DNA of 64,000 bases. Source: Alteromonadaceae bacterium. Its GTDB lineage: Bacteria > Pseudomonadota > Gammaproteobacteria > Pseudomonadales > Cellvibrionaceae. Shown here piece by piece: positions 1 to 64,000 of the stretch. Location of the stretch: positions 1 through 64,000 of the forward strand of contig NVXL01000007.1 of the NCBI GenBank assembly GCA_002746115.1, read 5' to 3'. Numbering within the stretch: position 1 is the first letter of the stretch; every line of letters starts with the position of its first letter. The notes beneath the pieces were generated by a model, which was not told the origin of the DNA, ran no database searches, and saw only the letters and a program-made list of their open reading frames with translations. Made by a program: the position numbers and the translations under genes.

Positions 1-1
1 A

Positions 2-598
2 AAAGAAAGAGTGGGTGTATCGGCCTTAGATTTAATACTCGCGTGTGCCTTAGTTGTGTTTTTGAGCTTGTTACCCTTTGCGCTTGAGTATGCAGCAGGT
101 AAAAGTAATCGAGCCTATGATGCGGCGATTATGCGCTTAGCTTCAGCCGTTTTTTATGAGCGTTATATTGTATATTCTCTTATTATTGCCGCTTCGTCAG
201 TAGCAATAGTGCTGTATATTCACTGGTCCAAGATTGCTCGTTTATTGCTTTGCGCGGTATTGGCTTTGGTGTCGTTTAATTTTATATTAGCGCCGGTTGT
301 CGCCCATGCACAACAACAGCCCTTGCGAGATGCGGCAAACTTTATATTAAGTTCACCCAAACATGCTAATAAGAATATTGTGTATTACAAATTGAATATG
401 CCAAGCTTTAGCGTATACCTGCAGCGCTTGGTCACTAAGGTGGCGCCAAAAGCGGGAGATTTAGTGATTACAAAGATTAGTGCAGTCGATTCTTTAGCGA
501 AGTTAAATACTCGCATCGAGCTGATTTTGTTATTTAGCGAAGGCGGTATTGCCTTGTATCAATTTGGAGCTGACCATGAAGGTGGTACGCGTGAGTAG
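2..598 (+). CDS. C-terminal part of a membrane glycosyltransferase (ArnT/PMT-like), 5' truncated
   Basis: The reading frame is open from the first bases, so the gene starts outside the window; the GTG at 11 is only an internal codon. The visible ~198 residues hold two or three hydrophobic segments (VYSLIIAASSVAIVLYI and LLLCAVLALVSFNFILAPVV) followed by a soluble tail of about 95 residues. This layout fits the C-terminal end of a polyprenyl-phosphate-sugar dependent transferase of the ArnT/GT39/GT83 type, which modifies lipid A or other surface lipids in the inner membrane. That family call is inference, because no catalytic residues lie in this part. The end overlaps the PAP2 gene by 23 bases, so the two are probably co-transcribed and translationally coupled. 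Confidence 0.5.
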   Translation, partial: KERVGVSALDLILACALVVFLSLLPFALEYAAGKSNRAYDAAIMRLASAVFYERYIVYSLIIAASSVAIVLYIHWSKIARLLLCAVLALVSFNFILAPVVAHAQQQPLRDAANFILSSPKHANKNIVYYKLNMPSFSVYLQRLVTKVAPKAGDLVITKISAVDSLAKLNTRIELILLFSEGGIALYQFGADHEGGTRE

Positions 599-1466
599 AC
601 CTGTATTGAGCAAGCGCTTGCTGTTAGGTCACCTGCGTTTATATCTCGCTATGCGTGAGCGGGTTTGGCGACAGAACCGGCAGGATGAGTTTAGATTGCT
701 TATTTTAGCTGGTGTATTTTTTATTTTGGGTGTGCTGGTGTTTTCCGTCGAGGGTTATGTCACCGGGTTTATTCCGGTGCAACGAATTGGCTTGGCCTTG
801 CTGCCTCAAGCGGTTTGGGAGAACATCACTTTTTTTGGCGATGCTCTGGTCGCGATGGTAGTTGTATTGCTATTTAGTTACCGTCACCCCCGTATTGTCA
901 TTGTGGTACTGGCGTCTTTGTTGGTGGGGACTATATGTATTCATGGGCTAAAGGCGCTCCTGCAAGTGTCACGACCCGCTGCGGTTTTTGGTGAGCATGC
1001 GATTACAGTGATAGGGCCCGCGCTGAAATACGGGAGTATGCCCTCGGGGCATACGGCGACGGTGTTTATCCTTGCTTCGCTTTTGTGTCGCTGTACACGT
1101 TTACTGAGCGCAAAAGTGTTAATCTTTACGATGGCTGCTGTAGTCGCCTGCTCGCGTGTTGTGTGTGGCGCGCATTGGCCTGTGGATGTGTTTTTTGGCG
1201 CGAGTGTTGGTTTGGTTGTGGTGTGGGCTTGCTTGCGTTTTACTCAGCGCATTCCTTTGTCCGTTGGCCTTTATGGGGGAATTTGCACGCTACTCGTAGC
1301 CTGTGGTTTGTACCTGTACGGCTTTGATGGCGGTTTTACCTATACGAAGACCACTTCGGAGTTATTAGCCTTTGCGGTATTATTTTATTGGTTTTTTTCT
1401 TGGGTGTTAGAGTTAGGGTTTCGCCCTTTAATTCGTCAGCGTCGTAAATTAAATTTAAGCGTCTGA
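576..1466 (+). CDS. PAP2-family membrane phosphatase
   Basis: This is an integral inner-membrane phosphatase of the PAP2/LpxE type. All three signature motifs are present: KALLQVSRP (KxxxxxxRP), MPSGHTATVF (PSGH) and SRVVCGAHWPVDV (SRxxxxxHxxxD), and at least five hydrophobic segments are visible. Such enzymes remove phosphate from lipid phosphates such as undecaprenyl diphosphate, phosphatidylglycerol phosphate or lipid A; the substrate cannot be read here. I chose the ATG at 576 because GGAG lies about 7 bases upstream; a TTG at 549 would add nine residues. It overlaps the upstream membrane glycosyltransferase, and a capsule-type glycosyltransferase follows, so a role in surface glycolipid or polysaccharide maturation is likely but inferred. 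Confidence 0.85.
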   Translation: MKVVRVSRPVLSKRLLLGHLRLYLAMRERVWRQNRQDEFRLLILAGVFFILGVLVFSVEGYVTGFIPVQRIGLALLPQAVWENITFFGDALVAMVVVLLFSYRHPRIVIVVLASLLVGTICIHGLKALLQVSRPAAVFGEHAITVIGPALKYGSMPSGHTATVFILASLLCRCTRLLSAKVLIFTMAAVVACSRVVCGAHWPVDVFFGASVGLVVVWACLRFTQRIPLSVGLYGGICTLLVACGLYLYGFDGGFTYTKTTSELLAFAVLFYWFFSWVLELGFRPLIRQRRKLNLSV

Positions 1467-1484
1467 CGCTGTCGTTATCTCGTT

Positions 1485-1543
1485 TGAGATGATTATTATC
1501 TGAGGTCATTATTATCAATGGTGCAAGCATGAATGGCACAAGC
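1485..1543 (+). repeat. two adjoining short tandem duplications at a start codon
   Basis: TGAGATGATTATTATC at 1485-1500 is followed directly by TGAGGTCATTATTATC at 1501-1516 (two mismatches). Next, AATGGTGCAAGC (1517-1528), the ATG start codon of the glycosyltransferase (1529), and AATGGCACAAGC (1532-1543) form a second 15-bp-period duplication spanning the start. The ATG at 1518 inside the first copy runs into TGA after four codons, so the start at 1529 stands. This is one of several such duplications in the window. Confidence 0.8.
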
Positions 1544-2362
1544 TTACCCAAAATAGTCTGGATGTACTGGCACAAAGGTAAACCGCCTTTTCTGGTGGAG
1601 CAGTGCGTGAACTCGTGGCGGGTTCGTAATCCTGGTTGGGATGTTCGTTTATTAAATCAAGAAACTTTGTCCGAATATGTTGATGTGTCTGAGTTTGCTG
1701 CGCGTGATGATATGCTCTTGCAAATTGTGACGGATATCGCGAGGATTAAGCTGTTGTTACTGCATGGCGGTGTTTGGGCTGACGCCACGCTTTTTTGCAG
1801 TACGCCTTTGGATGAATGGTTGCCTTCATATATGGATGATCACTTCTTTGCCTTCGCAAGTGAGCGTAAAGACCGCTGGATGACGAATTGGTTTTTGGCG
1901 GGAACGGAGCACAGCGAAACCTTAGACCTTTGGCTGGGGGGGTTATTAAGGTATTGGCGTGGACAGCGTTTTCGTGACGCGCGCAGTGGTTGGCCTAAAA
2001 GAGTGATTCGTAAGTGTATGAGCTTACGAAAGCGTGGGTTTATTAATAACGATTTTTGGTTTTCTAAGTTGATATTAAAGCGCTTACGCTTACATCCGTA
2101 TCCGATTAACATGTATTTGTTTGAAAAGTCTTTACAGACGCAGGTCGCCCTGTCGGAGCGTTGGTTTGCTCGCGAGACTCTATATGATATTCCGGCGGAG
2201 AGTATACAGATGAAATTTGGTATGAATGCTCCGCTGACGCAAGCATCTAGAGCTTATATTGACGATAATCTGACGCCGGTGCATAAGTTAAATTGGCGCC
2301 AAGATCAAGGTGAGGCTCCCGTGGGCTCAAACTTTGAATACTTGCTGGAAGGGCTCGCGTAG
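1529..2362 (+). CDS. capsular polysaccharide synthesis-type glycosyltransferase
   Basis: A soluble 277-residue protein of the Caps_synth/GT32-like family. It opens with PKIVWMYWHKGKPP, has the WxxRNPGW segment typical of these enzymes, and carries the nucleotide-sugar and metal binding region GGVWADATLF near residue 85, where a WxD replaces the usual DxD. Homologues transfer a hexose to a growing capsule or O-antigen chain on the cytoplasmic side. It lies 62 bases after the PAP2 gene on the same strand and ends 17 bases from the convergent hybrid kinase gene, so it is probably the last gene of the polysaccharide operon. Donor and acceptor are unknown. Confidence 0.75.
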   Translation: MNGTSLPKIVWMYWHKGKPPFLVEQCVNSWRVRNPGWDVRLLNQETLSEYVDVSEFAARDDMLLQIVTDIARIKLLLLHGGVWADATLFCSTPLDEWLPSYMDDHFFAFASERKDRWMTNWFLAGTEHSETLDLWLGGLLRYWRGQRFRDARSGWPKRVIRKCMSLRKRGFINNDFWFSKLILKRLRLHPYPINMYLFEKSLQTQVALSERWFARETLYDIPAESIQMKFGMNAPLTQASRAYIDDNLTPVHKLNWRQDQGEAPVGSNFEYLLEGLA

Positions 2363-2379
2363 CATAGTGCTGCGTGTGC

Positions 2380-5300
2380 TTACGCGGTATCGCAGGTTCC
2401 TACCTTCATGTGTAGTAATGCTGCGACTCTAGGTAATAACTCTGCTTTAGATGTTGGTTTTGTTAAGAAGTCGTTCCCTCCGGCAGCAAAGCCATCAGAA
2501 AGAGCATCGGGGGTGGTTTTTGCGGTTAAAAAGAGTATCGGTAATTCGTGCATGGCGTATTTTAGTCTAAGCTTCTGGCAGACTTCGAATCCGCTCATTT
2601 TGGGCATCATGACATCCAGAATTATGAGGTCAAAAGGGTCAGCACCATGAATTTTTTCTAAGGCCGCAGGTCCGCAGTCTGCTTCGTCAATGCTATAGTG
2701 TTGGGTGTTTAAAAGCCCTCTTAATACGATGCGGTTTACGGCATCATCGTCCACCACTAAAATTCTAGCGCCTGGCTGCGTGGGCGATTTGTTTGCTGGC
2801 GTTGCTTTTTCTGGTATCGTCTTTGCTGATGTGGTCGGCGGTAGGTCGATTTGTTCCGGCGTGTGTTGGGTGGTTTTCGGTGGCTGATCTGAGTTGTCGT
2901 CGCTGTGTGTTTGATGTAGATCTACGTGTGACAATACCGCAGTGACAATTTGTTCTTTTGACGCAATTGGCAAATCAAAGGTAAAGCGACTGCCTTTATT
3001 GAGTTGAGATTCTACATGCAGATGGCCGCCGTGTAATTCGATTAGTTTTTTTGTTAATGCTAATCCTAGGCTTGCCCCTTGCTGTTCTTTTGTGTGCACA
3101 TCTTCTTGCTGATCAAAAGCTTGGAAAATGAGCTCTTGATTTTCTGGTGCGATACCAATGCCAGTGTCGGTGATGCTGATGTATATTTTGTTGTCATCAT
3201 CGATCTTATAATTAATGTCTATTTTTCCTTGTTTTGTGTATTTTATAGCATTAGTTAATAAGTTATTTAATATGTGTTGGAAGCGCTCTTTGTCGGCAAT
3301 GACGTGTATGTCTTTATCCTTGATATAATTGTTTATTGTAATAGGTTTGCCGATTACTTGCGAGGCTAGGATCTCAATTGCTTCGTCTGTGATGGTGCCG
3401 AGGTTTACCGGTTGTAATTTCAATTGCATGCTGTTATCACTGATTTTAGAAAAGTCTAAAATGTTGCCAACTAGGGCGGCTAAGCGTCTACCGCTTGCGG
3501 TAATCATATTGGCGTGCATGTAAGATTTTTCGTTACTTCCTCGCAGATCTGCACTTAATATTTCGGATATCCCGATGATACCGTTGAGCGGTGTTAGCAG
3601 CTCGTGAGAGGTATTGGCAAGAAAGTCACTTTTTAAACGGTCAAGGTTTATGAGTTTTTTGTTGATTTTTTCTTGTAGATCTTTTTCATATTGTAGCTTA
3701 TGAGTTTTTTGTCGGTATATCCATAGTAATAATAATGCAAATGCACTTAGGTATAGGGTGTAAGCCCACCAAGTTTTCCATGGGTGGGGGAGCTGTTCAA
3801 GGGTAATGGATTTGCCTTCTTCATTCCAAACATCATTGTTATTGCTCCCTTTTACCCGGAAGGTGTACTTGCCCGCATCTAAGTTGGTGTAAACGGCGGT
3901 ACGTTGTTTACTGCTGACGTAGCGCCAGTCTTTATCAAAGCCTTCAAGTTTATAGGCGTAATGATTTTTAAATGGGTCTTGAAAGTTTAATGCGGAGAAG
4001 CTAAATGAAAACATATTATATTGGTGGTCGAGGGTGATCTTGTCGGTGTTGTTGATTAAGGCTTTTAATAGACCGTTTTTTTGGTAGGGGTATACTGGTT
4101 TTGTATGGACGCCAAATTCGGTTAATACTATATTGGGTGCGTGGGTGTTTTTAATCAATTGATCGACTTTAAATATTTGCATGCCATTAATGCTACCAAA
4201 AGCTAGCTCACCGCGACTGGTGCGTAAAACGGCATTATTATTAGCTGCGCCATTTAGCCACCCAGTATTGTCTTTGTAGTTGGTGATTTTGTAATCAGAA
4301 AAATTAATGGAGGCTAGCCCATTACCTGTACCTACCCAGAGGGTTCCGATTGGGTCTTCGATAACACTTCGTATGTTGTCGTTAGCAAAGCCATCATTTT
4401 TTCGTAGTGTTTTAAATTTTGTTGTGTCGTGTTTATACCAGCTCAAACCCGCGATGGAGCCTATCCACAAACGTTGTTGACTGTCTTCAAATAACGTCGT
4501 TATATGTTTGTCGTGTATGATCTTGTTAATGTCGGTGTCGTCGACGGTTTTAAATTTCCCTGTTTCGCGGTTGAGTAAGTTCAAGCCGTTGTTACTTGCG
4601 ACCCAGAACCTTCCTTTAAAGTCTTCTAGAAATCGTCTAACAAAGTTACCTGATAAAGTGGTGGCGTCATGGAGGTTATTTTTATATTGCGTAAACACTT
4701 GGTTGTGCGGATTGTATCTATAGACGCCGTGATCCTCTGTGCCGATCCAGAGTTCGTTATTGCTATCCTCATAAAGCGCCCAAATGGAGCGTGTTTTTAG
4801 TTCTTGGTAAATCTGTTCACCTAGTGGTTTTCGGTTAAAAGTTTGTGTTTCTGGCTGGTAGAGGTTTAGCCCTGCGGCCCAGCTGCCAACCCAGAGTTGT
4901 TCTTGGCTGTCGATCAATAATGAGGTAATAGCATTGCTACTGATTGAGGTGGGGTTGTTGGCATCATGGGTGTAGTGGGTGAAGGTGTTGGTTTTACGGT
5001 TAAAGTAATTGAGTCCACCTGTATCTGTACCAATCCATAGGTTGTCGTTTTTATCTTCGCTAAAAGACAGAACGGAGTTGTCGTTGAGGCTTTGTTGGTC
5101 GTCGGTGTGGTTGGTATATAGGTTAATGGTCGAGGTGTTTCGGTTGTAATAGTTAGCGCCATTGGGGAAGTTGGCTACCCAGATACCGCCTTGCCTATCT
5201 TCCATTACTGAGCGAATGACGTTTGAGCTGATAGATGTGGGCTTATCTGGGTGGTGCTTGAATCGTACGAAATTGTCCGCTTCGGGGTTATAGATGTTCA

Positions 5301-6345
5301 GGCCGCCTTTGTCGGTGGCGATCCACAATACACCTAAACTGTCTTCGGTTATATCCCATACGCTATTTGCACCGAGACTGTTGGGATCATCCTGCTGATA
5401 AAAGTAGTGTTTGAGGGTATTATTTTCCAAATTGATTCGGAAGAGCCCGCGTGTTAAGGCTGAAACCCAATAATCGCCATTGCTTTGTTGAAAGATACTA
5501 CGAATTTCATTGTCGCCCAATTTTACGAGGCTACCGTTAGCGAAGGTGAGTGGGTTTATTTGGCCTGTCTTCCAATCCATTATATCTATGCCGGTAGCGG
5601 TGCCGATTAGAAGGCGCTGATTGCGGTCGAAATAGCTTGTCCAGGTGCTGGGGTGGCGCAGGTGATTGCGCCTATCATGGAGGGTTTTTTTTTCGTGTTG
5701 GTTCGCGTTTTGTCTGTTTTCTGCCTCAGGACTTGAGGTGTAATATGCAACCTTGTTACGTTCGGGGTTGATGACGGTTAAGCCGTTGAAGCTAGTAGTG
5801 ATAAGTTCACCCGTCGTGGCTAGATTAACGCTAGTGATGAAGTTGTGACTCAGTGTGATATCTGTATTGCCGTTGTCAGTGTGTCGTATAAGGGTATTGT
5901 CGTTGCTGTCATACTCGATTAAGCCATTGTTTGTCGCGAGCCAAAGTGTGTCACCGTCAAATAGCATGTCGTTGATGTTGGTGGCGGTTTGGTTCGGGGT
6001 ACTGGAGCGCGCCATAAGTTGTAGTTCATAACCGTCGAAACGGGCGAGTCCTCCTGCACTACCAAACCAGATAAAACCATGTTTATCTTGGGCGATACCA
6101 CGTATATCGCCTAATGCGATCTCTTGGTTATCATTAATGTGGCGAAAGTGTATCTCTTGAGGTATGAATGCGAACAGGGAGGCACACGGTAGGCTGCTAA
6201 TGAATAGCAGTACCGTAAGGCGAAAGCTGTGTCGCCATTTCTGCTGGCTACGAAACCAGATCAAATCATGCCTCACATGTTTTTTTTGTTCGTCATGAAT
6301 ATATATTAGACTATTTGGCTTATATGCCGCGTGCTTAAACGGCAC
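2380..6345 (-). CDS. hybrid sensor histidine kinase with two-component-regulator propeller
   Basis: A 1321-residue one-protein two-component system. Domains in order: an N-terminal tail and signal/membrane segment (about 43-62); a large periplasmic beta-propeller (about 65-715) with many repeats of the IWFGSAGGL / LWIGTDTGGLNYF type; a Y_Y_Y domain (about 770-840); a transmembrane helix (WWAYTLYLSAFALLLLWIY); HisKA with TSHELLTPLNG; HATPase with NNLLTNAIKYT and DTGIGIAP; a Pro/Thr-rich linker; and a C-terminal receiver from about 1192 (VVDDDAV, phospho-acceptor in LILDVMMP, Lys in LTKP). In Bacteroidetes and marine gammaproteobacteria such propellers sense poly- or oligosaccharides. No AraC-type DNA-binding domain follows the receiver, so the output must go to another protein, perhaps through an Hpt partner. 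The ATG at 6345 leaves about 40 residues before the signal segment, so a later non-ATG start is possible. Confidence 0.85.
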   Translation of the reverse strand: MPFKHAAYKPNSLIYIHDEQKKHVRHDLIWFRSQQKWRHSFRLTVLLFISSLPCASLFAFIPQEIHFRHINDNQEIALGDIRGIAQDKHGFIWFGSAGGLARFDGYELQLMARSSTPNQTATNINDMLFDGDTLWLATNNGLIEYDSNDNTLIRHTDNGNTDITLSHNFITSVNLATTGELITTSFNGLTVINPERNKVAYYTSSPEAENRQNANQHEKKTLHDRRNHLRHPSTWTSYFDRNQRLLIGTATGIDIMDWKTGQINPLTFANGSLVKLGDNEIRSIFQQSNGDYWVSALTRGLFRINLENNTLKHYFYQQDDPNSLGANSVWDITEDSLGVLWIATDKGGLNIYNPEADNFVRFKHHPDKPTSISSNVIRSVMEDRQGGIWVANFPNGANYYNRNTSTINLYTNHTDDQQSLNDNSVLSFSEDKNDNLWIGTDTGGLNYFNRKTNTFTHYTHDANNPTSISSNAITSLLIDSQEQLWVGSWAAGLNLYQPETQTFNRKPLGEQIYQELKTRSIWALYEDSNNELWIGTEDHGVYRYNPHNQVFTQYKNNLHDATTLSGNFVRRFLEDFKGRFWVASNNGLNLLNRETGKFKTVDDTDINKIIHDKHITTLFEDSQQRLWIGSIAGLSWYKHDTTKFKTLRKNDGFANDNIRSVIEDPIGTLWVGTGNGLASINFSDYKITNYKDNTGWLNGAANNNAVLRTSRGELAFGSINGMQIFKVDQLIKNTHAPNIVLTEFGVHTKPVYPYQKNGLLKALINNTDKITLDHQYNMFSFSFSALNFQDPFKNHYAYKLEGFDKDWRYVSSKQRTAVYTNLDAGKYTFRVKGSNNNDVWNEEGKSITLEQLPHPWKTWWAYTLYLSAFALLLLWIYRQKTHKLQYEKDLQEKINKKLINLDRLKSDFLANTSHELLTPLNGIIGISEILSADLRGSNEKSYMHANMITASGRRLAALVGNILDFSKISDNSMQLKLQPVNLGTITDEAIEILASQVIGKPITINNYIKDKDIHVIADKERFQHILNNLLTNAIKYTKQGKIDINYKIDDDNKIYISITDTGIGIAPENQELIFQAFDQQEDVHTKEQQGASLGLALTKKLIELHGGHLHVESQLNKGSRFTFDLPIASKEQIVTAVLSHVDLHQTHSDDNSDQPPKTTQHTPEQIDLPPTTSAKTIPEKATPANKSPTQPGARILVVDDDAVNRIVLRGLLNTQHYSIDEADCGPAALEKIHGADPFDLIILDVMMPKMSGFEVCQKLRLKYAMHELPILFLTAKTTPDALSDGFAAGGNDFLTKPTSKAELLPRVAALLHMKVGTCDTA

Positions 6346-6494
6346 AAGAATTATTGTTTACTCTCTTCGTTGCGCGCAGTTATTTGTAGTTTTGGTGTCT
6401 TATTGAGTTTTAAAATGGCCTTGTATGCAAAAAGACAGTAACCTTTGCGAATAGGCTCCTGTTCTATTAGCCGGTATTTATCAGTGAGGGTGGT

Positions 6495-7601
6495 ATGTCT
6501 AAAAGTCCGTTAGTGAAAAGCGCGTTATTTCTTTGGCGTCATATTCAACATGTTTTTTTATTAGCGGTGTTTTATCTGTCTGCTTGCGGCACCATGGATA
6601 CGATCGACGATCCGGATGCTGGGCGAGTATTTTTGCCTGAAAGTGTGAGTGAGGTGGGGCCTTTACTCTCGGCAGAAGCGCTATCAGATCCTGCTCAAGG
6701 AGACCTTGTTGTCTCTGACCGTGTTTCTGGTGGTGCTTCGGACAGTACTTCGGACAGTGTTATTGGGCATGTGGAGAGCAGCGAGGAACCTGAATTAAAA
6801 AAGCCATTATCCGAAATGGGGCAAGCTAATAAGGTTAAAGTGTCGCCTGCTCAGGCGCAAGGTGAGCCAGCTGAGAGCAAGGTTAGGCTTGGAGCTAGCA
6901 GAGCATATGTGAGCGAAGCTAAAAGCGCCGACAGCGTCGTAGAAGCGGCTGTAGAAGTGGTTAATGTAACTTCAAACGCCAGTTTGTATGGACAGGTTGC
7001 TTTGGTGGGGGTAAAAAACGCCATGCCTATATTATCCGGTATGATCATAACGTTAACCCCAAGTGATGGCCGTACTTTGCCGGTGCTTGCTAGCGGTACA
7101 CGGCATATTGTTGATATGGAGGATAAAACGTATTCACCTGCCTATATGGCCTTAAAAAAAGGGGATCAGGTGAGCTTTGTCAATAAAGATAAAATTAAAC
7201 ACAACGTGTTCTCCTCTTCTGGTAAGAACGCGTTTGATTTAGGTACGTATAGTGCGGGTTTACAACGTAGCGTGACGTTTAAACGTCAGGGTATTGTGAA
7301 AATTTATTGCAATATTCACTCTGAAATGGCCACATTTGTGGCAGTGGATGACAATAGTCTTTCGGTTGTTGCTAATGCAAATGGCGGCTATCGCTTTGAA
7401 TCTGTTCCCGCTGGTACTTACCAGTTGCGAGTGTGGCATTTGCGGGGCGAAATGATGCACTCTGTGAGTTTGATTGCTAAAGAAGATAAGCGCGTAGATT
7501 TAAGTTTTGATGTGAGCCAGTTTAATAGCGTTAAGCACAAAAATAAATTTGGCAAAAAATACGATAAAAACGCAGCGTTATTTGATGATGAGTTTTATTG
7601 A
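6495..7601 (+). CDS. cupredoxin-domain lipoprotein (methylamine-utilization-protein-like)
   Basis: A 368-residue exported protein. A hydrophobic start ends in the lipobox-like YLSAC around residue 34, suggesting lipidation. A Ser/Glu/Ala-rich linker follows (about 40-165), then a carboxypeptidase-regulatory-like/cupredoxin module. Probable copper ligands are His in KHNVFSS (about 234) and Cys, His and Met in YCNIHSEM (about 270-277), a type 1 copper pattern. The tail repeats the fold motif ANGGYRFESVPAGTYQLRVW. Family members are usually annotated 'methylamine utilization protein', but no methylamine dehydrogenase genes are near, so that name should not be read as function. GAGGG precedes the ATG. 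It lies 147 bases before a sensor Ser/Thr kinase on the same strand; a shared redox or copper-related pathway is inferred. Confidence 0.75.
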   Translation: MSKSPLVKSALFLWRHIQHVFLLAVFYLSACGTMDTIDDPDAGRVFLPESVSEVGPLLSAEALSDPAQGDLVVSDRVSGGASDSTSDSVIGHVESSEEPELKKPLSEMGQANKVKVSPAQAQGEPAESKVRLGASRAYVSEAKSADSVVEAAVEVVNVTSNASLYGQVALVGVKNAMPILSGMIITLTPSDGRTLPVLASGTRHIVDMEDKTYSPAYMALKKGDQVSFVNKDKIKHNVFSSSGKNAFDLGTYSAGLQRSVTFKRQGIVKIYCNIHSEMATFVAVDDNSLSVVANANGGYRFESVPAGTYQLRVWHLRGEMMHSVSLIAKEDKRVDLSFDVSQFNSVKHKNKFGKKYDKNAALFDDEFY

Positions 7602-7612
7602 TTGTCTTTAAG

Positions 7613-7644
7613 ACTATGACGGAAGAAAGTTATGACGAAAAATT
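7613..7644 (+). repeat. imperfect ~15-bp tandem duplication
   Basis: CTATGACGGAAGAAAG is followed by TTATGACGAAAAATTG just after the stop of the cupredoxin gene. The copies share about 12 positions. It is the weakest member of the group of boundary duplications seen in this window. Confidence 0.4.
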
Positions 7645-7748
7645 GATGCCGTAGCTTTTTGTTTGAAATTCCCTTACTCAAAAGAAACTCCTATTTTCAA
7701 AATAAACCTTTTTTTAAAGAAAGAACGCTTGGCCTGAGGTGATATGCA

Positions 7749-9932
7749 TTGACAGAGCAAACCAGAATACGATTTAGCTTAAGAAAAAAACTCTTTACCC
7801 TAGTGTTGATCGGCTTTACGACCATGATTGTCGCCACCTCGTGGCGTATTGGTCAGCAAGCCGATACGGTGGCCGATACAGCCCGTGGGAAGTCGCTCAG
7901 CCAATCTAGCCTAGCAATCAATACTAAAATCGACAGTCGTTTCGCCTCCGTAAAAGAGGTTGCCACAGGCATCGCTAAAGATAGTCGAGTATTACCCTTA
8001 GTCTTTGATGCTGAATCGCTGACCTTGCAGGATCTTAGTCTTGAATTTCAACGGATTATGGCTTTTGATATCTTATTTTTTACCGATGCCGAAGGGACTG
8101 TTTTAGCGCGCTCGGATAGGCCTGAGGCGATTGGACGCAACATGTCTGGCCGCAGCTCTCTTTTTGACGTCGCGTTAGAAGGCGAGGTCGCGCGCGGGAT
8201 TATTGTTAGCAAAGGTAAATTATTACAAACGGTGGTTGTCCCTATTTTTGATAATGTTGTATCTGATTTGGTTCGCGGAACAGTGGCACTGTCTTATGCA
8301 ATATCAGGTGATTTAGCGAAAGAGATCCAGGCGCTTACTGCCAGTGATATCGGTTTGTTTGTCTTCACTCGTGATAAGTCTCGTGTGATCGATGGTGTGA
8401 AAAGTAGTTTTAATACGCGTGCGGATCTTACTTCTTCGCTAGAGAGTTATTTCCGTCAAACGCCGTCGGCGTGGCGGATGATTGAAAAAGCTGATCAGGA
8501 CGCAAGCGACCTAACGGTGAATTTGAATGGCGAGGATTATTTTGCAGCAGTGCATCGTCTGGTGAATAGCGATGGTAATAGTATGGGTTTTGTGATGGCA
8601 CTGCGTTCGCGTAGTGAGCTATTAAAACCATTTTTGGATATTCAGCGCTCAGTGATTGTGATTGGTTTTCTCTGCCTGATTGGTGCATCTGTTTTCGCTT
8701 GGCTTTTTTCTACTAGTATTAGTCGCCCTATTATTCGCTTGGTCTCGGTTGCGCGAGCCATCCAAGATGGCGACTATCCTGAAAAAAAGGCTTTATCGGT
8801 GGCTAACGATGAGGTGGGCGTACTTCGGAATGCGATTATCTCGATGGGGAATACACTTCGAGAAAAGGCGGAGCTTGAAAGCTATCTCGCCCAATTAGCG
8901 GATGAGATTGATATCTCAGAGTCTATTTCTCAAGCCGCTGCAGATGCGACATTTGATCCTGTAGGGGGAGATAACACGTTTATGCTGCCTGAGAGTGACG
9001 AGTCGCCTCAGTTATCCTCCAAATCAGGCGCAACTCAGTTTGATGGTACTGACGCTACGGTCACGCTTGCTCATACCGTGTCGCTTGATGTGGGGCGTGC
9101 GATTGTTGCGGTGGATGCTGTTGTTGATGAGCGATATAAAATTATTCGCAGCGTTGGCTCGGGCGCGATGGGCGAGGTTTATTTGGCTCATGATTTGGAG
9201 TTAGATGAAAAAGTCGCTATTAAAATGATGGCCAAGTTACTGTTTAGTCAGCAGGAAAGCCTTAATGTTAAGGAGGAGATTCGTCTCGCGCGGAGAATCA
9301 CTCATCGTAATATCTTACGAACCTTTGATTTTGGTAGCTGGAATGAATATTACTATATCACTATGGAGTATATGCCGGGGCACGACTTAGGCCAGCTCCT
9401 TAAAAGCAAAGGTGCTTTTGATACACAGATCGGTTTATTGATGGCCAAGCAAATTTGCTCCGCCATACATGCCGCACATGAGCAAGGCATTATTCACCGA
9501 GATCTAAAGCCTGCGAATATGATGATTAACCGCCAGGGTATTCTTAAAATTATGGATTTTGGTTTGGCGATGAAAGTGGTAAAAAATGCGAGGGATGAAG
9601 CTGATAATACTAACACTAGTGGCGTGATTGCCGGTACACCTAAATACATGGCGCCGGAGCAATTCTTTGCTTGGACTTTGGATGAGCGTACCGATATTTA
9701 TGCGATAGGGGTTATTTTACATACGATATTTTCAGGAGAGCCGCCGTTTAACTTTAACGATATTAAGGTCTTGGCTGATCATCACTTGAGTCATGCCCCA
9801 CCAGAAATCGAAGGTAAAAGCGGGGCTTTTCCTCCTAACTTACAAAATATCATTCGGGTGGCGATGGCGAAAAAACCGGAAGATCGTTACCAAAGCGCTC
9901 GCAGCTTACTGGATGATTTGAACGCGCTTTAA
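7749..9932 (+). CDS. membrane sensor Ser/Thr protein kinase (sensor + HAMP + kinase)
   Basis: A 727-residue protein with inverted architecture compared with most bacterial eukaryotic-like kinases. TM1 lies near 15-35, a periplasmic Cache-like sensor spans about 40-295, TM2 is SVIVIGFLCLIGASVFAW, a HAMP-like segment covers about 320-375, an Asp/Ser-rich linker follows, and a complete kinase domain occupies about 462-727. Kinase motifs: GSGAMGEVYLAHD (glycine loop), VAIKMM (Lys), HRDLKPANMM (catalytic loop), DFGLA and GTPKYMAPEQ. The start is TTG at 7749: GAGGTGA lies 6 bases upstream, and the only nearby ATG (7744) is out of frame and stops after two codons. It should phosphorylate cytoplasmic proteins in response to a periplasmic or redox signal. 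The adjacent cupredoxin lipoprotein is a candidate signal partner (inference). Confidence 0.85.
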   Translation: MTEQTRIRFSLRKKLFTLVLIGFTTMIVATSWRIGQQADTVADTARGKSLSQSSLAINTKIDSRFASVKEVATGIAKDSRVLPLVFDAESLTLQDLSLEFQRIMAFDILFFTDAEGTVLARSDRPEAIGRNMSGRSSLFDVALEGEVARGIIVSKGKLLQTVVVPIFDNVVSDLVRGTVALSYAISGDLAKEIQALTASDIGLFVFTRDKSRVIDGVKSSFNTRADLTSSLESYFRQTPSAWRMIEKADQDASDLTVNLNGEDYFAAVHRLVNSDGNSMGFVMALRSRSELLKPFLDIQRSVIVIGFLCLIGASVFAWLFSTSISRPIIRLVSVARAIQDGDYPEKKALSVANDEVGVLRNAIISMGNTLREKAELESYLAQLADEIDISESISQAAADATFDPVGGDNTFMLPESDESPQLSSKSGATQFDGTDATVTLAHTVSLDVGRAIVAVDAVVDERYKIIRSVGSGAMGEVYLAHDLELDEKVAIKMMAKLLFSQQESLNVKEEIRLARRITHRNILRTFDFGSWNEYYYITMEYMPGHDLGQLLKSKGAFDTQIGLLMAKQICSAIHAAHEQGIIHRDLKPANMMINRQGILKIMDFGLAMKVVKNARDEADNTNTSGVIAGTPKYMAPEQFFAWTLDERTDIYAIGVILHTIFSGEPPFNFNDIKVLADHHLSHAPPEIEGKSGAFPPNLQNIIRVAMAKKPEDRYQSARSLLDDLNAL

Positions 9933-9942
9933 TGGGCAGTCG

Positions 9943-11106
9943 TTAAAGATTGACTTGGTAGCGGTCGCGGCTCTTGTAGAAATGATCTAGCTTTTTCTTA
10001 TAAAGGCTTGGTTGCCCTCGTTCGGTAGCGGCTTTGTTCGCCGACTGAAAGTACTTTTCAGCGAGATTATATTTTTTCTGTTTGAAGTATAAGCGCGCTA
10101 AATCAAAGTGAAAGCTATGTTCTTCGGGCTTAATATGTATTGCTTTTTTATATAAGCGTTCAGCTGTCTTGAGGTCATTAGAGGCAATGTTGATGGATGC
10201 CATCTGGTTGAGTTTATAGGGGTTGCGTTTCAAGTAACGACTGACGCGTTTTTCGTATTTTGCGGCTAACTCGGTTTTGCCTTGTTGAGTATACAAAATA
10301 TAAATATTTGTAATCAAAGACGGATCGCGTTTATTAAGTTTGTACGCTTTCATGTAGGCTATTTCGGCTCTGTCGTAGTCGCCTAAAAATTTATATACAA
10401 CGCCTAGGTTAGACCAAATCGCATGTTGCTTTTTGTAGGTTTTAACGGCTTTTTTGAGGTAGGCAAGAGCCTTTAGCTTGTCACCACTAGAGAGGTGCTC
10501 CATAGCGACGTTGCTGTAGTATTCAGCTTGAGCCAGCTCGTCAGGCATTGTCTTAGGGCTAAGTTCTTTACTCACGTAGGAGTCGACGAACTCGACAGTT
10601 GCGGTAGCGCCGCCCGGCAAGTTGACGAAAGCATTAACATGGCCGGGAACAATGTAATAGTTGTCTTCTTTTTCCCACTGGCGATCGACTTCGACGAGTT
10701 GAAAACGTGCTTTCAGGCCAACGTAGCGCGCTGCGGCTACAAACAAGCTGGCGTGTGATAGGCAGTTGCCATTGCGGTCGTCAAATGTTTGTTGTGCTGT
10801 CTTGGTTGCGCTGAATTCATAGCCGATGTTGAGGTACTGAGAATCGAATAGTAGCTGGTGTAGCTGTTCAACACGGGCACTTTTACGTTCGATAGGTCGA
10901 ATATGGGTATCGAGTAGCTCTTTGATTTTGTCGTCAAGTGCGAGTAGGTCGACTTCGGGGACTTCTGGTAATACTAGTGTCGAGGTGTCGACTGATTTGG
11001 GGAGTGTATTAGCGTGGATAGCAGGGCTGATGATGAGTGTGCTTAGTAAAACGATTGACGCTAGTGCTGAAAGCCAATTGAGTATCTGGTGAGGAATGAT
11101 ATGCAT
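9943..11106 (-). CDS. secreted transglutaminase-like + TPR protein
   Basis: A 387-residue exported protein: signal peptide (hydrophobic to about residue 32, ending AIHA), a transglutaminase-like domain (about 75-190), then four or more TPR repeats (about 200-375, e.g. AIWSNLGVVYKFLGDYDRAE). The catalytic-triad candidates are Cys in GNCLSHASLF and His in GHVNAFVNLP, followed by an Asp in VEFVDSY. Proteins of this kind sit in the periplasm; whether it is a peptidase, a crosslinker or an inactive scaffold cannot be told. It converges on the Ser/Thr kinase gene with 10 bases between their ends, and its promoter would lie in the long gap to the right. Confidence 0.7.
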   Translation of the reverse strand: MHIIPHQILNWLSALASIVLLSTLIISPAIHANTLPKSVDTSTLVLPEVPEVDLLALDDKIKELLDTHIRPIERKSARVEQLHQLLFDSQYLNIGYEFSATKTAQQTFDDRNGNCLSHASLFVAAARYVGLKARFQLVEVDRQWEKEDNYYIVPGHVNAFVNLPGGATATVEFVDSYVSKELSPKTMPDELAQAEYYSNVAMEHLSSGDKLKALAYLKKAVKTYKKQHAIWSNLGVVYKFLGDYDRAEIAYMKAYKLNKRDPSLITNIYILYTQQGKTELAAKYEKRVSRYLKRNPYKLNQMASINIASNDLKTAERLYKKAIHIKPEEHSFHFDLARLYFKQKKYNLAEKYFQSANKAATERGQPSLYKKKLDHFYKSRDRYQVNL

Positions 11107-11605
11107 AAAGTAGACCCTCTCCCTAAGATGCTGATTGTGTTGAGATTCCGAATTAATTAACTAAACAACCAATAATAAGACCGTACAGCTATAATAAAGT
11201 TTTTTTTGATAAAGTTCTTATATTTTAGCTGTTTATACTTTTTTCCGCTCAGAGTTGATCTTTTTTTGTGCAGCTTGTTGCGCTTTTCCGGCATCTATAA
11301 ATTCATTGTGGTCTCTATGCGACCTAAAGGTCAAGTTTGGGAAGGCAATTAGTCTTAAAAGTGCGTAAGCCCTATTTTAATCGAATGGCACTGGGTACTT
11401 TAGTAATATACATGTTTAATGTAAATAACTGTTAGTTAGCATAGCGAGTACCTCTGGAGGATTGTTATTTTCCACTTAGTTTATGGTGGATATTTGGTCA
11501 TGGATACTAGAAGATATTTATCTATATTTGAATGTGGCTGGCGGGTGTTAACTGTGCGGCTTGCTCTTGTCAGAATCACTGATTACACTGCCGCCTCACA
11601 AAAAT
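11107..11605. other. non-coding gap between the TPR gene and the SMP-30 gene
   Basis: About 500 AT-rich bases between divergent genes. I see no RNA gene, convincing operator or conserved coding frame; the longest ATG frame (from 11500, 46 codons) runs out of frame into the SMP-30 start. The stretch presumably holds both promoters, but no sequence matches a consensus well enough to name. Confidence 0.5.
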
Positions 11606-11626
11606 ATGAATTTGAGCACAAATACT

Positions 11627-12496
11627 ATGAACACAGTTGAGCTTGCTTTGGATGTTAAGGCCCGTTTGGGGGAGTGTCCTCGTTGGGATGAACAAAGCCA
11701 ATGTTTGTATTGGATCGATATTAATGCTTTCCAATTGCATCGTTTTGATCCCGCGAGTGGTAAAAACGATACGTTGACTTTTGGTGAAGAGATTGGTTGT
11801 TTCAGCTTGCGTGCTGACTCCGGGTTTGTATTGGCCATGCGTAGCGGATTCTTCTTAATCGATGGTTGGGACACAGATTTAAAGCCAATCTGTGACCCTG
11901 AAGCGGGCTTGGACAAAAATCGCTTTAATGATGGCCGATGTGATGCGCGTGGACGCTTTGTTGCCGGTTCTTATTACCCACCGAAAGACCATGATGGCGC
12001 TAACTTGTGGAGTTTAGATCAGACGCTTGAGGCTAAGCAGTTGGAAAAAGGTCTGCTGACATCGAATGGTGCTGCGTTTAGCCCTGACAATCGGTTTTTT
12101 TACCTATCGGATACGCCTAAGCACGTGATCTATCGTTATGACTATGACCTTGAGTTAGGTGCTATTAGTAACCGCCAGGTGTTTCACCAGTTTCCGAAGG
12201 GAAAGGGGCGTCCCGATGGCGCCGCAGTTGATGAGGAGGGCTTTTACTGGACGGCTCTATTTGAGGGTGGCCGTATTGCGCGCTTAAGCCCTGAGGGGGA
12301 GATTGTTCAGGAGATTACTGTTCCAGCTAAGTGCCCGACGATGGTGGCTTTTGGTGGCGAAGAGTTAAAAACCTTGTTTATCACTACGGTGGGGGATCGT
12401 CCAGAGGAAGAGTTGAAGGTTTATCCAAACTCTGGTGCGATTTTCAAGATCGATGTTGATGTCGCAGGTTTGGTTGAGCATCGCTTCGCGAAGTAG
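11627..12496 (+). CDS. SMP-30/gluconolactonase/LRE-family lactonase
   Basis: A cytoplasmic six-bladed propeller hydrolase of the regucalcin/gluconolactonase family (about 289 residues). Metal and active-site positions are visible: Glu in RLGECPRWDE, Asn in LTSNGAAFSPDN and Asp in RPDGAAVDEEG. Family members open sugar lactones such as glucono-, xylono- or arabinonolactone in oxidative sugar catabolism. The frame extends upstream to a TTG (11561) and an ATG (11606), but homologues start close to the segment VELALDVKARLGECP, so I prefer the ATG at 11627; none has a strong ribosome site. No sugar dehydrogenase or transporter lies next to it, so the substrate is open. Confidence 0.85.
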   Translation: MNTVELALDVKARLGECPRWDEQSQCLYWIDINAFQLHRFDPASGKNDTLTFGEEIGCFSLRADSGFVLAMRSGFFLIDGWDTDLKPICDPEAGLDKNRFNDGRCDARGRFVAGSYYPPKDHDGANLWSLDQTLEAKQLEKGLLTSNGAAFSPDNRFFYLSDTPKHVIYRYDYDLELGAISNRQVFHQFPKGKGRPDGAAVDEEGFYWTALFEGGRIARLSPEGEIVQEITVPAKCPTMVAFGGEELKTLFITTVGDRPEEELKVYPNSGAIFKIDVDVAGLVEHRFAK

Positions 12497-12554
12497 TTTT
12501 TAAGGCGTTTTTATCAGAAGGCGGCTTTTGTCGCTAAGAGGGCGTTGTAAGGTG

Positions 12555-13007
12555 TTAACGCTCTTGCATTGCTTCATACATCTGCTCGGCGAGGCCTTCT
12601 ATCTCGGCGAGTAGGTAGTGTTTAAATTTGGATGAGTAGGGTTGTTTTGTGCATGCTTTCAGCATGCAGCTTAGCCATGTGTCTTTCTCCTCCATAGTCA
12701 TGGAGTGGATAATGTTCATGGCGGGGATGCGCAGGTCATAGATTGAGCGATTATACTTGCTGGGGCCACCGAGCCAACCAGATAAAAACCGATTAAGTCG
12801 GCGCTTACTTTTAGCGCGGTCTTCCGATGTTGTTGATTGTAGAAGGATATTATCTTCAGGCAAGGCCTCAATGAGTGCAAAAAAGGTATTGATCCAGCGA
12901 GCGATGCCTTCCACGCCTCCAGCGGCTTGGAAGGAGGTGTCTTCAAAGCCGTAAGGCATTATGTCGCGAATTCTCAGTGTATCGGCATTCTTGCTAATTT
13001 TACTCAT
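12555..13007 (-). CDS. group II truncated-haemoglobin-like protein lacking the proximal His
   Basis: About 150 residues with the clear family pattern of group II truncated globins: DTSFQAAGGVEGIARWI, RLNRFLSGWLGGPSKY, and EEKDTWLSCMLKAC with the conserved G8 Trp. Where family members have the F8 haem ligand (pattern IPxxHxxLxIxxxExDxW), this protein reads IPAMNIIHSMTMEEKDTW, so the ligand position is Asn and the nearest His is three residues later. The B10 Tyr position (usually DFY) is Phe in NTFF. Normal haem binding is therefore doubtful. I use the ATG at 13007; a TTG at 13013 is also possible. It converges on the SMP-30 gene and lies just upstream of the formaldehyde operon on the same strand. 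Confidence 0.75.
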   Translation of the reverse strand: MSKISKNADTLRIRDIMPYGFEDTSFQAAGGVEGIARWINTFFALIEALPEDNILLQSTTSEDRAKSKRRLNRFLSGWLGGPSKYNRSIYDLRIPAMNIIHSMTMEEKDTWLSCMLKACTKQPYSSKFKHYLLAEIEGLAEQMYEAMQER

Positions 13008-13072
13008 CTCCAAGGTTGTTGGAAAATATACACGGTTTCTGCGAATATATTTTTGTTATTAGTTTTTATCTA

Positions 13073-13923
13073 TTACTTACTTTCACTGAGGTGTTGCGCG
13101 TGAAAACGCATGTGCTGTTCGATAAAGCTCGCGATAAAGTAATAGCTGTGGTCATAGCCTGTGCACAACTGCGCTTCTAATGTGTAGTCATTTTTCTGAG
13201 CGCTGGCAACCAAGGCATCAAAATTTAGCTGTTCTTGAAGAAAATTATCTGCACTACCTTGGCTGACAAGCAGAGGTGGTGGGTTGTCGGTATTAGCGAG
13301 TAACTCGCAACTATCGTAGCTTAGCCAATCGGCGCGATCTTCGCCCAAGTATTGGCTAAATGCTTTTTCCCCCCAGGGGCATTGGCTTGGGTTGGCGATG
13401 GGGGCAAAAGCTGAAGCGCTAGCGTATTCGCGTGGGTTTTTTAAGGCGCACACTAAGGCTCCGTGGCCGCCCATGGAGTGACCGCTGATGGATTTCTTTG
13501 TACTGACCTCAAAATGTTGCTCGATGAGCTTAGGTAGCTCTTGAGAGACGTAGCTGAACATTTGATAATTCGTAGCCCAAGGCGACTCTGTGGCATTGAC
13601 GTAAAACCCGGCGCCGAGGCCAAAATCCCAAGCGTGCTCAGGGTCGTCAGGTACGTGAACGCCGCGCGGTGATGTATCTGGTGTTACCAGTACAATACCT
13701 AGCTCTGCCGCAATGCGTTGGGCGCCTGCTTTTTGCATAAAGTTTTCGTCGTTACAGGTCAGGCCTGAAAGCCAATAAAGTACCGGTAGCGGCCTCTGTG
13801 TTTTTGGCAAGAAAATCGAAAACGTCATTCCGCAATCATTGCATGCGGATGCATGTGTATAGCGCTCTAAACTACCGCCAAAGCATTGGGTTTGTGCAAT
13901 GCGGTCAATACTTGTGTCGCCCA

Positions 13924-13924
<1 letters not shown>
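13073..13924 (-). CDS. fghA: S-formylglutathione hydrolase
   Basis: A 283-residue esterase-D family alpha/beta hydrolase that splits S-formylglutathione into glutathione and formate, the second step of glutathione-dependent formaldehyde detoxification. The nucleophile elbow is SGHSMGGHGAL; PVLYWLSGLTCNDENF and the C-terminal GYDHSYYFIASF (catalytic His) are also family signatures. Length is normal (about 280). Its ATG overlaps the stop codon of the dehydrogenase gene by one base (TAATG), so the two are translationally coupled in one operon. E. coli names frmB and yeiG denote the same activity. Confidence 0.95.
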
Positions 13925-15048
<1,124 letters not shown>

Positions 15049-15113
15049 TTAGGCATTGGATGTTTAATTAACATGATATATCAGCTGACAGGCTTTGCAA
15101 TGATACAAACTCG

Positions 15114-15152
15114 GCCAAAGGGATTTATTGCTAGAAAATAAATCCCTTTGGC
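15114..15152. other. 16-bp perfect inverted repeat (hairpin) upstream of adhC
   Basis: Arms GCCAAAGGGATTTATT (15114-15129) and AATAAATCCCTTTGGC (15137-15152) are perfectly complementary around a 7-base loop. The element lies between the stop of the ABC permease gene (15218) and the adhC start (15036), both on the minus strand. No T-run follows on either strand, so it is not a standard intrinsic terminator. It may stabilise the permease mRNA 3' end or act on adhC expression. Confidence 0.75.
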
Positions 15153-15217
15153 TGGATCCTGCTCTGACCAGCTCAGCACCTTATATAGCTTGCGAGTGTT
15201 CCTTTCTTATACCCCTC

Positions 15218-17791
15218 TTAGACCTCTCTCAGCACGTGTAGTGGTGGTGTATGTATCACTTTGCGTGTTGACATCCATCCGGTAAAACCAATCAATAGGC
15301 TTGCACTTAAGGGGCCATAAACAAATGCCCACCCATTAATGACATATTGTAAGTTAAAGATATTCGTCTGTAAAAAGTACATGCTTAATTCCGCCCCAAC
15401 GCTTGCAAGTAAGCCTGCAAGCAAGCCCATTGTGCAAAACTCCACTAATAACGAATCGCGCACTAGGGAGCGGCTGGCACCTAGTGTGCGTAAGATGGCG
15501 CTTTCTTGAAAGCGTAGATCCAAAGTCGATTGAATACTACTGATCAATACCAGTAAGCCTGAGCCGAGAATGAGTACCATAATAAATTCGATGGCGCGTG
15601 ATATTTTACTAATGACTTCTTGGATTTGTTTAATAGTTTGGTCTATCTCAATGAGGGATACCGTTGGGAATGTGCGAGCAAGCTGATTGAGGAAGTTTTT
15701 ATTCTCTGGTGCCAAATAAAAACTTGTTAGCCAATTCCCTGTTGCGCCGTCGAGAGGGGCTTGGTTGAAAACCATGTAAAAATTTGGGTTCATTGAGTCC
15801 CATTGCACTTTGCGCAAGCTGGCGACTTCAGCGCTGACAGTTTGTCCTGCGATGCTAAAGGTTAAAGTATCCCCCACGGAAATGCCTAGGCCTTCAGCAT
15901 ATTCATGTTCAGCTGAGACCATGAGTTTTTCTGTTTTTTCGCCTTCTTGCCACCATTGTCCGGATTTAATTTTGTTATCGCTACCGAGTTGATTCGACCA
16001 AGTTAAGTTTAATTCACGTCGATAGTTTGCTCTTCCCTTGTGTTGCTTGACACGGTCACTGAGTGTGTCTTCGTTGACTTTGGAGACGCGGCCTCGTGTC
16101 ATCGGGTAGAAAGGGCTGAATTTAACGTCGGCGTCACTTAACATGGCACTGACGGCCTCGATGTCATCAGGGTAAATATTAAACGCGAAATGATTGGCTG
16201 TTTCGGGGGGGAGTTGATCGCGCCATTGGTCGAGCAGTCGTGTGCTGGCGGTGAGTATGACTAATAGGAGTAAGAATAAAATAGAGAAATTCATGATTTG
16301 CAAAACGTTGAACTTGTGATGACGCTGCAAATTCGTGAGACCCAATTTTATCTGTGGGGGTAGTTGTAAACTGAGGGAGCCATCATTTTTAATTGTTTGT
16401 GTGCGCTTTAGTATGGCGTTAATAACGATAATTAAAAGGCTTGAAATAAGCCCAACACCAAGGACGCATGCGAGTGCACCAAAGGTTAAAATTAGAGTGA
16501 GTTTAATATCTTGGCTGTAAAAGTAGACTAACGAAATTGTCGCCATAAACCCGATAAAAAAACTCCAGCCTGCGTGCAAGGCACTACTGCTTTGTTCGCG
16601 TAAAATACTCCCGGGTGAGGTCTTGCGTAAGGCAAGCAATGGCGGCGCAGCGAATGCCCAAAGTGATACAAAACCTGTGACGCCACCGACCCAATATGCG
16701 CTGAGCGAGGCTTTGGATAGGCCTTGCGGCATAAAGCCTGTTAGCAAGCGCAATAATAATTCATGCAAAAGCCAACCTAAAGCGCTTCCTATGACTAGTG
16801 TTATGAGGCCAATAGTTAATAACTGCACGATGTAAATCAGCGTAATGTCGCGTGGGGTTTTACCGAGTGTTTTTAATAGTGCTACTTGAGTTTGCTGCCC
16901 TTTGCTATAGCGTCGCGCGGCGAGGGCGATCGCTACAGCCGAGAGGATAACGCTTAGGCAGCCTGCGAGTAATAAAAACCCACGAGCACGCGCCATTGTG
17001 TTTTGGAAACTTCGGTTTGCCGAGTCAATGTTAGTTAGGCGATGGTGCTCGCCAAGTTGCGGCTCCAGCCACTCGCTGAATGTGGCAATCTCGCTGTTAT
17101 CTGCTGCGAGCAACCAATGGTAATCAATACGACTGCCCACTTGTACTGCTTGGGTTCGGGGGACATCGTCTAAGTGGATCATCACTCGTGGGGAGCCGCC
17201 AAATAAACCACTGCGATTGTCTGGCTCTTTGTTTAATGAGGCGCCGATGCTAAATTCAGCTTCGCCAATAGTGATGTTGCCGCCAGTGCTTACCGTGAGC
17301 GCATCGAACAGTCGTGGCGCCACCCAGGCCACTCCGGGAGGTGGTCCATGCTTTACTTTTTGACTGGCGATATATGGCTGATCGGAAATACTTAATTCAC
17401 CCTTTAGTGGGTAAGTGTCGGAGACGGCTTTGACTTGGCTTAATTGCATGCCTTCTTCAGAAAATACCATTGCTCGAAAAGCGATAAAATTAGCGCTCTC
17501 TAAGGGCTGTTCTTGGGCGCGCTGTCGCCATTCTTCCGGAATTGGTAGGGTGCCAGAAATGCTGATGTCAGCGGCGAGTAAATGCGAAGCTTCGTCGTAT
17601 AGTGAGTGCTGAATTCGGTTGGTAAACAAACTGATGCTTGTGACCGTCGCGATTGCTAACAGCAGTGATACCCAAAGAATATTGAGTTTCCCGCTACGCC
17701 CATCGCGAAATAATAAGCGCAGTGCTAGGCGTATATTTAAGCGTAATCTCGGAGCCTTAACCTCTGATGGAGTGTCTGATGGCATGCTCAT
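15218..17791 (-). CDS. ABC transporter permease, FtsX/YbbP family
   Basis: An 857-residue inner-membrane protein of the YbbP type: an N-terminal helix, a periplasmic MacB-like domain (about 55-260), a first FtsX unit, a central membrane block, a second periplasmic domain, and a C-terminal FtsX unit (about 735-857, with LRFQESAILRTLGASRSLV). About ten hydrophobic segments are visible. With its ATPase it forms a type VII (mechanotransmission) ABC system. In other bacteria YbbAP sits beside tesA, as here, and lipid or hydrophobic-compound export is suspected but not proven. Its ATG overlaps the end of the ATPase gene by one base. Confidence 0.88.
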   Translation of the reverse strand: MSMPSDTPSEVKAPRLRLNIRLALRLLFRDGRSGKLNILWVSLLLAIATVTSISLFTNRIQHSLYDEASHLLAADISISGTLPIPEEWRQRAQEQPLESANFIAFRAMVFSEEGMQLSQVKAVSDTYPLKGELSISDQPYIASQKVKHGPPPGVAWVAPRLFDALTVSTGGNITIGEAEFSIGASLNKEPDNRSGLFGGSPRVMIHLDDVPRTQAVQVGSRIDYHWLLAADNSEIATFSEWLEPQLGEHHRLTNIDSANRSFQNTMARARGFLLLAGCLSVILSAVAIALAARRYSKGQQTQVALLKTLGKTPRDITLIYIVQLLTIGLITLVIGSALGWLLHELLLRLLTGFMPQGLSKASLSAYWVGGVTGFVSLWAFAAPPLLALRKTSPGSILREQSSSALHAGWSFFIGFMATISLVYFYSQDIKLTLILTFGALACVLGVGLISSLLIIVINAILKRTQTIKNDGSLSLQLPPQIKLGLTNLQRHHKFNVLQIMNFSILFLLLLVILTASTRLLDQWRDQLPPETANHFAFNIYPDDIEAVSAMLSDADVKFSPFYPMTRGRVSKVNEDTLSDRVKQHKGRANYRRELNLTWSNQLGSDNKIKSGQWWQEGEKTEKLMVSAEHEYAEGLGISVGDTLTFSIAGQTVSAEVASLRKVQWDSMNPNFYMVFNQAPLDGATGNWLTSFYLAPENKNFLNQLARTFPTVSLIEIDQTIKQIQEVISKISRAIEFIMVLILGSGLLVLISSIQSTLDLRFQESAILRTLGASRSLVRDSLLVEFCTMGLLAGLLASVGAELSMYFLQTNIFNLQYVINGWAFVYGPLSASLLIGFTGWMSTRKVIHTPPLHVLREV

Positions 17792-18480
17792 TAAACACTC
17801 ACCTCGCTTAGTTCGCCGGAGCGCATTTCGAGTTGGCGTTGGCAGCGCTTTGCAAGTTCTGGTGAATGTGTGACCAAGACTAGGGTGGTATTGGATTCGG
17901 CGTTCATGGAAAATAGTAAATCACTGATTTTACTGCCGGTCTCGGTATCAAGGTTGCCGGTAGGTTCGTCGGCGAAAATAATAGGCGCCTCGCAGGCGAA
18001 TGCACGGGCGAGGGCAACACGCTGTTGTTCACCACCCGATAGTTGTTTTGGGTAGTGGTGGGCACGCTCCTGTAAACCGACACGTTCTAGGTACTGCATG
18101 GCCTTGGTTGCGGCGGAGCTCTCGCCTTTGACTTCAAGCGGGAGCATGACGTTCTCAATGGCGTTTAGGCTGCCGAGTAGTTGAAAGCTTTGGAAGACAA
18201 AGGCCACATATTGACTACGGATACGTGATCGGCCTTCTTCGTCGAGCGCAGTAATATCGCAATTATTTAAAAAAACCTGCCCTTGTGAGGGAACATCCAG
18301 CCCTGCAAGCATACCTAACAAGGTGGATTTACCGGAACCTGAGGCGCCGATAATAGCGACGGTTTCGCCCGGCTTGATTTCTAGGTCGATTCCTTTCAAT
18401 ATGCGTAGGCTGCCGCCGTGAGTGGGCACTTCGTGTTGTACATTTTGTGTTTTTATCATCGTCATATGGCCATCTATCAT
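17791..18480 (-). CDS. ABC transporter ATP-binding protein, YbbA type
   Basis: A complete ABC ATPase of 229 residues: Walker A GASGSGKSTLLG, Q-loop in AFVFQSFQLL, signature LSGGEQQRVALARA, Walker B PIIFADEPTGNLD and switch His in LVTHSPELAK. It belongs to the LolD/MacB/YbbA subgroup, which pairs with FtsX-like permeases; the partner is the next gene. Possible starts are the ATG codons at 18480, 18465 and 18459; homologues suggest about 20-25 residues before SLRILKG, which fits any of them. The gene is divergent from the TesA-type esterase, the arrangement also known from E. coli ybbA/tesA. Confidence 0.93.
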   Translation of the reverse strand: MIDGHMTMIKTQNVQHEVPTHGGSLRILKGIDLEIKPGETVAIIGASGSGKSTLLGMLAGLDVPSQGQVFLNNCDITALDEEGRSRIRSQYVAFVFQSFQLLGSLNAIENVMLPLEVKGESSAATKAMQYLERVGLQERAHHYPKQLSGGEQQRVALARAFACEAPIIFADEPTGNLDTETGSKISDLLFSMNAESNTTLVLVTHSPELAKRCQRQLEMRSGELSEVSV

Positions 18481-18595
18481 GCTTATCAGTGCTTGTTTTA
18501 CTTTGTGTTCAAATTTGATTAATGTTTTAAACCTAATCGTTTTGGGTGGTCTTCGGCATGCATTCCTGTATGTGTTGTCGATATTGCATTACAAG

Positions 18596-19219
18596 GTGCG
18601 CTGGCGGATGCTGTGGTGCGTGTTGTTAGTACTTCCCGTATTTGCTAGCGCTCAAGTTGCTCCGGTATCAGGCAAAAAGCTACTGATTCTAGGGGATAGT
18701 CTGAGCGCGGCCTATAAAATGCCGATCGATCAAGGTTGGGTGCATTTGCTTTCCAATCGCCTTGAACAACAAGGTAGCAATGCTCAGGTGATTAATGGGT
18801 CAATAAGCGGCGCTACAACAGCGGCAGGCTTACGACTTCTACCTAAGCTGATGGAAAAGCATCAACCGGATGTCATTATTATCGAGTTGGGGGCAAATGA
18901 TGGTTTGCAAGGTAAGCCGGTGAAATACATTAGTGAAAACTTAGCGAAATTGGTTCAGATCGCTAGAGGCGACGGCGCTAAAGTTATCCTGTTTGGTATT
19001 CGCTTACCGCCTAATTTTGGTGCTCGTTATACCAAACCGTTTTTTGAGCAGTTTGCAAAGGTTGCTGAGGTGCAGGGCGTGGTTTTATTACCCTTCTTCC
19101 TGAGCGGCATAGCAGGAAATATAGATTTGATGATGAATGACGGGCTACACCCTAACGCTAAAGGGCAGCCACTTGTGTTGGATAATATTTGGCCTATGTT
19201 GATGCCGTTATTAGAGTAA
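18596..19219 (+). CDS. tesA: periplasmic SGNH esterase, TesA/arylesterase type
   Basis: An exported GDSL/SGNH hydrolase: block I LILGDSLSAAYKM (nucleophile Ser), block II NGSISGATTAAG, block III GANDGLQG and block V DGLHPNAKG (catalytic Asp and His). TesA hydrolyses acyl-CoA and other thioesters and has lysophospholipase and protease-I activity. The signal peptide ends at VFASA. The frame is open upstream to 18422, overlapping ybbA, but a signal peptide of normal length starts at GTG 18596 (or ATG 18608), so I use 18596. It is divergent from the ybbA/ybbP-type ABC genes. Confidence 0.88.
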   Translation: MRWRMLWCVLLVLPVFASAQVAPVSGKKLLILGDSLSAAYKMPIDQGWVHLLSNRLEQQGSNAQVINGSISGATTAAGLRLLPKLMEKHQPDVIIIELGANDGLQGKPVKYISENLAKLVQIARGDGAKVILFGIRLPPNFGARYTKPFFEQFAKVAEVQGVVLLPFFLSGIAGNIDLMMNDGLHPNAKGQPLVLDNIWPMLMPLLE

Positions 19220-19553
19220 GTAAGTAGCATTAAATAATAATAGTGTTATATTCTTTTGGAATTCAAAAGGGCAAAAAATAAATATAGATGGCTCTTATTA
19301 CTTTTTGTGACGCTAGGTAACACTTCTATATGACCCATTTAACACTTTAAAGTTAGCGGTCACTTATTCTGTGATCAAGTCATCATAACGGCTACGCCGG
19401 GCTGTCTATTTTGTGTGCAGGCGCTAATCTATAAGTGAATCACTTTTCTCTCAAACGTGTTTGAACTTTTAATATGAAAAAGGTATAAGTGGTGGGCGCT
19501 TTAGATCAGCTGCACCTAACTCCATCGAACGCTTTTAATAAAAAGATTGAATT
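19220..19553. promoter_or_regulatory. intergenic region with two perfect palindromes (19433-19445, 19451-19464)
   Basis: AAGTGAATCACTT (13 bases) and TCAAACGTGTTTGA (14 bases) are both perfect palindromes only 5 bases apart, about 90-120 bases upstream of a small peptide gene. This spacing and symmetry suggest operator sites for a dimeric regulator. A weaker hairpin, CTTTTG-GAATT-CAAAAG (19253-19269), follows the tesA stop and could be its transcription end, though no T-run follows. Confidence 0.45.
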
Positions 19554-19694
19554 ATGAAGACAGATGTTTTGACGATTGCCGCCGTGATATTTTTTGCTAG
19601 CCTACTACTGAGTAGCGTTAGTTTTTCTGATTACTTCAGTGCCGAGAACGATGATGCTCCAGCCGCACTACAGCAAGGCGTAGCACTCCGCTAG
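19554..19694 (+). CDS. small exported or membrane peptide of 46 residues
   Basis: A short frame starting at ATG 19554 encodes 46 residues: MKTDVLTIAAV, a hydrophobic core IFFASLLLSSVSFS, then an acidic tail ending QQGVALR before TAG. This looks like a signal peptide or a single transmembrane helix with a short periplasmic tail. The ribosome site is weak (AAAGATT). Support comes from the amphipathic layout and the palindromes upstream; I do not recognise a family. It lies between tesA and the convergent 5-FCL gene. Confidence 0.4.
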   Translation: MKTDVLTIAAVIFFASLLLSSVSFSDYFSAENDDAPAALQQGVALR

Positions 19695-19737
19695 CTTCTA
19701 GGCTAAGCCGTCTTAATTTACTGCACTCTTACTTTCT

Positions 19738-20358
19738 TTATTCGCGCACTTGTATTACTGCACTTTCCGTAACCACCGCGGTTAGCGGTACATCCCATTT
19801 GTTTCGTTTGATTCTCTGAACCTGCTGAAAGCTATGCGCAAGCCCCACTAAATGAGGGGGCATAACGGTGCGTGTTTCCTGCTGTTTAAACGCAAAGGTT
19901 CTGTCATAAAATCCGCCCCCCATGCCTATCCGGCTGCCACGCTTGTCGAAGGCGACCAGGGGTACGAATACTAGGTCAAGCTGGCTTGGTGGGATTGTTT
20001 TTGTGTGTGAACTTGGCTCTTTAATGTTAAATAGGTTGGCTTGCATTTGAGCGAAAGGGCGATACAGTCGAAAGTGCAGTGGTTTAGTTGGCTGATCTAT
20101 ACAGGGTAGGTAGCAGTCTTTATTTTGAGCTAGCGCAAGCTTGAGCAGCGGTAATGCCGATATCTCCCCGTCGTTGGGTAAGTAGAGGGCGATGCTTTTG
20201 GCTTGAATGAAAAATGCTTGTCGGCTAATGCGCTTGGCGAGTTTGAGTCCAGCATTTAGTTGGCGTACTTTGTTTAAGTTTTTGCGGCGTTTGCGCAGCT
20301 GCTTACGAATAGCCGATTGGCTTAGCGTGTTAAGTGCTTTTTTGTTTGGCGTGTTAAT
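19738..20358 (-). CDS. 5-formyltetrahydrofolate cyclo-ligase, start codon not canonical
   Basis: YgfA-family enzyme (5-FCL) that uses ATP to convert 5-formyl-THF to 5,10-methenyl-THF. The C-terminal half has RIGMGGGFYDRTF and WDVPLTAVVTES. The N-terminal half is intact in the same frame upstream of the only ATG (20046): RKQLRKRRKNL and the signature SIALYLPNDGEIS. That region, up to the in-frame stop at 20398-20400, has no ATG, GTG or TTG. A start at ATT (20356-20358) would give 206 residues, close to family length; ATC 20382 and ATA 20376 are alternatives, none with a ribosome site. Initiation at 20046 would give a 102-residue protein lacking the nucleotide/folate-binding N-terminus. It directly follows the 6S RNA, as ygfA does in E. 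coli, and is probably co-transcribed with it. Confidence 0.8.
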   Translation of the reverse strand: MNTPNKKALNTLSQSAIRKQLRKRRKNLNKVRQLNAGLKLAKRISRQAFFIQAKSIALYLPNDGEISALPLLKLALAQNKDCYLPCIDQPTKPLHFRLYRPFAQMQANLFNIKEPSSHTKTIPPSQLDLVFVPLVAFDKRGSRIGMGGGFYDRTFAFKQQETRTVMPPHLVGLAHSFQQVQRIKRNKWDVPLTAVVTESAVIQVRE

Positions 20359-20394
20359 AGATTTTAATTCGCGTATACGGATAAGAGATAGGAG

Positions 20395-20567
20395 AAATCA
20401 CCCAAAGTGCCGCTGTTAACCTAACCTTGAACCGAGGAGTTCAAGTGGGAGGGAGCCGTGTATGTCGGGCTTTCCGTCTAGCGGACATGCGCTCCAATAC
20501 ATCAAGCTGCCTCCTGGGGTAGGATTATCGGCTCAGGGATTCGGATAACTGGCGAACACCTCAGGAT
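20395..20567 (-). ncRNA. ssrS: 6S RNA
   Basis: The minus strand carries the known features: 5' segment CCTGAGGTGTTCGCC, then CCCTGAGCCGATAAT, a central stretch around CTTGATGTATTGGAGCGC, and the 3' arm TTGAACTCCTCGGTTCAAGG followed by AACAGCGGC, which pairs back with the 5' end. Length is about 173 bases. 6S RNA binds the sigma-70 holoenzyme by mimicking an open promoter. Its position between zapA and the 5-FCL gene is the classical gammaproteobacterial arrangement. Ends are estimated from the -10 box and the closing stem; they could be off by about 10 bases. Confidence 0.9.
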
Positions 20568-20573
20568 GGGTTC

Positions 20574-20579
20574 AGTATA
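20574..20579 (-). promoter_or_regulatory. -10 box of the 6S RNA promoter
   Basis: TATACT on the minus strand lies about 7 bases before the inferred 6S RNA start. No good -35 hexamer is visible at 17 bases; a TTGTCA lies 26 bases upstream, which is too far for a normal promoter. Confidence 0.5.
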
Positions 20580-20762
20580 GCAAACAGAAACTTTCATACC
20601 AGTCTTGACAAGTCGGTATTTCGATAAAAAAAGGCTGATTTTTTGGCCGAAATATCTGAAAGTTTGCTTGCTGCTTCGAAAGAGCTAGTGAATGGAATAA
20701 CTTATGTGAAACGCTTCGAATTTCAGTTTGTTTTCAATTTATTGCGCGGAGATAAAATGGGA

Positions 20763-21104
20763 TTAGCCTTCGGGCTTTACTTCTGGTTCTGAACTGTGGG
20801 GTTCGCTCTGCTTTAGTTCATCAAGACCAAGCAGCTCTAACTTTTCAGCGATGCGCTCTAAGCTTGCTTGTGCTTTACCTTCACAGTCGTTTTCTTGACC
20901 AGTTTGCAGTTCATGGCAGAGGTTAAGTGCCGCCATGACGGCAATCCGCTCTAATCCGATGATATTGCCGTTAGCTCGAACCGCACGCATGCGCGCGTCG
21001 AGTTCGGTCGCAGCACGATCGAGCCGCGCACGCTCATCTTGAGGGCATGCGATTTGGTAATCTTTACCGAGGATGTTGATGTTGACAGTCGCAGCGTTAG
21101 TCAT
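20763..21104 (-). CDS. zapA: cell division protein ZapA
   Basis: A 113-residue cytosolic FtsZ-associated protein that crosslinks FtsZ filaments. Family signs: VNINILGKDYQIACP at the N-terminus, LDRAATELDARMRAVR, the helix RIAVMAALNLCHEL, then a coiled-coil region and an acidic Pro/Glu tail. Length is typical (about 100-110). It follows the TIGR02449 gene with 9 bases between them and precedes 6S RNA on the same strand, the conserved order in pseudomonads and relatives. Confidence 0.93.
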   Translation of the reverse strand: MTNAATVNINILGKDYQIACPQDERARLDRAATELDARMRAVRANGNIIGLERIAVMAALNLCHELQTGQENDCEGKAQASLERIAEKLELLGLDELKQSEPHSSEPEVKPEG

Positions 21105-21113
21105 AGGGAGGTC

Positions 21114-21323
21114 TTAGGATTCGCTTTCGAGGCTTTTAAGGTGTTTAATCATCGCTTCAACACGTGTTTTAGCAATTTCATTCTTATCTTTAAGTAGCGT
21201 GCGCTCCTGCAGCAGGATTTTTTCTCTGGCTGTAAGTTCAGCATTATCTCTTTCCAAGCGTTGGCAGTGCTGGATGAGCGCGTCCAGCTTATGTTCTACC
21301 TGCATTGCTAGTTGATCAGCCAT
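21114..21323 (-). CDS. TIGR02449-family small coiled-coil protein
   Basis: About 69 residues, almost wholly helical heptad pattern (MQVEHKLDALIQHCQRLERD...). It matches the small family always found directly upstream of zapA in pseudomonads and related bacteria. It resembles ZapB in size and coiled-coil nature, so a divisome role is suggested by position, not shown. I prefer the ATG at 21323 (MADQLAM) over 21332 because homologues start near this point and GGTG lies just before it. Confidence 0.85.
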   Translation of the reverse strand: MADQLAMQVEHKLDALIQHCQRLERDNAELTAREKILLQERTLLKDKNEIAKTRVEAMIKHLKSLESES

Positions 21324-21644
21324 AAACACCATAATAGGGGGTTGTCGAGAAAGTTAATTGCCATTGCACATGTTATGTACGGTGGCTTGTGCGCGACTGC
21401 TTTCCAGTTTGCTTCCGGTTTTTTGTCCGGAGGTAAGTCCAGGTTCAGTTTCGGGCAAAGTATAGCTTTTTATTTTGCAACTAGAAAGCGAAGGGGGAGT
21501 GTGTTTTGCCGTAATTTTAAGGCTGTGACGGAGATAGCATGCTTTTCCGGTCCTTTGAGGCATCGATAAGCTAAGGAAAAGTGGTAGCATTCTCTTTTGG
21601 GCTTACAAAGTGGCTGCCCGCCTTCACTAACTAATGTATACGTA
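21324..21644. other. divergent intergenic region between the TIGR02449 gene and ygfB
   Basis: About 320 bases between divergent gene starts. It must contain promoters for both operons. Frames on both strands are open here but show no recognisable protein pattern. I see no terminator, RNA or strong operator. Confidence 0.5.
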
Positions 21645-22214
21645 ATGACTGACGAATTAGATTTTTTATTGCTAAATGATACTTTTTTGAACATGGGGGC
21701 GGTTAATTCGCCAGCTGAAGTGCAGGGTTTTTTGTGTGGTTTGCTCTGTGGTAAATCCGAAGAGATGACCGAGGTGCTGTGGTTCGAGAAAGTGCTGCAC
21801 TTTATGGACTTGGAGCACATGGTGTTGGAGCCTGAGCAGCATGATGCCTTGGCATTGCTCTATAGTGGCACAATGCGTTTAGTTGAAGACGTGAACTTTT
21901 CTTTTACGCCCTTGCTGCCGGACGATGATGCGTCAATTGAGCGTCGAGTGCAGGAGCTAGGTTTTCTGTGTCAAGGTTTTTTACATGGCGTCGGCGTGTC
22001 TGATGTTGGTGCTGAGACTGAATTCAGTGCAGATGCAGCCGCTGCACTGCGCGATATTGCACAGATTAGTCAGGCCGATGCGGGTGAAGACGGTGACGAC
22101 TCAGATTGGGTTGAATTGGTTGAATATGTCAAGGTGGCCATTTTGATGTTGCTGGCTGAATTGAAGGGCGATAACGTTGATAAAGGCAGCGACTCGGTTA
22201 ATACTGTTCATTAA
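21645..22214 (+). CDS. ygfB: UPF0149 family protein YgfB
   Basis: A 189-residue UPF0149/YecA-type protein. The family pattern is clear: NSPAEVQGFLCGLLCGKS, LLPDDDASIERRVQELGFLCQGFLHGVG and the C-terminal VELVEYVKVAILMLLAEL. Homologues are small all-helical proteins; in Pseudomonas aeruginosa YgfB affects ampicillin resistance through ampDh3 regulation, but a general role is unknown. The ATG at 21645 (MTDELDF) is the natural start; the frame is open upstream only to a TTG at 21597. It is followed 45 bases later by pepP, the standard neighbour. Confidence 0.9.
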   Translation: MTDELDFLLLNDTFLNMGAVNSPAEVQGFLCGLLCGKSEEMTEVLWFEKVLHFMDLEHMVLEPEQHDALALLYSGTMRLVEDVNFSFTPLLPDDDASIERRVQELGFLCQGFLHGVGVSDVGAETEFSADAAAALRDIAQISQADAGEDGDDSDWVELVEYVKVAILMLLAELKGDNVDKGSDSVNTVH

Positions 22215-22259
22215 TGCGCGCTCGGTAAGCGCTACCAAAACTAAGGTAACTTCAGCCAG

Positions 22260-23573
22260 ATGAAAACTGCAAAAAAAGAGTTTGCTCAGCGTCGCAAAAG
22301 CCTCATGGCGATGATGGAGCCAGATAGCATTGCGATTATTCCTTCTGGCTGTGAAAAAACACGCAGCCGAGATACCGATTTCCCTTTTCGCCAAGACAAC
22401 GATTTTTATTACTTATCGGGTTTTGATGAGCCCGAAGCAGTAATTGCTTTGATTCCCGGTCGAAAGCATGGCGAGGTCGTGTTTTTTTGTCGTGAAAAAG
22501 ACAAAGAAAAAGAAATATGGGATGGCTATCGGGCAGGCCCCGAAGGGGCGTGTGATGATTACGCTGCGGATGATGCTTTTCCGATTAGTGATATTGACGA
22601 TATTTTACCTGGCCTAATTGAAGGGCGTGTGCGCGTTTATTATGCCATGGGTAAAGACTCCGAGTTTGACGGTCGTGTGATGGCTTGGATTAATACCATT
22701 CGAGCAAAGGTGCGTTCTGGCGCTATTCCGCCAGGAGAGTTTTTAGATCTCGATCATTTTTTGCACGACATGCGCTTGTTCAAAAGTGATACTGAATTAC
22801 GAATAATGGCGAAAGCTGCGGCAATTTCAGCTGCGGCGCATTGTCGTGCAATGCGTGTCTGTAAACCCGGAGTGTATGAATATCAACTAGAGGCGGAAAT
22901 TAGTCACGCTTGCGCAATGGATGGTGGCCGTCATGCCGCTTATAATACGATCGTTGGTGGTGGTGACAATGCCTGTATTTTACATTATGTTGAAAATTCG
23001 GCAAAACTAAAAAAAGGCGACTTAGTACTTATTGATGCGGGTTGTGAATATCAACATTACGCCTCGGATATTACTCGAACGTTTCCCGTTAGCGGTCACT
23101 TTAATAAAGAGCAAAAAGCCATTTATCAAATCGTGCTTGATGCACAAGAAGCGGCGCTTACGTTTGTTAAGCCCGGTAACCACTGGAATGAACCGCATGA
23201 TGCATCCGTTAAGGTAATTATTGAAGGCTTATTGGCGCTTGGCCTCTTAGATGGTGATGTAGAGAGCGTAATTGAAGATAAAAGCTACAAAGCGTTTTAT
23301 ATGCATCGTATTGGACATTGGTTGGGTATGGATGTGCACGATGTGGGTGATTACAAAGTAGGTGGTGAGTGGCGTGTATTAGAGTCTGGCATGGTGATGA
23401 CTGTGGAGCCGGGTATTTATATTTCACCTAGCAATAAATCGGTGGATAAAAAATGGCGCGGTATTGGTGTGCGTATCGAAGATGACGTTGCTGTAAGTGA
23501 CGATGGTTATACCTTGTTAAGCGGTGATGCGCCTAAGACTATCAGTGAGATTGAAGCCTTAATGGCGTCTTAA
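22260..23573 (+). CDS. pepP: Xaa-Pro aminopeptidase
   Basis: A 437-residue cytosolic M24B metallopeptidase that removes an N-terminal residue before proline. The N-terminal domain has DFPFRQDNDFYYLSGFDEPE; metal ligands of the pita-bread fold are Asp in LIDAGCEY, Asp in ASDITRTFPV, His in HRIGHWLGMDVHDVGDY, Glu in TVEPGIYI and Glu in GVRIEDDV. Length equals E. coli PepP. It forms an operon with ygfB; the ubiH/visB-type genes that often follow in other gammaproteobacteria are absent here, replaced by pqiABC. Confidence 0.97.
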   Translation: MKTAKKEFAQRRKSLMAMMEPDSIAIIPSGCEKTRSRDTDFPFRQDNDFYYLSGFDEPEAVIALIPGRKHGEVVFFCREKDKEKEIWDGYRAGPEGACDDYAADDAFPISDIDDILPGLIEGRVRVYYAMGKDSEFDGRVMAWINTIRAKVRSGAIPPGEFLDLDHFLHDMRLFKSDTELRIMAKAAAISAAAHCRAMRVCKPGVYEYQLEAEISHACAMDGGRHAAYNTIVGGGDNACILHYVENSAKLKKGDLVLIDAGCEYQHYASDITRTFPVSGHFNKEQKAIYQIVLDAQEAALTFVKPGNHWNEPHDASVKVIIEGLLALGLLDGDVESVIEDKSYKAFYMHRIGHWLGMDVHDVGDYKVGGEWRVLESGMVMTVEPGIYISPSNKSVDKKWRGIGVRIEDDVAVSDDGYTLLSGDAPKTISEIEALMAS

Positions 23574-23654
23574 ATATTATCGTGCTATTTACCTTATTAG
23601 CCTATTTAATGGGTAAAATTTGTTTCATAGGTAGAATTTGTCGGGAGCATTTTT

Positions 23655-24962
23655 TTGCCACACGTGTACGCTGAACATAAAGACTGGATGCTCTGCCGAG
23701 GTTGTGGCGAGTTGCAAAAAATCGTCGCCGTATCGACAGAGCATGAAATGGTCTGTTGGAACTGTAATAAGTTGCTGCACCGTGGGCATGGTAATTGGTT
23801 ACAGAGCGCTAGTGCCTTGGTTTTTACGGCTTTTATACTGTTTTTAATTAGTCAGTTTTTTCCATTTTTAACATTGGAAATTGGGTCTCAAAGCCATACG
23901 ACGACAGTGATCGATGGTTTTTGGGCGCTGATGGAGCGTGATAGTTGGTTGTTGGCAAGTTTGATAATTACCACAACCTTTTTATTCCCCCTGCTCGAAA
24001 TTTTGGCATTTCTCTATTTGTTGATTCCTTATAGCCTCAATCGCCGGGTTCCTGGCCAGGCAGCGGTATTACGTTGGTTGATGGTGGCGAAGGCTTGGAG
24101 CATGCTTGAGGTGTTTTTGCTGAGCGTGGTTATTTCCGCAGTAAAAATGGCGGATCTTGCGGTGCTGCATTTAGGCCTTGGTTTTTACGCCTTGTTACTA
24201 TTGGTTGGTGTGCTGTTGATTATGCATCTCACCATGGATCGCCGAAAGTTATGGTCATGGATCAGTACGAATAACTATTTTACCGTCCATGAGGGCGAGA
24301 CCGTTTACGATTGTCGTATCTGCCAAGCAATGGTGGGCGAGTCAATTGTTGAGAATGAACAGCGTTGCCCGCGCTGTTGTAGCGAGATACACAAGCGTGT
24401 ACCCAAAAGTATGCAAAAAACATTGGCCTTGATTGTCGCGGCGACAATATTGTATGTTCCGGCCAATATATTGCCGATCATGACATTCTCGACACTTGGT
24501 GATGTGAGCACCAATACGATAATCTCCGGCGTAGTGGAATTGGTGGTTGATGGCTTATATGGTATTGCTACCATCGTATTTGTTGCGAGTGTTTTAGTGC
24601 CAATTTTAAAATTAGTGGTATTGTATTATCTGGTTTGGTCTGTGTATGCTCGCTGGCAAATAGGCGCAAAACACCGAGCGATTTTATACCGCGTCATTGA
24701 AGTGGTCGGGCGTTGGTCAATGGTGGATGTTTTTGTTGTCACCGTTTTTGTGGCCTTAGTGCAGTTCGGGTTTGTCTACACGGTTGAGCTTGAAGGCGCT
24801 ATTATTGCGTTTGGCGCGGTCGTAATGTTGACGATGATTGCCGCAGAGACTTTTGATTCACGTCTAATTTGGGATGCGCGCAATGCCCAAATCCAAAAAG
24901 AGCGCGAGCAAGTAGAAAGCAAGCAAGTGGCGATGAGTCAGCAGGCTAATCCCCTTAAATGA
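23655..24962 (+). CDS. pqiA: PqiA, inner-membrane component of the Pqi lipid-transport system
   Basis: A 435-residue protein of the duplicated PqiA type: two halves, each with a rubredoxin-like zinc ribbon (CRGCGELQ ... CWNCN near 14-37, and CRICQAMV ... CPRC near 220-240) followed by four transmembrane helices. PqiA anchors the MCE protein PqiB and moves lipids between the membranes. The start is TTG at 23655 with GGGAG 8 bases upstream; no ATG gives the first zinc ribbon intact. The three pqi genes are consecutive. Confidence 0.92.
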   Translation: MPHVYAEHKDWMLCRGCGELQKIVAVSTEHEMVCWNCNKLLHRGHGNWLQSASALVFTAFILFLISQFFPFLTLEIGSQSHTTTVIDGFWALMERDSWLLASLIITTTFLFPLLEILAFLYLLIPYSLNRRVPGQAAVLRWLMVAKAWSMLEVFLLSVVISAVKMADLAVLHLGLGFYALLLLVGVLLIMHLTMDRRKLWSWISTNNYFTVHEGETVYDCRICQAMVGESIVENEQRCPRCCSEIHKRVPKSMQKTLALIVAATILYVPANILPIMTFSTLGDVSTNTIISGVVELVVDGLYGIATIVFVASVLVPILKLVVLYYLVWSVYARWQIGAKHRAILYRVIEVVGRWSMVDVFVVTVFVALVQFGFVYTVELEGAIIAFGAVVMLTMIAAETFDSRLIWDARNAQIQKEREQVESKQVAMSQQANPLK

Positions 24963-24986
24963 ATAACCCTCAAATGAATAACCCTG
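24957..24986 (+). repeat. 15-bp tandem duplication over the pqiA stop codon
   Basis: AAATGAATAACCCTC (24957-24971) is followed directly by AAATGAATAACCCTG (24972-24986), one mismatch. The pqiA stop TGA (24960-24962) is inside the first copy, so the second copy carries a spare stop. The pqiB start is 20 bases further on. Confidence 0.85.
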
Positions 24987-25005
24987 AAGATAACTTAACT
25001 CCGAC

Positions 25006-26619
25006 ATGAGTAAATATTTAGCTGTTCATAAAAACCCGTCGATTTCACCCGTATGGATTGTGCCAGCGGTGGCGCTTATTATTGCTATTTGGTTAGCGGT
25101 TCAGGCGCGCATGGAAAAGGGCGAGATGATCGAAATTGCTTTTTCCAATGCCTCGGATATTATTGCCGGGCAAACCTTAGTCAAATTAAAAGATGTAGAG
25201 GTCGGCTTTGTAAAACGTGTCGAGCTAAGTAAGGATTTACGCTCGGTGATGGTAAAGGTGGAGCTAGATAGTAGCGCCTCAGCTTACTTGGGTGAAAATA
25301 CACGCTTTTGGGTGGTGACGCCGCGTATTAGTGCTGCGGGGGTGTCGAATTTAGGCACCTTGATTTCCGGTGTTTATATTGTCATGGATCCCGGTGAAAA
25401 AGGGCGTTACACCACAGCGTTTAAAGGCTTGGATGAGTCGCCAGCCTTTGAGTCGGATGAGCCTGGTCGGCAGTACACTCTTAAATCAGATATTTTGGGA
25501 TCGCTGGACACCGGGTCTCCTGTCTACTTTCGTCAGGTTCGTGTGGGTGAGGTGACGGGCTATAAATTGGCGAAAGACTACGCAAGTGTTGATGTGAATA
25601 TCTTTATACGCGCGCCCTATGATGAATTGGTGCATACCAAAAGTCGCTTCTGGAATGTGAGTGGTTTTGGTTTTAGTGTTGGTGCGGAAGGGGTGAAGGC
25701 TCAGATGGCGTCTTTGGCTTCAATATTAAACGGTGGCATTGCCTTTGATAACGCAGTACCGTTTGAAAGTCGTTCGCGTGCAGAGGCGGGTCACCTATTT
25801 CATTTGCATCCTGACAGGGAGTCCGTTGTTGATGGGCAATTTAATATTGAATATTATTACTTGCTGAAGTTTAGCGGTACTGTGCGTGGCTTAAATGTCG
25901 GTGCTCCGGTGGAGTTTCGGGGCTTAAAAGTTGGTGAGGTCATTAATATTGAGTTGGCCAATTCTGAAAATGCTGATAATACCTTACATGTTTATATTGC
26001 GATGGAACCTCAACGTTTCGATTCTGAGGCCTCACCCACGCGGGAGCAAATGGATAATCGAATCGACGCTATGGTGCGTGAAGGGTTGCGCGGACAAATG
26101 AAGACGGCGAGCTTGCTAACAGGTTCACGGTTTATTGATTTGTCTTACGTTGATATAAACGACGACTCGGTGGCGCAGCAAACGTTAACGAGTGGTGAGA
26201 AGTTCTCGGCAATCCCTACTATCGATGACCCTGCCGATCAAATTACTAACCAGTTGGTCGATATTTTAACGAAAGTTGAAGGTATTCCGTTTGAAGATAT
26301 AGGCACTGATTTAGCTGATAGTATGGCGAGCTTGAGCGTTATTTTAGGGGTGTTTGAGCAACAAAACACGGCTGTTAAAGTGGATGGCGCGGTGGCTAAT
26401 TTGGAGCAAACTTTGGCGAGTGCCAATGATGCGCTAAGCCAAGTGGCTCAAGCGATGAAAAGTGTCGATCAAATCTTGGCGCCGGATTCTGAACTGAAAT
26501 ATGAGTTAACTAAAATGTTAAAATCTATTCGTGAGGCGGCACGGTCTGTCGATGCTTTGGCGGATGAGCTGAGCCGTCATCCCAGCGCTCTAATTATGGG
26601 GGTAGATAAGGATGAGTAA
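25006..26619 (+). CDS. pqiB: PqiB, MCE-family periplasm-spanning protein
   Basis: A 537-residue protein with one N-terminal transmembrane helix (WIVPAVALIIAIWLAV) and three MCE domains (about 40-130, 155-250 and 280-385), then a long helical needle (about 415-520). Typical MCE segments are IAGQTLVKLKDVEVGFV and GLNVGAPVEFRGLKVGEV. PqiB hexamers form a tube that guides lipids between inner and outer membranes. It starts 43 bases after pqiA and its end overlaps pqiC by 8 bases. Length is normal. Confidence 0.94.
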   Translation: MSKYLAVHKNPSISPVWIVPAVALIIAIWLAVQARMEKGEMIEIAFSNASDIIAGQTLVKLKDVEVGFVKRVELSKDLRSVMVKVELDSSASAYLGENTRFWVVTPRISAAGVSNLGTLISGVYIVMDPGEKGRYTTAFKGLDESPAFESDEPGRQYTLKSDILGSLDTGSPVYFRQVRVGEVTGYKLAKDYASVDVNIFIRAPYDELVHTKSRFWNVSGFGFSVGAEGVKAQMASLASILNGGIAFDNAVPFESRSRAEAGHLFHLHPDRESVVDGQFNIEYYYLLKFSGTVRGLNVGAPVEFRGLKVGEVINIELANSENADNTLHVYIAMEPQRFDSEASPTREQMDNRIDAMVREGLRGQMKTASLLTGSRFIDLSYVDINDDSVAQQTLTSGEKFSAIPTIDDPADQITNQLVDILTKVEGIPFEDIGTDLADSMASLSVILGVFEQQNTAVKVDGAVANLEQTLASANDALSQVAQAMKSVDQILAPDSELKYELTKMLKSIREAARSVDALADELSRHPSALIMGVDKDE

Positions 26620-27217
26620 TATGTATCGCTTGTTAATGACCGTGGTCGTTTTAAGTCTTGTGGCATGTTCATCGAGTGGCCCGAAAACGAGTTATTACAC
26701 CTTGTTTGCCAATACGGATCCAGCGGGTGCAAGTGGCTCATATGCCATTGAGGATAAGTCACTCTCTATTGGTGTGGGTCCTGTTGTACTGCCTGAATAT
26801 CTTGGAAATACCAGTATTGTGAGCTTAACGCCTTCACAGAAACTGTATGTCTCCGGGACTCATGTTTGGGCTGGGGATTTATCTGAGGCAGCGGTTAGGG
26901 TTCTTGCTGGTGATTTGGGGCAGGCTTTGGCGCTGGAAAAAGTTTGGGGCTTTCCTTGGGATAATCGAGTTCGTCCTGATTACCAGTTACGTATTGTGGT
27001 TGAGGAGTTTTCGGGCGTGCGTGGAGGGCAAGTAAATTTACGTGTTAAGTGGACTCTGCTTAATAAAACAGGCGATACCATGTTGTTAAGCGGCGCGGAG
27101 CATGTTCAGCAAAACACCGCAACGGCTGGAGTTGATGACTATGTGGCGGCCCTGAATGTTAGTTTGCACAACTTGTCGTTAGCGCTAGCTGAGCGCATTA
27201 GTGAACATCTAAACTGA
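26612..27217 (+). CDS. pqiC: PqiC, outer-membrane lipoprotein of the Pqi system
   Basis: A 201-residue lipoprotein of the ABC-type transport auxiliary (DUF330/PqiC) family. The lipobox is LVACSSS at about residue 17-19, followed by the family motif TSYYTL; VGPVVLPEYLGN and LAEALRV-like helices are also typical (here DLSEAAVRVLAGDLGQAL). PqiC docks PqiB at the outer membrane. The start overlaps pqiB by 8 bases, indicating coupling. It ends 13 bases from a convergent acyltransferase gene. Confidence 0.92.
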   Translation: MSNMYRLLMTVVVLSLVACSSSGPKTSYYTLFANTDPAGASGSYAIEDKSLSIGVGPVVLPEYLGNTSIVSLTPSQKLYVSGTHVWAGDLSEAAVRVLAGDLGQALALEKVWGFPWDNRVRPDYQLRIVVEEFSGVRGGQVNLRVKWTLLNKTGDTMLLSGAEHVQQNTATAGVDDYVAALNVSLHNLSLALAERISEHLN

Positions 27218-27230
27218 CTTGCTCGTTGAG

Positions 27231-27959
27231 TTAATCCTTACGACTTGGTAATAACCGGGTTTTGATCCAATGACAGAAACTGTTTCCGTGCAATAGCCAA
27301 GCATGTAGTGCATTTTGTTGGTCGAGATAATAGCGCTCGTCGGCATTTTGAAATAAAAACTCGCGCGATAGCATACGCCTTTCGGGTTTAAGCTGTTTAA
27401 TGATTTTTGCGGGATTGCCGCCGACGACGCAGTTGTCCTCTACGTTGTTAACTACGATTGAACCTGCTGCGACGACGCTGTTCTTTCCGATCGTGACGCC
27501 TTTACCTATTATTGCGCGGGCACCAATCCAGACATTGTCTTTTAAGTGCACGGGAGCACTGCAGCGGAATGGGCGAGTGCGGTTATAGAGGCCGTGCCAA
27601 TCACTATCGCTAATGCTGACATCGGCGGCAATCATACAGGCCTTGCCGATGGTAATACCTACTGCGGAGCTAATATTCACGCCGGGTGAAATCAAGCAAT
27701 AATCACCAATACTGATATGCCCTTGTTGCTGTTTACTCGACCAAGTACTGAGGCTTACTGGTTTGTTTCGGTCGCAGATAACATGTAGGTGGTCACCTGC
27801 ATTCAGGTGTTTACCTGTAAGTTGTAAGTGTCGGGGTTTTAGCAGGAATGGCGTTTTACCAAGATGATCAAACTGTGGGCGAATATTATACTGAACATAG
27901 TAATGGTTACACCATTGTTCCAGTCGCTTTATGAATAGAGGTTTGTGTTCTTTTCTCAC
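27231..27959 (-). CDS. hexapeptide-repeat acyltransferase
   Basis: A 242-residue left-handed beta-helix acyltransferase of the WcaF/LacA type. Repeats run from about 95 to 195: [46 protein letters not shown] and SVVAAGSIV, with the probable catalytic His in SDWHGLYN and the closing [13 protein letters not shown]. It would O- or N-acetylate a sugar, likely for a surface glycan. The start is GTG (27959), which sits inside a 14-bp tandem duplication. It opens a group of methyltransferase and glycosyltransferase genes but is transcribed away from the first of them. Confidence 0.82.
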
Positions 27960-27980
27960 CAGCTATTTCTCACCAGTTAT
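27953..27980. repeat. 14-bp tandem duplication over the acyltransferase start codon
   Basis: TTCTCACCAGCTAT (27953-27966) and TTCTCACCAGTTAT (27967-27980) are adjacent with one mismatch. On the minus strand each copy supplies GTG AGA; the copy nearest the gene gives the GTG start at 27959, the other is followed by an in-frame TGA after four codons. Confidence 0.85.
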
Positions 27981-28029
27981 TAGTCAAAAGTAGTTACTCA
28001 TTTTTTATCTTTTCAATTAAGCATAGAGT

Positions 28030-28674
28030 GTGAATTTCAGCATGACAGTATCAGCAGCCGCATTATCAGAGTTAATTGATCAAAATACAATTAAGGGTTT
28101 TTTAGCGGAAGATGAAGGCGAGGCTTTATTTCGCTTGGCACGTTCCGTGGGCGATATCGGCCCTTGCTTGGAGATTGGTAGTTACTGCGGTAAATCGACG
28201 GTGTATTTAGGCACCGCGTGTAAGCTTGCTGGTAATACGCTGTATGCGGTAGATCATCATCGTGGCTCGGAAGAGCATCAGTTGGGTGAGGAATATCATG
28301 ACACTGAATTGTTTGATGCCAATAATGCGCTAATGGATAGTTTTCCTAGCTTTCGTCGTACCTTAAAAATAGCCGAACTAGAGTCGTCTGTGGTACCAGT
28401 TGTTGCGTCATCAGCATTGACAGCCAAGCACTGGGCTACGCCTTTAGGTCTGGTGTTTATTGATGGTGGCCACAGCCATGAAATGGCGATGAATGATTGT
28501 CTAACTTGGGCTAAGCATATACGCCCAGGTGGTTTTTTGGCTGTGCATGATATTTTTGAGCATCCTGAGGACGGTGGGCAAGGGCCGTTTTTAGCTTTGC
28601 AACAGGTTTATCTTAACGGTGGCTTTGAGCGCTTGCCGCAGGTTAATTCTCTTGGGATTTTACAGCGCGCCTAA
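28030..28674 (+). CDS. class I SAM-dependent methyltransferase (Methyltransf_24-like)
   Basis: A 214-residue Rossmann methyltransferase. The SAM-binding motif I is CLEIGSYCGKSTVYLG, motif II acidic residue is in LYAVDHHRGSEE, and LVFIDGGHSHEMAMND resembles the metal or catalytic region of cephalosporin-hydroxylase/CmcI and Methyltransf_24 proteins, which often act on sugars in surface glycans. Starts at GTG 28030 or ATG 28042 (MTVSAAAL) are both possible; neither has a strong ribosome site. Its 3' end overlaps the convergent terpene-cyclase-like gene by 4 bases, suggesting long coexistence. Confidence 0.8.
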   Translation: MNFSMTVSAAALSELIDQNTIKGFLAEDEGEALFRLARSVGDIGPCLEIGSYCGKSTVYLGTACKLAGNTLYAVDHHRGSEEHQLGEEYHDTELFDANNALMDSFPSFRRTLKIAELESSVVPVVASSALTAKHWATPLGLVFIDGGHSHEMAMNDCLTWAKHIRPGGFLAVHDIFEHPEDGGQGPFLALQQVYLNGGFERLPQVNSLGILQRA

Positions 28675-29801
28675 GCCTGCTCAAGCGCGCTAAAAAACGA
28701 CTCAGCTAATAGTTGGCTGGGGGAGGTGAGCAATTGATAGGCGGGTGTTATTTGGTAAATTGCGTCGGCCGCTAATAATATTGCGCCACAAGTCCAGGTG
28801 GTTTTTTCTTGTGGCCAAATTTGTTTGTCTCTAAAGACATAACCAGTCCAAAAGCCACCATCATCATCTTGCCAGCGCAGGAGCTGCTGATAAATTTGCT
28901 CTGCTTTTTGTCGGTCATTGCTTGCGATTAAGGCTAGGCATAATTCGCAAGACTCTGCGATGGTAACCCAGGGTTCATCGCTTACGCAGCGACAGCCTAA
29001 GTCGTTCTCTACAAATTCTTGCCAGCGCGCGGCTAATCTAGCCTCTGCTTCAGGGGGCGAATAGATACCTGCCAATACTGGGTAAAACCAATCCATCGAG
29101 AAGCGCTCTTTGCTCTCCCAAGTCCTGTCAAAACGCCAAGGTTTGTTTTTGAGTGCCTGAGCTAAATTTGTGTGTGCTTCTTGCCAGTGTTTAGTGCCCT
29201 TACTTTTAGCGCCATTGATTTGAGTGTTATTTAACAGGTTTGCAATATTTACCGCACACTCAATGCTACGCAATATTGAGGCGGATGCGGTGATCAGTGC
29301 ATCTTTTGGCAGTGTTTGCCGTTCAGATAGTGCCCACTGAATGTCGCCCTCTGGGCTTTGCTGACGGAGAACAAAGTTGATGGCTTTTTGCACCATGGCA
29401 GAATAGCGTTCGACTATGTGACGCTGCCCCGATACACGATAGGCGTGCCAGAGTCCAGTGGCGCAATAAGCGACAAAGTTAGTGTCAATTTTTGCGCGAT
29501 CGTCTGCATGTTCGGGGTTTTGTTCGTCGCCGTAGTAATGGGCGTACCAGCTGCCGTCGGTGTTTTGATTTTTTTCGAGCCAAGAGTAGGCGCTGTCCCA
29601 AGCTTGCCATTTGCCGCAAATAGCCAAGCCCATTGCCGCTTCGATGTGATCCCAAGGGTCGAGTTTACCATTTTCGAACCATAGGATGCGGCCGTCGTCT
29701 AGCTGGCAGCTTTCTATGTATTGCCCGGCTTTTGCCAGCTGCTGCTGTAGCTTGGTTGGCAGTTTAGTCATGGTGGTAGGCTGTTTTTTCTCAGTTGGCA
29801 T
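28671..29801 (-). CDS. terpene-cyclase/prenyltransferase-like alpha-alpha barrel protein
   Basis: A 376-residue protein with (alpha/alpha) barrel repeats of the squalene-hopene cyclase/prenyltransferase superfamily: QNTDGSWYAHYYGDEQ (QW-like motif), QQSPEGDIQWAL, LRWQDDDGGFWTGYVF and the N-terminal LDPWDHIEAAMGLAICG. It has no DXDD cyclase motif that I can see and is shorter than true triterpene cyclases (about 630-720), so cyclase activity is not implied; it could be a polyprenyl- or glycan-binding enzyme. It is the last gene of a four-part minus-strand run with a UbiE-like methyltransferase and a GT4 glycosyltransferase. Confidence 0.65.
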   Translation of the reverse strand: MPTEKKQPTTMTKLPTKLQQQLAKAGQYIESCQLDDGRILWFENGKLDPWDHIEAAMGLAICGKWQAWDSAYSWLEKNQNTDGSWYAHYYGDEQNPEHADDRAKIDTNFVAYCATGLWHAYRVSGQRHIVERYSAMVQKAINFVLRQQSPEGDIQWALSERQTLPKDALITASASILRSIECAVNIANLLNNTQINGAKSKGTKHWQEAHTNLAQALKNKPWRFDRTWESKERFSMDWFYPVLAGIYSPPEAEARLAARWQEFVENDLGCRCVSDEPWVTIAESCELCLALIASNDRQKAEQIYQQLLRWQDDDGGFWTGYVFRDKQIWPQEKTTWTCGAILLAADAIYQITPAYQLLTSPSQLLAESFFSALEQA

Positions 29802-29825
29802 CGCTGGGTTCTTGTTTTACGGCTT

Positions 29826-30572
29826 TTAGTTTTGGGTTTTTTGTTTTAGAACTTTTTGTTTTAGGACTTCCTGTTTTAAAAAGTACAGGGCAATGCTTTT
29901 ACCCATTATTGGGTTTAATAGGCGGTCTAGTGTCTGTGTCAGCCAAGGGCGCTTCATAAGATCCCAAACTAGCATGTGGTGATACCAGCGGGTTAGAAAA
30001 AAATCATTGCCCCAGCGCCAAAAGGCGCAACGCAGCCACCAATAGGGCACGTGTAATGCATGTGCCCAGTGGTGATGTTGAAACTGAAACGGGTACTGCT
30101 CGATGGCTTTGCGTAATTGTTGGGTGCGAAAAATTCGCACATGTCCGCCCGGCACTTCGTGATAAGCGCGGCTGAACAACCAACAGATACGTTCCGGCCA
30201 GTAGCGTGGGACGCTAACGGCAAGAGAGCCTCCAGGCTTGAGTACTCGGTTGATCTCGGCCAGTGCTTTTGGGTAGTCGTCTAAATGTTCAAGTACTTCC
30301 GAGCAGATGACGTGGTCAAAGCTGTGATCGGTAAATGGTAGCGAATAAGCATCACCTTGACTATAAAGGCTTGATGGCTGTTGGGGGAAATCGAACTCTT
30401 CTTGCCGCTTTGCTGCTTTTTGCAAATCGGAAAAACTGAGGTCGATCCCAATAACCCGTGTATTCGGGTGCTCGAATAATATCCCTAATGTGTGTCGTCC
30501 TTCACCGCAGCCTAAGTCGAGTACGGTTTGCTGGGCTTGTATATTCAGGTGTTTAAAATTGATAGTCTGCAC
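29826..30572 (-). CDS. class I SAM-dependent methyltransferase (Methyltransf_11-like)
   Basis: A 248-residue methyltransferase: motif I VLDLGCGEGRHTLGI, acidic residue in VIGIDLSFSD, motif II/III region FDHVICSEVLEHLDDY and RVLKPGGSLAVSVPRYWPE. The C-terminal third holds Trp-rich segments (HHWAHALHVPYWWLRCAFW) that may contact a lipid or membrane. The last residues are a 5-residue repeat (LKQEV LKQKV LKQKT) produced by a 15-bp tandem repeat running into the stop codon. It follows the GT4 gene by 5 bases, so the two are an operon, and the terpene-cyclase-like gene comes next. Confidence 0.85.
   Translation of the reverse strand: MQTINFKHLNIQAQQTVLDLGCGEGRHTLGILFEHPNTRVIGIDLSFSDLQKAAKRQEEFDFPQQPSSLYSQGDAYSLPFTDHSFDHVICSEVLEHLDDYPKALAEINRVLKPGGSLAVSVPRYWPERICWLFSRAYHEVPGGHVRIFRTQQLRKAIEQYPFQFQHHHWAHALHVPYWWLRCAFWRWGNDFFLTRWYHHMLVWDLMKRPWLTQTLDRLLNPIMGKSIALYFLKQEVLKQKVLKQKTQN
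29828..29886. repeat. 15-bp tandem repeat at the 3' end of the methyltransferase gene
   Basis: TGTTTTAGAACTTTT (29842-29856), TGTTTTAGGACTTCC (29857-29871) and TGTTTTAAAAAGTAC (29872-29886) are in register, and a decayed fourth copy precedes them (29828-29841). On the minus strand they encode the LKQ-type pentapeptide repeat and the stop codon region. Confidence 0.8.
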
Positions 30573-30577
30573 TGGGC

Positions 30578-31873
30578 TTAGGTTTTTCCGTCAATAATAT
30601 TCAAATAATGCTGTGTTAATTGCAGGGCAACGGTTTGCCAAGAAAAATTATCGCAAACACGCTGCCTTGCTTGTTTACCAAGTGCTTTTTGCTGTTCAGG
30701 GTGTTTGAATAAATGCCGAATTTGCTGAGCCAAAGCTAAGCTGTTGGCTTTCGGGACGGTGATGCCAGCTTTGCCAACAACTTCTGGGAGTGCGCCGCCA
30801 TCAGTGACAATAACGGCTAGGCCGCAGGCCATCGCTTCGCCAGCGGGTAGGCCAAAGCCTTCGTATAGTGATGGGCTGATGGCGATACTTGCTTTGGCGT
30901 ATTGCTCAACCAAAGCTTCGGTGCTAATCCCGTGACAAAACTCGATATGCTCTGCGAGCTGTAAACGCTGTATGGTTTTCTCGGTGTTACCGCCACTTTG
31001 TAATTTCCCGACAACTTGCAGGCAAATTTGTGGGTATTCGGTTTTTAATGTGTGTATTGCTTCAAGTAAATAATTCAGACCCTTAAGGGGCTGATCAGCG
31101 GAAGCTGTGGTGATGAGGCGCCAAGGTTGTTTGTTGATTGAGCTTAAAGGGCGAAATGTCTCAGTGTCGATGCCATTAGAGATGACCTGGACTTGCTCGT
31201 GAGGGCGACCAAAATAACGATCAATGTCATGGCGAGAGGTTTGAGATACGGTTATGACATGTTTGAGTTTGTCGACAACCTTCTCCTGCATGGATAAAAA
31301 GCTGTACCAGCGTTTGGTTAAGAGCTTCAGGCCTCTGGTTTTAGCTGCATCGATAGCAATTTGGCGATCACGGTGAATTGGGTGATGAATCGTCGCTAAC
31401 ACGTGATGTTTTTTTTGTAATTTCAGTAAAGCGTAACACAGGCTTTGATTGTCATGAATAATGTCATATTGTTGATTGCGCAACAGTTTGTGTACGCGTC
31501 TACCAAAGGTATAAGGCTCGGCAAATCCGCCTGTGAGCATCGCCCACCACTCAAAGGTGTCAGTGTAGGAGCGTAGGTGCTTAAGTTTCAATGCTGTGAC
31601 GTGATTGCGCTGCTCGAAGAGTTCAAGGCTGGGCACTTTTATTAACTTTACACTTTGTTTGAGTTGCGGGTAAGGCGGCCCTGAGTATACGTCTACTTGA
31701 TGGCCTAATGCGGTAAGTGCATGTGATAAGTATTGAATATAAATGCCTTGGCCACCGACAAAGGGGTGGCTACGATAGCCAAGTAGTGCGATTTTTAGCG
31801 GGCGTTCGGCAGCTGGAGTTACAGCTGTATTACGGCTAGTTGTGTATTTGATATTAGAATTACTGGCAGTCAT
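30578..31873 (-). CDS. GT4-family glycosyltransferase
   Basis: A 431-residue GT-B fold glycosyltransferase. The N-terminal domain has HPFVGGQGIYIQYLSHALTA and a Gly-rich donor loop; the C-terminal domain has ISPSLYEGFGLPAGEAMACG, the EX7E-type signature of family GT4, and VISNGIDTETFRP. It would transfer a sugar from a nucleotide donor to a lipid or glycan on the cytoplasmic side. It is the first gene of the minus-strand group with a methyltransferase and a terpene-cyclase-like protein, 74 bases upstream (in transcription sense) of nothing else on that strand except the thioredoxin gene. Confidence 0.88.
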   Translation of the reverse strand: MTASNSNIKYTTSRNTAVTPAAERPLKIALLGYRSHPFVGGQGIYIQYLSHALTALGHQVDVYSGPPYPQLKQSVKLIKVPSLELFEQRNHVTALKLKHLRSYTDTFEWWAMLTGGFAEPYTFGRRVHKLLRNQQYDIIHDNQSLCYALLKLQKKHHVLATIHHPIHRDRQIAIDAAKTRGLKLLTKRWYSFLSMQEKVVDKLKHVITVSQTSRHDIDRYFGRPHEQVQVISNGIDTETFRPLSSINKQPWRLITTASADQPLKGLNYLLEAIHTLKTEYPQICLQVVGKLQSGGNTEKTIQRLQLAEHIEFCHGISTEALVEQYAKASIAISPSLYEGFGLPAGEAMACGLAVIVTDGGALPEVVGKAGITVPKANSLALAQQIRHLFKHPEQQKALGKQARQRVCDNFSWQTVALQLTQHYLNIIDGKT

Positions 31874-31947
31874 TAGTTTGCGACACTAAAAAATGAACGC
31901 CAGTCTGTCAAAACCCTTGTCTGAGAGCAAGGGGCAATCCACGTAAT

Positions 31948-32457
31948 CTAAATTTTGATCATTTGAATAAAAACATCTGGGTCAAAGGTGAGCCCTAATT
32001 TGCGAATTTTGGCACCTTCTTGATCAAGCACTAATAGCGTTGGGAATCCACGCACATCATATTTATGCATAAAAGCCTCGCCTTCATCAGACTCGTATTC
32101 AACGCGAGCAAAGACGTAGTTTTGCTCAATGCTTTCCCTAACGCGGGGGTTTGCTAAGACGTTATTGTCCAATTTTCGGCAGCTCGGGCACCAGATTGCA
32201 GATATGTCCGCAAGGACTAGCTTGTTTTCAAGCTTTGCTTTAATGATGGCTTCGTCAAGTGACAGCATACTGATGCCAGTATTCTTTAGAGCCTGTCTAC
32301 CAAGTGCGCTTTGAAACTCGGTATACCCAAGATATAGCGCTACGAAGATGAGTAAAAAACTGTATCTTTGGAACAGACTTTTTACTTTGTCGAAATAGTG
32401 GTTCGTCGTCCTTGGCTCGAGCTCATCCGTCGTTTGGCTGCTGGATTCGTTGCTCAT
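31948..32457 (-). CDS. membrane-anchored thioredoxin-like protein
   Basis: A 169-residue protein with an N-terminal transmembrane helix (FLLIFVALYLGYT) and a periplasmic thioredoxin fold of the DsbD-gamma/Thioredoxin_7 type: active site AIWCPSCRKLD (CPSC), and the cis-Pro region RGFPTLLVLDQEG. It probably accepts or gives electrons to periplasmic disulfides. It lies divergent to hisB and upstream of the GT4 gene; a functional tie to either is not evident. The ATG start at 32457 has a plausible TATAAT box about 47 bases upstream. Confidence 0.82.
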   Translation of the reverse strand: MSNESSSQTTDELEPRTTNHYFDKVKSLFQRYSFLLIFVALYLGYTEFQSALGRQALKNTGISMLSLDEAIIKAKLENKLVLADISAIWCPSCRKLDNNVLANPRVRESIEQNYVFARVEYESDEGEAFMHKYDVRGFPTLLVLDQEGAKIRKLGLTFDPDVFIQMIKI

Positions 32458-32503
32458 TGTAGTGACACCTTTTGATTGTAATAGTCAATCTTTGCTTGGG
32501 TTG

Positions 32504-32509
32504 ATTATA
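32504..32509 (-). promoter_or_regulatory. possible -10 box of the thioredoxin-like gene
   Basis: The minus strand reads GTGTATAATC, a perfect TATAAT, 47-52 bases before the ATG. The -35 region at 17 bases is poor, so this is a moderate call. Confidence 0.35.
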
Positions 32510-32728
32510 CACCAAGTGACACGGGAGTTATCGTTGCATGAGCGCTATTGAAGCGTGGTGAAAACATATTGTCGCTCAATGTCATTTTGTGTCGCTTCAA
32601 GCTTCTTAGTGAACACATCATGATTAGCGCTAGCAGCGTTAGTGCTAGAACCGTTATAATCTGCTTTTGCTCCTTGCCCGCAATTGGCGGTTGAGAGGCC
32701 TGATTTAATTGACTACTCGAGAGCGATA

Positions 32729-33322
32729 ATGAGTGATAGAACAGCGACGATAGGTCGTGACACCCTTGAAACAAAAATAGCGGTAACATTAAACTTGGAT
32801 GGCACAGGCCAGTCAAAGTTTGATACCGGCGTGCCCTTCCTTGAACACATGATGGATCAAATCGCTCGTCATGGCTTGATTGACCTAGATGTTTATTGTG
32901 ATGGCGATACTGCAATTGACGATCATCATAGCGTTGAAGATATGGGGATTACCATTGGCAAAGCGGTATCTAAAGCACTTACAGATAAACGTGGTATTCG
33001 TCGTTATGGGCATGCGTATGTCCCACTTGATGAGGCTTTGTCACGAGTTGTGGTGGATTTCTCGGGGCGCCCTGGCCTTGTAATGAACGTTCCCTTTACA
33101 CAAAAGCGTATTGGTCAGTTTGATACAGAGCTGTTCCGTGAATTCTTCCAAGGGTTTGTGAACCACGCTAAAGTGAGCTTGCACATTGATTGTTTGCGCG
33201 GCGACAATGCACATCATCAAATTGAAACAGTATTTAAAGCTTTTGGTCGAGCCTTGCGGATGGCACTTGAGCGCGATGAGCGTTTAGGGAATATTATGCC
33301 TTCTACTAAAGGCAGCCTCTAA
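32729..33322 (+). CDS. hisB: imidazoleglycerol-phosphate dehydratase
   Basis: A 197-residue enzyme of histidine biosynthesis that dehydrates imidazole glycerol phosphate (step 7). Mn-binding His motifs are [24 protein letters not shown], and [17 protein letters not shown]. It is the monofunctional form without the phosphatase domain of E. coli HisB, as in pseudomonads. The ATG at 32729 (MSDRTATI) matches homologues; the frame runs upstream to 32684 only by chance. First gene of the hisBHAF set. Confidence 0.97.
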
Positions 33323-33365
33323 GCAAGTGTTTTAAACCTCGGCCAGACGCGGTATACACTTACTA

Positions 33366-33395
33366 TTCTTTACTAGGCAGCTCTTTACTAAGCAG
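33366..33395 (+). repeat. 15-bp tandem duplication upstream of hisH
   Basis: TTCTTTACTAGGCAG (33366-33380) is followed directly by CTCTTTACTAAGCAG (33381-33395), two mismatches. It occupies the hisB-hisH spacer and ends 9 bases before the hisH ATG, pushing the two genes apart. Confidence 0.8.
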
Positions 33396-33404
33396 TGAAA
33401 TTTT

Positions 33405-34097
33405 ATGAATGCTAAACACATAGCGATAATTGATTACGGTATGGGGAATTTACACTCGGTAGCGAGTGCGGTGCAGCATGTGGCGCCGGATGTCAAAATT
33501 GATGTTACAGCGGACCCTCAGCGCATTGCTGATGCTGATCATGTGATATTTCCGGGTGTCGGCGCTATTCGTGATTGTATGGCCGAAATCTTACGTTTAA
33601 ATCTCGATAAGGTCGTTGCCGACGTAATTGCGCAGGGTAAACCCTTGCTTGCAATATGCGTGGGTATGCAGGCCTTGATGAATCGTAGTGAAGAGAACGA
33701 CGGTGTTGCTTGTTTGGGGCACTTTGATGGTGAGGTAAAGTATTTTTCTGACTCAGAAGAGTTCAAGGTGAATGCTAATGCCCAGAGTACTCAGTCACAA
33801 GAGGTGCAGGATCATCTAAAAGTCCCACACATGGGGTGGAATCAAGTGAATCAAAGTATTGACCACCCTTTGTGGGCTAACATCGCAAATGACAGTCGCT
33901 TTTATTTTGTGCACAGTTATTACATTGAGATGCAAAATGCGGAAAAACGAGCTGGAGAGTGTCATTACGGGCTTGGTTTTACGAGTGCAATTTCGGATAA
34001 AAATGTCTTTGCGGTGCAGTTTCACCCTGAGAAGAGCCATAAAGATGGTTTGCAGTTATTAAAGAATTTTGTTCAATGGGACGGTAAAGTCTCTTAA
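33405..34097 (+). CDS. hisH: imidazole glycerol phosphate synthase, glutaminase subunit
   Basis: A 230-residue class I glutamine amidotransferase that feeds ammonia to HisF. Catalytic Cys lies in [11 protein letters not shown], and His and Glu in [11 protein letters not shown]; the oxyanion region is [15 protein letters not shown] segment around residues 115-130 (rich in Asn, Gln and Ser) looks longer than in most HisH proteins (about 200-212 residues). It stands 15 bases before hisA. Confidence 0.96.
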
Positions 34098-34111
34098 TAA
34101 GCGAGTAATCG

Positions 34112-34852
34112 ATGATAGTTATACCAGCAATAGATTTAAAAGACGGCGCATGTGTACGCCTGCGTCAGGGTGTTATGGATGATTCTACCGTATTTTCTGA
34201 TGATCCTATTGGTGTAGCAAAACGCTGGGTTGAGCAGGGCGCGCGGCGTTTGCATCTAGTGGACTTGAATGGCGCATTTGCTGGTGAGCCGGTTAATGGC
34301 GAGGTGGTAACGGCAATTGCTAAGGCTTACCCTGAGCTGCCAATTCAAATTGGTGGCGGAATTCGTAGCTTAGAGACGATTGAGTATTACCTTAATGCGG
34401 GCGTTAACTACGTCATTATCGGCACAAAAGCGGTGAAAGAGCCCGAATTCGTGAGTGAGGCCTGCAAGGCATTTCCTGACACCGTTATTGTTGGCTTGGA
34501 CGCAAAAGACGGTTTTGTTGCAACAGACGGTTGGGCTGAAGTGTCGGAAGTTAAGGCGACTGACCTTGCTAAGCGCTTTGCTGATGACGGCGTTTCTGCC
34601 ATTGTTTACACGGATATTGCTCGTGACGGCATGATGCAGGGTGTTAATGTCGAGGCTACACGAGAAATGGCGGATGCTTCGGTAATTCCCGTGATTGCTT
34701 CTGGTGGCATTACCAATATGGATGATATTCGTGGCTTGCTTGATACAGGGCATGCAGGAATTACAGGCGCAATTACAGGCCGCGCTATTTATGAAGGCAC
34801 CTTGGATTTGCAAGAAGCACAAGCTTTTTGTGATGATCGCCTAAAGGCGTGA
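34112..34852 (+). CDS. hisA: phosphoribosylformimino-5-aminoimidazole carboxamide ribotide isomerase
   Basis: A 246-residue TIM barrel isomerase of histidine biosynthesis (ProFAR to PRFAR). It begins [18 protein letters not shown] with the catalytic Asp, has [16 protein letters not shown] and the second catalytic Asp in [14 protein letters not shown], and the phosphate-binding IASGGITN. Length is typical. It stands 15 bases after hisH and 10 bases before hisF. Confidence 0.97.
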
Positions 34853-34862
34853 GGAAATTAAC

Positions 34863-35636
34863 ATGGGGTTAGCAAAACGTATTATTCCTTGTCTTGATGT
34901 CGACAAGGGACGAGTTGTAAAAGGTGTGCAGTTTGTTGATATTCGCGATGCTGGTGATCCGGTTGAAATTGCGAAGAAGTACAACGAACAAGGCGCGGAT
35001 GAAATTACTTTTCTGGATATTACGGCCAGTCATGAAGATCGTGACACGACGGTACATACCGTGGAAAAAATCGCTTCTGAAGTGTTTATCCCGTTAACGG
35101 TCGGCGGTGGTATCCGGGAGTTGGCTGATATACGTAAAATGCTCAATGCCGGTGCTGATAAAGTATCGATCAATTCGGCAGCTGTTCATAACCCTGCGTT
35201 CGTGGGTGAAGCAGCGGAAAAATTTGGATCGCAATGTATTGTGGTCGCGATCGATGCCAAGCGCGTAAGCGCGCCCGGAGAGACGGCCCGCTGGGAGATC
35301 TTCACTCATGATGGTCGTAAACCGACAGGTATTGATGCCGTGGAGTGGGCTGTGTTGATGACTAACTACGGGGCGGGTGAAATTCTGCTGACTAGTATGG
35401 ATCGCGACGGCACAAAAGATGGCTTTGATTTGGGCGTGACTCGTGCGATCAGTGATGCGGTGCAGGTGCCGGTAATTGCCTCGGGTGGCGTAGGGTGTTT
35501 GCAGCATCTAGTGGATGGTGTGAAGCAGGGCGGCGCTGACGCAGTGTTAGCGGCGAGTATTTTTCACTTCGGGCAATATAGTATCGAAGAGGCAAAGTTG
35601 CACATGCGGCGTGAGGGACTTGAGGTTAGGCTTTAG
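34863..35636 (+). CDS. hisF: imidazole glycerol phosphate synthase, cyclase subunit
   Basis: A 257-residue TIM barrel that joins ammonia from HisH to PRFAR, giving IGP and AICAR. Family segments: [19 protein letters not shown] (catalytic Asp11), [15 protein letters not shown], and [14 protein letters not shown] with catalytic Asp. Length is typical. A clear ribosome site (GAGG) precedes the ATG. hisF ends the hisBHAF run and is followed by a terminator; hisI and hisE are not here. Confidence 0.97.
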
Positions 35637-35657
35637 CCGTGGCTGAGAATGTGAACT

Positions 35658-35694
35658 AAAAACCCCCAGTAGGCGTACCTAATTGGAGGTTTTT
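35658..35694 (+). terminator. intrinsic terminator after hisF (bidirectional shape)
   Basis: AAAAACCCCC (35658-35667) pairs with GGAGGTTTTT (35685-35694) with one mismatch, and the right arm itself is the T-run. It lies 21 bases after the hisF stop. The A-run on the left makes it work in either direction, so it may also end the DUF6316 transcript. Confidence 0.75.
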
Positions 35695-35794
35695 AGTAGG
35701 CCAAATACGCTTACAAGCTTAGATTTCTAGAGCCCGTAGTATTAGACGGATATAGTATTAGTACGCAGATTTCGGGCTTAGGCGTCGAGGGCTT

Positions 35795-36022
35795 TTAGGC
35801 AGCAGCGCTATCACCATAACGTTGAAGTGTCTGGAGTGTGTCGTTATCTGCGTGCATAACGAAGTCTATAAATTCGCTGGCGCCACTCTCTGCTTTACTG
35901 TGTGAGTCAAATGGGCCGATATTGAACCCTTCGCGAGTGCTGTAATACCAGTAGTCCGCTTTTTTGAAGAATCGATTATTTCTTAGGTGGCCGTTGTTGG
36001 CTTCATCATTTGTTCTGATCAT
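35795..36022 (-). CDS. DUF6316-type small protein
   Basis: A 75-residue soluble protein: NNRFFKKADYWYYSTREG followed by FNIGPFDSHSKAESGASEFIDFV. I recognise it as the small DUF6316 type found in marine gammaproteobacteria; the aromatic, 'GPF' region resembles a GYF-like reader fold, which is only a resemblance. Its ribosome site is excellent (GGAGG, 7 bases before the ATG at 36022). No function is known. It stands alone between terminators of the his operon and of the deacetylase operon. Confidence 0.7.
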   Translation of the reverse strand: MIRTNDEANNGHLRNNRFFKKADYWYYSTREGFNIGPFDSHSKAESGASEFIDFVMHADNDTLQTLQRYGDSAAA

Positions 36023-36377
36023 ATGTTTACCTCCACATCTCCATTGTTCCCTCTGCTACTACGCTGCCCCCCGGGTGGTATTCGTACGTGGGTTTATCGC
36101 TCAGCGTGTGTCGATCAGCAGATCTCATGGAAGATTGGTATAAAGGGCATTGCCGTCATTACTGGCAACCGTTTAACTTCGCGAGGTGTCTAAAGCGCGA
36201 AGAGACGGCCGAAGTATAGTCGTAAATATCGTTTCTGTATTGATATATTTTTTGTATGCACGAAAAAACCACTAAGGTGATTTTTTAAAATCTTTATGAT
36301 ATATAAGGTGTTGTTTTTAATCGCTTTTTGGCCTAACCGTGGGTGGTTTATTGTTTTGCGCTTTGATCAGTGACAGC
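36023..36377. other. intergenic region between DUF6316 and the deacetylase gene
   Basis: About 355 bases. It holds the DUF6316 ribosome site at its left edge, presumably that gene's promoter, and a terminator at 36263-36286. A 56-codon plus-strand frame from 36024 has no ribosome site and no recognisable pattern. I see nothing else. Confidence 0.5.
36263..36286 (-). terminator. intrinsic terminator of the envC-ctpA-deacetylase genes
   Basis: AAAAAACCAC-TAAG-GTGATTTTTT forms a short stem with one mismatch and A/T runs on both sides. On the minus strand the 3' arm ends in GTGGTTTTTT, about 90 bases after the deacetylase stop codon. Confidence 0.65.
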
Positions 36378-37259
36378 CTAATTTCCGTATGTTTTTTGGT
36401 CGTTTTGTATGTTTTTCCGCTGTGATTCTGATAGCTCCACACGGTCTAAAATACGGTGTTTAGGTGTGGCTCGTAAGGCTGAAACCTTAACAATCTCGAC
36501 TTGTTTTTGGCGGAATTCGGGGAGTTTTTGGGTAAGTGCTTGGATAGTTTCAGGGTAAGGGTGGCCGATGCCAATTGCTTGCCCTTCGCGTAGCGCAAGT
36601 GCAAGTAGCTTGTCTAGCTGTTTTATTATGGCGGTAGTGTCTCGATTATTATCGAGGAAAATATCACGATCGTGATGAGGTATTGCTGCTTGAGCGGCAG
36701 CGGTGCTTGCTTGAGTTTCTGCGGTAGTGCGGCTATCGACGAAGTACAGTTGATGTCTTGCGAGTGAAAGCATAAGCCAGTTCATGCGCTGGCGGTCTTG
36801 AGTGAGCTTACTGCCACCGTGGTTGTTGAGGCCGCTGACGTAAGGGATGTCCAATAACATTTGCTGTAGTAGGGTCGTAAATTCATCTTTGCCCATAAGG
36901 GTGTTTAGGCTTTGTTCCCATTTGTCGGTGCTTAGTGTTTCCATAGGGGCGTGTAGCATTATTTCGCGCTGAGATTGGTGAGCGATAGTTGCGAGTTGTT
37001 TGCCATAGGGGGTAAACGGGATAATGGCTAGAGTCAGGTTGTGCGGGATATCAATAACGGATTGGCCGCTGTGGAGCGAGTAGCCGATATCATCAATGAT
37101 GATGGAGACGATTGCGCGTTTAGGCTTTATCTCTTCGGCAATGCTGTACACAGCACTTACTAATAATGTAAGTGCGGTGACAATTGCGGCTAAAAGCTTT
37201 AGGGCGCTTGCTGATAATTGGCGCCTGTTTGAGGTGGGGGCTTTTTTAACTGTCGTCAC
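36378..37259 (-). CDS. divergent polysaccharide deacetylase family protein (YibQ-like)
   Basis: A 293-residue exported protein: N-terminal signal/TM segment (LLAAIVTALTLLVSAVYS), then a divergent polysaccharide deacetylase domain: VSIIIDDIGYSLHSG (metal Asp pair), IMLHAPMETL, GLNNHGGSKLTQD and GIGHPYPETIQAL. YibQ homologues are periplasmic and probably trim peptidoglycan or other glycans. The order envC, ctpA (S41), yibQ-like downstream of gpmI is the conserved 'cell-envelope' arrangement. It lies 14 bases after ctpA, so it is in the same operon. Confidence 0.9.
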   Translation of the reverse strand: MTTVKKAPTSNRRQLSASALKLLAAIVTALTLLVSAVYSIAEEIKPKRAIVSIIIDDIGYSLHSGQSVIDIPHNLTLAIIPFTPYGKQLATIAHQSQREIMLHAPMETLSTDKWEQSLNTLMGKDEFTTLLQQMLLDIPYVSGLNNHGGSKLTQDRQRMNWLMLSLARHQLYFVDSRTTAETQASTAAAQAAIPHHDRDIFLDNNRDTTAIIKQLDKLLALALREGQAIGIGHPYPETIQALTQKLPEFRQKQVEIVKVSALRATPKHRILDRVELSESQRKNIQNDQKTYGN

Positions 37260-37273
37260 TTGTGCTGTGATGT

Positions 37274-38758
37274 TTACGGGCTTTTCTTGGTTTCGCTAGG
37301 GCTATCGTCTTGTTCTGCTTCTTGTTCTTGCGCGGCCTCTAAAGCTGCTTGCTTAAGGGCTGCTTCTTTAGCCGCTTTAGCGTCTAGACGCTTTTTCTCT
37401 TGTCGGATAAACAGATCAAGCCCCTTAAGTAAGGTGATAGCTTCGTATAGCTGGCTATCGGTATCCGCAATAGATGCTGTTTTTTTATCGTCATTGGTGC
37501 TAGAGCTGTTTTTATTGTTTGATTTGGACTTGGATTTCTTTTTCTTCTTCTTCTTTTTCTTTTTCGTGTTGTTCCCGTTCGCAAGGTGGCCGCTGAGGTT
37601 GGATTCCTTGATTCGACTGTGTTGCTCTATTGGCGAAACTTTGAATGGCTCAACTTCGATATCAGGGGTAATGCCTTCGGCTTGAATTGATCGCCCTTGA
37701 GGCGTGTAATACAAGGCCGTAGTGATTTTAATGGCTCGGTCGTTAGTGATGGGGATAACAGATTGCACCGAGCCTTTACCAAAGCTGCGAGTGCCGATAA
37801 TAATGGCTCGACCTTGATCTTGAAGTGCTCCCGCGACAATTTCTGAGGCTGAGGCTGAGCCTCCGTTAATCAATACAACTATGGGTAAGCCGTCGGTGAT
37901 ATCACCGGGGTTGGCTTCGTATTGGACGTTAGAGTCTTTGAGCCGCCCCTCGGTGTAAACAATTAGGCCATCTTCAATGAATTGATCTGCTACCTCGACT
38001 GAGGCTTGCAGGACGCCGCCGGGGTTGTTGCGCAGATCCAATACTAAGCCTTTAATTTCTGCTGATTCGCTCTTCAACTTCTCAAAGGCTTTGGCAACAT
38101 CTTGGCCTGTATGCACTTGGAATTGGGCAATGCGAATGTAGGCAAAATGGCCTTCTTTCATGCTGGCTTTAACGCTGCGGACTTTGACGGTATCGCGCAC
38201 TAATGTTAAGTCAAAAGGTTGAGTAAGCCCCTTTCTTAATAGGGTAATCGTAATTTCGCTGCCTTTGGGGCCGCGCATTTTCTCAACGGCGTCTTTAAGG
38301 GATAAGCCTTTCACTGTGACATCGTTAATTTTGATAATGAGGTCGCCAGCTTGAACGCCAGCAGCGGCAGCCGGAGTATCGTCAATTGGGGAGATGACTT
38401 TAACGTAACCATCTTCAATACCGACTTCAATGCCTAGCCCACCGAATTCGCCGGTGGTGTGTACTTGCAGCTCGTCGAACGAGCTAGCGTCAAGATAGGT
38501 TGAGTGTGGGTCTAGCTCGTTGAGCATGCCGCGAATGGCGTATTCAAGCAGTGTTCTATCGTCTATTTCTCGGACGTAGGCGTTACGAATATGGTCGTAA
38601 GCTTTGGTGAAAACACGTAAATCTTCGAGTGGAAGCACGCTAATCTTGGTGTGAACGTCACTATCGTTGTCTTGTGAGTCTTGTCCATGACTGACGGCGC
38701 TAAGTAGTGTGCTTAGCGTTGTGATGATCAATAATCCGAGTTTAAGTGGCGATTTCAT
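37274..38758 (-). CDS. ctpA: C-terminal processing peptidase, S41 family
   Basis: A 494-residue periplasmic S41 protease: signal peptide (LGLLIITTLSTLLSAVSHG), PDZ domain (about 80-165, with GLGIEVGIEDGYVKVISPID), and the catalytic core with Ser in GGSASASEIVAGAL and Lys in RSFGKGSVQ. It degrades or matures envelope proteins, probably peptidoglycan hydrolases. The ATG at 38758 is chosen because AAGGTG lies 8 bases upstream and it gives a normal signal peptide; the frame opens at 38806. Near the C-terminus a run of ten Lys followed by Ser/Lys/Asn replaces an ordinary linker. It sits between envC and the deacetylase gene. Confidence 0.94.
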   Translation of the reverse strand: MKSPLKLGLLIITTLSTLLSAVSHGQDSQDNDSDVHTKISVLPLEDLRVFTKAYDHIRNAYVREIDDRTLLEYAIRGMLNELDPHSTYLDASSFDELQVHTTGEFGGLGIEVGIEDGYVKVISPIDDTPAAAAGVQAGDLIIKINDVTVKGLSLKDAVEKMRGPKGSEITITLLRKGLTQPFDLTLVRDTVKVRSVKASMKEGHFAYIRIAQFQVHTGQDVAKAFEKLKSESAEIKGLVLDLRNNPGGVLQASVEVADQFIEDGLIVYTEGRLKDSNVQYEANPGDITDGLPIVVLINGGSASASEIVAGALQDQGRAIIIGTRSFGKGSVQSVIPITNDRAIKITTALYYTPQGRSIQAEGITPDIEVEPFKVSPIEQHSRIKESNLSGHLANGNNTKKKKKKKKKKSKSKSNNKNSSSTNDDKKTASIADTDSQLYEAITLLKGLDLFIRQEKKRLDAKAAKEAALKQAALEAAQEQEAEQDDSPSETKKSP

Positions 38759-38798
38759 CGCTGCGGTCACCTTGATACCTCTCCCTGTGCAGGGGTAG

Positions 38799-38830
38799 TT
38801 ATACATCTATTGTGTTATACATTTATGTGG
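38799..38830. repeat. 16-bp imperfect tandem duplication upstream of ctpA
   Basis: TTATACATCTATTGTG (38799-38814) is followed by TTATACATTTATGTGG (38815-38830), with about three differences. It lies 41 bases upstream of the ctpA ATG, in the 289-base spacer to envC. No other structure stands out in that spacer. Confidence 0.6.
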
Positions 38831-39047
38831 TAAATCGTAGTATGCAGCTTATTTGTTTAATAGACTATTTATGTTTTGCTGTTAGCCCTTGTACTTATCA
38901 TATTGTACTTAGCTTGTTGCTATTGAGGTTAACCCACTAATGTATGGTAGAAGAAAGCTGTCACTATTGCAGTCAAAACCATGCATATTAGCAAGGGTTT
39001 GCCATCATCACAGCTTGAGCGGAGGTGTTTTGCTTGAAAATTTGGCG

Positions 39048-40190
39048 TTAAACGCGACTGAACCAGGTTTGGGGGTTGGTGGGCTTGCCCTTGTGACGCA
39101 GCTCAAAATACAGTGCGCTCTGCTTCTGGCCGCCACTACTGCCTACGGTGGCGATTTGCTCGCCCGTATCGACCCATTCGCCTAAGGTCTTAAATAAGCT
39201 TTGGTTGTGGGCGTAGAGCGACATAAATTCGCTGCCGTGGTCGACAATAATTAGCAAGCCGTGTCCTCGTAAATAATCTGAAAAAACCACACGTCCGTGA
39301 TGTACTGCCTTGACTGGGTTGCCGGGCTTAGATGCAATCAGGAGGCCGTCCCATTTCATGCGGTTGGCTACTCGCGTGCTACCAAAGCGTTGTAAAACCT
39401 TTCCCTTTGCCGGCCAAGGGAGTTTGCCTTTGAGCTTGCTGAAGTTCCTCTCATGGAAGGGCAGCTTTATATCGTTGACGCTTTGGCTGATTTGAGCAAA
39501 CAGTTTTTGTAGGCGTTGATGGTTCTCAAGCAAAGTCTTCAGGCGTTGATCTTTATTGGCGATGCGGGTGTTGAGCGTTGCTAACAGTTGTTGTCGTTGT
39601 TGCTGATTTTGCTGTAATTTTGTTTGCTGTTTTTTTAACGTTTTATGCTGTTCTTCAATTTGGGTCGCACGTTGAGTGATTTTTGGTGTGATAGCGTTGA
39701 TTTGCGCGAGTGTGGCTCGGTACTCGACGATTTTTTCGGCACGAGCTTCAATGAAATAACGGAAGTATTCGCTATTGCGGGAGACTTCAGTCGGGTCTTG
39801 CTGATCGAGAATGAGGCGGATTTTACTGAGCTGTCCAAGCCGGTAAGCGGCGTTTATGTGCTCGCCAATGATGTGCTGTTGTGATGTTTTCTTTTCGTTA
39901 AGCTGTATTCTTTCTTGCTTTAATCCGTCCAGTTTTTTTTTGTTAGCTTTGAGCTCATTCTTTAAGCGCTTAGCCTTTTTGCTGAGTTCGCCAATGTTCT
40001 TTTCGGTACTTTCTAAGATTTTTTGGGTTTTGTCTCGGCTTTTTTGTGCGTTTTTTAGTTCTTGTTTGAGTGCGTCAATCGTCTCTCTTAGCTCTTTAAG
40101 TTGTTTTGCGCTAATTGGCTCTTGGCTCCAGCAAGCTGCGCTGAGCGATAACGACAAAACAAAAATAATGAGTTTAAGGGGCGATATCAT
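39048..40190 (-). CDS. envC: EnvC, activator of cell-division amidases
   Basis: A 380-residue periplasmic protein: signal peptide (IFVLSLSLSAACWS), long coiled coil (about 25-245), and a C-terminal LytM/M23 domain (about 275-380). The LytM zinc ligands are degenerate (RMKWDGLLIA and SALYFELRHKG instead of HxxxD and HxH), as in true EnvC, which does not cut peptidoglycan but activates AmiA/AmiB at the septum. GSSGGQKQSALYFELR is the family signature. It is upstream of ctpA on the same strand and downstream of gpmI. Confidence 0.92.
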   Translation of the reverse strand: MISPLKLIIFVLSLSLSAACWSQEPISAKQLKELRETIDALKQELKNAQKSRDKTQKILESTEKNIGELSKKAKRLKNELKANKKKLDGLKQERIQLNEKKTSQQHIIGEHINAAYRLGQLSKIRLILDQQDPTEVSRNSEYFRYFIEARAEKIVEYRATLAQINAITPKITQRATQIEEQHKTLKKQQTKLQQNQQQRQQLLATLNTRIANKDQRLKTLLENHQRLQKLFAQISQSVNDIKLPFHERNFSKLKGKLPWPAKGKVLQRFGSTRVANRMKWDGLLIASKPGNPVKAVHHGRVVFSDYLRGHGLLIIVDHGSEFMSLYAHNQSLFKTLGEWVDTGEQIATVGSSGGQKQSALYFELRHKGKPTNPQTWFSRV

Positions 40191-40215
40191 GAGTGGGCTG
40201 CTTACTCTATTGTTT

Positions 40216-40249
40216 GCCTATGATGCACCATTTACGGTGCATCATAGGC
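40216..40249. other. 14-bp perfect inverted repeat between gpmI and envC
   Basis: GCCTATGATGCACC (40216-40229) and GGTGCATCATAGGC (40236-40249) are perfect complements around ATTTAC. The structure ends 25 bases upstream of the envC ATG and 39 bases after the gpmI stop (both genes on the minus strand). No T-run follows, so it is not an ordinary terminator. Confidence 0.75.
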
Positions 40250-40288
40250 TGGGGGCCTAGCTGTATTTGAGATTAGCGGTGCTTAATA

Positions 40289-41836
40289 TTAGTTACGCTC
40301 GATAAGCGACGGTTCGTCCATTTCTGCAGGTTGCTCAAGCCCTAAAAGGTCTAATAACGAGGGTGCAATATTGGCTAGGCTACCGGCGTCACGTAGCTTA
40401 ATGTCTCTGTTGCCAACATAGACTAGTGGTACAGGGAAGGTGGTGTGTTGTGTGTGAGGTTGGCCGTTGGCTTCGTCATACATCACTTCCACGTTACCGT
40501 GATCCGCAGTAATTAACGCTTCACCACCGACTTTCTCAAGCGCGGCTAGCACTTTACTTAGGCATTCATCAACAACTTCGACGGCTTTTATGGCAGCGTC
40601 ATAGTTGCCTGTGTGACCTACTTGGTCGCAGTTTGCATAGTTACAGATGATGGCGTCAAACTTGCCGGACTCAATGGATTCAATGAGTTTATCTGTGACT
40701 TCGTGTGCGCTCATTTCAGGTACTTCGTCGTAGGTTTCAACCTGCGGAGATGGCACTAAGATGCGCTCTTCACCTTCGTATAGATCTTCTTGTCCACCAC
40801 TAAAAAAGAAAGTCACATGCGCGTATTTTTCAGTTTCGGCGATACGTAGTTGGCGCTTGTTAGCTTTGGCCATGACTTCACCAAACGAGTTCACCAAATT
40901 CTGTGGTGGGAATGCACAGCTAGCAGGAATACTGCTGGCGTATTCTGTAGTCATCACAAAATCGCAAAGCTTGGGGCGTTGTTCGCGAGTAAATCCATCG
41001 AAGTTGTCATCAACAAAAGCGTTGGTGATTTGTCGTGCACGGTCAGGACGGAAGTTCATGAACAATACGGCGTCGCCGTCTTCCATGGAAACTTTTTGAT
41101 TGTCACTATCGAGAATTGCAGTGGCTTTGACGAATTCGTCGTTTTCGTCGCGCTCATAAGCTGTAGATAGAGCTTCTGCAGCACTTGTGGCGGTATAGTC
41201 GGATTTGCCTGCGGTAAGCAGATCATAAGCGGATTGAACGCGTGACCAGCGCTGGTCGCGATCAAGCGCAAAGAATCGGCCGCAAACACTGGCGATTCGG
41301 CCTTTACCGAGCTCAGAAAACTTCTTTTCAGTTCTTAATAGTGAAGGCTCAGCGCTGCGAGGAGGGCAGTCGCGACCGTCAAGAAAAGCGTGTAGGTAGA
41401 TTTTTTCAGCACCGCGGTTGGCGGCCATTTCCATCATGGCAAAAATGTGTTTTTCGTGGCTGTGAACGCCACCGGCAGAAAGTAGGCCGAGTATATGCAC
41501 GGCCTTGCCTTTACTTACGGCGCTATCGATAGCTTTGCAGTAAACCTCGTTTTTGAAAAAGTCGCCGTCTTTAATGGATTTATTAATACGGGTAAAATTC
41601 TGGTATACAACACGGCCTGCACCGAGGGTCATATGGCCGACTTCAGAGTTGCCCATCTGGCCATCTGGTAGTCCGACATCGGCGCCTGAGGTACCAATAG
41701 TGGTTTTGGGTGCTTCTGCCCAAAGCTTTTGCCAGGTAGGTGCATTGGCGTTGTTGATGGCGTTGTATTTGTCGGTCTCACTGTATCCAAATCCGTCGAG
41801 AATGATAAGGACAACTGGGGTATTGATGTTACTCAT
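40289..41836 (-). CDS. gpmI: 2,3-bisphosphoglycerate-independent phosphoglycerate mutase
   Basis: A 515-residue Mn-dependent glycolytic/gluconeogenic mutase (3-PG and 2-PG). Metal and catalytic segments: [32 protein letters not shown] (phospho-Ser), [36 protein letters not shown] and [11 protein letters not shown]. Length is normal (about 510-515). It is divergent from yibN, the usual neighbour in gammaproteobacteria. Confidence 0.97.
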
Positions 41837-42011
41837 GCTTGAATTCCAGATTAAATAAATAGGGCAATCGGGCGTAAAGGGGGCATTTTAAAGGTATTGT
41901 AACGCCATCAGCAACTTTACTGTTGCTTTGAGTATGGTACATCAGGAGCATCACCTCGCGTGTTGGTGTATACTCCGCCACAATTTGTCAGGTATTTTTT
42001 GGGGTGTTTGT

Positions 42012-42425
42012 GTGAATTGGTTAGTTTTTGTTTCAGAGCAATGGCTGTTGGTGAGCTTGTTGGCAGTTTTGGTGTCTGCATTGATTTTTGTCGAGAGTCG
42101 AAAAGGTGGAACGTCTTTGTCTTTGCATGAGGTGACTCGCATGTTGAACGCTGATGAAGCAATACTGCTTGATGTCCGTGAAGCTAAGGAGTTTAAAGCA
42201 GGGCATATTACGGGTGCGGTTAATATCCCCCATCTTAAATTGGCTAGCCGTGCAGAAGAGCTTGAAAAGCATAAAAGCAAAACCATCATTGTGGTGGATA
42301 AGGCGGGGCAGCATGGCGGCGCAAGCGGTAAGTTACTAAAAGACCTTGGCTACACAGTAAATCGTATGCAGGGTGGTATGGCTGAATGGCAGGGGCAAAA
42401 CTTGCCGGTAATAAAGGGTAACTAA
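42012..42425 (+). CDS. yibN: rhodanese-like membrane protein YibN
   Basis: A 137-residue protein with one N-terminal transmembrane helix (WLLVSLLAVLVSALIFVES) and a rhodanese domain (LLDVREAKEFKAGHITGAVNIP, GMAEWQGQNLP). The active-site loop reads VVDKAGQHGGASG and has no Cys, so it cannot be a sulfurtransferase. I choose GTG 42012 because GGGGTG lies 5 bases upstream and the result aligns with E. coli YibN; the frame is open to 41928. Its stop overlaps the grxC ATG (TAATG). Confidence 0.88.
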   Translation: MNWLVFVSEQWLLVSLLAVLVSALIFVESRKGGTSLSLHEVTRMLNADEAILLDVREAKEFKAGHITGAVNIPHLKLASRAEELEKHKSKTIIVVDKAGQHGGASGKLLKDLGYTVNRMQGGMAEWQGQNLPVIKGN

Positions 42426-42691
42426 TGGCGAAGGTAGAAATTTATACAACGCGATTTTGTCCGTATTGTGTCCGTGCTAAATCGCTTTTAGATTCTAAAT
42501 GTGTGGATTACAAAGAGTTTGCAGTGGATGGCGATCCTGCGTTGCGTCAGGAGATGCTAAATAAGAGTGGCCGTCGGACGGTTCCTCAGATTTGGATTGA
42601 AGGCCAGCATATTGGTGGTTGCGATGAGTTAATGGCGCTTGAGTACCGGGGGCGATTGAATTCTATGTTGGTGCTGAGCGAATCAGGCTAG
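42425..42691 (+). CDS. grxC: glutaredoxin 3
   Basis: An 88-residue dithiol glutaredoxin. The active site is TTRFCPYCVRAK (CPYC), with the cis-Pro region RRTVPQIWI and the glutathione-binding GGCDELMAL. It reduces protein and glutathione mixed disulfides in the cytosol. Order yibN-grxC-secB is the conserved gammaproteobacterial one; it overlaps yibN by one base. Confidence 0.96.
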   Translation: MAKVEIYTTRFCPYCVRAKSLLDSKCVDYKEFAVDGDPALRQEMLNKSGRRTVPQIWIEGQHIGGCDELMALEYRGRLNSMLVLSESG

Positions 42692-42849
42692 AGTCGTGTT
42701 GATGTGCTAAATCGCGCTTTTGTTGCTTTTCACTTGCAAAGTGGTTTTAGCACCCCCACATAATAGAGACATTATTTATCAGGTTTATTGTTGCGTTAGC
42801 TTCTTGATTCGTATAAACGATGGGCTAACCTTCATCCATCTAAAAAATT

Positions 42850-42873
42850 ATTTTCACCCCCATTTTCACCCCA
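42850..42873 (+). repeat. 12-bp tandem duplication upstream of secB
   Basis: ATTTTCACCCCC (42850-42861) and ATTTTCACCCCA (42862-42873) are adjacent, one mismatch, 30 bases before the secB ATG. Confidence 0.75.
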
Positions 42874-42903
42874 TAGGTGATTGAGACTATTGAGGAAGTA
42901 GGC

Positions 42904-43410
42904 ATGACTGACGAACAAAAAGAACCAGAAGCTGCAGCGGCTGATGCGGGCGCACAACCACAATTTTCCGTGCAACGTATCTATGTTAAAGACTTGTCGT
43001 TTGAGTCGCCTATGGCTGTGACTGCTCGTCCTCAGGTTCAACCTCAGGTAAGTCAAGATTTAAACACGCAAATATCTAAAGTGACTGAAGACTTATATGA
43101 AGTTGTTTTACAGTTAACTGTCACTGTCAAACTAGAAGATAAGGTCGCATTTTTAACTGAAATTCATCAAGCCGGTCTTTTCCGTGTTTCAGGTTTGGAG
43201 CAAGCGCGTTTGCAGCATATGCTTTCGACTGTTGGCCCAAATATTATCTTCCCGTATGCTCGCGAAGCGATCGATAGTACGGTTGTCCGTGGTGGTTTCC
43301 CTCCATTGATGTTGCCACCGATTAACTTTGATGCGATTTATGCGCAAGCGATGGCTGAAGCTAAGGCACGTGCCGAGGCTGAAGGTGAAGGTGGCGAGAA
43401 GAGCCACTAA
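42904..43410 (+). CDS. secB: protein-export chaperone SecB
   Basis: A 168-residue cytosolic tetrameric chaperone that keeps preproteins unfolded and hands them to SecA. Signature stretches: [43 protein letters not shown] and the C-terminal [17 protein letters not shown]. The ATG at 42904 (MTDEQKEPE) fits homologues and has GAGGAAG-type ribosome sequence upstream. The tail is Glu/Lys rich. Its stop codon lies in the first unit of a 16-bp tandem repeat. Confidence 0.97.
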
Positions 43411-43452
43411 GTTTTAAAGTCACTAGGTTTTAGAGACACTAGGTTTTAAATA
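43405..43452 (+). repeat. three 16-bp tandem repeats starting over the secB stop codon
   Basis: CACTAAGTTTTAAAGT (43405-43420), CACTAGGTTTTAGAGA (43421-43436) and CACTAGGTTTTAAATA (43437-43452). The first unit holds the His-stop (CAC TAA) of secB; units 2 and 3 repeat a stop codon (TAG) at the same place, though in a shifted frame. Confidence 0.85.
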
Positions 43453-43482
43453 ACGCAAGTTCAGCTTGTGTTAAGTCTGACT

Positions 43483-43537
43483 TCTTTATTCTTGATGTTA
43501 AGTGCTGTTGTTTGACACTCCCCGTTAAGAATAAAGA
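43483..43537 (+). promoter_or_regulatory. 11-bp inverted repeat at the ribosome site of the His-rich gene
   Basis: TCTTTATTCTT (43483-43493) and AAGAATAAAGA (43527-43537) are perfect complements separated by 33 bases. The right arm overlaps the start of the ribosome-binding sequence AAAGAGGTGG, which lies just before the ATG at 43546. Pairing would bury part of that site, so the leader may control translation. An additional small hairpin, CAAG-TTCAG-CTTG, lies at 43456-43468. Confidence 0.5.
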
Positions 43538-43545
43538 GGTGGTTT

Positions 43546-44229
43546 ATGAAAAGAGTTCTTTCCATCATGGCCTGCGGCGCTGTGATATTTATGACACAAG
43601 CTGTTGCGATACCGAATCAAGTGTTAGCGGCAGAGCGTGAGCATCAATCGACAAATGAAGGGCGGCGTGAGCGTCATACCGATCGCCAAAACCGTCAAAA
43701 TGGTCGTAAGGATCAGGCGACTCATCAGCGGGAGAGTAATCACCAAGAACGCAGGCGTCAAGTGTCCAAGCCTGCAGGGCGTAAACATGGTGAGCATGCT
43801 GGCCGCCATCATAATCATCAAGATAGATCCCGCCACCATAGCTCTCGTCGGCATGATACGCATAATGACCATCATGGGCGCAATAATCATGATAGGCGTC
43901 ACCATAGCGGCCACAATAGTCACAGCCGTCACAACAGCCATAATCGCCATCATGATCGTCACCACAATAAGCACCGTAAGCACAGAACACACAAGCATCA
44001 CGGCTCGCAGCATCATCTCCGGCGCCACACAAGCAATCATATTTATATCGGTAGTCAAGTGCTACTAGGGGCGGTGATGCATCACGATTATTGTCCTGAT
44101 TACATGCATTATCACGACGATTACGATATTTTTAACTATACGCGGGATAATTATGGGGCGTGCTTTAAAGTGGTGCATGGCCATAATGGCAAGAGGCGCA
44201 TCCAAGTCGCTTACGAATACTGTTATTAG
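43546..44229 (+). CDS. secreted His-rich protein (41 His of 227 residues)
   Basis: Signal peptide (MACGAVIFMTQAVAIPNQVLA) followed by a hydrophilic, repeat-like middle (about 30-165) made almost only of His, Arg, Asn, Ser and Lys, with many HH pairs, and a more ordinary C-terminus (about 166-227) with Tyr, Asp and three Cys (HDYCPDYMHYHDDYD, YGACFKVVHGHNGKR, AYEYCY). The composition suggests metal (Zn, Ni, Cu, Co) binding or a nucleic-acid/acidic-polymer contact in the periplasm or outside the cell. I know no family for it. It stands between secB and the convergent ntrC gene with its own ribosome site. Frames on the other strand are open across the same region only because of this biased composition. 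Confidence 0.75.
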   Translation: MKRVLSIMACGAVIFMTQAVAIPNQVLAAEREHQSTNEGRRERHTDRQNRQNGRKDQATHQRESNHQERRRQVSKPAGRKHGEHAGRHHNHQDRSRHHSSRRHDTHNDHHGRNNHDRRHHSGHNSHSRHNSHNRHHDRHHNKHRKHRTHKHHGSQHHLRRHTSNHIYIGSQVLLGAVMHHDYCPDYMHYHDDYDIFNYTRDNYGACFKVVHGHNGKRRIQVAYEYCY

Positions 44230-44267
44230 TATCCGTAAACGGAGGTGTTTGATAGTAAGCGGGGGCG

Positions 44268-45686
44268 CTAATCCTCGTCAGGGGTGTTCATGCCTAGCTC
44301 TTTTAGCTTTCGCGTTAAGGTGTTACGCCCCCAGCCGAGTAAGTTAGCGGCATCACGTTTACGTCCGGCAGTATGCTTTAACGCAGTTTCAATGAGCGCT
44401 TTCTCAAAGGTCGGGACTGCTTCGGATAGAATGCTGCTCTGCCCGCAAGCGAGACACTGGTCGGCCCAATGGCGTAGCGCTTTATCCCAATCACCTCTTG
44501 GTGTGGCGGTGGTTTTGTTTTCTTTCAGCTCTGGCGGTAAATCCTGAACGTGTACTTCACGGCCAGAGGCCATAACCGTAATCCAGCGACAGGTGTTTTC
44601 TAATTGCCGCACGTTACCTGGCCAGGTAAGGTTGCTGAGGTAGATCTCGGCTTCTTTTGTGAGGTTTTTTGGTTCAACATCTAGCTCTTTAGCGGCGCTG
44701 TTTAAAAAGTGTTGGGTGAGCTTGGGGATGTCTTCTCTACGGTTCGAGAGTTTGGGGAGGTGAATCCGTATCACGTTTAGGCGGTGAAACAGATCTTCCC
44801 TGAAGTGATTGTTTTCTACTAATTTTTCTAAATTATGGTGGGTTGCCGCAATGATGCGCACATCGACTTTGATTGGTGTGTGGCCGCCGACACGATAAAA
44901 CTCCCCATCGGCTAAGACGCGCAATAGTCTCGTTTGAGTTTCGGCCGGCATGTCACCAATTTCATCTAAAAATAGCGTGCCACGGTTGGCTTGCTGGAAT
45001 CGACCCTGACGCTGTCCGCCCGCGCCGGTAAAAGCGCCTTTTTCATGACCAAACAATTCGGATTCAATTAGATCACGTGGAATAGCAGCCATGTTAAGCG
45101 CAATAAATGGACCGTTTTTTCTTGGGCTGTGAGTATGCAATGCCTTGGCGACCAGCTCTTTTCCTGTACCGGAATCACCGTTAATCAATACGGTGATATT
45201 TGATTGAGACAGCCGGCCGATGGCTCGGAATACCTCCTGCATAGCGGGAGCTTCACCAATAATGTCGGTTTCTTCATCTACGGAGTTAACTGACTCATTG
45301 GGCTCTTCTTGTTCGTTAGCGACGGCGAGTGCGCGCTGAGTGACATCAACCGCTTCGTCAACATCAAACGGCTTGGGTAAGTACTCGAAGGCACCACCTT
45401 GGTAGGCTGACACCGTGCTATCGAGGTCGGAGTGTGCTGTCATAATAATGATCGGTAGCTCAGGGTGTTGCTGGTGGATTTGTTTCAGCATGGTTAAGCC
45501 GTCTATTCCTGGCATGCGAATATCACTAATAATGGCTTGTGGTTTTTCGTGTGCGAGAGCAGCCAGCGCTTTGTTTCCCGATTCAAAACTGGTTGTGGGG
45601 ATGTTTGCCTGCTGAAGTGCTTTCTCTAATACCCATCGGATAGAGCGGTCATCATCAATAATCCATACCAAGTTACTTTTGTTCAT
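44268..45686 (-). CDS. ntrC: nitrogen regulation response regulator NtrC
   Basis: A 472-residue sigma-54 activator: receiver domain (VWIIDDDRSIRWVLEKAL, phospho-Asp in AIISDIRMPG), AAA+ domain with Walker A INGDSGTGKELVA, the GAFTGA loop that contacts sigma-54 (EKGAFTGAGGQ), Walker B GTLFLDEIGD, and a C-terminal Fis-type HTH (AANLLGWGRNTLTRKL). It activates glnA and other nitrogen-starvation genes. Its start overlaps ntrB by 14 bases. Order glnA-DUF4124-ntrB-ntrC. Confidence 0.97.
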   Translation of the reverse strand: MNKSNLVWIIDDDRSIRWVLEKALQQANIPTTSFESGNKALAALAHEKPQAIISDIRMPGIDGLTMLKQIHQQHPELPIIIMTAHSDLDSTVSAYQGGAFEYLPKPFDVDEAVDVTQRALAVANEQEEPNESVNSVDEETDIIGEAPAMQEVFRAIGRLSQSNITVLINGDSGTGKELVAKALHTHSPRKNGPFIALNMAAIPRDLIESELFGHEKGAFTGAGGQRQGRFQQANRGTLFLDEIGDMPAETQTRLLRVLADGEFYRVGGHTPIKVDVRIIAATHHNLEKLVENNHFREDLFHRLNVIRIHLPKLSNRREDIPKLTQHFLNSAAKELDVEPKNLTKEAEIYLSNLTWPGNVRQLENTCRWITVMASGREVHVQDLPPELKENKTTATPRGDWDKALRHWADQCLACGQSSILSEAVPTFEKALIETALKHTAGRKRDAANLLGWGRNTLTRKLKELGMNTPDED

Positions 45687-46758
45687 AATTCTGCCCTAGT
45701 GGAAGGTATACGGCGAATTCGGTTGCGCCGGGTTCGTTGTTGCACTCGATCAAACCCTGGTGTTGACCGATTAAATTTTGTGAAATAGATAATCCAAGTC
45801 CGCTACCTTCTGCTCGGCCGGTGATCATTGGAAAGAAAATATCTTCGACGATATCGTCAGGGATGCCGGGGCCTGTATCGATAATGGAGACTCTGGCAAC
45901 GAGCGGGTAATTATTTCTACCGATGGTGTAACGGCGTTTAATGCGAGTTGAGATGGTGATTTTTTTCCCATTTTCATTTGTCTCGTTACACTCTAGTAGC
46001 GCTTGCATGGCGTTGCGGGCAATATTCAGAAACGCCTGAATGAGTTGGTCATGGTCGCCGAGTATCATTGGGATGCTTGGGTCGTAATCTCGTTTTATAC
46101 TGATTTGGCCTAGGGCTTCTAATTCAATGACGGATATAACGTGCTCAAGCACTTCGTGAATATTGAGTTCAACGAATTTTGGCGGTGTACGTGGGCCTAG
46201 AAGACGATCAACGAGATTTCTTAGTCGGTCTGTTTCATGAATAATTATCTTGGTGTATTCGTCAAGCGTACTGTCGTAGGCTAGCTCTCTTGATAGTAGT
46301 TGTGCGGCACCACGAATACCCCCAAGTGGGTTTTTGATCTCGTGCGCCATGCTTTTAATGAGGTTGCGGGAGGTCTCTTGGGATGATATCCATGCTTCTT
46401 CTCGGCTAATTTTAATTAGGCGGTCGAGGGGTTGGATTTCCAATATGATTTGGCCGTTATCGGCATCGGAGGTCACCGAGTAATCTATGGTGACTTCTCT
46501 ATCGTGATGTAGCTTCCAGCTTATTTTGCGCTGCGTGAAATCTTTGCGCTCGTTGAGAGCGTCTTGCAGTGCCTTAGGCGTGCCATCTAACAGCGAAAAG
46601 CAGAGGCTGATATGCTTGGATATTAGTTGTTCGCTGCTTGCTCCGAGTAATGCTTCGGCAGAAGTGTTCACGCGCAGAATATTCAGCTGATCATCTAGGA
46701 CGACAATCGCGGTAATTAAAGTGTCTAGAATTTCGTTATCGGTGCTTTGCTCTATCAT
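45673..46758 (-). CDS. ntrB: nitrogen regulation sensor kinase NtrB
   Basis: A 361-residue cytosolic histidine kinase: PAS domain (about 10-115), HisKA with the phospho-His in KSMAHEIKNPLGGIRGAAQ, N-box ARNAMQALLE and G-boxes IDTGPGIPDDI and GSGLGLSISQNLI. In the known system GlnB (PII) controls its kinase/phosphatase balance and NtrC is the partner. The ATG at 46758 gives a normal length (E. coli 349). Overlap with ntrC indicates coupled translation. Confidence 0.96.
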   Translation of the reverse strand: MIEQSTDNEILDTLITAIVVLDDQLNILRVNTSAEALLGASSEQLISKHISLCFSLLDGTPKALQDALNERKDFTQRKISWKLHHDREVTIDYSVTSDADNGQIILEIQPLDRLIKISREEAWISSQETSRNLIKSMAHEIKNPLGGIRGAAQLLSRELAYDSTLDEYTKIIIHETDRLRNLVDRLLGPRTPPKFVELNIHEVLEHVISVIELEALGQISIKRDYDPSIPMILGDHDQLIQAFLNIARNAMQALLECNETNENGKKITISTRIKRRYTIGRNNYPLVARVSIIDTGPGIPDDIVEDIFFPMITGRAEGSGLGLSISQNLIGQHQGLIECNNEPGATEFAVYLPLGQNYEQK

Positions 46759-46774
46759 GAGGCGCTCTCAATTC

Positions 46775-46808
46775 ACTTGGAGTGATGAAAGCAAGAAACG
46801 CTCCAAGT
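46775..46808. other. 8-bp inverted repeat between the DUF4124 gene and ntrB
   Basis: ACTTGGAG (46775-46782) and CTCCAAGT (46801-46808) are perfect complements around 18 bases. The right arm ends 7 bases from the DUF4124 stop and the left arm starts 17 bases before the ntrB ATG. No T-run follows, so it is more likely an mRNA structure than a terminator. Confidence 0.5.
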
Positions 46809-46815
46809 AAGGGGT

Positions 46816-47385
46816 TTAATTTCCGCCGGGTCGAATTATGTAGAAATTGACGGTTTGACTATGACTTACTCGCTGTCCTTGGGCGTCGAGTAAGATTGCG
46901 GTAACGCTTTTCTTGCCGCGCATTTTAATTGAGAGTGGGACTTGTATGTTCAGCGCTGGGGAGGGTGAGCCGATGGCTTGACCGTTAAGTAGAAATTGAA
47001 TGCGGTGCTCTGGCAGTAAAGGGTTTGCACTACTTACTTGTATGTCGATACTTTTCTGCACGGGGCCAATTTTTTGCCCTTCATGCGGCGCAGTGATTTG
47101 AATTTGATAATCTGTCTTTGCTTTTTTGCCCTTTTTCTGTGCGTCCGACTTTGGCTGTTGCTTAAATCTAGTGCTTTCGTTGCTTTTATAGCCCTGCTGG
47201 ACATTTGTCGTTTTGAGTTGAACTACTTCCGCACCATTTTTGGGCGAGGTATCTGAAAAGGTGATATTTCCGTCTTTATCGACAATTTTGTAAAGCTCAT
47301 CATTTGCCGCGTTAGCCAGATTAGTTGTGCCAGCACAGGTGAGAATAAAGGCTAAGGCTAGAAATATTAGGGGGCGCAATCGCAT
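46816..47385 (-). CDS. DUF4124-domain exported protein
   Basis: A 189-residue protein with a signal peptide (LIFLALAFILTCAGTTNLANA) and an N-terminal DUF4124 domain (ELYKIVDKDGNITFSDTSP), a Lys-rich linker, then a beta-rich domain (about 90-189, YQIQITAPHEGQKIGPVQKS) resembling an Ig-like or FN3-type fold. Function is unknown. It is found in the same place, between glnA and ntrB, in pseudomonads and relatives, so its position is conserved. Likely periplasmic. Confidence 0.88.
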   Translation of the reverse strand: MRLRPLIFLALAFILTCAGTTNLANAANDELYKIVDKDGNITFSDTSPKNGAEVVQLKTTNVQQGYKSNESTRFKQQPKSDAQKKGKKAKTDYQIQITAPHEGQKIGPVQKSIDIQVSSANPLLPEHRIQFLLNGQAIGSPSPALNIQVPLSIKMRGKKSVTAILLDAQGQRVSHSQTVNFYIIRPGGN

Positions 47386-47456
47386 GGGCGGCTCGGGGGG
47401 TAAAGTGTGTGAGTGTTAAGGTTGGTGCGTTTGATGATGTGTTGAGTATAAACAAA

Positions 47457-47479
47457 AAAGCCCGCACTAGGCGGGCTTT
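47457..47479 (-). terminator. intrinsic terminator after glnA
   Basis: AAAGCCCGC (47457-47465) pairs perfectly with GCGGGCTTT (47471-47479). On the minus strand the hairpin is followed by TTTTTTGTTT. It lies about 45 bases after the glnA stop, so glnA is mainly a single-gene transcript before the DUF4124-ntrBC genes. Confidence 0.9.
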
Positions 47480-47522
47480 GATAGCGTTTTGAATATTGCT
47501 GCTCAAGCGGAAATTGTCTAAA

Positions 47523-48929
47523 TTAGACTGAGTAGTACATTTCGAACTCAACTGGGTGAGTTGTCATATTCAGTTTTTCAACTTCTTCTTTCTTAAGGCT
47601 GATGTAAGCATCGATAGTGTCGTCAGTGAATACGTCACCAGCATTCAAGAACTCGCGGTCTGCGTCCAATGCTGTAAGCGCTTCTTCTAAAGATGCGCAA
47701 ACAGTTGGGTACTCAGCGAGTTCTTCGGCAGGAAGGTCGTAAAGATCTTTGTCTGCAGGATCGCCAGGGTGTATTTTGTTCTTAATGCCGTCAAGGCCTG
47801 CCATTAGCAATGCGGAGAATGCTAGGTATGGGTTGGCAGTACAGTCTGGGAAGCGAGTTTCGATACGACGACCTTTTGGTGAAGGCACGTATGGAATACG
47901 GATTGAGGCCGAACGGTTACGCGCTGAGTAAGCTAGAATAACTGGTGCTTCAAAGCCTGGAACCAAACGCTTGTAAGAGTTGGTAGAAGCATTACAGAAA
48001 GCGTTAAGCGCTTTAGCATGCTTGATGATGCCGCCGATGTAGAATAAGGCGGTTTCGCTCATACCAGCATAAACTTCACCAGCGAATTGGTTTACGCCGT
48101 CTTTTATGAACGATTGGTGAACGTGCATGCCACTACCGTTGTCGCCAACGAGAGGCTTAGGCATAAATGTTGCGGTTTTGCCATAAGCATGAGCAACGTT
48201 ATGTACGCAGTACTTAAGGATTTGAACTTCATCAGCCTTTTGAGTCAAGGTAGCGGGGCCAACACCGATTTCACATTGACCAGCAGTGCCAACCTCGTGG
48301 TGATGCACTTCAATCTCAAGACCCATTTGCTCCATAGCGCCACACATTGCACCACGGATGTCGTGTAGTGAGTCGACTGGAGGAACTGGGAAGTAACCGC
48401 CTTTAACGCCAGGGCGATGCCCCATGTTACCGTCATCAAAACTCTTGTCGGAGGACCATGCAGCTTCTTCGGAGGACACTTTGTAGAAGTTGCCGCTCAT
48501 GTCTGAGCCCCATTTGACGTCATCAAAGACGAAAAATTCTGGCTCAGGGCCAAAGAGTGCGTGGTCGCCAAGACCGGTGCTTTTCAAGTACTCTTCTGCG
48601 CGTTTAGCGATAGAGCGTGGGTCACGTGAATAGCCTTGACCTGTAGTAGGTTCAACGATGTTACAACGAATGATAACGGTTGTCTCATCGGTAAAAGGGT
48701 CTAATACAGCGGAGCTGTCATCTGGCATAAGGATCATGTCGGATTCATTAATGCCTTTCCAGCCGGCGATAGATGAACCATCAAACATTTTGCCTTCTTC
48801 GAAGAAACTGTCGCCTACTTCAGATACTGGGATTGAGACGTGTTGCTCTTTACCTTTAGTATCAGTAAAACGAAGATCGACCCAGCGTGCTTCATTATCT
48901 TTAATTAGATTCAGAGTCTTCTCTGACAT
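47523..48929 (-). CDS. glnA: glutamine synthetase, type I
   Basis: A 468-residue GSI-beta enzyme that makes glutamine from glutamate, ammonia and ATP. Active-site parts: [51 protein letters not shown] and RIETRFPD; the adenylylation site is in [10 protein letters not shown] (Tyr). Length matches E. coli (469). Ribosome site GGAGG precedes the ATG. A sigma-54 promoter and an NtrC-type site lie upstream (separate entries). Confidence 0.98.
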
Positions 48930-48958
48930 AAGGATGCCTCCGGAGTATTAGTCCTAGT

Positions 48959-48982
48959 GTTGATGTTGATGTTGATGTTGAA
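48959..48982. repeat. hexanucleotide microsatellite in the glnA leader
   Basis: Four copies of GTTGAT (the last is GTTGAA) lie 30-53 bases upstream of the glnA ATG, within the transcript predicted from the sigma-54 promoter. Copy number could vary between strains. Confidence 0.8.
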
Positions 48983-49080
48983 TTTTGATTTTAAAAAATG
49001 TACGTTCAATTCTGTTGGTTGAACGAGAGCTGTCATATTAATGCAATCTCGCAAAGACGCAAGACGAGTAGCCCGGAAAA

Positions 49081-49096
49081 CGCAAGTTATATGCCA
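49081..49096 (-). promoter_or_regulatory. sigma-54 promoter of glnA
   Basis: The minus strand reads TGGCATATAACTTGCG. GG and GC are separated by exactly 10 bases, as required for the -24/-12 elements (consensus TGGCAC-N5-TTGC). The start of transcription should lie near 49070, about 140 bases before the glnA ATG. Confidence 0.85.
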
Positions 49097-49169
49097 TAAT
49101 AAGGGAAATCACCCTAAGTGTGACCTTGGAGGCTTTGCGATAAGTCGAGGTTCGGTAAGGGTAATATGT

Positions 49170-49188
49170 GCGCACCGGAATGGTGCGC
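49170..49188. promoter_or_regulatory. NtrC-binding site upstream of glnA
   Basis: GCGCACC (49170-49176) and GGTGCGC (49182-49188) form a perfect palindrome matching the NtrC pattern GCAC-N7-GTGC. Its centre is about 109 bases upstream of the predicted sigma-54 start; in E. coli glnA the main NtrC sites are centred near -108 and -140. A weaker half-matching site (TGCGCC ... TGTGCG, 49200-49218) lies about 30 bases further upstream. Confidence 0.8.
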
Positions 49189-49260
49189 TCAGTGCCGGCT
49201 GCGCCCCTTTTGTGTGCGCTTCCTGGCTTGTGTTTTAACTGTCTAATTTGCGTGTTTTTA

Positions 49261-50757
49261 ATGACTGAAAAGAATATTGAAGTAGTGTTTCCCTTGGTTT
49301 TTGTTGTGCGTTTGTTTCCCGAAATCACCATCAAAAGTCCATCTGTACGAAAGCGTTGGACGAAGCACTTGGTTGAAAATTTACGCTTGCTTATGCGCGG
49401 GATTTGTCCGGGCTTGCATGTGCTTCAGGATTGGGATCGTATCGAAGTTCGTGTGCCGACAGATGCGCCTGAGGTGTGCGAAAAAATTGTCGATATATTA
49501 TCGCGTACACCAGGTATTGCACACTCGTTGCGCACGTGTAGTTATGACTTTGAGTCAATGCATGACATTTATGAACGCGCTTATGAGCACTGGGGTGATC
49601 AGTTAACAGGTAAGACGTTTTGCGTGCGTGTTAAGCGTACGGGGCAGCATGACTATACCTCGACGGATGTCGAGCGTTACGTCGGTGGCGGTCTTAACCA
49701 GCATTGCAATACGGCGGGCGTTAGGTTGGTCAACCCTGAAGTGACCGTTAACGTCGAGATAAAAAATCAAACTTGTTATGTGGTAGCCGAAAAGTACCCT
49801 GGTTTGGGTGGTTTCCCTGTTGGCACGCAGGAGTCGGTTTTATCCTTGGTCTCCGGAGGCTTCGACTCAACTGTTGCTAGTTACATGATGATTAAGCGTG
49901 GATTGAAAACGCATTATTGCTTTTTCAATCTCGGTGGTTTGGCGCATGAAATTGGCGTTAAAGAGATTGCCTTTTATCTTTGGCAGCGCTTTGGTTCGAC
50001 CCATAAAGTTCGCTTTGTGACGGTGCCTTTTGATAAGGTGGTTGCGGAGATCTTAACCCAGATTGATCCTTCTAATGTGGGGGTAGTACTCAAGCGTATG
50101 ATGCTGCGTGCAGCGGAGAAGCTAGCGAAAAGAGGGCAGATTCCAGCCTTGGTGACGGGAGAAGCGGTTGCACAGGTTTCTAGCCAGACGATGCATAATC
50201 TTGCGGTCATCGATAAAGTTGTCGATACGATGATATTCCGCCCGCTGGTAGTAACCGATAAGCGCGATATTATAAATATGGCCCGCGATATTGGCGCGGA
50301 AGAGTTTTCGGCTAATATCCCAGAGTATTGCGGCGTTATTTCGGTAAAACCTTCATCGCGTGTTAATGAAGAGCATGTGATCGAGCAAGAGGCTCGATTT
50401 GATTTTGATATCTTAGATCAGGCTGTTGAGCAGAGCGTAATGCAGCCTATTGATAAGGTGATGGCCACGCAAAGTTCGTTGCCGCAAGTTCCGCAAAAAG
50501 ACTCGTTGGTTGCGGGAGATGTGGTTATCGATGTAAGGCACCCGGACGAGCAGTCGTTAAAGCCTTTGGTGTTGAGTGATAATCAGGTCTTAACGATTCC
50601 CTTTTTCAAATTAAGCACTGCCTTTGTTGCGCTAGAGAAAGAGGGAGAGAAGGGGCGGAGTTATCTTCTTTATTGCGAAAAAGGCGTAATGAGTGAACTT
50701 CACGCGGCGCAGTTAGCAAGTGAGGGTTATACTGATATATGCGTATATCGGCCTTAA
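49261..50757 (+). CDS. thiI: tRNA 4-thiouridine synthetase ThiI
   Basis: A 498-residue enzyme that puts sulfur into tRNA U8 and supplies sulfur for thiamine thiazole. Domains: NFLD/THUMP (about 1-170, VVRLFPEITIKSPSVRKRW), PP-loop ATP-pyrophosphatase with SLVSGGFDSTVASYM, and a C-terminal rhodanese domain with Cys in SYLLYCEKGVMS. The second redox Cys is in PEYCGVIS. ATG 49261 fits homologues better than upstream ATG 49168, which lies in the glnA regulatory region. Divergent from glnA. Confidence 0.96.
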   Translation: MTEKNIEVVFPLVFVVRLFPEITIKSPSVRKRWTKHLVENLRLLMRGICPGLHVLQDWDRIEVRVPTDAPEVCEKIVDILSRTPGIAHSLRTCSYDFESMHDIYERAYEHWGDQLTGKTFCVRVKRTGQHDYTSTDVERYVGGGLNQHCNTAGVRLVNPEVTVNVEIKNQTCYVVAEKYPGLGGFPVGTQESVLSLVSGGFDSTVASYMMIKRGLKTHYCFFNLGGLAHEIGVKEIAFYLWQRFGSTHKVRFVTVPFDKVVAEILTQIDPSNVGVVLKRMMLRAAEKLAKRGQIPALVTGEAVAQVSSQTMHNLAVIDKVVDTMIFRPLVVTDKRDIINMARDIGAEEFSANIPEYCGVISVKPSSRVNEEHVIEQEARFDFDILDQAVEQSVMQPIDKVMATQSSLPQVPQKDSLVAGDVVIDVRHPDEQSLKPLVLSDNQVLTIPFFKLSTAFVALEKEGEKGRSYLLYCEKGVMSELHAAQLASEGYTDICVYRP

Positions 50758-50832
50758 GGTGTTTAGCTGAGTTTAATTTATAGCTAGTTCGTCGATATGT
50801 TCCGCTGTATTTTGACTTGAGTGAATGAATTA

Positions 50833-51282
50833 ATGGCCGGGCCTACTAAAAAACAAAACGTCGTTGTGCTTAGTGTTGCGTTCCTGATTATTGCAGGGTC
50901 AGTGGTGGTGACTCTATATGCGACGGGCTTTTTGTTTGGTGGTATGTCATCTAAAGATAAGGGTTTTCAAAATGTAACGTTTACGGATGCGGTGATTACC
51001 TGTACCGAGCGTACTGAAGAGACTTACGGTGACAGGATTCAAAATGTAACGACGGACAATCACTCAAGCCGTTTCGATAACAAGCGCTTTCTATACAAAA
51101 TATTTTTGGAGCTGGATTTACACGGTGTAAACGGCAATCCGGTCGGCAACTACTTTGTGAACTGTTTTGTGCGCTCCAGTGATGGCACTATTCGCAAGTA
51201 TGACGCACTGCGTAAAGACGAGTCCAATTATCAGGCCAAACCTGACGACGGCACTAATATGTTTGGTATGCCTAAAAAGTAG
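50833..51282 (+). CDS. small membrane-anchored protein of unknown function
   Basis: About 149 residues: one N-terminal transmembrane helix (VVVLSVAFLIIAGSVVVTLYATG) and a periplasmic domain of about 110 residues with TDAVITCTERTEETYG, FLYKIFLELDLHG and NYFVNCFVRSSDGTI; two Cys could form a disulfide. I recognise no named family. Starts at GTG 50821 or ATG 50833 are both possible. It lies 75 bases after thiI on the same strand and 238 bases before typA. Confidence 0.7.
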   Translation: MAGPTKKQNVVVLSVAFLIIAGSVVVTLYATGFLFGGMSSKDKGFQNVTFTDAVITCTERTEETYGDRIQNVTTDNHSSRFDNKRFLYKIFLELDLHGVNGNPVGNYFVNCFVRSSDGTIRKYDALRKDESNYQAKPDDGTNMFGMPKK

Positions 51283-51451
51283 CGACGAATTTAGTCGTAT
51301 CTTTGAGGTTGCCTGTGTTTTGTTGTGGGTCGCTACCTGTCATTTAGTCCTTTCCTGTTTCCGGTTCAAATATGTCCGTGGTATAAACCACAGCTGAGTG
51401 GCGCTAGTAAAATGAGGCTTGAATTAATTAAAAGTTTGAGCTAAGACCATG

Positions 51452-51457
51452 TATAAT
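51452..51457 (+). promoter_or_regulatory. -10 box upstream of typA
   Basis: A perfect TATAAT lies 64-69 bases upstream of the typA start. The -35 region at 17 bases is weak. The leader then contains a GC hairpin, TGCCCC (51470-51475) with GGGGCA (51488-51493), about 27 bases before the start codon. Confidence 0.5.
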
Positions 51458-51520
51458 GCCGCAGCCTTCTGCCCCCTGGTGACTAGAGGGGCATCGATTT
51501 AATGTAAGAGAACACAAATT

Positions 51521-53350
51521 TTGTCTAATCAAATCAAATATTTACGTAACATCGCCATTATTGCACACGTCGATCACGGCAAGACTACCTTGGTCGATAA
51601 GTTGCTCAGCCAATCTGGGATGTTGGCGCGCAAAGACGAAGGTGCAGAGCGCATAATGGATTCTAGTGACCAGGAAAAGGAACGCGGTATTACCATCCTG
51701 GCTAAAAATACGTCCATTCAGTGGAACGACTATCGCATCAATATCGTAGATACCCCGGGGCATGCCGACTTCGGTGGAGAAGTTGAGCGCGTTTTGTCTA
51801 TGGTTGATAGTGTTTGTTTACTGGTTGATGCGGTTGATGGCCCGATGCCTCAAACACGTTTTGTAACGAGTAAGGCCTTTGAAAAAGGTCTAAAACCAAT
51901 CGTGGTAATCAACAAGGTTGATCGCCCTGGTGCTCGTTCAGACTGGGTAATTGATCAAGTATTTGAACTCTTTGATCGACTTGGCGCGACTGATGAGCAG
52001 TTAGACTTTCCTGTGATCTACGCTTCGGCACTTAATGGTGTTGCAGGTCTGGAAGAAGATAAACTAGCGGATGACATGACGCCACTGTTTGAAATGATTA
52101 TTGAGCATGTGGCTCCGCCGGAAGTTGAGATTGATAAGCCGTTCCAAATGCAAATCTCTGCACTGGACTACAACAGCTATGTTGGTGTTATCGGTGTTGG
52201 CCGTATTTCACGTGGTACTTTGTCGCCCAATCAGCAAGTGGTTGTTTGTGACGCGGAAGGCAAGCAGCGTAAAGCGAAAGTCTTGCAAGTTATGGGCTAT
52301 CACGGTTTGGAGCGTGTTGACACAGATAAAGCTTCTGCTGGTGATATCGTCTGTATAACTGGGGTTGATAAGCTTAGTATTTCGAATACTTTGTGTGCTC
52401 CAGAAGCGGTTGAGCCTTTACCACCGTTGTCTGTTGATGAGCCAACGGTCAGCATGACTTTCCAAGTAAATGATTCACCATTTTGTGGTCTTGAAGGGAA
52501 GTTTGTAACTTCGCGAAATATTAGAGAGCGCTTGGAGCAGGAGCTTATTCATAACGTAGCTTTACGTGTTAAGCCAGGCGATAGCTCGGATAAGTTTATT
52601 GTTTCTGGGCGAGGCGAGTTACATTTGTCTGTACTTATCGAAAATATGCGCCGTGAAGGTTTTGAATTAGGGGTTTCTCGCCCGGAAGTAATTCAAAAAG
52701 AAGTTGATGGTGAAATTCAAGAGCCTTTTGAGCACGTGGTTATCGATGTGGAAGAGCCGCACCAAGGCTCTATTATGGAAGAGTTTGGTTTGCGTAAAGC
52801 CGAAATGACTAACATGGAGCCAGACGGAAAAGGCCGTGTGAAGTTGGAGTTCATTATTCCATCGCGTGGATTGATTGGCTTCCGTGGTTTGTTCCTGACC
52901 TTAACTTCAGGTTCGGGCATTATGACCAGTATCTTTGATCATTACGGTGCAGTTAAAGCCGGTGAAGTGACAAGTCGTCAAAACGGCGTACTGGTTTCTA
53001 ATGTTAAAGGTAAAACCTTAGCTTACGCCTTGTTTACTTTGCAGGATCGTGGTCGATTATTTTTGGGTCATGGTCTGGATGTTTACGAAGGGCAGGTTGT
53101 GGGAATACACTCTCGCGCCAATGACCTTGTTGTGAACCCTACTAAGGCTAAGCAGCTTAACAATATTCGTGCTGCTGGTACGGATGAGGCGCTGACTTTG
53201 TCGCCACCAATTAGGCATACACTTGAGCAAGCTTTGGAATTTATTGAAGACGATGAGTTGGTGGAAGTAACACCGCTAAGCATTCGTGTTCGTAAGAAGC
53301 TTTTGACTGAGAACTTACGTAAGCGCTCTAAGAATTCTGGCGTTAAGTAA
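51521..53350 (+). CDS. typA: ribosome-associated GTPase TypA/BipA
   Basis: A 609-residue translational GTPase: G1 [16 protein letters not shown]2 region [13 protein letters not shown]3 [12 protein letters not shown]4 NKVDRP; then EF-G-like domains and the TypA-specific C-terminus ([20 protein letters not shown]). It helps 50S assembly and adaptation to cold or stress. The start codon is TTG (51521), with AAGAG about 11 bases upstream; no ATG lies before the G1 motif. Length is normal. Confidence 0.96.
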
Positions 53351-53378
53351 CTCTAGGTTAAGTGCTCTAGTTTAAGTA
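53343..53378 (+). repeat. 14-bp tandem duplication over the typA stop codon
   Basis: TTAAGTAACTCTAGG, TTAAGTGCTCTAGT and TTAAGTATTAG follow each other; the TAA stop (53348-53350) is in the first copy. The best-conserved part is CTCTAGGTTAAGTG / CTCTAGTTTAAGTA at 53351-53378. Confidence 0.75.
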
Positions 53379-53382
53379 TTAG

Positions 53383-53410
53383 CACGGCCATTTAATATTA
53401 AGTGGCCGTG
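53383..53410. other. hairpin after typA
   Basis: CACGGCCA (53383-53390) pairs with TGGCCGTG (53403-53410); the twelve bases between also pair almost fully (TTTAAT with ATTAAG). It precedes the main terminator and may stabilise the typA mRNA end. Confidence 0.6.
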
Positions 53411-53438
53411 TTGAGAGCAATAAAAAGCTGAGAATAAT

Positions 53439-53490
53439 AAAAAACCTCAACGACAAAATAAGAAAAGCTATTTTGTCGTTGAGGTTTTTT
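53439..53490. terminator. 22-bp bidirectional intrinsic terminator between typA and chpA
   Basis: The arms 53439-53460 and 53469-53490 are perfectly complementary over 22 bp (cores CCTCAACGACAAAATA and TATTTTGTCGTTGAGG) around an 8-base loop. The outer bases are A6 on the left and T8 on the right, so it works in both directions and serves the convergent typA and chpA transcripts. Confidence 0.92.
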
Positions 53491-53520
53491 TTGGCGGCTA
53501 ATTCTTTAAGCCGCATTCTT

Positions 53521-53558
53521 CTAAGTAACTGTCCTAAGTAATTGTTCTAAGCAATCTC
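53521..53558. repeat. three 13-bp tandem repeats over the chpA stop codon
   Basis: CTAAGTAACTGTC (53521-53533), CTAAGTAATTGTT (53534-53546) and CTAAGCAATCTC (53547-53558). On the minus strand each unit contains TTAG; the third holds the real stop codon TAG of the CheA-type gene. Confidence 0.8.
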
Positions 53559-56534
53559 TTTTTCAATACACCTCATCAGTTCGTCTTCTGACCAGGGCTT
53601 GGTCATATAAGTCGTCACACCTGCGTTGCGCGCCATTTCTTTATGCTTGGCGGTGGATCGTGAGGTGATCATAATCACTGGAATATCTTTTAGTTCATCC
53701 CGAGAGCGTATGTGATTGGTGAGTTCAAGCCCATTCATTCGCGGCATTTCCAAATCCACTAGCATCAATGATGGCTTCTTGTTTTCAATCACGCTAATAG
53801 CATCAAAGCCATCTTTGGCTGTGTACACTTCCATCCCCATATCGGAGACTAATTGCGCCAAACTGCGTCGTGCGCTGAGTGAGTCGTCGACAATGAGTGC
53901 TGCCGGTGGCGTTTTATCTGAATCAGCATCGTGAGCGCTAATCGAATCTCTGTGGCGTAACAGCTGTTGTAGCTCTTCTTGGTTTAATCCCATGCCGGGT
54001 AGTTCTTGCACGTTGATCACGGGGGATACTGTACCGTCGCCTAGAATCGTTGCGCCAATGACTCCGTCGGGTTGAAAGGTAAAGCGGTTGAGTGGTTTAA
54101 TTACCAGCTCTTGGCTGGCAATAATGCTCTCAACAGCAATGGCGACTAGCGTGTCGTCGTTGCGCGTTGCAATGAGTAAGGCGTTAACTTCGGTGCCTTC
54201 GGGCGGATGCGTACCCAACAAATCACTTAACATATAAACTGGTAGGCGGGCGTCTTCGAAGGTGTAGAATTTACGCGTCCCAACTACGGTGAGTTGAGAG
54301 TCTTTAATATAAATAATCTGTTTTACGGATCGGCTTAGTATGCTGTATGTGAGTGTGCTGTGCTGGTTTCGGCAGCGGGTTACGATGGCGTGTCCTGTCA
54401 GGATACTTGTAGGCACGCTAATGGTAAACGTGCAGCCGTTGTTTCGGGTTGAGTCTATTGAGATATTGCCTTTTAGGTTTTTTATCTCGTTAGCTACAGC
54501 GTCCAAACCAATGCCGCGTCCAGAGGTTTGGTTAACTTGCTCGCGGGTGGTGAACCCGGGCATGAGTATGATCTGGTTCAGCAGTTTGGTCGTAACGTGG
54601 GCATCGTAATCAATTAAACCTTTTTGAATGGCTGAATTGCGGATGTCCTTGTAGTTTAGACCCTGGCCATCGTCACTACAGGTGATTTTGATAATTTCAC
54701 CCTCTAGTATAAAGCTTAATTTAATATTGCCTTGTGCGGATTTACCGTTAGATACTCGCGCCTCACTATTGGGTTCGAGTCCGTGATCGACTGCATTGCG
54801 TAGTAAGTGCATGAGTGGATCTGCGATGCGGTTTAATACGTGACTATCGATTAAGAGTTTGTCGCCTTCCATAGTGAGTGTGGCGGATTTCCCAGTGAGC
54901 CGACAGGCTTGACGGACGCAGCGAGAAAAGCGAGCACTGTATGATTCTACTGGCAGTAGGTTCATATCCAGCAGGATTTGCTGGTTGTCGCTGTTAAATT
55001 GCTTTTGACTGATGCTGAGGGTGGAGAGCTCCTTAAGTTGATCTTCGACACCGCTAATGGCTTCGTAGGAGTCAGTTGTCAGTTCGGAAAGTTGGTTCGC
55101 AAAGGTATCTAGCTCGTTAAAACGCTCCATTTCTAATGGGTCGAGTTCGTCGGCTTCGTAAGCGCTGGACGCTGCGCGCAGGGCGCTTTGGGTTTGTACT
55201 AGTGCGTCGAATTCGGCGGCCATTGCGCGAATTTTTTTATGGTACTGATCGCACTGAGACATGTTGTTCTGGATGGACTCAATATGGGCGCTAACCTGGT
55301 TGTTCACGATCTGGGTCTCGCCTGAGAGACGCATCAATTCTCGAGAGACGCGTTCTGGGATCGTGACAATACGTTCGCTATTGTCATCAACCGCTGTGGG
55401 GGTGTTATTTGCAGGCGGACTTACTTGGCTCGGAGGCGCTGCGACTTGCGGCGGTGCTGCGAATTCTGGTTCGGGTGTGATGATTGTTGCTTGTTTACCT
55501 TCAGTCTTAACCAGTGGTGTCTCACTAGTTATGTCTGTAGCTCTAGCTTCTGTTGTCGCTAAATCGGTAGCTGTTTCAGCAGTCGTGTCGTTGCGCTGTT
55601 CTTTGCTATCTTTTAGTTGATGTATGCAATCCAATACTTGTTGTAGTGTATCTTGGAGGTTATCTGGGTACCCGCCTTGACGGTTCAAATAGTCGGCAGT
55701 GCTTGCTAAGCAGTCTGAGGTGTCGATGAGCAGCGAATTAAATCCTGCGGGTAGCACGGCATTGGGTTTGACCGCAGTTTCTAACATATCCTCAGCATAA
55801 TGCATGAGGTTGGCAACGCCCTTGACAGAGACGATGTTGGCGGCGCCTTTTAGTGTGTGAGCAACCCGTTGTGCTTGCGCCAAGTCGTTAGCATCGAGTG
55901 AGTCGACGTATTGTAATATGGACTCTTCAAATTGTTCGACAAGGCCGGGTAGCTCAATGAGCATACCTTGCAGTAGTTCGGGTCTAATATCACTTGAGAC
56001 GGATAAATCACACATATCCGCACCGGCTTGTCGAGGGATGACTATTTCGTCATCTTGTAGGGTTGCCGATAGGTTGGATAGAGTTGAGATGTTGAACTGT
56101 TCAATAAGCGTGTTTTGTTCGTCTTTAGTAAGAGGTTTGATCCATGATTCTACGCTAAGGCCATCAATGATATTGACGGCATGCGCATGCACACTTTTCT
56201 GATCGCACAGGTTCTGAAGGTAAGCTAGGCATTCGTGAGCGAGTTGTTGGGTGAGTGCAAGTAAAGCCGGCTTGCCAGCGACTGTTTGCTCATGCATAAG
56301 GCGATAATTGGATGCCCAGTGTTTACAGCATGATGCGAGCCCTGGTAGGCCCGCAAGGTCTAGGGCATTACCGATGTGCTCCAAGTGAATGTTGAGATCA
56401 AATAGTAGCTCGTCTTGTTGCTCAAATGATTCATTGCCGAAGAGGCTGACATCTTGGGTGTCAACTTCCGCTAACTCGTGTATCAAGAGTTCAACAATTT
56501 CTCGTTGGTCATCGGTAAGTACTGTATTGCTCAT
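53547..56534 (-). CDS. chpA: CheA-type hybrid histidine kinase of a Pil-Chp system
   Basis: A 995-residue chemosensory kinase. Order: a degenerate Hpt-like region (about 1-110), an active Hpt with the phospho-His in VAHTLKGAANIV (about 230), a Thr/Pro-rich linker, dimerisation helices, the ATPase core with LLRNAVDHGLE, DDGQGLN and GRGIGLDAV (about 600-710), a CheW domain, and a C-terminal receiver (ALIVDDSLSARRSL, phospho-Asp in LMLVDLEMPR). It resembles ChpA/PilL of twitching systems but is much shorter than P. aeruginosa ChpA, which has six Hpt domains. Last gene of the operon; input comes from the PilJ and PilI homologues. Confidence 0.9.
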   Translation of the reverse strand: MSNTVLTDDQREIVELLIHELAEVDTQDVSLFGNESFEQQDELLFDLNIHLEHIGNALDLAGLPGLASCCKHWASNYRLMHEQTVAGKPALLALTQQLAHECLAYLQNLCDQKSVHAHAVNIIDGLSVESWIKPLTKDEQNTLIEQFNISTLSNLSATLQDDEIVIPRQAGADMCDLSVSSDIRPELLQGMLIELPGLVEQFEESILQYVDSLDANDLAQAQRVAHTLKGAANIVSVKGVANLMHYAEDMLETAVKPNAVLPAGFNSLLIDTSDCLASTADYLNRQGGYPDNLQDTLQQVLDCIHQLKDSKEQRNDTTAETATDLATTEARATDITSETPLVKTEGKQATIITPEPEFAAPPQVAAPPSQVSPPANNTPTAVDDNSERIVTIPERVSRELMRLSGETQIVNNQVSAHIESIQNNMSQCDQYHKKIRAMAAEFDALVQTQSALRAASSAYEADELDPLEMERFNELDTFANQLSELTTDSYEAISGVEDQLKELSTLSISQKQFNSDNQQILLDMNLLPVESYSARFSRCVRQACRLTGKSATLTMEGDKLLIDSHVLNRIADPLMHLLRNAVDHGLEPNSEARVSNGKSAQGNIKLSFILEGEIIKITCSDDGQGLNYKDIRNSAIQKGLIDYDAHVTTKLLNQIILMPGFTTREQVNQTSGRGIGLDAVANEIKNLKGNISIDSTRNNGCTFTISVPTSILTGHAIVTRCRNQHSTLTYSILSRSVKQIIYIKDSQLTVVGTRKFYTFEDARLPVYMLSDLLGTHPPEGTEVNALLIATRNDDTLVAIAVESIIASQELVIKPLNRFTFQPDGVIGATILGDGTVSPVINVQELPGMGLNQEELQQLLRHRDSISAHDADSDKTPPAALIVDDSLSARRSLAQLVSDMGMEVYTAKDGFDAISVIENKKPSLMLVDLEMPRMNGLELTNHIRSRDELKDIPVIMITSRSTAKHKEMARNAGVTTYMTKPWSEDELMRCIEKEIA

Positions 56535-56565
56535 TACTAGGGTATTCCGTTAGTTCGCCGAACAA

Positions 56566-58755
56566 TTAAACTGCGGCTTTTAGCTCAGTGACGTTGCTCG
56601 GAGGTGTTTCCAGGTCTGCAGGTAGTCTAAAGGCGTCAACCTGCTCCACTAAAGCGTCTGCAAACTCAAGTAACTTATCGGTGACGACTTTTTGCTCCAA
56701 GAGTTGTTTTTCGGTTTTTTCAGAGAAGCGTCGAATAATACCACTTCGATCGTTAATCTTATTTGCGACCGCGGCTTGCTGGATGGCTTGGCGAGAGATG
56801 TTTTGTACTGTTTCCACAAGTTCTTGCGTTGCAGTCTCGGTTACTTGCATCTGGGCACCCGCTTGTTCTGCTTGCTTGGAACCATCAGCTACCTGTGAAA
56901 TCAAGGTGTTCATAATGCTCGCTGTATCGGAAGTTTCGACGCGCATGTTGTTAACCATGGCGGAAATTTCTTCAGTAGATTGTCGTGCGCTTTCGGCAAG
57001 ACGCTGTACCTCGTCGGCAACAACAGCAAAGCCGCGGCCGGCTTCACCAGCGGAGGCTGCGTGCATACTTGCGTTAAGTGCCAGAATGTGAGTTCGTTCT
57101 GCAATGGTATTAATCAGGTTAACAATCCCCGAAATTTCTTGAGAGCGTTCGCCCAGGCGTTTCATTCGTTTTTCCGTTTCCGAAATTGTTTCCCGAATGG
57201 CGCGAATACCCTTTACCGTTTCACCAACAGCCTGTTTTGCTGACTGCGTGTTTTTAATAGCGCGGCTAGCGGAGTCATCCGCTTGTTCAGATTGTTTTGC
57301 AACGTCATTCATTGTGTTTGCTAATACGCGTAGAGCCTTACTTGTCGCGACGATTTGTCGACGTTCACTGTCAGCAAATTGCATTACCAAGTTGGATTGA
57401 TCTTGAAGGTCGTGAGATGAGGCGTTGATCTTGCCCGAAATGCCTTTTACTTGCGTTAGGGTCTTTGCTGTCTCAGAGGTTAATAGGTTAACCGCATCGG
57501 ATATTGTGCCGGTCAAATCTGCGGATACAGGAACCTTAATTGTTAAATCTTTTTTGGCGATAGTCCCGAGTGCTTGAATTAGTGAAATAATCGAATTATT
57601 CAGTCGTTCATTTTCTTTTGATTGTGACTCAAGGTGATTAATACGTTCATCAAATAAGGTGTTAAATGTTTTCCCTAAGGTGCCGAGTTCGTCGTTGCTG
57701 AGTACTTTTACGCGAGTTTTAGTTTTGCCTCGGTTAATCCGGCGAATAACGCTCTGCATGTGTGCAAGAGGCAAAACAATACTACGATAAATAAGGAATA
57801 TACCGATCGCTGCACCCATTGCAACCACGAAAATCATCATCGTCACAATACCTTGTGAGAGTTGCGTTTGCTCAGTTGTACTGCGTTGTGTCTCAGTTAA
57901 AAACACTTCAGATTGTTCGAGTAGTGTCTCGGCACTAATGTTAAATTCGTATTGTATTTCCGCAAGATTTTTATGCACCTCAAATACAGCTTGCGCTTGA
58001 GATACGAGCTCTAAGGCGTTGGATAAAAAATTATCTTGTAGGTCTTGCAGAAGCGCAAGGCCTGTCTCGGGCGTTGTATCGGCGCCGATACTTTCCCCTA
58101 TGGTACTTGCAAGCTTTATAAGCTCGCTATCGGCAATTGCGGCGCTAGCTATTATATTTGTCGAGCTGAGCGCGGCGGCGGCGGCTTCTAGTGAGCTACG
58201 GGTGTTCTGAGTGAAGTGCGCTTCTACCGTGCCTCGGATGCTATTAAAGGCGATTAGTGCGTCACTAGCATTGGCTACGGTCAGTGCATTTTCGAGTTCG
58301 GTAGCGCTTGACGCAAAGTCGTTTTGTACGGTGGAACCGCCTTCGAGGCTAAGCCCTTCAATTAATGAGAGTTTTTTAATTAACGTTGCATTGTAATTCT
58401 TGGCGATCAGGTTTGCTTTTTTAAGGTTGGCCGAAAACTCAACGGCGGTATTTTGTGTGGAGAATTCGATGATTTTTTCTTGCAGGGCTTTGTTGATTTG
58501 CGAGGTCTGGCTTATTAGTGTTTGGCTCCGCTGGTCAAGTAATTGCCTGTCTGTGTTTTGTAATCGTAATTCGAGCAGCTTAGCCTCAATTAGGGAGCGC
58601 TGAAAACTAAATGCGTTTACCTCTTTTTGTTTTGCTGCATTCGTAGCCTGTACTTGGAAAAAGTAAGTGGAACCAATGGCAACGAACCCGAGAACGAGTC
58701 CTATCATAAGCGCAATAATTTTGTCGGTAATGCGCAGGTTGGTCAAAAATTTCAT
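56566..58755 (-). CDS. pilJ: methyl-accepting chemotaxis protein, PilJ-like
   Basis: A 729-residue receptor: TM1 (IIALMIGLVLGFVAIGSTYF), a helical periplasmic PilJ-type domain (about 35-305), TM2 (MMIFVVAMGAAIGIFLIY), HAMP, and the MCP signalling hairpin with HILALNASMHAASAGEAG and GFAVVADEVQRLAESARQS. In Pil-Chp systems PilJ senses surface contact through type IV pilin. It starts 31 bases after (in transcription) the CheW-like gene. No CheR/PilK gene lies in the operon, although candidate methylation helices are present. Confidence 0.92.
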   Translation of the reverse strand: MKFLTNLRITDKIIALMIGLVLGFVAIGSTYFFQVQATNAAKQKEVNAFSFQRSLIEAKLLELRLQNTDRQLLDQRSQTLISQTSQINKALQEKIIEFSTQNTAVEFSANLKKANLIAKNYNATLIKKLSLIEGLSLEGGSTVQNDFASSATELENALTVANASDALIAFNSIRGTVEAHFTQNTRSSLEAAAAALSSTNIIASAAIADSELIKLASTIGESIGADTTPETGLALLQDLQDNFLSNALELVSQAQAVFEVHKNLAEIQYEFNISAETLLEQSEVFLTETQRSTTEQTQLSQGIVTMMIFVVAMGAAIGIFLIYRSIVLPLAHMQSVIRRINRGKTKTRVKVLSNDELGTLGKTFNTLFDERINHLESQSKENERLNNSIISLIQALGTIAKKDLTIKVPVSADLTGTISDAVNLLTSETAKTLTQVKGISGKINASSHDLQDQSNLVMQFADSERRQIVATSKALRVLANTMNDVAKQSEQADDSASRAIKNTQSAKQAVGETVKGIRAIRETISETEKRMKRLGERSQEISGIVNLINTIAERTHILALNASMHAASAGEAGRGFAVVADEVQRLAESARQSTEEISAMVNNMRVETSDTASIMNTLISQVADGSKQAEQAGAQMQVTETATQELVETVQNISRQAIQQAAVANKINDRSGIIRRFSEKTEKQLLEQKVVTDKLLEFADALVEQVDAFRLPADLETPPSNVTELKAAV

Positions 58756-58786
58756 GTTCTCACCTTAATCGAGAGTGGGCAATAAA

Positions 58787-59356
58787 TTAGGGGGCTGCGA
58801 ATTTGATAGTGGCTTGAGTTAACCGGGTAAGGAGGGCGGTTTCGTCAAATGTGTGCCATATCTCGTCGTTAATCAGATAACTTGAGTCGACAAACTCGGC
58901 CATAAACGAGGGGAGGGAGGATGGCGAACTTTCGGGTTTTTGATCCTTGGGAATGTTGAGGGCTTGGGGTTTCCCGTCAACAATAATGGCGGCACCAGAT
59001 AGGGGCGTTCCGATTAGAAGCGCGTTGCCAGACTTGGGAGGTTTGTAACCTAGGAGATGGTGTATCTTATAAAGGGAGATTAGATTCCCTCGCAAATTCA
59101 TAAGTCCAATCATATGCCCAGGGCTATTAGGGAGTGGCGTCGCTTTGGCTTTGCTGATTAATTCACTATAAAGACCCGAGGGCAGTAGGAGTTTTAGCCC
59201 GCCTATTTCAAAGCCATAATGTCGGGTAAGTGCTTGCTGAGCTGGAACGTTGGCGTCAAAAGCCTCGCCTCGCTCCTTAATGGAAGTAGCAAGGTTACTC
59301 GCGAAAGAAATATTCTCTGTTTGCGCGACTGTGTTTATTTGCTCTGGGTTTGCCAT
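58787..59356 (-). CDS. pilI: CheW-type coupling protein, PilI-like
   Basis: A 189-residue CheW-domain protein that couples receptor and kinase. It has HYGFEIGGLKLLLPSGLY, PGHMIGLMNLRGNLISLYKI (the conserved MxxLRGxxIxL segment) and GAAIIVDGKPQAL. Length and order (between a receiver protein and the receptor) match PilI. It starts 6 bases after the PilH-like gene, so translation is likely coupled. Confidence 0.9.
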   Translation of the reverse strand: MANPEQINTVAQTENISFASNLATSIKERGEAFDANVPAQQALTRHYGFEIGGLKLLLPSGLYSELISKAKATPLPNSPGHMIGLMNLRGNLISLYKIHHLLGYKPPKSGNALLIGTPLSGAAIIVDGKPQALNIPKDQKPESSPSSLPSFMAEFVDSSYLINDEIWHTFDETALLTRLTQATIKFAAP

Positions 59357-59362
59357 AGGTAC

Positions 59363-59725
59363 CTAAACTGCTGCGATCGTCTTGATAATTTGATCCGCTG
59401 TGAATGGCTTGGATATCATTCCCTTGCCACCTTGCAGTTCGGCCCAAACACGATCAGCACGCTGATTTTTGCTTGTGACGAAATACACCGGTATATCATT
59501 GGTCGTATTGTCCGAAGCAATATTACGACAAGCCTCGTACCCATCAATACCTTCCATCACTACGTCCATCAAAATAACATCCGGACGAAATTGCTTGGCT
59601 TTGCTGAAGGCTTCTTTTCCGTCGCAAGCCGTAACGACTTGGTAGCCGGCTTCTTCCACGATAAATTTCAAGTGCTCCAGGTCTACTGGAGAGTCATCAA
59701 CGACTAAAACTTTACTAGCTGGCAT
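59363..59725 (-). CDS. pilH: CheY-type response regulator, PilH-like
   Basis: A 120-residue single receiver: acidic pair KVLVVDDSPVDLEH, phospho-Asp in VILMDVVMEGIDG, Thr/Ser in PVYFVTSKNQ and Lys in MISKPFTAD. In the Pil-Chp system PilH counters PilG and controls retraction. I choose ATG 59725 because GAGAGAG precedes it and the frame upstream (to 59806) is inside the neighbouring gene. The start overlaps pilG by 11 bases. Confidence 0.9.
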   Translation of the reverse strand: MPASKVLVVDDSPVDLEHLKFIVEEAGYQVVTACDGKEAFSKAKQFRPDVILMDVVMEGIDGYEACRNIASDNTTNDIPVYFVTSKNQRADRVWAELQGGKGMISKPFTADQIIKTIAAV

Positions 59726-60608
59726 GAGCTTGCTCTCTCTGAAAAATTGATTCTGTGTATTTGTCGTAGACAGTTTCAAATTGGTTATGGTTAATTGGCT
59801 TAACAAGGTAGGCGTCGCAGCCCGCTAAAGCGCCTTTGATTTTGTCAAAGGATGATGAGCGGCTAGTGAGTAATACTACCGGTGTGCCGGAGTTAAGTTT
59901 GTCTTTCTTGATTTTTTTGCATGCGGTATAACCGTCCATGCCGGGCATGACGACATCAAGGAATATAATGTCGTACTTTTTCTTGGCGATCATTAACATG
60001 GCGTCTTCAGCGCTTTTGGCGATATCGAGATCGGCGTTGCGCAATTGAAATTCGACATGCATTTGCCGTCGTACGGCTAGGCTATCATCGACAACCAGAG
60101 CTGCAACCTTGGGGCCTGTGCTTGATTGTGCTCCAGACTTAAGTATGCGTAGACCGTTCATTGTATGGCCACTGAATTCGGCAGAGTCGTTACCAATTTC
60201 AAATTCGGGGAAGTAATTCAACTCACGAATGGTGAAATGGTCTAACAATTTAATAAATTTTCCGGGGTTGATAGGCGAGCTTAGTTGGTATTTTCCAAGC
60301 TTTGTGTCGCTTTGCCGCGCTAAGAAAATAATCGGGCGATTATCATTTTCCGTGCTGAACCGGGAGTCTCTCCAGGCGCCTATGATGTTTGGGTTGTTTG
60401 TGCACATCAAAATAAAATCGATTTTGTGGGGCTTGTTATGTGTTGAATTGTTCAGCTTGATTGGCCGGTAGCATCGGTTACGGTATCGGGTAACCGTAAA
60501 TATTCGTTGGATGGTTTCAATTTCTTGATCTGATGCTCCAACCACGCCAACGGTAAACACCCTTTGGTTTTCAACTGGCTGTTGTTTTTTAGTAGGTAAA
60601 ATTTTCAT
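59715..60608 (-). CDS. pilG: response regulator with extra N-terminal degenerate receiver, PilG-like
   Basis: A 297-residue protein. The C-terminal receiver (about 170-290) is complete: AALVVDDSLAVRRQ, phospho-Asp in IIFLDVVMPGMDG, Ser/Thr in VVLLTSRSSSF and Lys in YLVKPINH. The N-terminal 150 residues look like a second, dead receiver: the strands VFTVGVVGA, IDFILMCTNN and RPIIFLAR are in the right order, but the Asp is replaced and the Lys is missing (LSSPINPGK). Ordinary PilG is only the C-terminal part (about 130). It is the first gene of the operon. Confidence 0.85.
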   Translation of the reverse strand: MKILPTKKQQPVENQRVFTVGVVGASDQEIETIQRIFTVTRYRNRCYRPIKLNNSTHNKPHKIDFILMCTNNPNIIGAWRDSRFSTENDNRPIIFLARQSDTKLGKYQLSSPINPGKFIKLLDHFTIRELNYFPEFEIGNDSAEFSGHTMNGLRILKSGAQSSTGPKVAALVVDDSLAVRRQMHVEFQLRNADLDIAKSAEDAMLMIAKKKYDIIFLDVVMPGMDGYTACKKIKKDKLNSGTPVVLLTSRSSSFDKIKGALAGCDAYLVKPINHNQFETVYDKYTESIFQREQAHAS

Positions 60609-61271
60609 AATGTAGATTCACACTCGGGTAAATACGCGCCACTATGTTGGTTCAGGTGCCAGCTTGTGTTTTTAATCATCATACCTAGCAACCAACATTG
60701 GATAAGCATAGCCTGTTTAGCTTCGTAGCTAAACTAATTACTAACAATTCTAGATATCTTAAATGATAAGACAATACGCTAGACTAATTAATTACTTATA
60801 AGGTGCAGCGGTTAGTTGTGAATTTATATATGGCTAAGCAAGAAATAGGTTGACTGGATCAAAACTCGAAGAATTATCTGCTAGTTAGCATGCTAATAAC
60901 AAGTGGCCTGTCACGTAATAAACAATGCGCTGCAATTTGACCTGTATTATCTCAATAATTCTGGGTGATAGCTGTTGTATTTGACGCAATAGTGATTGCT
61001 TGTCTTAGTTGGCAGGGGTATATTCTGGCAACAGAATCTCCCGTTTGATAAATCAGTCACAGTGTTGCATTAATCCGTTTGAATATTTCTGTACGGATAT
61101 GATCGAATATTGGTATAAGCGGAATTGATTTTTTGTGACCTATATACGATTTCTGGAATCTTCTATCCATTTGTGTATCAAAATTGCCAAAGACAGCTGG
61201 CGTTACAGTCTATTTCACACTATTTATTTAATAATAATGAAACCCTAATACCTTTGAGTGAGGTGAATGTT
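60609..61271. other. intergenic region between pilG and the MHYT gene
   Basis: About 660 AT-rich bases between divergent genes. It holds one clear hairpin, GTTTAGCT-TCGT-AGCTAAAC (60715-60734), about 110 bases upstream of pilG. No longer coding frame looks real; the frame that runs into the MHYT gene from 61125 lacks conserved features. I see no RNA or operator beyond the hairpin. Confidence 0.5.
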
Positions 61272-62078
61272 ATGAATATGGAGGCAGCTTACAGCTACAA
61301 CTATTTTCTTGTCGGACTTTCTTTTTTAGTTTCTGTGTTTGGTTCCTACACGGGCTTGCAATTAATGAAAGCCGGTCGTAGTGCTAAAGGTAAATCTATG
61401 TATGGGTGGATAGCGACTGCCGCGTTAGCCTTAGGTGGCGGTGCAATTTGGACGATGCACTTTATTGGCATGCTCGCGTATGAAATGGAGATGCCTGTCG
61501 CTTATGATCCTTTTTTGACGTTTGCTTCGTTATTGCTCGCTGTTGGCGTTGTTGGGTTAGGAATTTTTATCTTAAGTAAAAACGTGGATTCCACTGTCAT
61601 GTTAATGGTTGCCGGTGTTATTACCGGGCTTGGTGTTGCGGTTATGCATTACATGGGTATGGATGCAATGGTAATGGCCGCGGATATGAGTTACGACACT
61701 TTCTGGTACTACACCTCCTTTGTTATCGGAATTGTTGCAGCCACTGCCGCATTATGGTTGGCATTTAATACCCAAGGTGGTTTGCAGATGTTTGCTGCGT
61801 CCGTGGTAATGGGCGTTGCTGTTTGCGGGATGCATTACGTTGGTATGTACGGCATGAAAATGACACCTAATGGCAGCGTAGTTGATATTGAGTCCTCAAT
61901 CGCCCCATTAACACTAGGTTTATTTATCTTCTGTTTCACCATGTTGGTTTTGGTTTTGTCTTTGATTGTGACGTTAAGTCAGCTGCAGAAAAAAATGTAT
62001 GCGGATTTTGAAGAAGACGAAGAAGACGATGACGTAGATGAAGAGATCAACGTTAGCGCGGTTAATGCCGCATCGTAG
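61272..62078 (+). CDS. stand-alone MHYT-domain membrane protein
   Basis: A 268-residue inner-membrane protein with seven hydrophobic segments. Three MHYT-type motifs are visible: WTMHFIGMLAYEME, VMHYMGMDAMVM and GMHYVGMYGMKM; His and Met residues lie near the periplasmic side and are proposed to bind copper or sense O2, CO or NO (family prediction). There is no GGDEF, EAL or kinase output domain, unlike most MHYT proteins; instead there is a very acidic C-terminal tail (DFEEDEEDDDVDEE). The start 61272 is supported by AGGTG 6 bases upstream; the frame is open to 61125. Confidence 0.88.
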   Translation: MNMEAAYSYNYFLVGLSFLVSVFGSYTGLQLMKAGRSAKGKSMYGWIATAALALGGGAIWTMHFIGMLAYEMEMPVAYDPFLTFASLLLAVGVVGLGIFILSKNVDSTVMLMVAGVITGLGVAVMHYMGMDAMVMAADMSYDTFWYYTSFVIGIVAATAALWLAFNTQGGLQMFAASVVMGVAVCGMHYVGMYGMKMTPNGSVVDIESSIAPLTLGLFIFCFTMLVLVLSLIVTLSQLQKKMYADFEEDEEDDDVDEEINVSAVNAAS

Positions 62079-62418
62079 CGTTTACCCGCTTATCCTGTTA
62101 ATCGATTTTCTGTTGATTAGAGTGATAAGCGGAATGCATGATTTGTAGGTTGTTTTAGCATTCTACTTATTGGAGATGTTTTGGAAACCCCAGGGTACGA
62201 TCACTCTTTTGAGTGGTCAGGGGCGGTAGTTTTTAGCGGAGTGTTTTAGCAGCTTGTTTTCCAACATTAGAATTTCACCAACAAGTGTGTACAACACCGT
62301 GCTGCAGTGACTTTTTTGGCGACTTAATGCCTTTTTTAGTTTGTCTGTCGATACCTTAGGGTAGCGGAGGTTGTTGAGTTGTTTTTGAGTGCAATGGCCC
62401 TTGAGTGGAGAGTAAGCA
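62079..62418. other. intergenic region between the MHYT gene and hoxX
   Basis: About 340 bases with two hairpins: CCGCTTATC (62086-62094) with GATAAGCGG (62124-62132), just after the MHYT stop; and GATCACTC-TTTT-GAGTGGTC (62199-62218), flanked by CCCC and GGGG that extend the stem. Neither is followed by a T-run. They may be mRNA ends or a leader structure for hoxX. No clear promoter is visible. Confidence 0.45.
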
Positions 62419-64000
62419 ATGCGAGTATTAATCTTATCAACAGCATTTTCAGGAATGGCTCAGCGCTTGCTGGGCGAGTTAAGTGTGTTGGGGCATACCG
62501 TAGATCAGCATTATGATTTAGACCCGACATCGTTACGTGCGCAGTTGCGTAGTTTTCAGCCGGACGTGGTGCTTTGTCCGTTCCTAACCCAAAAAATTCC
62601 GGAAGATATTTGGCAGCAATATTTGTGTCTGATTGTGCATCCCGGTATCGAGGGCGATCGAGGAGCATCATCTTTAGATTGGGCGATTACAGAAGCGGAC
62701 TCAGAGTGGGGCGTCACTCTGTTACAAGCCGCGGATGAAATGGACGCTGGTGATATTTGGGGAACGCAAACCTTCCCCATGCGCAATGGGTCTAAAACCA
62801 GTATCTATAAAAGAGAAGTTACCACCGCTGCAATGGATTTGATTGTGCGCGCTCTTGACGATATTGCTAGTGGTGATTACCAGCCCCGTAAGCTCGATTA
62901 TACTAATAGCAATGTCCGTGGTCGTTTGAGACCCAACATGAAGCGCCGTGATCGAGCGATAGATTGGGATGTTGACTCTACGGAAGAAATCATTAATCGA
63001 TTGAATGCCGCAGATTCAAGACCCGGTGTTCGCAGTGTTATTAATGGCTTTGACGTGAACATGTTCGGCGCGAAAGCAGAGCCGGTTCTAAAAGGGGCGC
63101 CTGGTGATGTGCTTGCGGTTCATCGTGGCGCCATCTGCTGCGGAACGACTGATGGTGCCGTTTGGATCAGACAGCTTAAATGTAATAACGTGGAAGGTTT
63201 GGCTCCAATCAAAATGCCAGCATCTACTGTGCTAGGTAAAATATGTCGCCCGGATCAAATAGGTGAGCTTGGCGGTGTGGATGGAGGGTCTGTCGTTGAT
63301 GATGTCTGGGTAGAGTCAAAAGGAGATGTTGCTTACGTCTATTTTAATTTCTATAACGGCGCGATGGGTACTCAGCAGTGTATTGAGCTTAAGCATAGAA
63401 TTCAGCGTGTCAAGCAATCCGATGTCAAAATCATCGTACTTATGGGCGGAGATGATTTCTGGAGTAACGGTATTCATTTGAATGTGATTGAGGGGGCCAA
63501 TGATCCTGCCTTAGAGTCTTGGCGCAACATTAATGCCATTGATGATGTTGTCATGGAAATCATGAATACCCCAAATCAAATGACTGTTGCGGCTTTGAGA
63601 AATAACGCAGGAGCCGGCGGTGCGATTATGGCATTGGCTTGTGATGAGGTAGTGATTCGTGACGGTGTGGTTTTAAATCCACACTATAAAACTATGGGGC
63701 TTTACGGTTCCGAGTATTGGACTTACTTGCTGCCAAAGCATGTCGGTGAGCTTAAAGCCAAGCAGATTATGGATGAATGCCAACCTATGCTAGCGGAGGA
63801 GGCCGTACAGTTGGGAGTGGCGGAAGTTATGATGCCAGAAGATTGGGATACTTATCATCAGCAGTTGTTTAGTCATTGTGAACAGTTACTTGATGCGGTT
63901 AATTTTGATGACTTCCTATCGTCTAAAATGGCACAGTTTAATACGGATAACGAAACGAAGCCTTTCGCGACATATCGAATGGAAGAACTAAAGTTCATGC
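62419..64000 (+). CDS. hoxX: hydrogenase maturation protein HoxX (3' truncated by the window)
   Basis: An open frame from ATG 62419 (GGAG 8 bases upstream) to the window end, 527 codons. N-terminal formyl-transferase-like domain: RVLILSTAFSGMAQRLL and LIVHPGIEGDRGASSLDWAI (formyl-THF site). C-terminal crotonase-like domain from about 300: MGGDDFWSNGIHLNVIEGA, LRNNAGAGGAIMALACDE and LNPHYKTMGLYGSEYWTYLL. HoxX makes CO from formyl-tetrahydrofolate by way of formyl-CoA for the active site of O2-tolerant [NiFe] hydrogenases. No hydrogenase gene lies in this window; such genes should follow downstream if the protein has its usual role. Confidence 0.93.
   Translation, partial: MRVLILSTAFSGMAQRLLGELSVLGHTVDQHYDLDPTSLRAQLRSFQPDVVLCPFLTQKIPEDIWQQYLCLIVHPGIEGDRGASSLDWAITEADSEWGVTLLQAADEMDAGDIWGTQTFPMRNGSKTSIYKREVTTAAMDLIVRALDDIASGDYQPRKLDYTNSNVRGRLRPNMKRRDRAIDWDVDSTEEIINRLNAADSRPGVRSVINGFDVNMFGAKAEPVLKGAPGDVLAVHRGAICCGTTDGAVWIRQLKCNNVEGLAPIKMPASTVLGKICRPDQIGELGGVDGGSVVDDVWVESKGDVAYVYFNFYNGAMGTQQCIELKHRIQRVKQSDVKIIVLMGGDDFWSNGIHLNVIEGANDPALESWRNINAIDDVVMEIMNTPNQMTVAALRNNAGAGGAIMALACDEVVIRDGVVLNPHYKTMGLYGSEYWTYLLPKHVGELKAKQIMDECQPMLAEEAVQLGVAEVMMPEDWDTYHQQLFSHCEQLLDAVNFDDFLSSKMAQFNTDNETKPFATYRMEELKFM

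Follow-up and report, generated by a model that had tools for sequence, protein, structure and literature searches.

The gene at positions 12555–13007 on the minus strand of the window (the whole 64,000-nucleotide stretch of DNA that was analysed) encodes a fast-evolving protein that we take to be a descendant of the group II (O-type) truncated haemoglobins, most likely free of haem and acting as a small helical protein, with partnership to its neighbours AdhC and FghA offered as a guess. We give this reading as a whole about an even chance. A group II ancestor would have lost the F8 His, the B10 Tyr, the His or Tyr at CD1 and the hydrophobic residue at E4, with the core of the 2/2 globin fold and the G8 Trp being kept.

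The open reading frame extends from an ATG at position 13007 (or a TTG at 13013) to a stop at 12555 and encodes 150 amino acids plus the stop codon as a single domain, with no fused signalling output. Its match to the PF01152 Bac_globin profile scored 48.4 bits, exceeding the cut-off of 21. Immediately upstream and co-directional, with 65 nt between it and the globin ATG, is fghA for S-formylglutathione hydrolase (13073–13924, minus strand; TIGR02821, 384 bits relative to a cut-off of 281.7), which is preceded by adhC for S-(hydroxymethyl)glutathione dehydrogenase/class III alcohol dehydrogenase (13924–15036, minus strand; TIGR02818, 694.3 bits relative to a cut-off of 543.95). Both models are NCBIfam equivalogs, and these matches confirm the view of the initial annotation that the globin adjoins formaldehyde detoxification genes. 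A putative adhC-fghA-globin operon would end with the globin; scans for promoters and terminators yielded 6 hits versus 3.1 expected and 4 versus 3.2 expected, or little over chance. A convergent SMP-30/gluconolactonase-like gene (11561–12496, plus strand; PF08450, 275.1 bits) lies downstream. Elsewhere in the window, inspection by eye pointed to a membrane sensor in which a HAMP-like part precedes a eukaryote-like Ser/Thr protein kinase domain (7749–9932, plus strand) and to a protease of the carboxy-terminal processing type with a run of approximately 10 Lys residues and then Lys, Ser, and Asn in the middle of the protein (37274–38806, minus strand). A small predicted secreted protein with a very high content of His, Arg, and Asn, possibly a metal binder, is encoded at 43546–44229 (plus strand).

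For comparison of residues, 90 loci were aligned from searches of 58, 144, 390, and 369 genomes, with these genome sets overlapping, and 80 named loci from genome_contigs as well as 100 other matches in the 144- and 390-genome sets were added as further rows. Removal of L087 and 13 duplicates left 256 unique rows including the query; L087, which is left out of the counts, shows His at F8 in the 90-locus alignment. Asn98 of the query (codon AAC, 12714–12716; this and all codons below are on the minus strand) occupies the F8 position of the proximal haem ligand, where 254 of the 255 other unique relatives have His and the remaining one, L230, has a gap. Asn98 also stands opposite the proximal His when phmmer aligns the query with group II globins of solved structure (1ux8 and others; best solved relatives at E ~1e-7), and these alignments contain no gap between the GWLGGP motif and the G-helix Trp, a stretch that includes the F region. 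The replacement of the proximal His by Asn, as claimed initially, is thus borne out, as is the presence of Phe at the B10 Tyr site (Phe43, codon TTT, 12879–12881). The B10 Phe is not unique by itself, since Tyr fills this site in 252 of the 256 rows and Phe does so in three rows in addition to the query. Phe42 is present at B9, and the Phe B9–Tyr B10 pair is absent as a result of the missing Tyr.

These two substitutions belong to a broader set of losses with the haem site at its centre, given that CD1, E4, and B5 are also changed and that 7 of 23 conserved columns are lost. CD1, where group II truncated haemoglobins have Phe, Tyr, or His, is occupied by Thr60 (codon ACA, 12828–12830), which aligns with a Phe of 1ux8 and is unique to the query among the 256 unique rows (His in 243, Tyr in 12). 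At E4, a position numbered backwards from E7, Arg64 (codon CGC, 12816–12818) replaces the usual Leu (219 of 256 rows) and is shared by two other rows, and at B5, which is Leu in 252 of 256 rows, the query alone has Trp. At least 90% of relatives agree in 23 columns; the query conforms in 16 of these and departs in 7, and the next worst rows depart in 4. The enrichment of losses at the haem site was judged by eye, the numbers being too small for a statistical test. Other elements of the family are in place. The AAGG sequence at residues 28–31 and GWLGGP at residues 77–82 (12762–12779, minus strand; intact in the alignment) provide both glycine motifs of group II, at the A–B corner and the end of helix E, respectively. 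Trp111 (codon TGG, 12675–12677) preserves the Trp that group II truncated globins have at G8 (Trp in 255 of 256 rows, with one X), the E11 Leu is kept in all 256 rows including the query, a basic E10 and the F4 Ile, which together with E11 Leu and G8 Trp line the site, are retained, and the W..CM core of the G helix is intact. The protein is homologous to group II, but on the basis of these residues it should be called a descendant that lacks the haem site rather than a member of the group, given that three defining residues (F8, B10, and CD1) fail.

A family alignment had been proposed to determine whether the Asn defines a clade, and no second member was found in the searched genomes. No other Asn-F8 globin was present among the matches examined from the overlapping sets of 58, 144, 390, and 369 genomes, a census that covers a minority of the class-level matches of the 369-genome set and all but a few rows of the 390-genome set. 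A search of genome_contigs with the single query sequence gave no match; the same search with a 20-row alignment gave 584 relatives, of which the best 80 were examined and none showed Asn at F8. Neither search of viral_contigs with the query globin gave a match. At best, the query was approximately 39% identical to any relative. In L230 (G146:C29:29600-30300), a truncated globin encoded within the query's bacterial family, three residues around F8 are deleted (CLT---KPY, compared with CLTxPHxxY in relatives), which on alignment would make it a second truncated globin without F8 and a separate case of haem-ligand loss.

The best match to the query globin is encoded by Teredinibacter sp. ISS155 (CABFPG010000003.1; L144 4004-4429 and L091 5992-6432), in a gene block that matches that of the query. 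The identities are 82% for AdhC, 61% for FghA, 39% for the globin, and 76% for the convergent SMP-30 protein, and ORF lists inspected by eye showed that an ABC permease and ATPase pair precedes adhC in both genomes. Given that this syntenic orthologue retains His at F8, Tyr at B10, and Tyr at CD1, the haem-site losses in the query are derived rather than ancestral. Linkage of adhC, fghA, and globin as a general feature was rejected: fghA is present in 135 of 144 family genomes, and, as judged by position, only two of the 144, those of the query and Teredinibacter sp. ISS155, have a globin match next to it. None of the other 79 of the best 80 of the 584 loci has an adhC, fghA, or SMP-30 gene within approximately 4 kb, with some of these contigs ending early.

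The end branch of the query is very long, measuring 2.27 relative to a median of 0.27 in the larger tree, in which it is exceeded only by those of a distant row (L018, 2.63) and of L087, a misread row, and 3.62 relative to a median of 0.30 in the smaller set. A grouping of the query with the syntenic orthologue was not rejected (p-AU of 0.375), and a grouping with the paralogue from its own genome and L041 fitted more poorly and was also not rejected (p-AU of 0.092). The orthology of the two linked globins rests on synteny, the trees being compatible with both placements of the query. Given that the orthologue is itself on a long branch (1.27 relative to a median of 0.30), rapid evolution of the linked globin seems to have been under way before the haem site was lost.

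The query genome contains five PF01152 matches, including the query itself. With His at F8 and Tyr at B10, the paralogue at C256 has the canonical group II form, and the other three domains look by eye like group I, with the usual AH(K/R) in the F8 region. The genome also encodes a flavohaemoglobin-type protein (PF00042; 415-residue frame). Given these other globins, loss of haem from the query would still leave the cell with haem globins, and gas chemistry would be covered by them. One of the group I type domains (L323; G000:C278:9487-9831) is located near the start of an 814-residue frame, in which it is followed by near-identical repeated PAS-like segments, possibly making up a haem-based sensor. 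Close to the flavohaemoglobin-type gene (L326; G000:C110), a frame for an Rrf2-type regulator was seen by eye on the same strand, as in known NO-responsive pairs.

A redundant globin might simply be decaying under relaxed constraint toward a pseudogene, with the haem site going first and no new function arising. The five PF01152 matches together with the flavohaemoglobin provide such redundancy, and the long branches of both the query and its orthologue as well as the record number of losses at conserved columns are what decay would produce. The state of the gene argues in the other direction. In a simulation of neutral point mutation that started from the orthologue gene and did not count indels, the proportion of frames that remained free of stops was 14.7% at 80% identity, 2.8% at 60%, and 0.6% at the 39% identity observed, whereas the 150-codon frame of the query is intact, as are GWLGGP and the W..CM core. 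The query and the orthologue differ at 15 of 35 core hydrophobic columns, and the query residue is still hydrophobic at 11 of the 15, compared with 44–46% in neutral simulation; this retention was reached in 1.7–2.7% of neutral runs (P = 0.017–0.027), with the sample for selection being one sequence in one genome. The four core positions that have turned polar (52, 59, 64, and 101) fall in the CD region, at E4, and at F11. At the level of sequence, this pattern speaks for a fold that would be under selection and a haem cavity that would have been released from it, and some of the conservative changes in the core may have preceded the haem loss. Decay may also have begun recently. Overall, we regard decay as unlikely, if still deserving of serious weight.

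To gain insight into the fold of the query, we obtained AlphaFold2 models without haem from 77 rows, with the orthologue modelled from the same 77 sequences as a control; 4 of the 80 loci, which had stops or duplicated another protein, did not enter the structure alignments. The model of the query had a mean pLDDT of 82.3, with values of 93–96 for core blocks (residues 21–50 and 111–140), 75 for residues 51–60, 80 for residues 81–90, and 53 for residues 91–100, the block that contains F8. The orthologue showed a mean pLDDT of 92.1, with 89 for its F8 block (residues 81–90) and 96–97 for its CD blocks. The closest structures to the query model in VIA-align were 5d1v (Z of 14.5, rmsd of 2.2 over 116 residues), 2bmm (14.3), and 4uur (13.8); the top rows, with Z from 14.5 to about 13, were truncated haemoglobins, and the best Foldseek E value was 4.5e-4. 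The 2/2 globin fold is thus predicted to be kept, and the uncertainty of the model sits where haem would be. The low pLDDT of the F region serves as supporting evidence only, because divergence itself lowers confidence. The suggestion of the initial annotation that the protein may not bind haem is strengthened at the level of prediction, with four haem-site positions rather than two found to be changed and the confidence for the F region below that of the control.

His101 (codon CAC, 12705–12707), located three residues after F8, is the sole candidate for a substitute ligand in the F region. The site is occupied in other rows by Leu, Phe, Tyr, Trp, Met, Val, or Ile, and by His in the query only. 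This new His might hold the haem, as might a residue on the opposite face; hydrophobic contacts might also do so, with the iron carrying water or an exogenous base. The outcome would be a different reactivity. Retention of the G8 Trp, E11 Leu, basic E10, and F4 Ile is compatible with such a site, and a published study reports a globin whose proximal and distal sites are swapped, with Lys-His ligation (PMC4476040). Placement of His101 at F8, however, would take both a deletion and an insertion, each of three residues, for which the alignment does not call: it is gapless on both sides of F8, and the spacings from GWLGGP to F8 and from F8 to the G8 Trp equal those of relatives. The three-residue shift that had been put forward as a possible refutation of the Asn assignment was therefore rejected, and use of the later His as a ligand, also raised initially, was unsupported. 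In addition, the E4 Arg and CD1 Thr would point polar groups at the pocket, and the ligand-stabilizing residues at B10 and CD1 are lost. Changed ligation thus appears quite improbable.

In the reading that we favour, that of a haem-free descendant, normal haem binding would have been lost and the protein would work as a small haem-free helical protein. Its role may be that of a binding partner or adaptor for the glutathione-dependent formaldehyde and S-nitrosoglutathione enzymes encoded alongside it, which is a guess. The description of the protein as a regulatory or structural globin is a plausible inference. A more specific version, in which the cavity opened by the F8 Asn, E4 Arg, and CD1 Thr would bind a new small molecule (such as a glutathione adduct) or an enzyme surface and the protein would signal to AdhC or FghA as a haem-free regulatory partner of the formaldehyde/S-nitrosoglutathione pathway, we consider decidedly improbable. 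A sequencing or assembly error in an ordinary truncated haemoglobin is next to negligible as an explanation: CAC to AAC and TAT to TTT are each a change of one base and the assembly is in 297 contigs, but isolated errors cannot account for four separate haem-site changes, including the unique CD1 Thr, in a protein with a best identity of ~39% to its relatives.

The best matches in both sequence and structure are group II truncated haemoglobins, including Bacillus subtilis YjbI (1ux8) and the proteins of Pseudoalteromonas haloplanktis (4uur) and Chloroflexus aurantiacus (5d1v). The query resembles them in its fold, length, GWLGGP motif, Phe B9, Leu E11, Trp G8, and W..CM G helix, and differs from them in having Asn instead of His at F8, Phe instead of Tyr at B10, Thr at CD1, and Arg at E4. 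The Teredinibacter sp. ISS155 orthologue, which is 39% identical, occupies the same place in the gene block, and is also fast evolving, differs from the query in its canonical F8, B10, and CD1. Globins without haem are already known, rarely as a stand-alone truncated haemoglobin. N-MabR is a non-haem truncated 2/2 globin whose crystal structure lacks the F helix, and the NH2-terminus of RsbR and pXO1-118 are cited as further non-haem globin sensor domains in the same paper (PMC11617747). Like these three proteins, the query has a globin fold without the haem-chelating His, with the absence of haem being predicted from residues only; they are sensor domains or sensor inhibitors, whereas the query has a single domain, the usual length of a truncated haemoglobin, and a sequence close to group II.

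Among the titles and abstract openings listed for non-haem and truncated globins and for Teredinibacter globins, there was no truncated haemoglobin that naturally lacks the F8 His, and the literature listed for truncated haemoglobins with formaldehyde or S-nitrosoglutathione (GSNO) enzymes had nothing on such a gene pair. As far as the literature searched goes, a single-domain group II truncated haemoglobin with loss of the haem site is new. A large survey of truncated haemoglobins described HisF8 as strictly conserved and discarded sequences without it (PMC4720485), so that proteins like the query would have been filtered out there. Given that the query is a single sequence, the value of the finding is limited. 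The use of the F8 His as an entry filter, as in at least that one survey, removes haem-free descendants before anyone looks. The location of the gene behind those for formaldehyde and GSNO enzymes makes its role testable, and the query together with its canonical syntenic orthologue, at a known distance, forms a concrete pair in which the order of steps in haem loss from a globin, and any new job taken on by the fold thereafter, could be traced.

Follow-up and report, generated by a model that had tools for sequence, protein, structure and literature searches.

The 5-formyltetrahydrofolate cyclo-ligase (5-FCL) gene that lies behind the 6S RNA in the window, by which we mean the whole stretch of 64,000 nucleotides analysed here, lacks a canonical start codon. 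The first ATG, GTG or TTG in its frame is the ATG at 20046-20044, at residue 118, and of the 54 frames of the window that run for at least 150 codons from stop to stop, no other goes more than 60 codons before its first canonical start. The reading that we favour, with a probability of about one half, is that translation starts slowly at the ATT at 20358-20356 and would yield a complete enzyme of 206 residues at a low level. The elements on which the argument turns are the following.

20395-20570, reverse strand: 6S RNA (ssrS), matched by Rfam RF00013 at 83.8 bits (gathering score 46.4); the genome has no second copy.
20399-20405, reverse strand: TTG (20405-20403) and GTG (20401-20399) at the 3' end of 6S; three-frame translation puts both in frames other than that of 5-FCL.
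19738-20397, reverse strand: 5-FCL open frame, stop-to-stop length 219 codons; no other 5-FCL in the genome.
20380-20382, reverse strand: ATC, less likely start; in frame, no Shine-Dalgarno (SD) sequence at usable spacing, energy 0.6.
20374-20376, reverse strand: ATA, less likely start; in frame, no SD, energy 2.8.
20356-20358, reverse strand: ATT, most likely start (predicted); 206-residue product (M)NTPNKKALNTLSQSAIRKQLRKRRKNL..., SD energy 0.1.
20308-20310, reverse strand: ATT, codon 30, unlikely start; in the conserved first helix, the domain match beginning at residue 28.
20296-20298, reverse strand: CTG, codon 34, unlikely start; in the conserved first helix, inside PF01812, SD energy -1.7.
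20044-20046, reverse strand: ATG, first in-frame canonical start, residue 118; would yield a half protein of 102 residues.

The identity of the gene is clear from its frame, which is bounded by a TGA at 20400-20398 and a TAA at 19740-19738 and matches the cyclo-ligase family over its full length: PF01812 with 148.2 bits (cut-off 27; residues 28-211, model positions 2-186 of 186) and TIGR02727 with 162.6 bits (cut-off 84.9; residues 28-211, model positions 2-182 of 182). The solved enzymes 1sou, 2jcb and 3hxt are also matched by sequence, in alignments that open at query residues 26-29. Because the 6S RNA occupies 20395-20570 on the same strand, its 3' end abuts the open frame, and 19738-20397 is a predicted 5-FCL gene of the ygfA/fau type belonging to the conserved unit of 6S RNA and 5-FCL. 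This ssrS-ygfA arrangement, with 6S followed by 5-FCL on one strand, is well known in E. coli and other gammaproteobacteria (PMC2848244), and 6S stands directly upstream of 5-FCL in 184 of the 191 loci of the order; most relatives have an ATG, GTG or TTG start, whereas the gene in the window does not. A simple scan of the gene's strand found no terminator-like or promoter-like site between 6S and 5-FCL, and the only canonical triplets nearby are the TTG and GTG of the 6S tail, both in other frames. The initial annotation had placed the gene right behind 6S RNA, with a frame open to the stop at 20398-20400, a 5-FCL N-terminus encoded upstream of ATG 20046, no canonical start ahead of that ATG, and rare in-frame codons at ATC 20382-20380, ATA 20376-20374 and ATT 20358-20356; the reading frame, the RF00013 match and the domain matches from residue 28 bear out all of this.

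These three codons lie upstream of the conserved domain, and two further rare codons in the frame, ATT 20310-20308 and CTG 20298-20296, fall within its first helix. Among the candidates, ATT 20358 is most likely the best start. It stands 23 codons ahead of the anchor, and starts in relatives are mostly found 12-31 codons ahead. Codon usage across residues 14-29 scores 0.62 bits per codon in frame versus -0.07 and -0.44 in the other two frames, close to the top of what known gene starts within the window reach, so that a start at ATT 20310 would leave a coding-like segment untranslated; residues 1-13 are uninformative in this respect (0.16). The surroundings of ATT 20358 are 70% AT and weakly folded. 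No SD was found at any of the three upstream rare codons (energies 0.1 to 2.8). A GGTGAT at the end of 6S (20403-20398) was considered as an extended SD and set aside, because even the closest rare codon of the frame, ATC 20382, lies too far from it and because the bulk of the stretch is paired inside the 6S stem. About 30% of 5-FCL genes with a canonical start likewise have no SD, so 5-FCL often manages without one. An AUU start that has no SD should be very weak.

The gene thus resembles infC-type genes in having no usable ATG, GTG or TTG and an in-frame rare codon (AUU, AUC, AUA or CUG) at the expected place, but it does not have the strong SD that offsets the weak codon in such genes. infC, which encodes IF3, starts at AUU or AUC and is autoregulated by IF3 (PMC5472188). 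The window genome's own infC starts at ATT behind a GGAG, in keeping with infC in other bacteria; the likeness is therefore in the AUU start predicted for 5-FCL, and the difference in the SD, present in infC and absent here. Streptomyces sigR, with a GTC start that is repressed by IF3 (PMC5472188), is a second parallel, a non-canonical start outside infC that is thought to limit expression; the sigR start, however, was established experimentally and is conserved across streptomycetes, whereas the rare 5-FCL starts are sporadic and predicted. By analogy with these genes, the 5-FCL message would be read through from the 6S RNA, presumably from the 6S promoter, and the ribosome would start slowly at ATT 20358 on an AT-rich leader without an SD. 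Like other AUU starts, this one would be inefficient and held in check by IF3, and its product would be the complete 206-residue enzyme at a low level. The low expression that the initial annotation expected of a rare start codon is plausible. We infer, in sum, that the gene is translated and that ATT 20358 is where translation begins.

Relatives offer a broader view of how 5-FCL begins. Our survey of 5-FCL N-termini covered 278 gammaproteobacterial genomes, 189 of the order (window included) and 89 of the wider class, with a heuristic choice of start. The nearest comparisons came out empty: a GTDB r220 contig scan for close relatives of the window protein returned only a distant Gastranaerophilales match, and a search within the window's genus yielded no second species. 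Within the order (n=189, two further truncated loci being left out), 143 loci have ATG as their best candidate start, 28 have TTG, 14 have GTG and four have none. The four with no canonical start ahead of the domain are the window and the loci of genomes G033 (L023), G144 (L080) and G206 (L159); L080 retains a TTG seven codons before the anchor. In the wider class G389 (L257) is a clear fifth case, and the other four apparent cases are explained otherwise. The five clearly startless loci, the window among them, thus belong to separate lineages, and since canonical starts are present in the congeners of G033, G144 and G206, each loss seems to have arisen separately within its own lineage. As a control, the gene zapA has no locus without a canonical start out of 65, against 4 of 189 for 5-FCL, a difference that is not significant with so small a zapA sample.

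Several loci that had first looked startless or rare-started were rejected. L118, L139 and L172 have an ATG or TTG further upstream, just after or at the 6S end; in L258 and L280 the start is an ATG overlapping the final bases of 6S; in L235 a GTG falls within the 6S end; and L254 (G347), with ten consecutive A directly behind a TTG in another frame, resembles a poly-A frameshift, be it an assembly error or genuine slippage.

The rare codons of three startless relatives support the idea that such starts are used. Each stands 6-7 nt behind a GGGAG and 13-22 codons before the anchor: CGGGAG-AACCCT-ATC in L023 (SD energy -7.4), TTGGGAG-CAACCT-ATC in L159 (-6.5), where the GGGAG is at the very end of 6S, and GGGAG-TTACAAT-CTG in L257 (-8.3). 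A rare codon with an SD energy of -6 kcal/mol or lower occurs in 1.9% of 269 canonical-start loci, the rate expected by chance, versus 3 of 7 startless ones (binomial P about 2e-4, at a threshold picked post hoc). So strong an SD is found at only 9% of canonical 5-FCL starts, a rarity that fits compensation for a weak codon. Rare 5-FCL start codons are thus probably real and recurrent in some relatives. The window is the weakest and least certain example. The strong-SD relatives use ATC, ATC and CTG, no other 5-FCL in the survey was seen to start at ATT, and the exact string around ATT 20358 is absent from all other fetched loci. The proposal of a rare start, already made in the initial annotation, gains from the startless relatives and from the genome's own infC, and is weakened by the missing SD; of the codons it had named, ATT 20358 is the one best supported, ATC 20382 and ATA 20376 being less likely.

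Because the window has no SD, gene decay and assembly error have to be weighed as rivals. Under early decay, a mutation would have removed the start and little or no enzyme would be made, stop codons having not yet accumulated. The absence of both an SD and a canonical start is what one would expect of such a gene, and 5-FCL is damaged elsewhere: two species of genus g2 are without its N-terminus and the 6S 3' arm, and in G083 (L050) the match to the gene is split in two on a single contig. Yet the 219-codon frame in the window is free of stops and frameshifts, its domain scores are those of a full-length protein, its codon usage is gene-like up to residue 14, and the 6.28-Mb draft genome holds only this one 5-FCL, with no second copy as a replacement. 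We therefore hold decay to be rather unlikely. A one-base sequencing or assembly error that masks a canonical start, such as one at 20358-20356, seems to us unlikely in turn. The window sequence comes from one draft assembly of 297 contigs, and ATT is a single base away from ATG, but no other gene in the 64-kb window appears damaged at its start and startless 5-FCL loci turn up independently in other assemblies. Moreover, the per-base error rates of finished drafts are low enough to make a hit on exactly this codon improbable.

An indel could also be at fault, be it real or introduced in assembly, if it has cut the 5-FCL frame off from a true start, TTG 20405 or GTG 20401, in the tail of 6S. 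In principle, one indel between about 20398 and 20357 could fuse either triplet to that frame; each is followed by 13-15 open codons in its own frame, and in L258 and L280 an ATG start does sit over the last 6S bases. Between 20397 and 20359, however, the 5-FCL frame has a better codon score than the other two, and neither triplet has a good SD upstream, which makes a hidden indel very unlikely. Translation from ATG 20046, which the initial annotation had listed as an alternative, has in its favour that this is the first canonical start in frame. It would nevertheless discard the N-terminal half of the domain, residues 28-117 of the PF01812 match, which are conserved and aligned with 1sou and 2jcb, and we consider a 102-residue product extremely improbable.

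A slow start at ATT 20358, our preferred reading, would place 5-FCL in sparse company, since very few bacterial genes are, to our knowledge, known to start outside ATG, GTG and TTG. Gene finders miss or shorten genes with rare starts, and automatic annotation may label the 5-FCL of the window as missing or truncated. A survey of 36 genome triplets counted just 3 AUG starts switched to AUU or CUG among 61,358 cases (PMC5622118). If 5-FCL repeatedly uses rare starts behind 6S, these loci, together with their ATG, TTG and GTG relatives, would form a natural series for probing the use of weak initiation. One could go further and suppose that 5-FCL has repeatedly come under IF3-controlled initiation, its start having moved to AUU, AUC or CUG in scattered gammaproteobacteria, with the 6S 3' end sometimes serving as SD, a generalization that we regard as quite unlikely. 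Folate recycling contributes to the supply of formyl groups for initiator tRNA; were the generalization true, this recycling would be tuned by initiation fidelity and by 6S processing.

Some further observations concern the start region of 5-FCL and its junction with 6S. TTG is the best candidate 5-FCL start in 28 of the 185 canonical-start loci of the order (15%) versus 1 of 65 for the neighbouring zapA, an excess with a Fisher p of 0.0015. The two-piece match in L050 suggests a frameshift or an insertion. The two species of genus g2 share a deletion (L054 in G074 and L063 in G073; L200 and L201) that takes the 6S 3' arm and roughly the first 45-50 codons of 5-FCL and leaves the remainder open, and the sole 6S match in each of these genomes is a partial one that falls below the Rfam cut-off. 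In L258 and L280 it is the RNA model itself whose last bases are overlapped by the 5-FCL ATG. Finally, a G-rich 6S 3' end (TTGGGGAG and similar) lies at SD distance before the 5-FCL start in L159, L118 and L139, where translation of 5-FCL may be in competition with 6S maturation for the bases they share.
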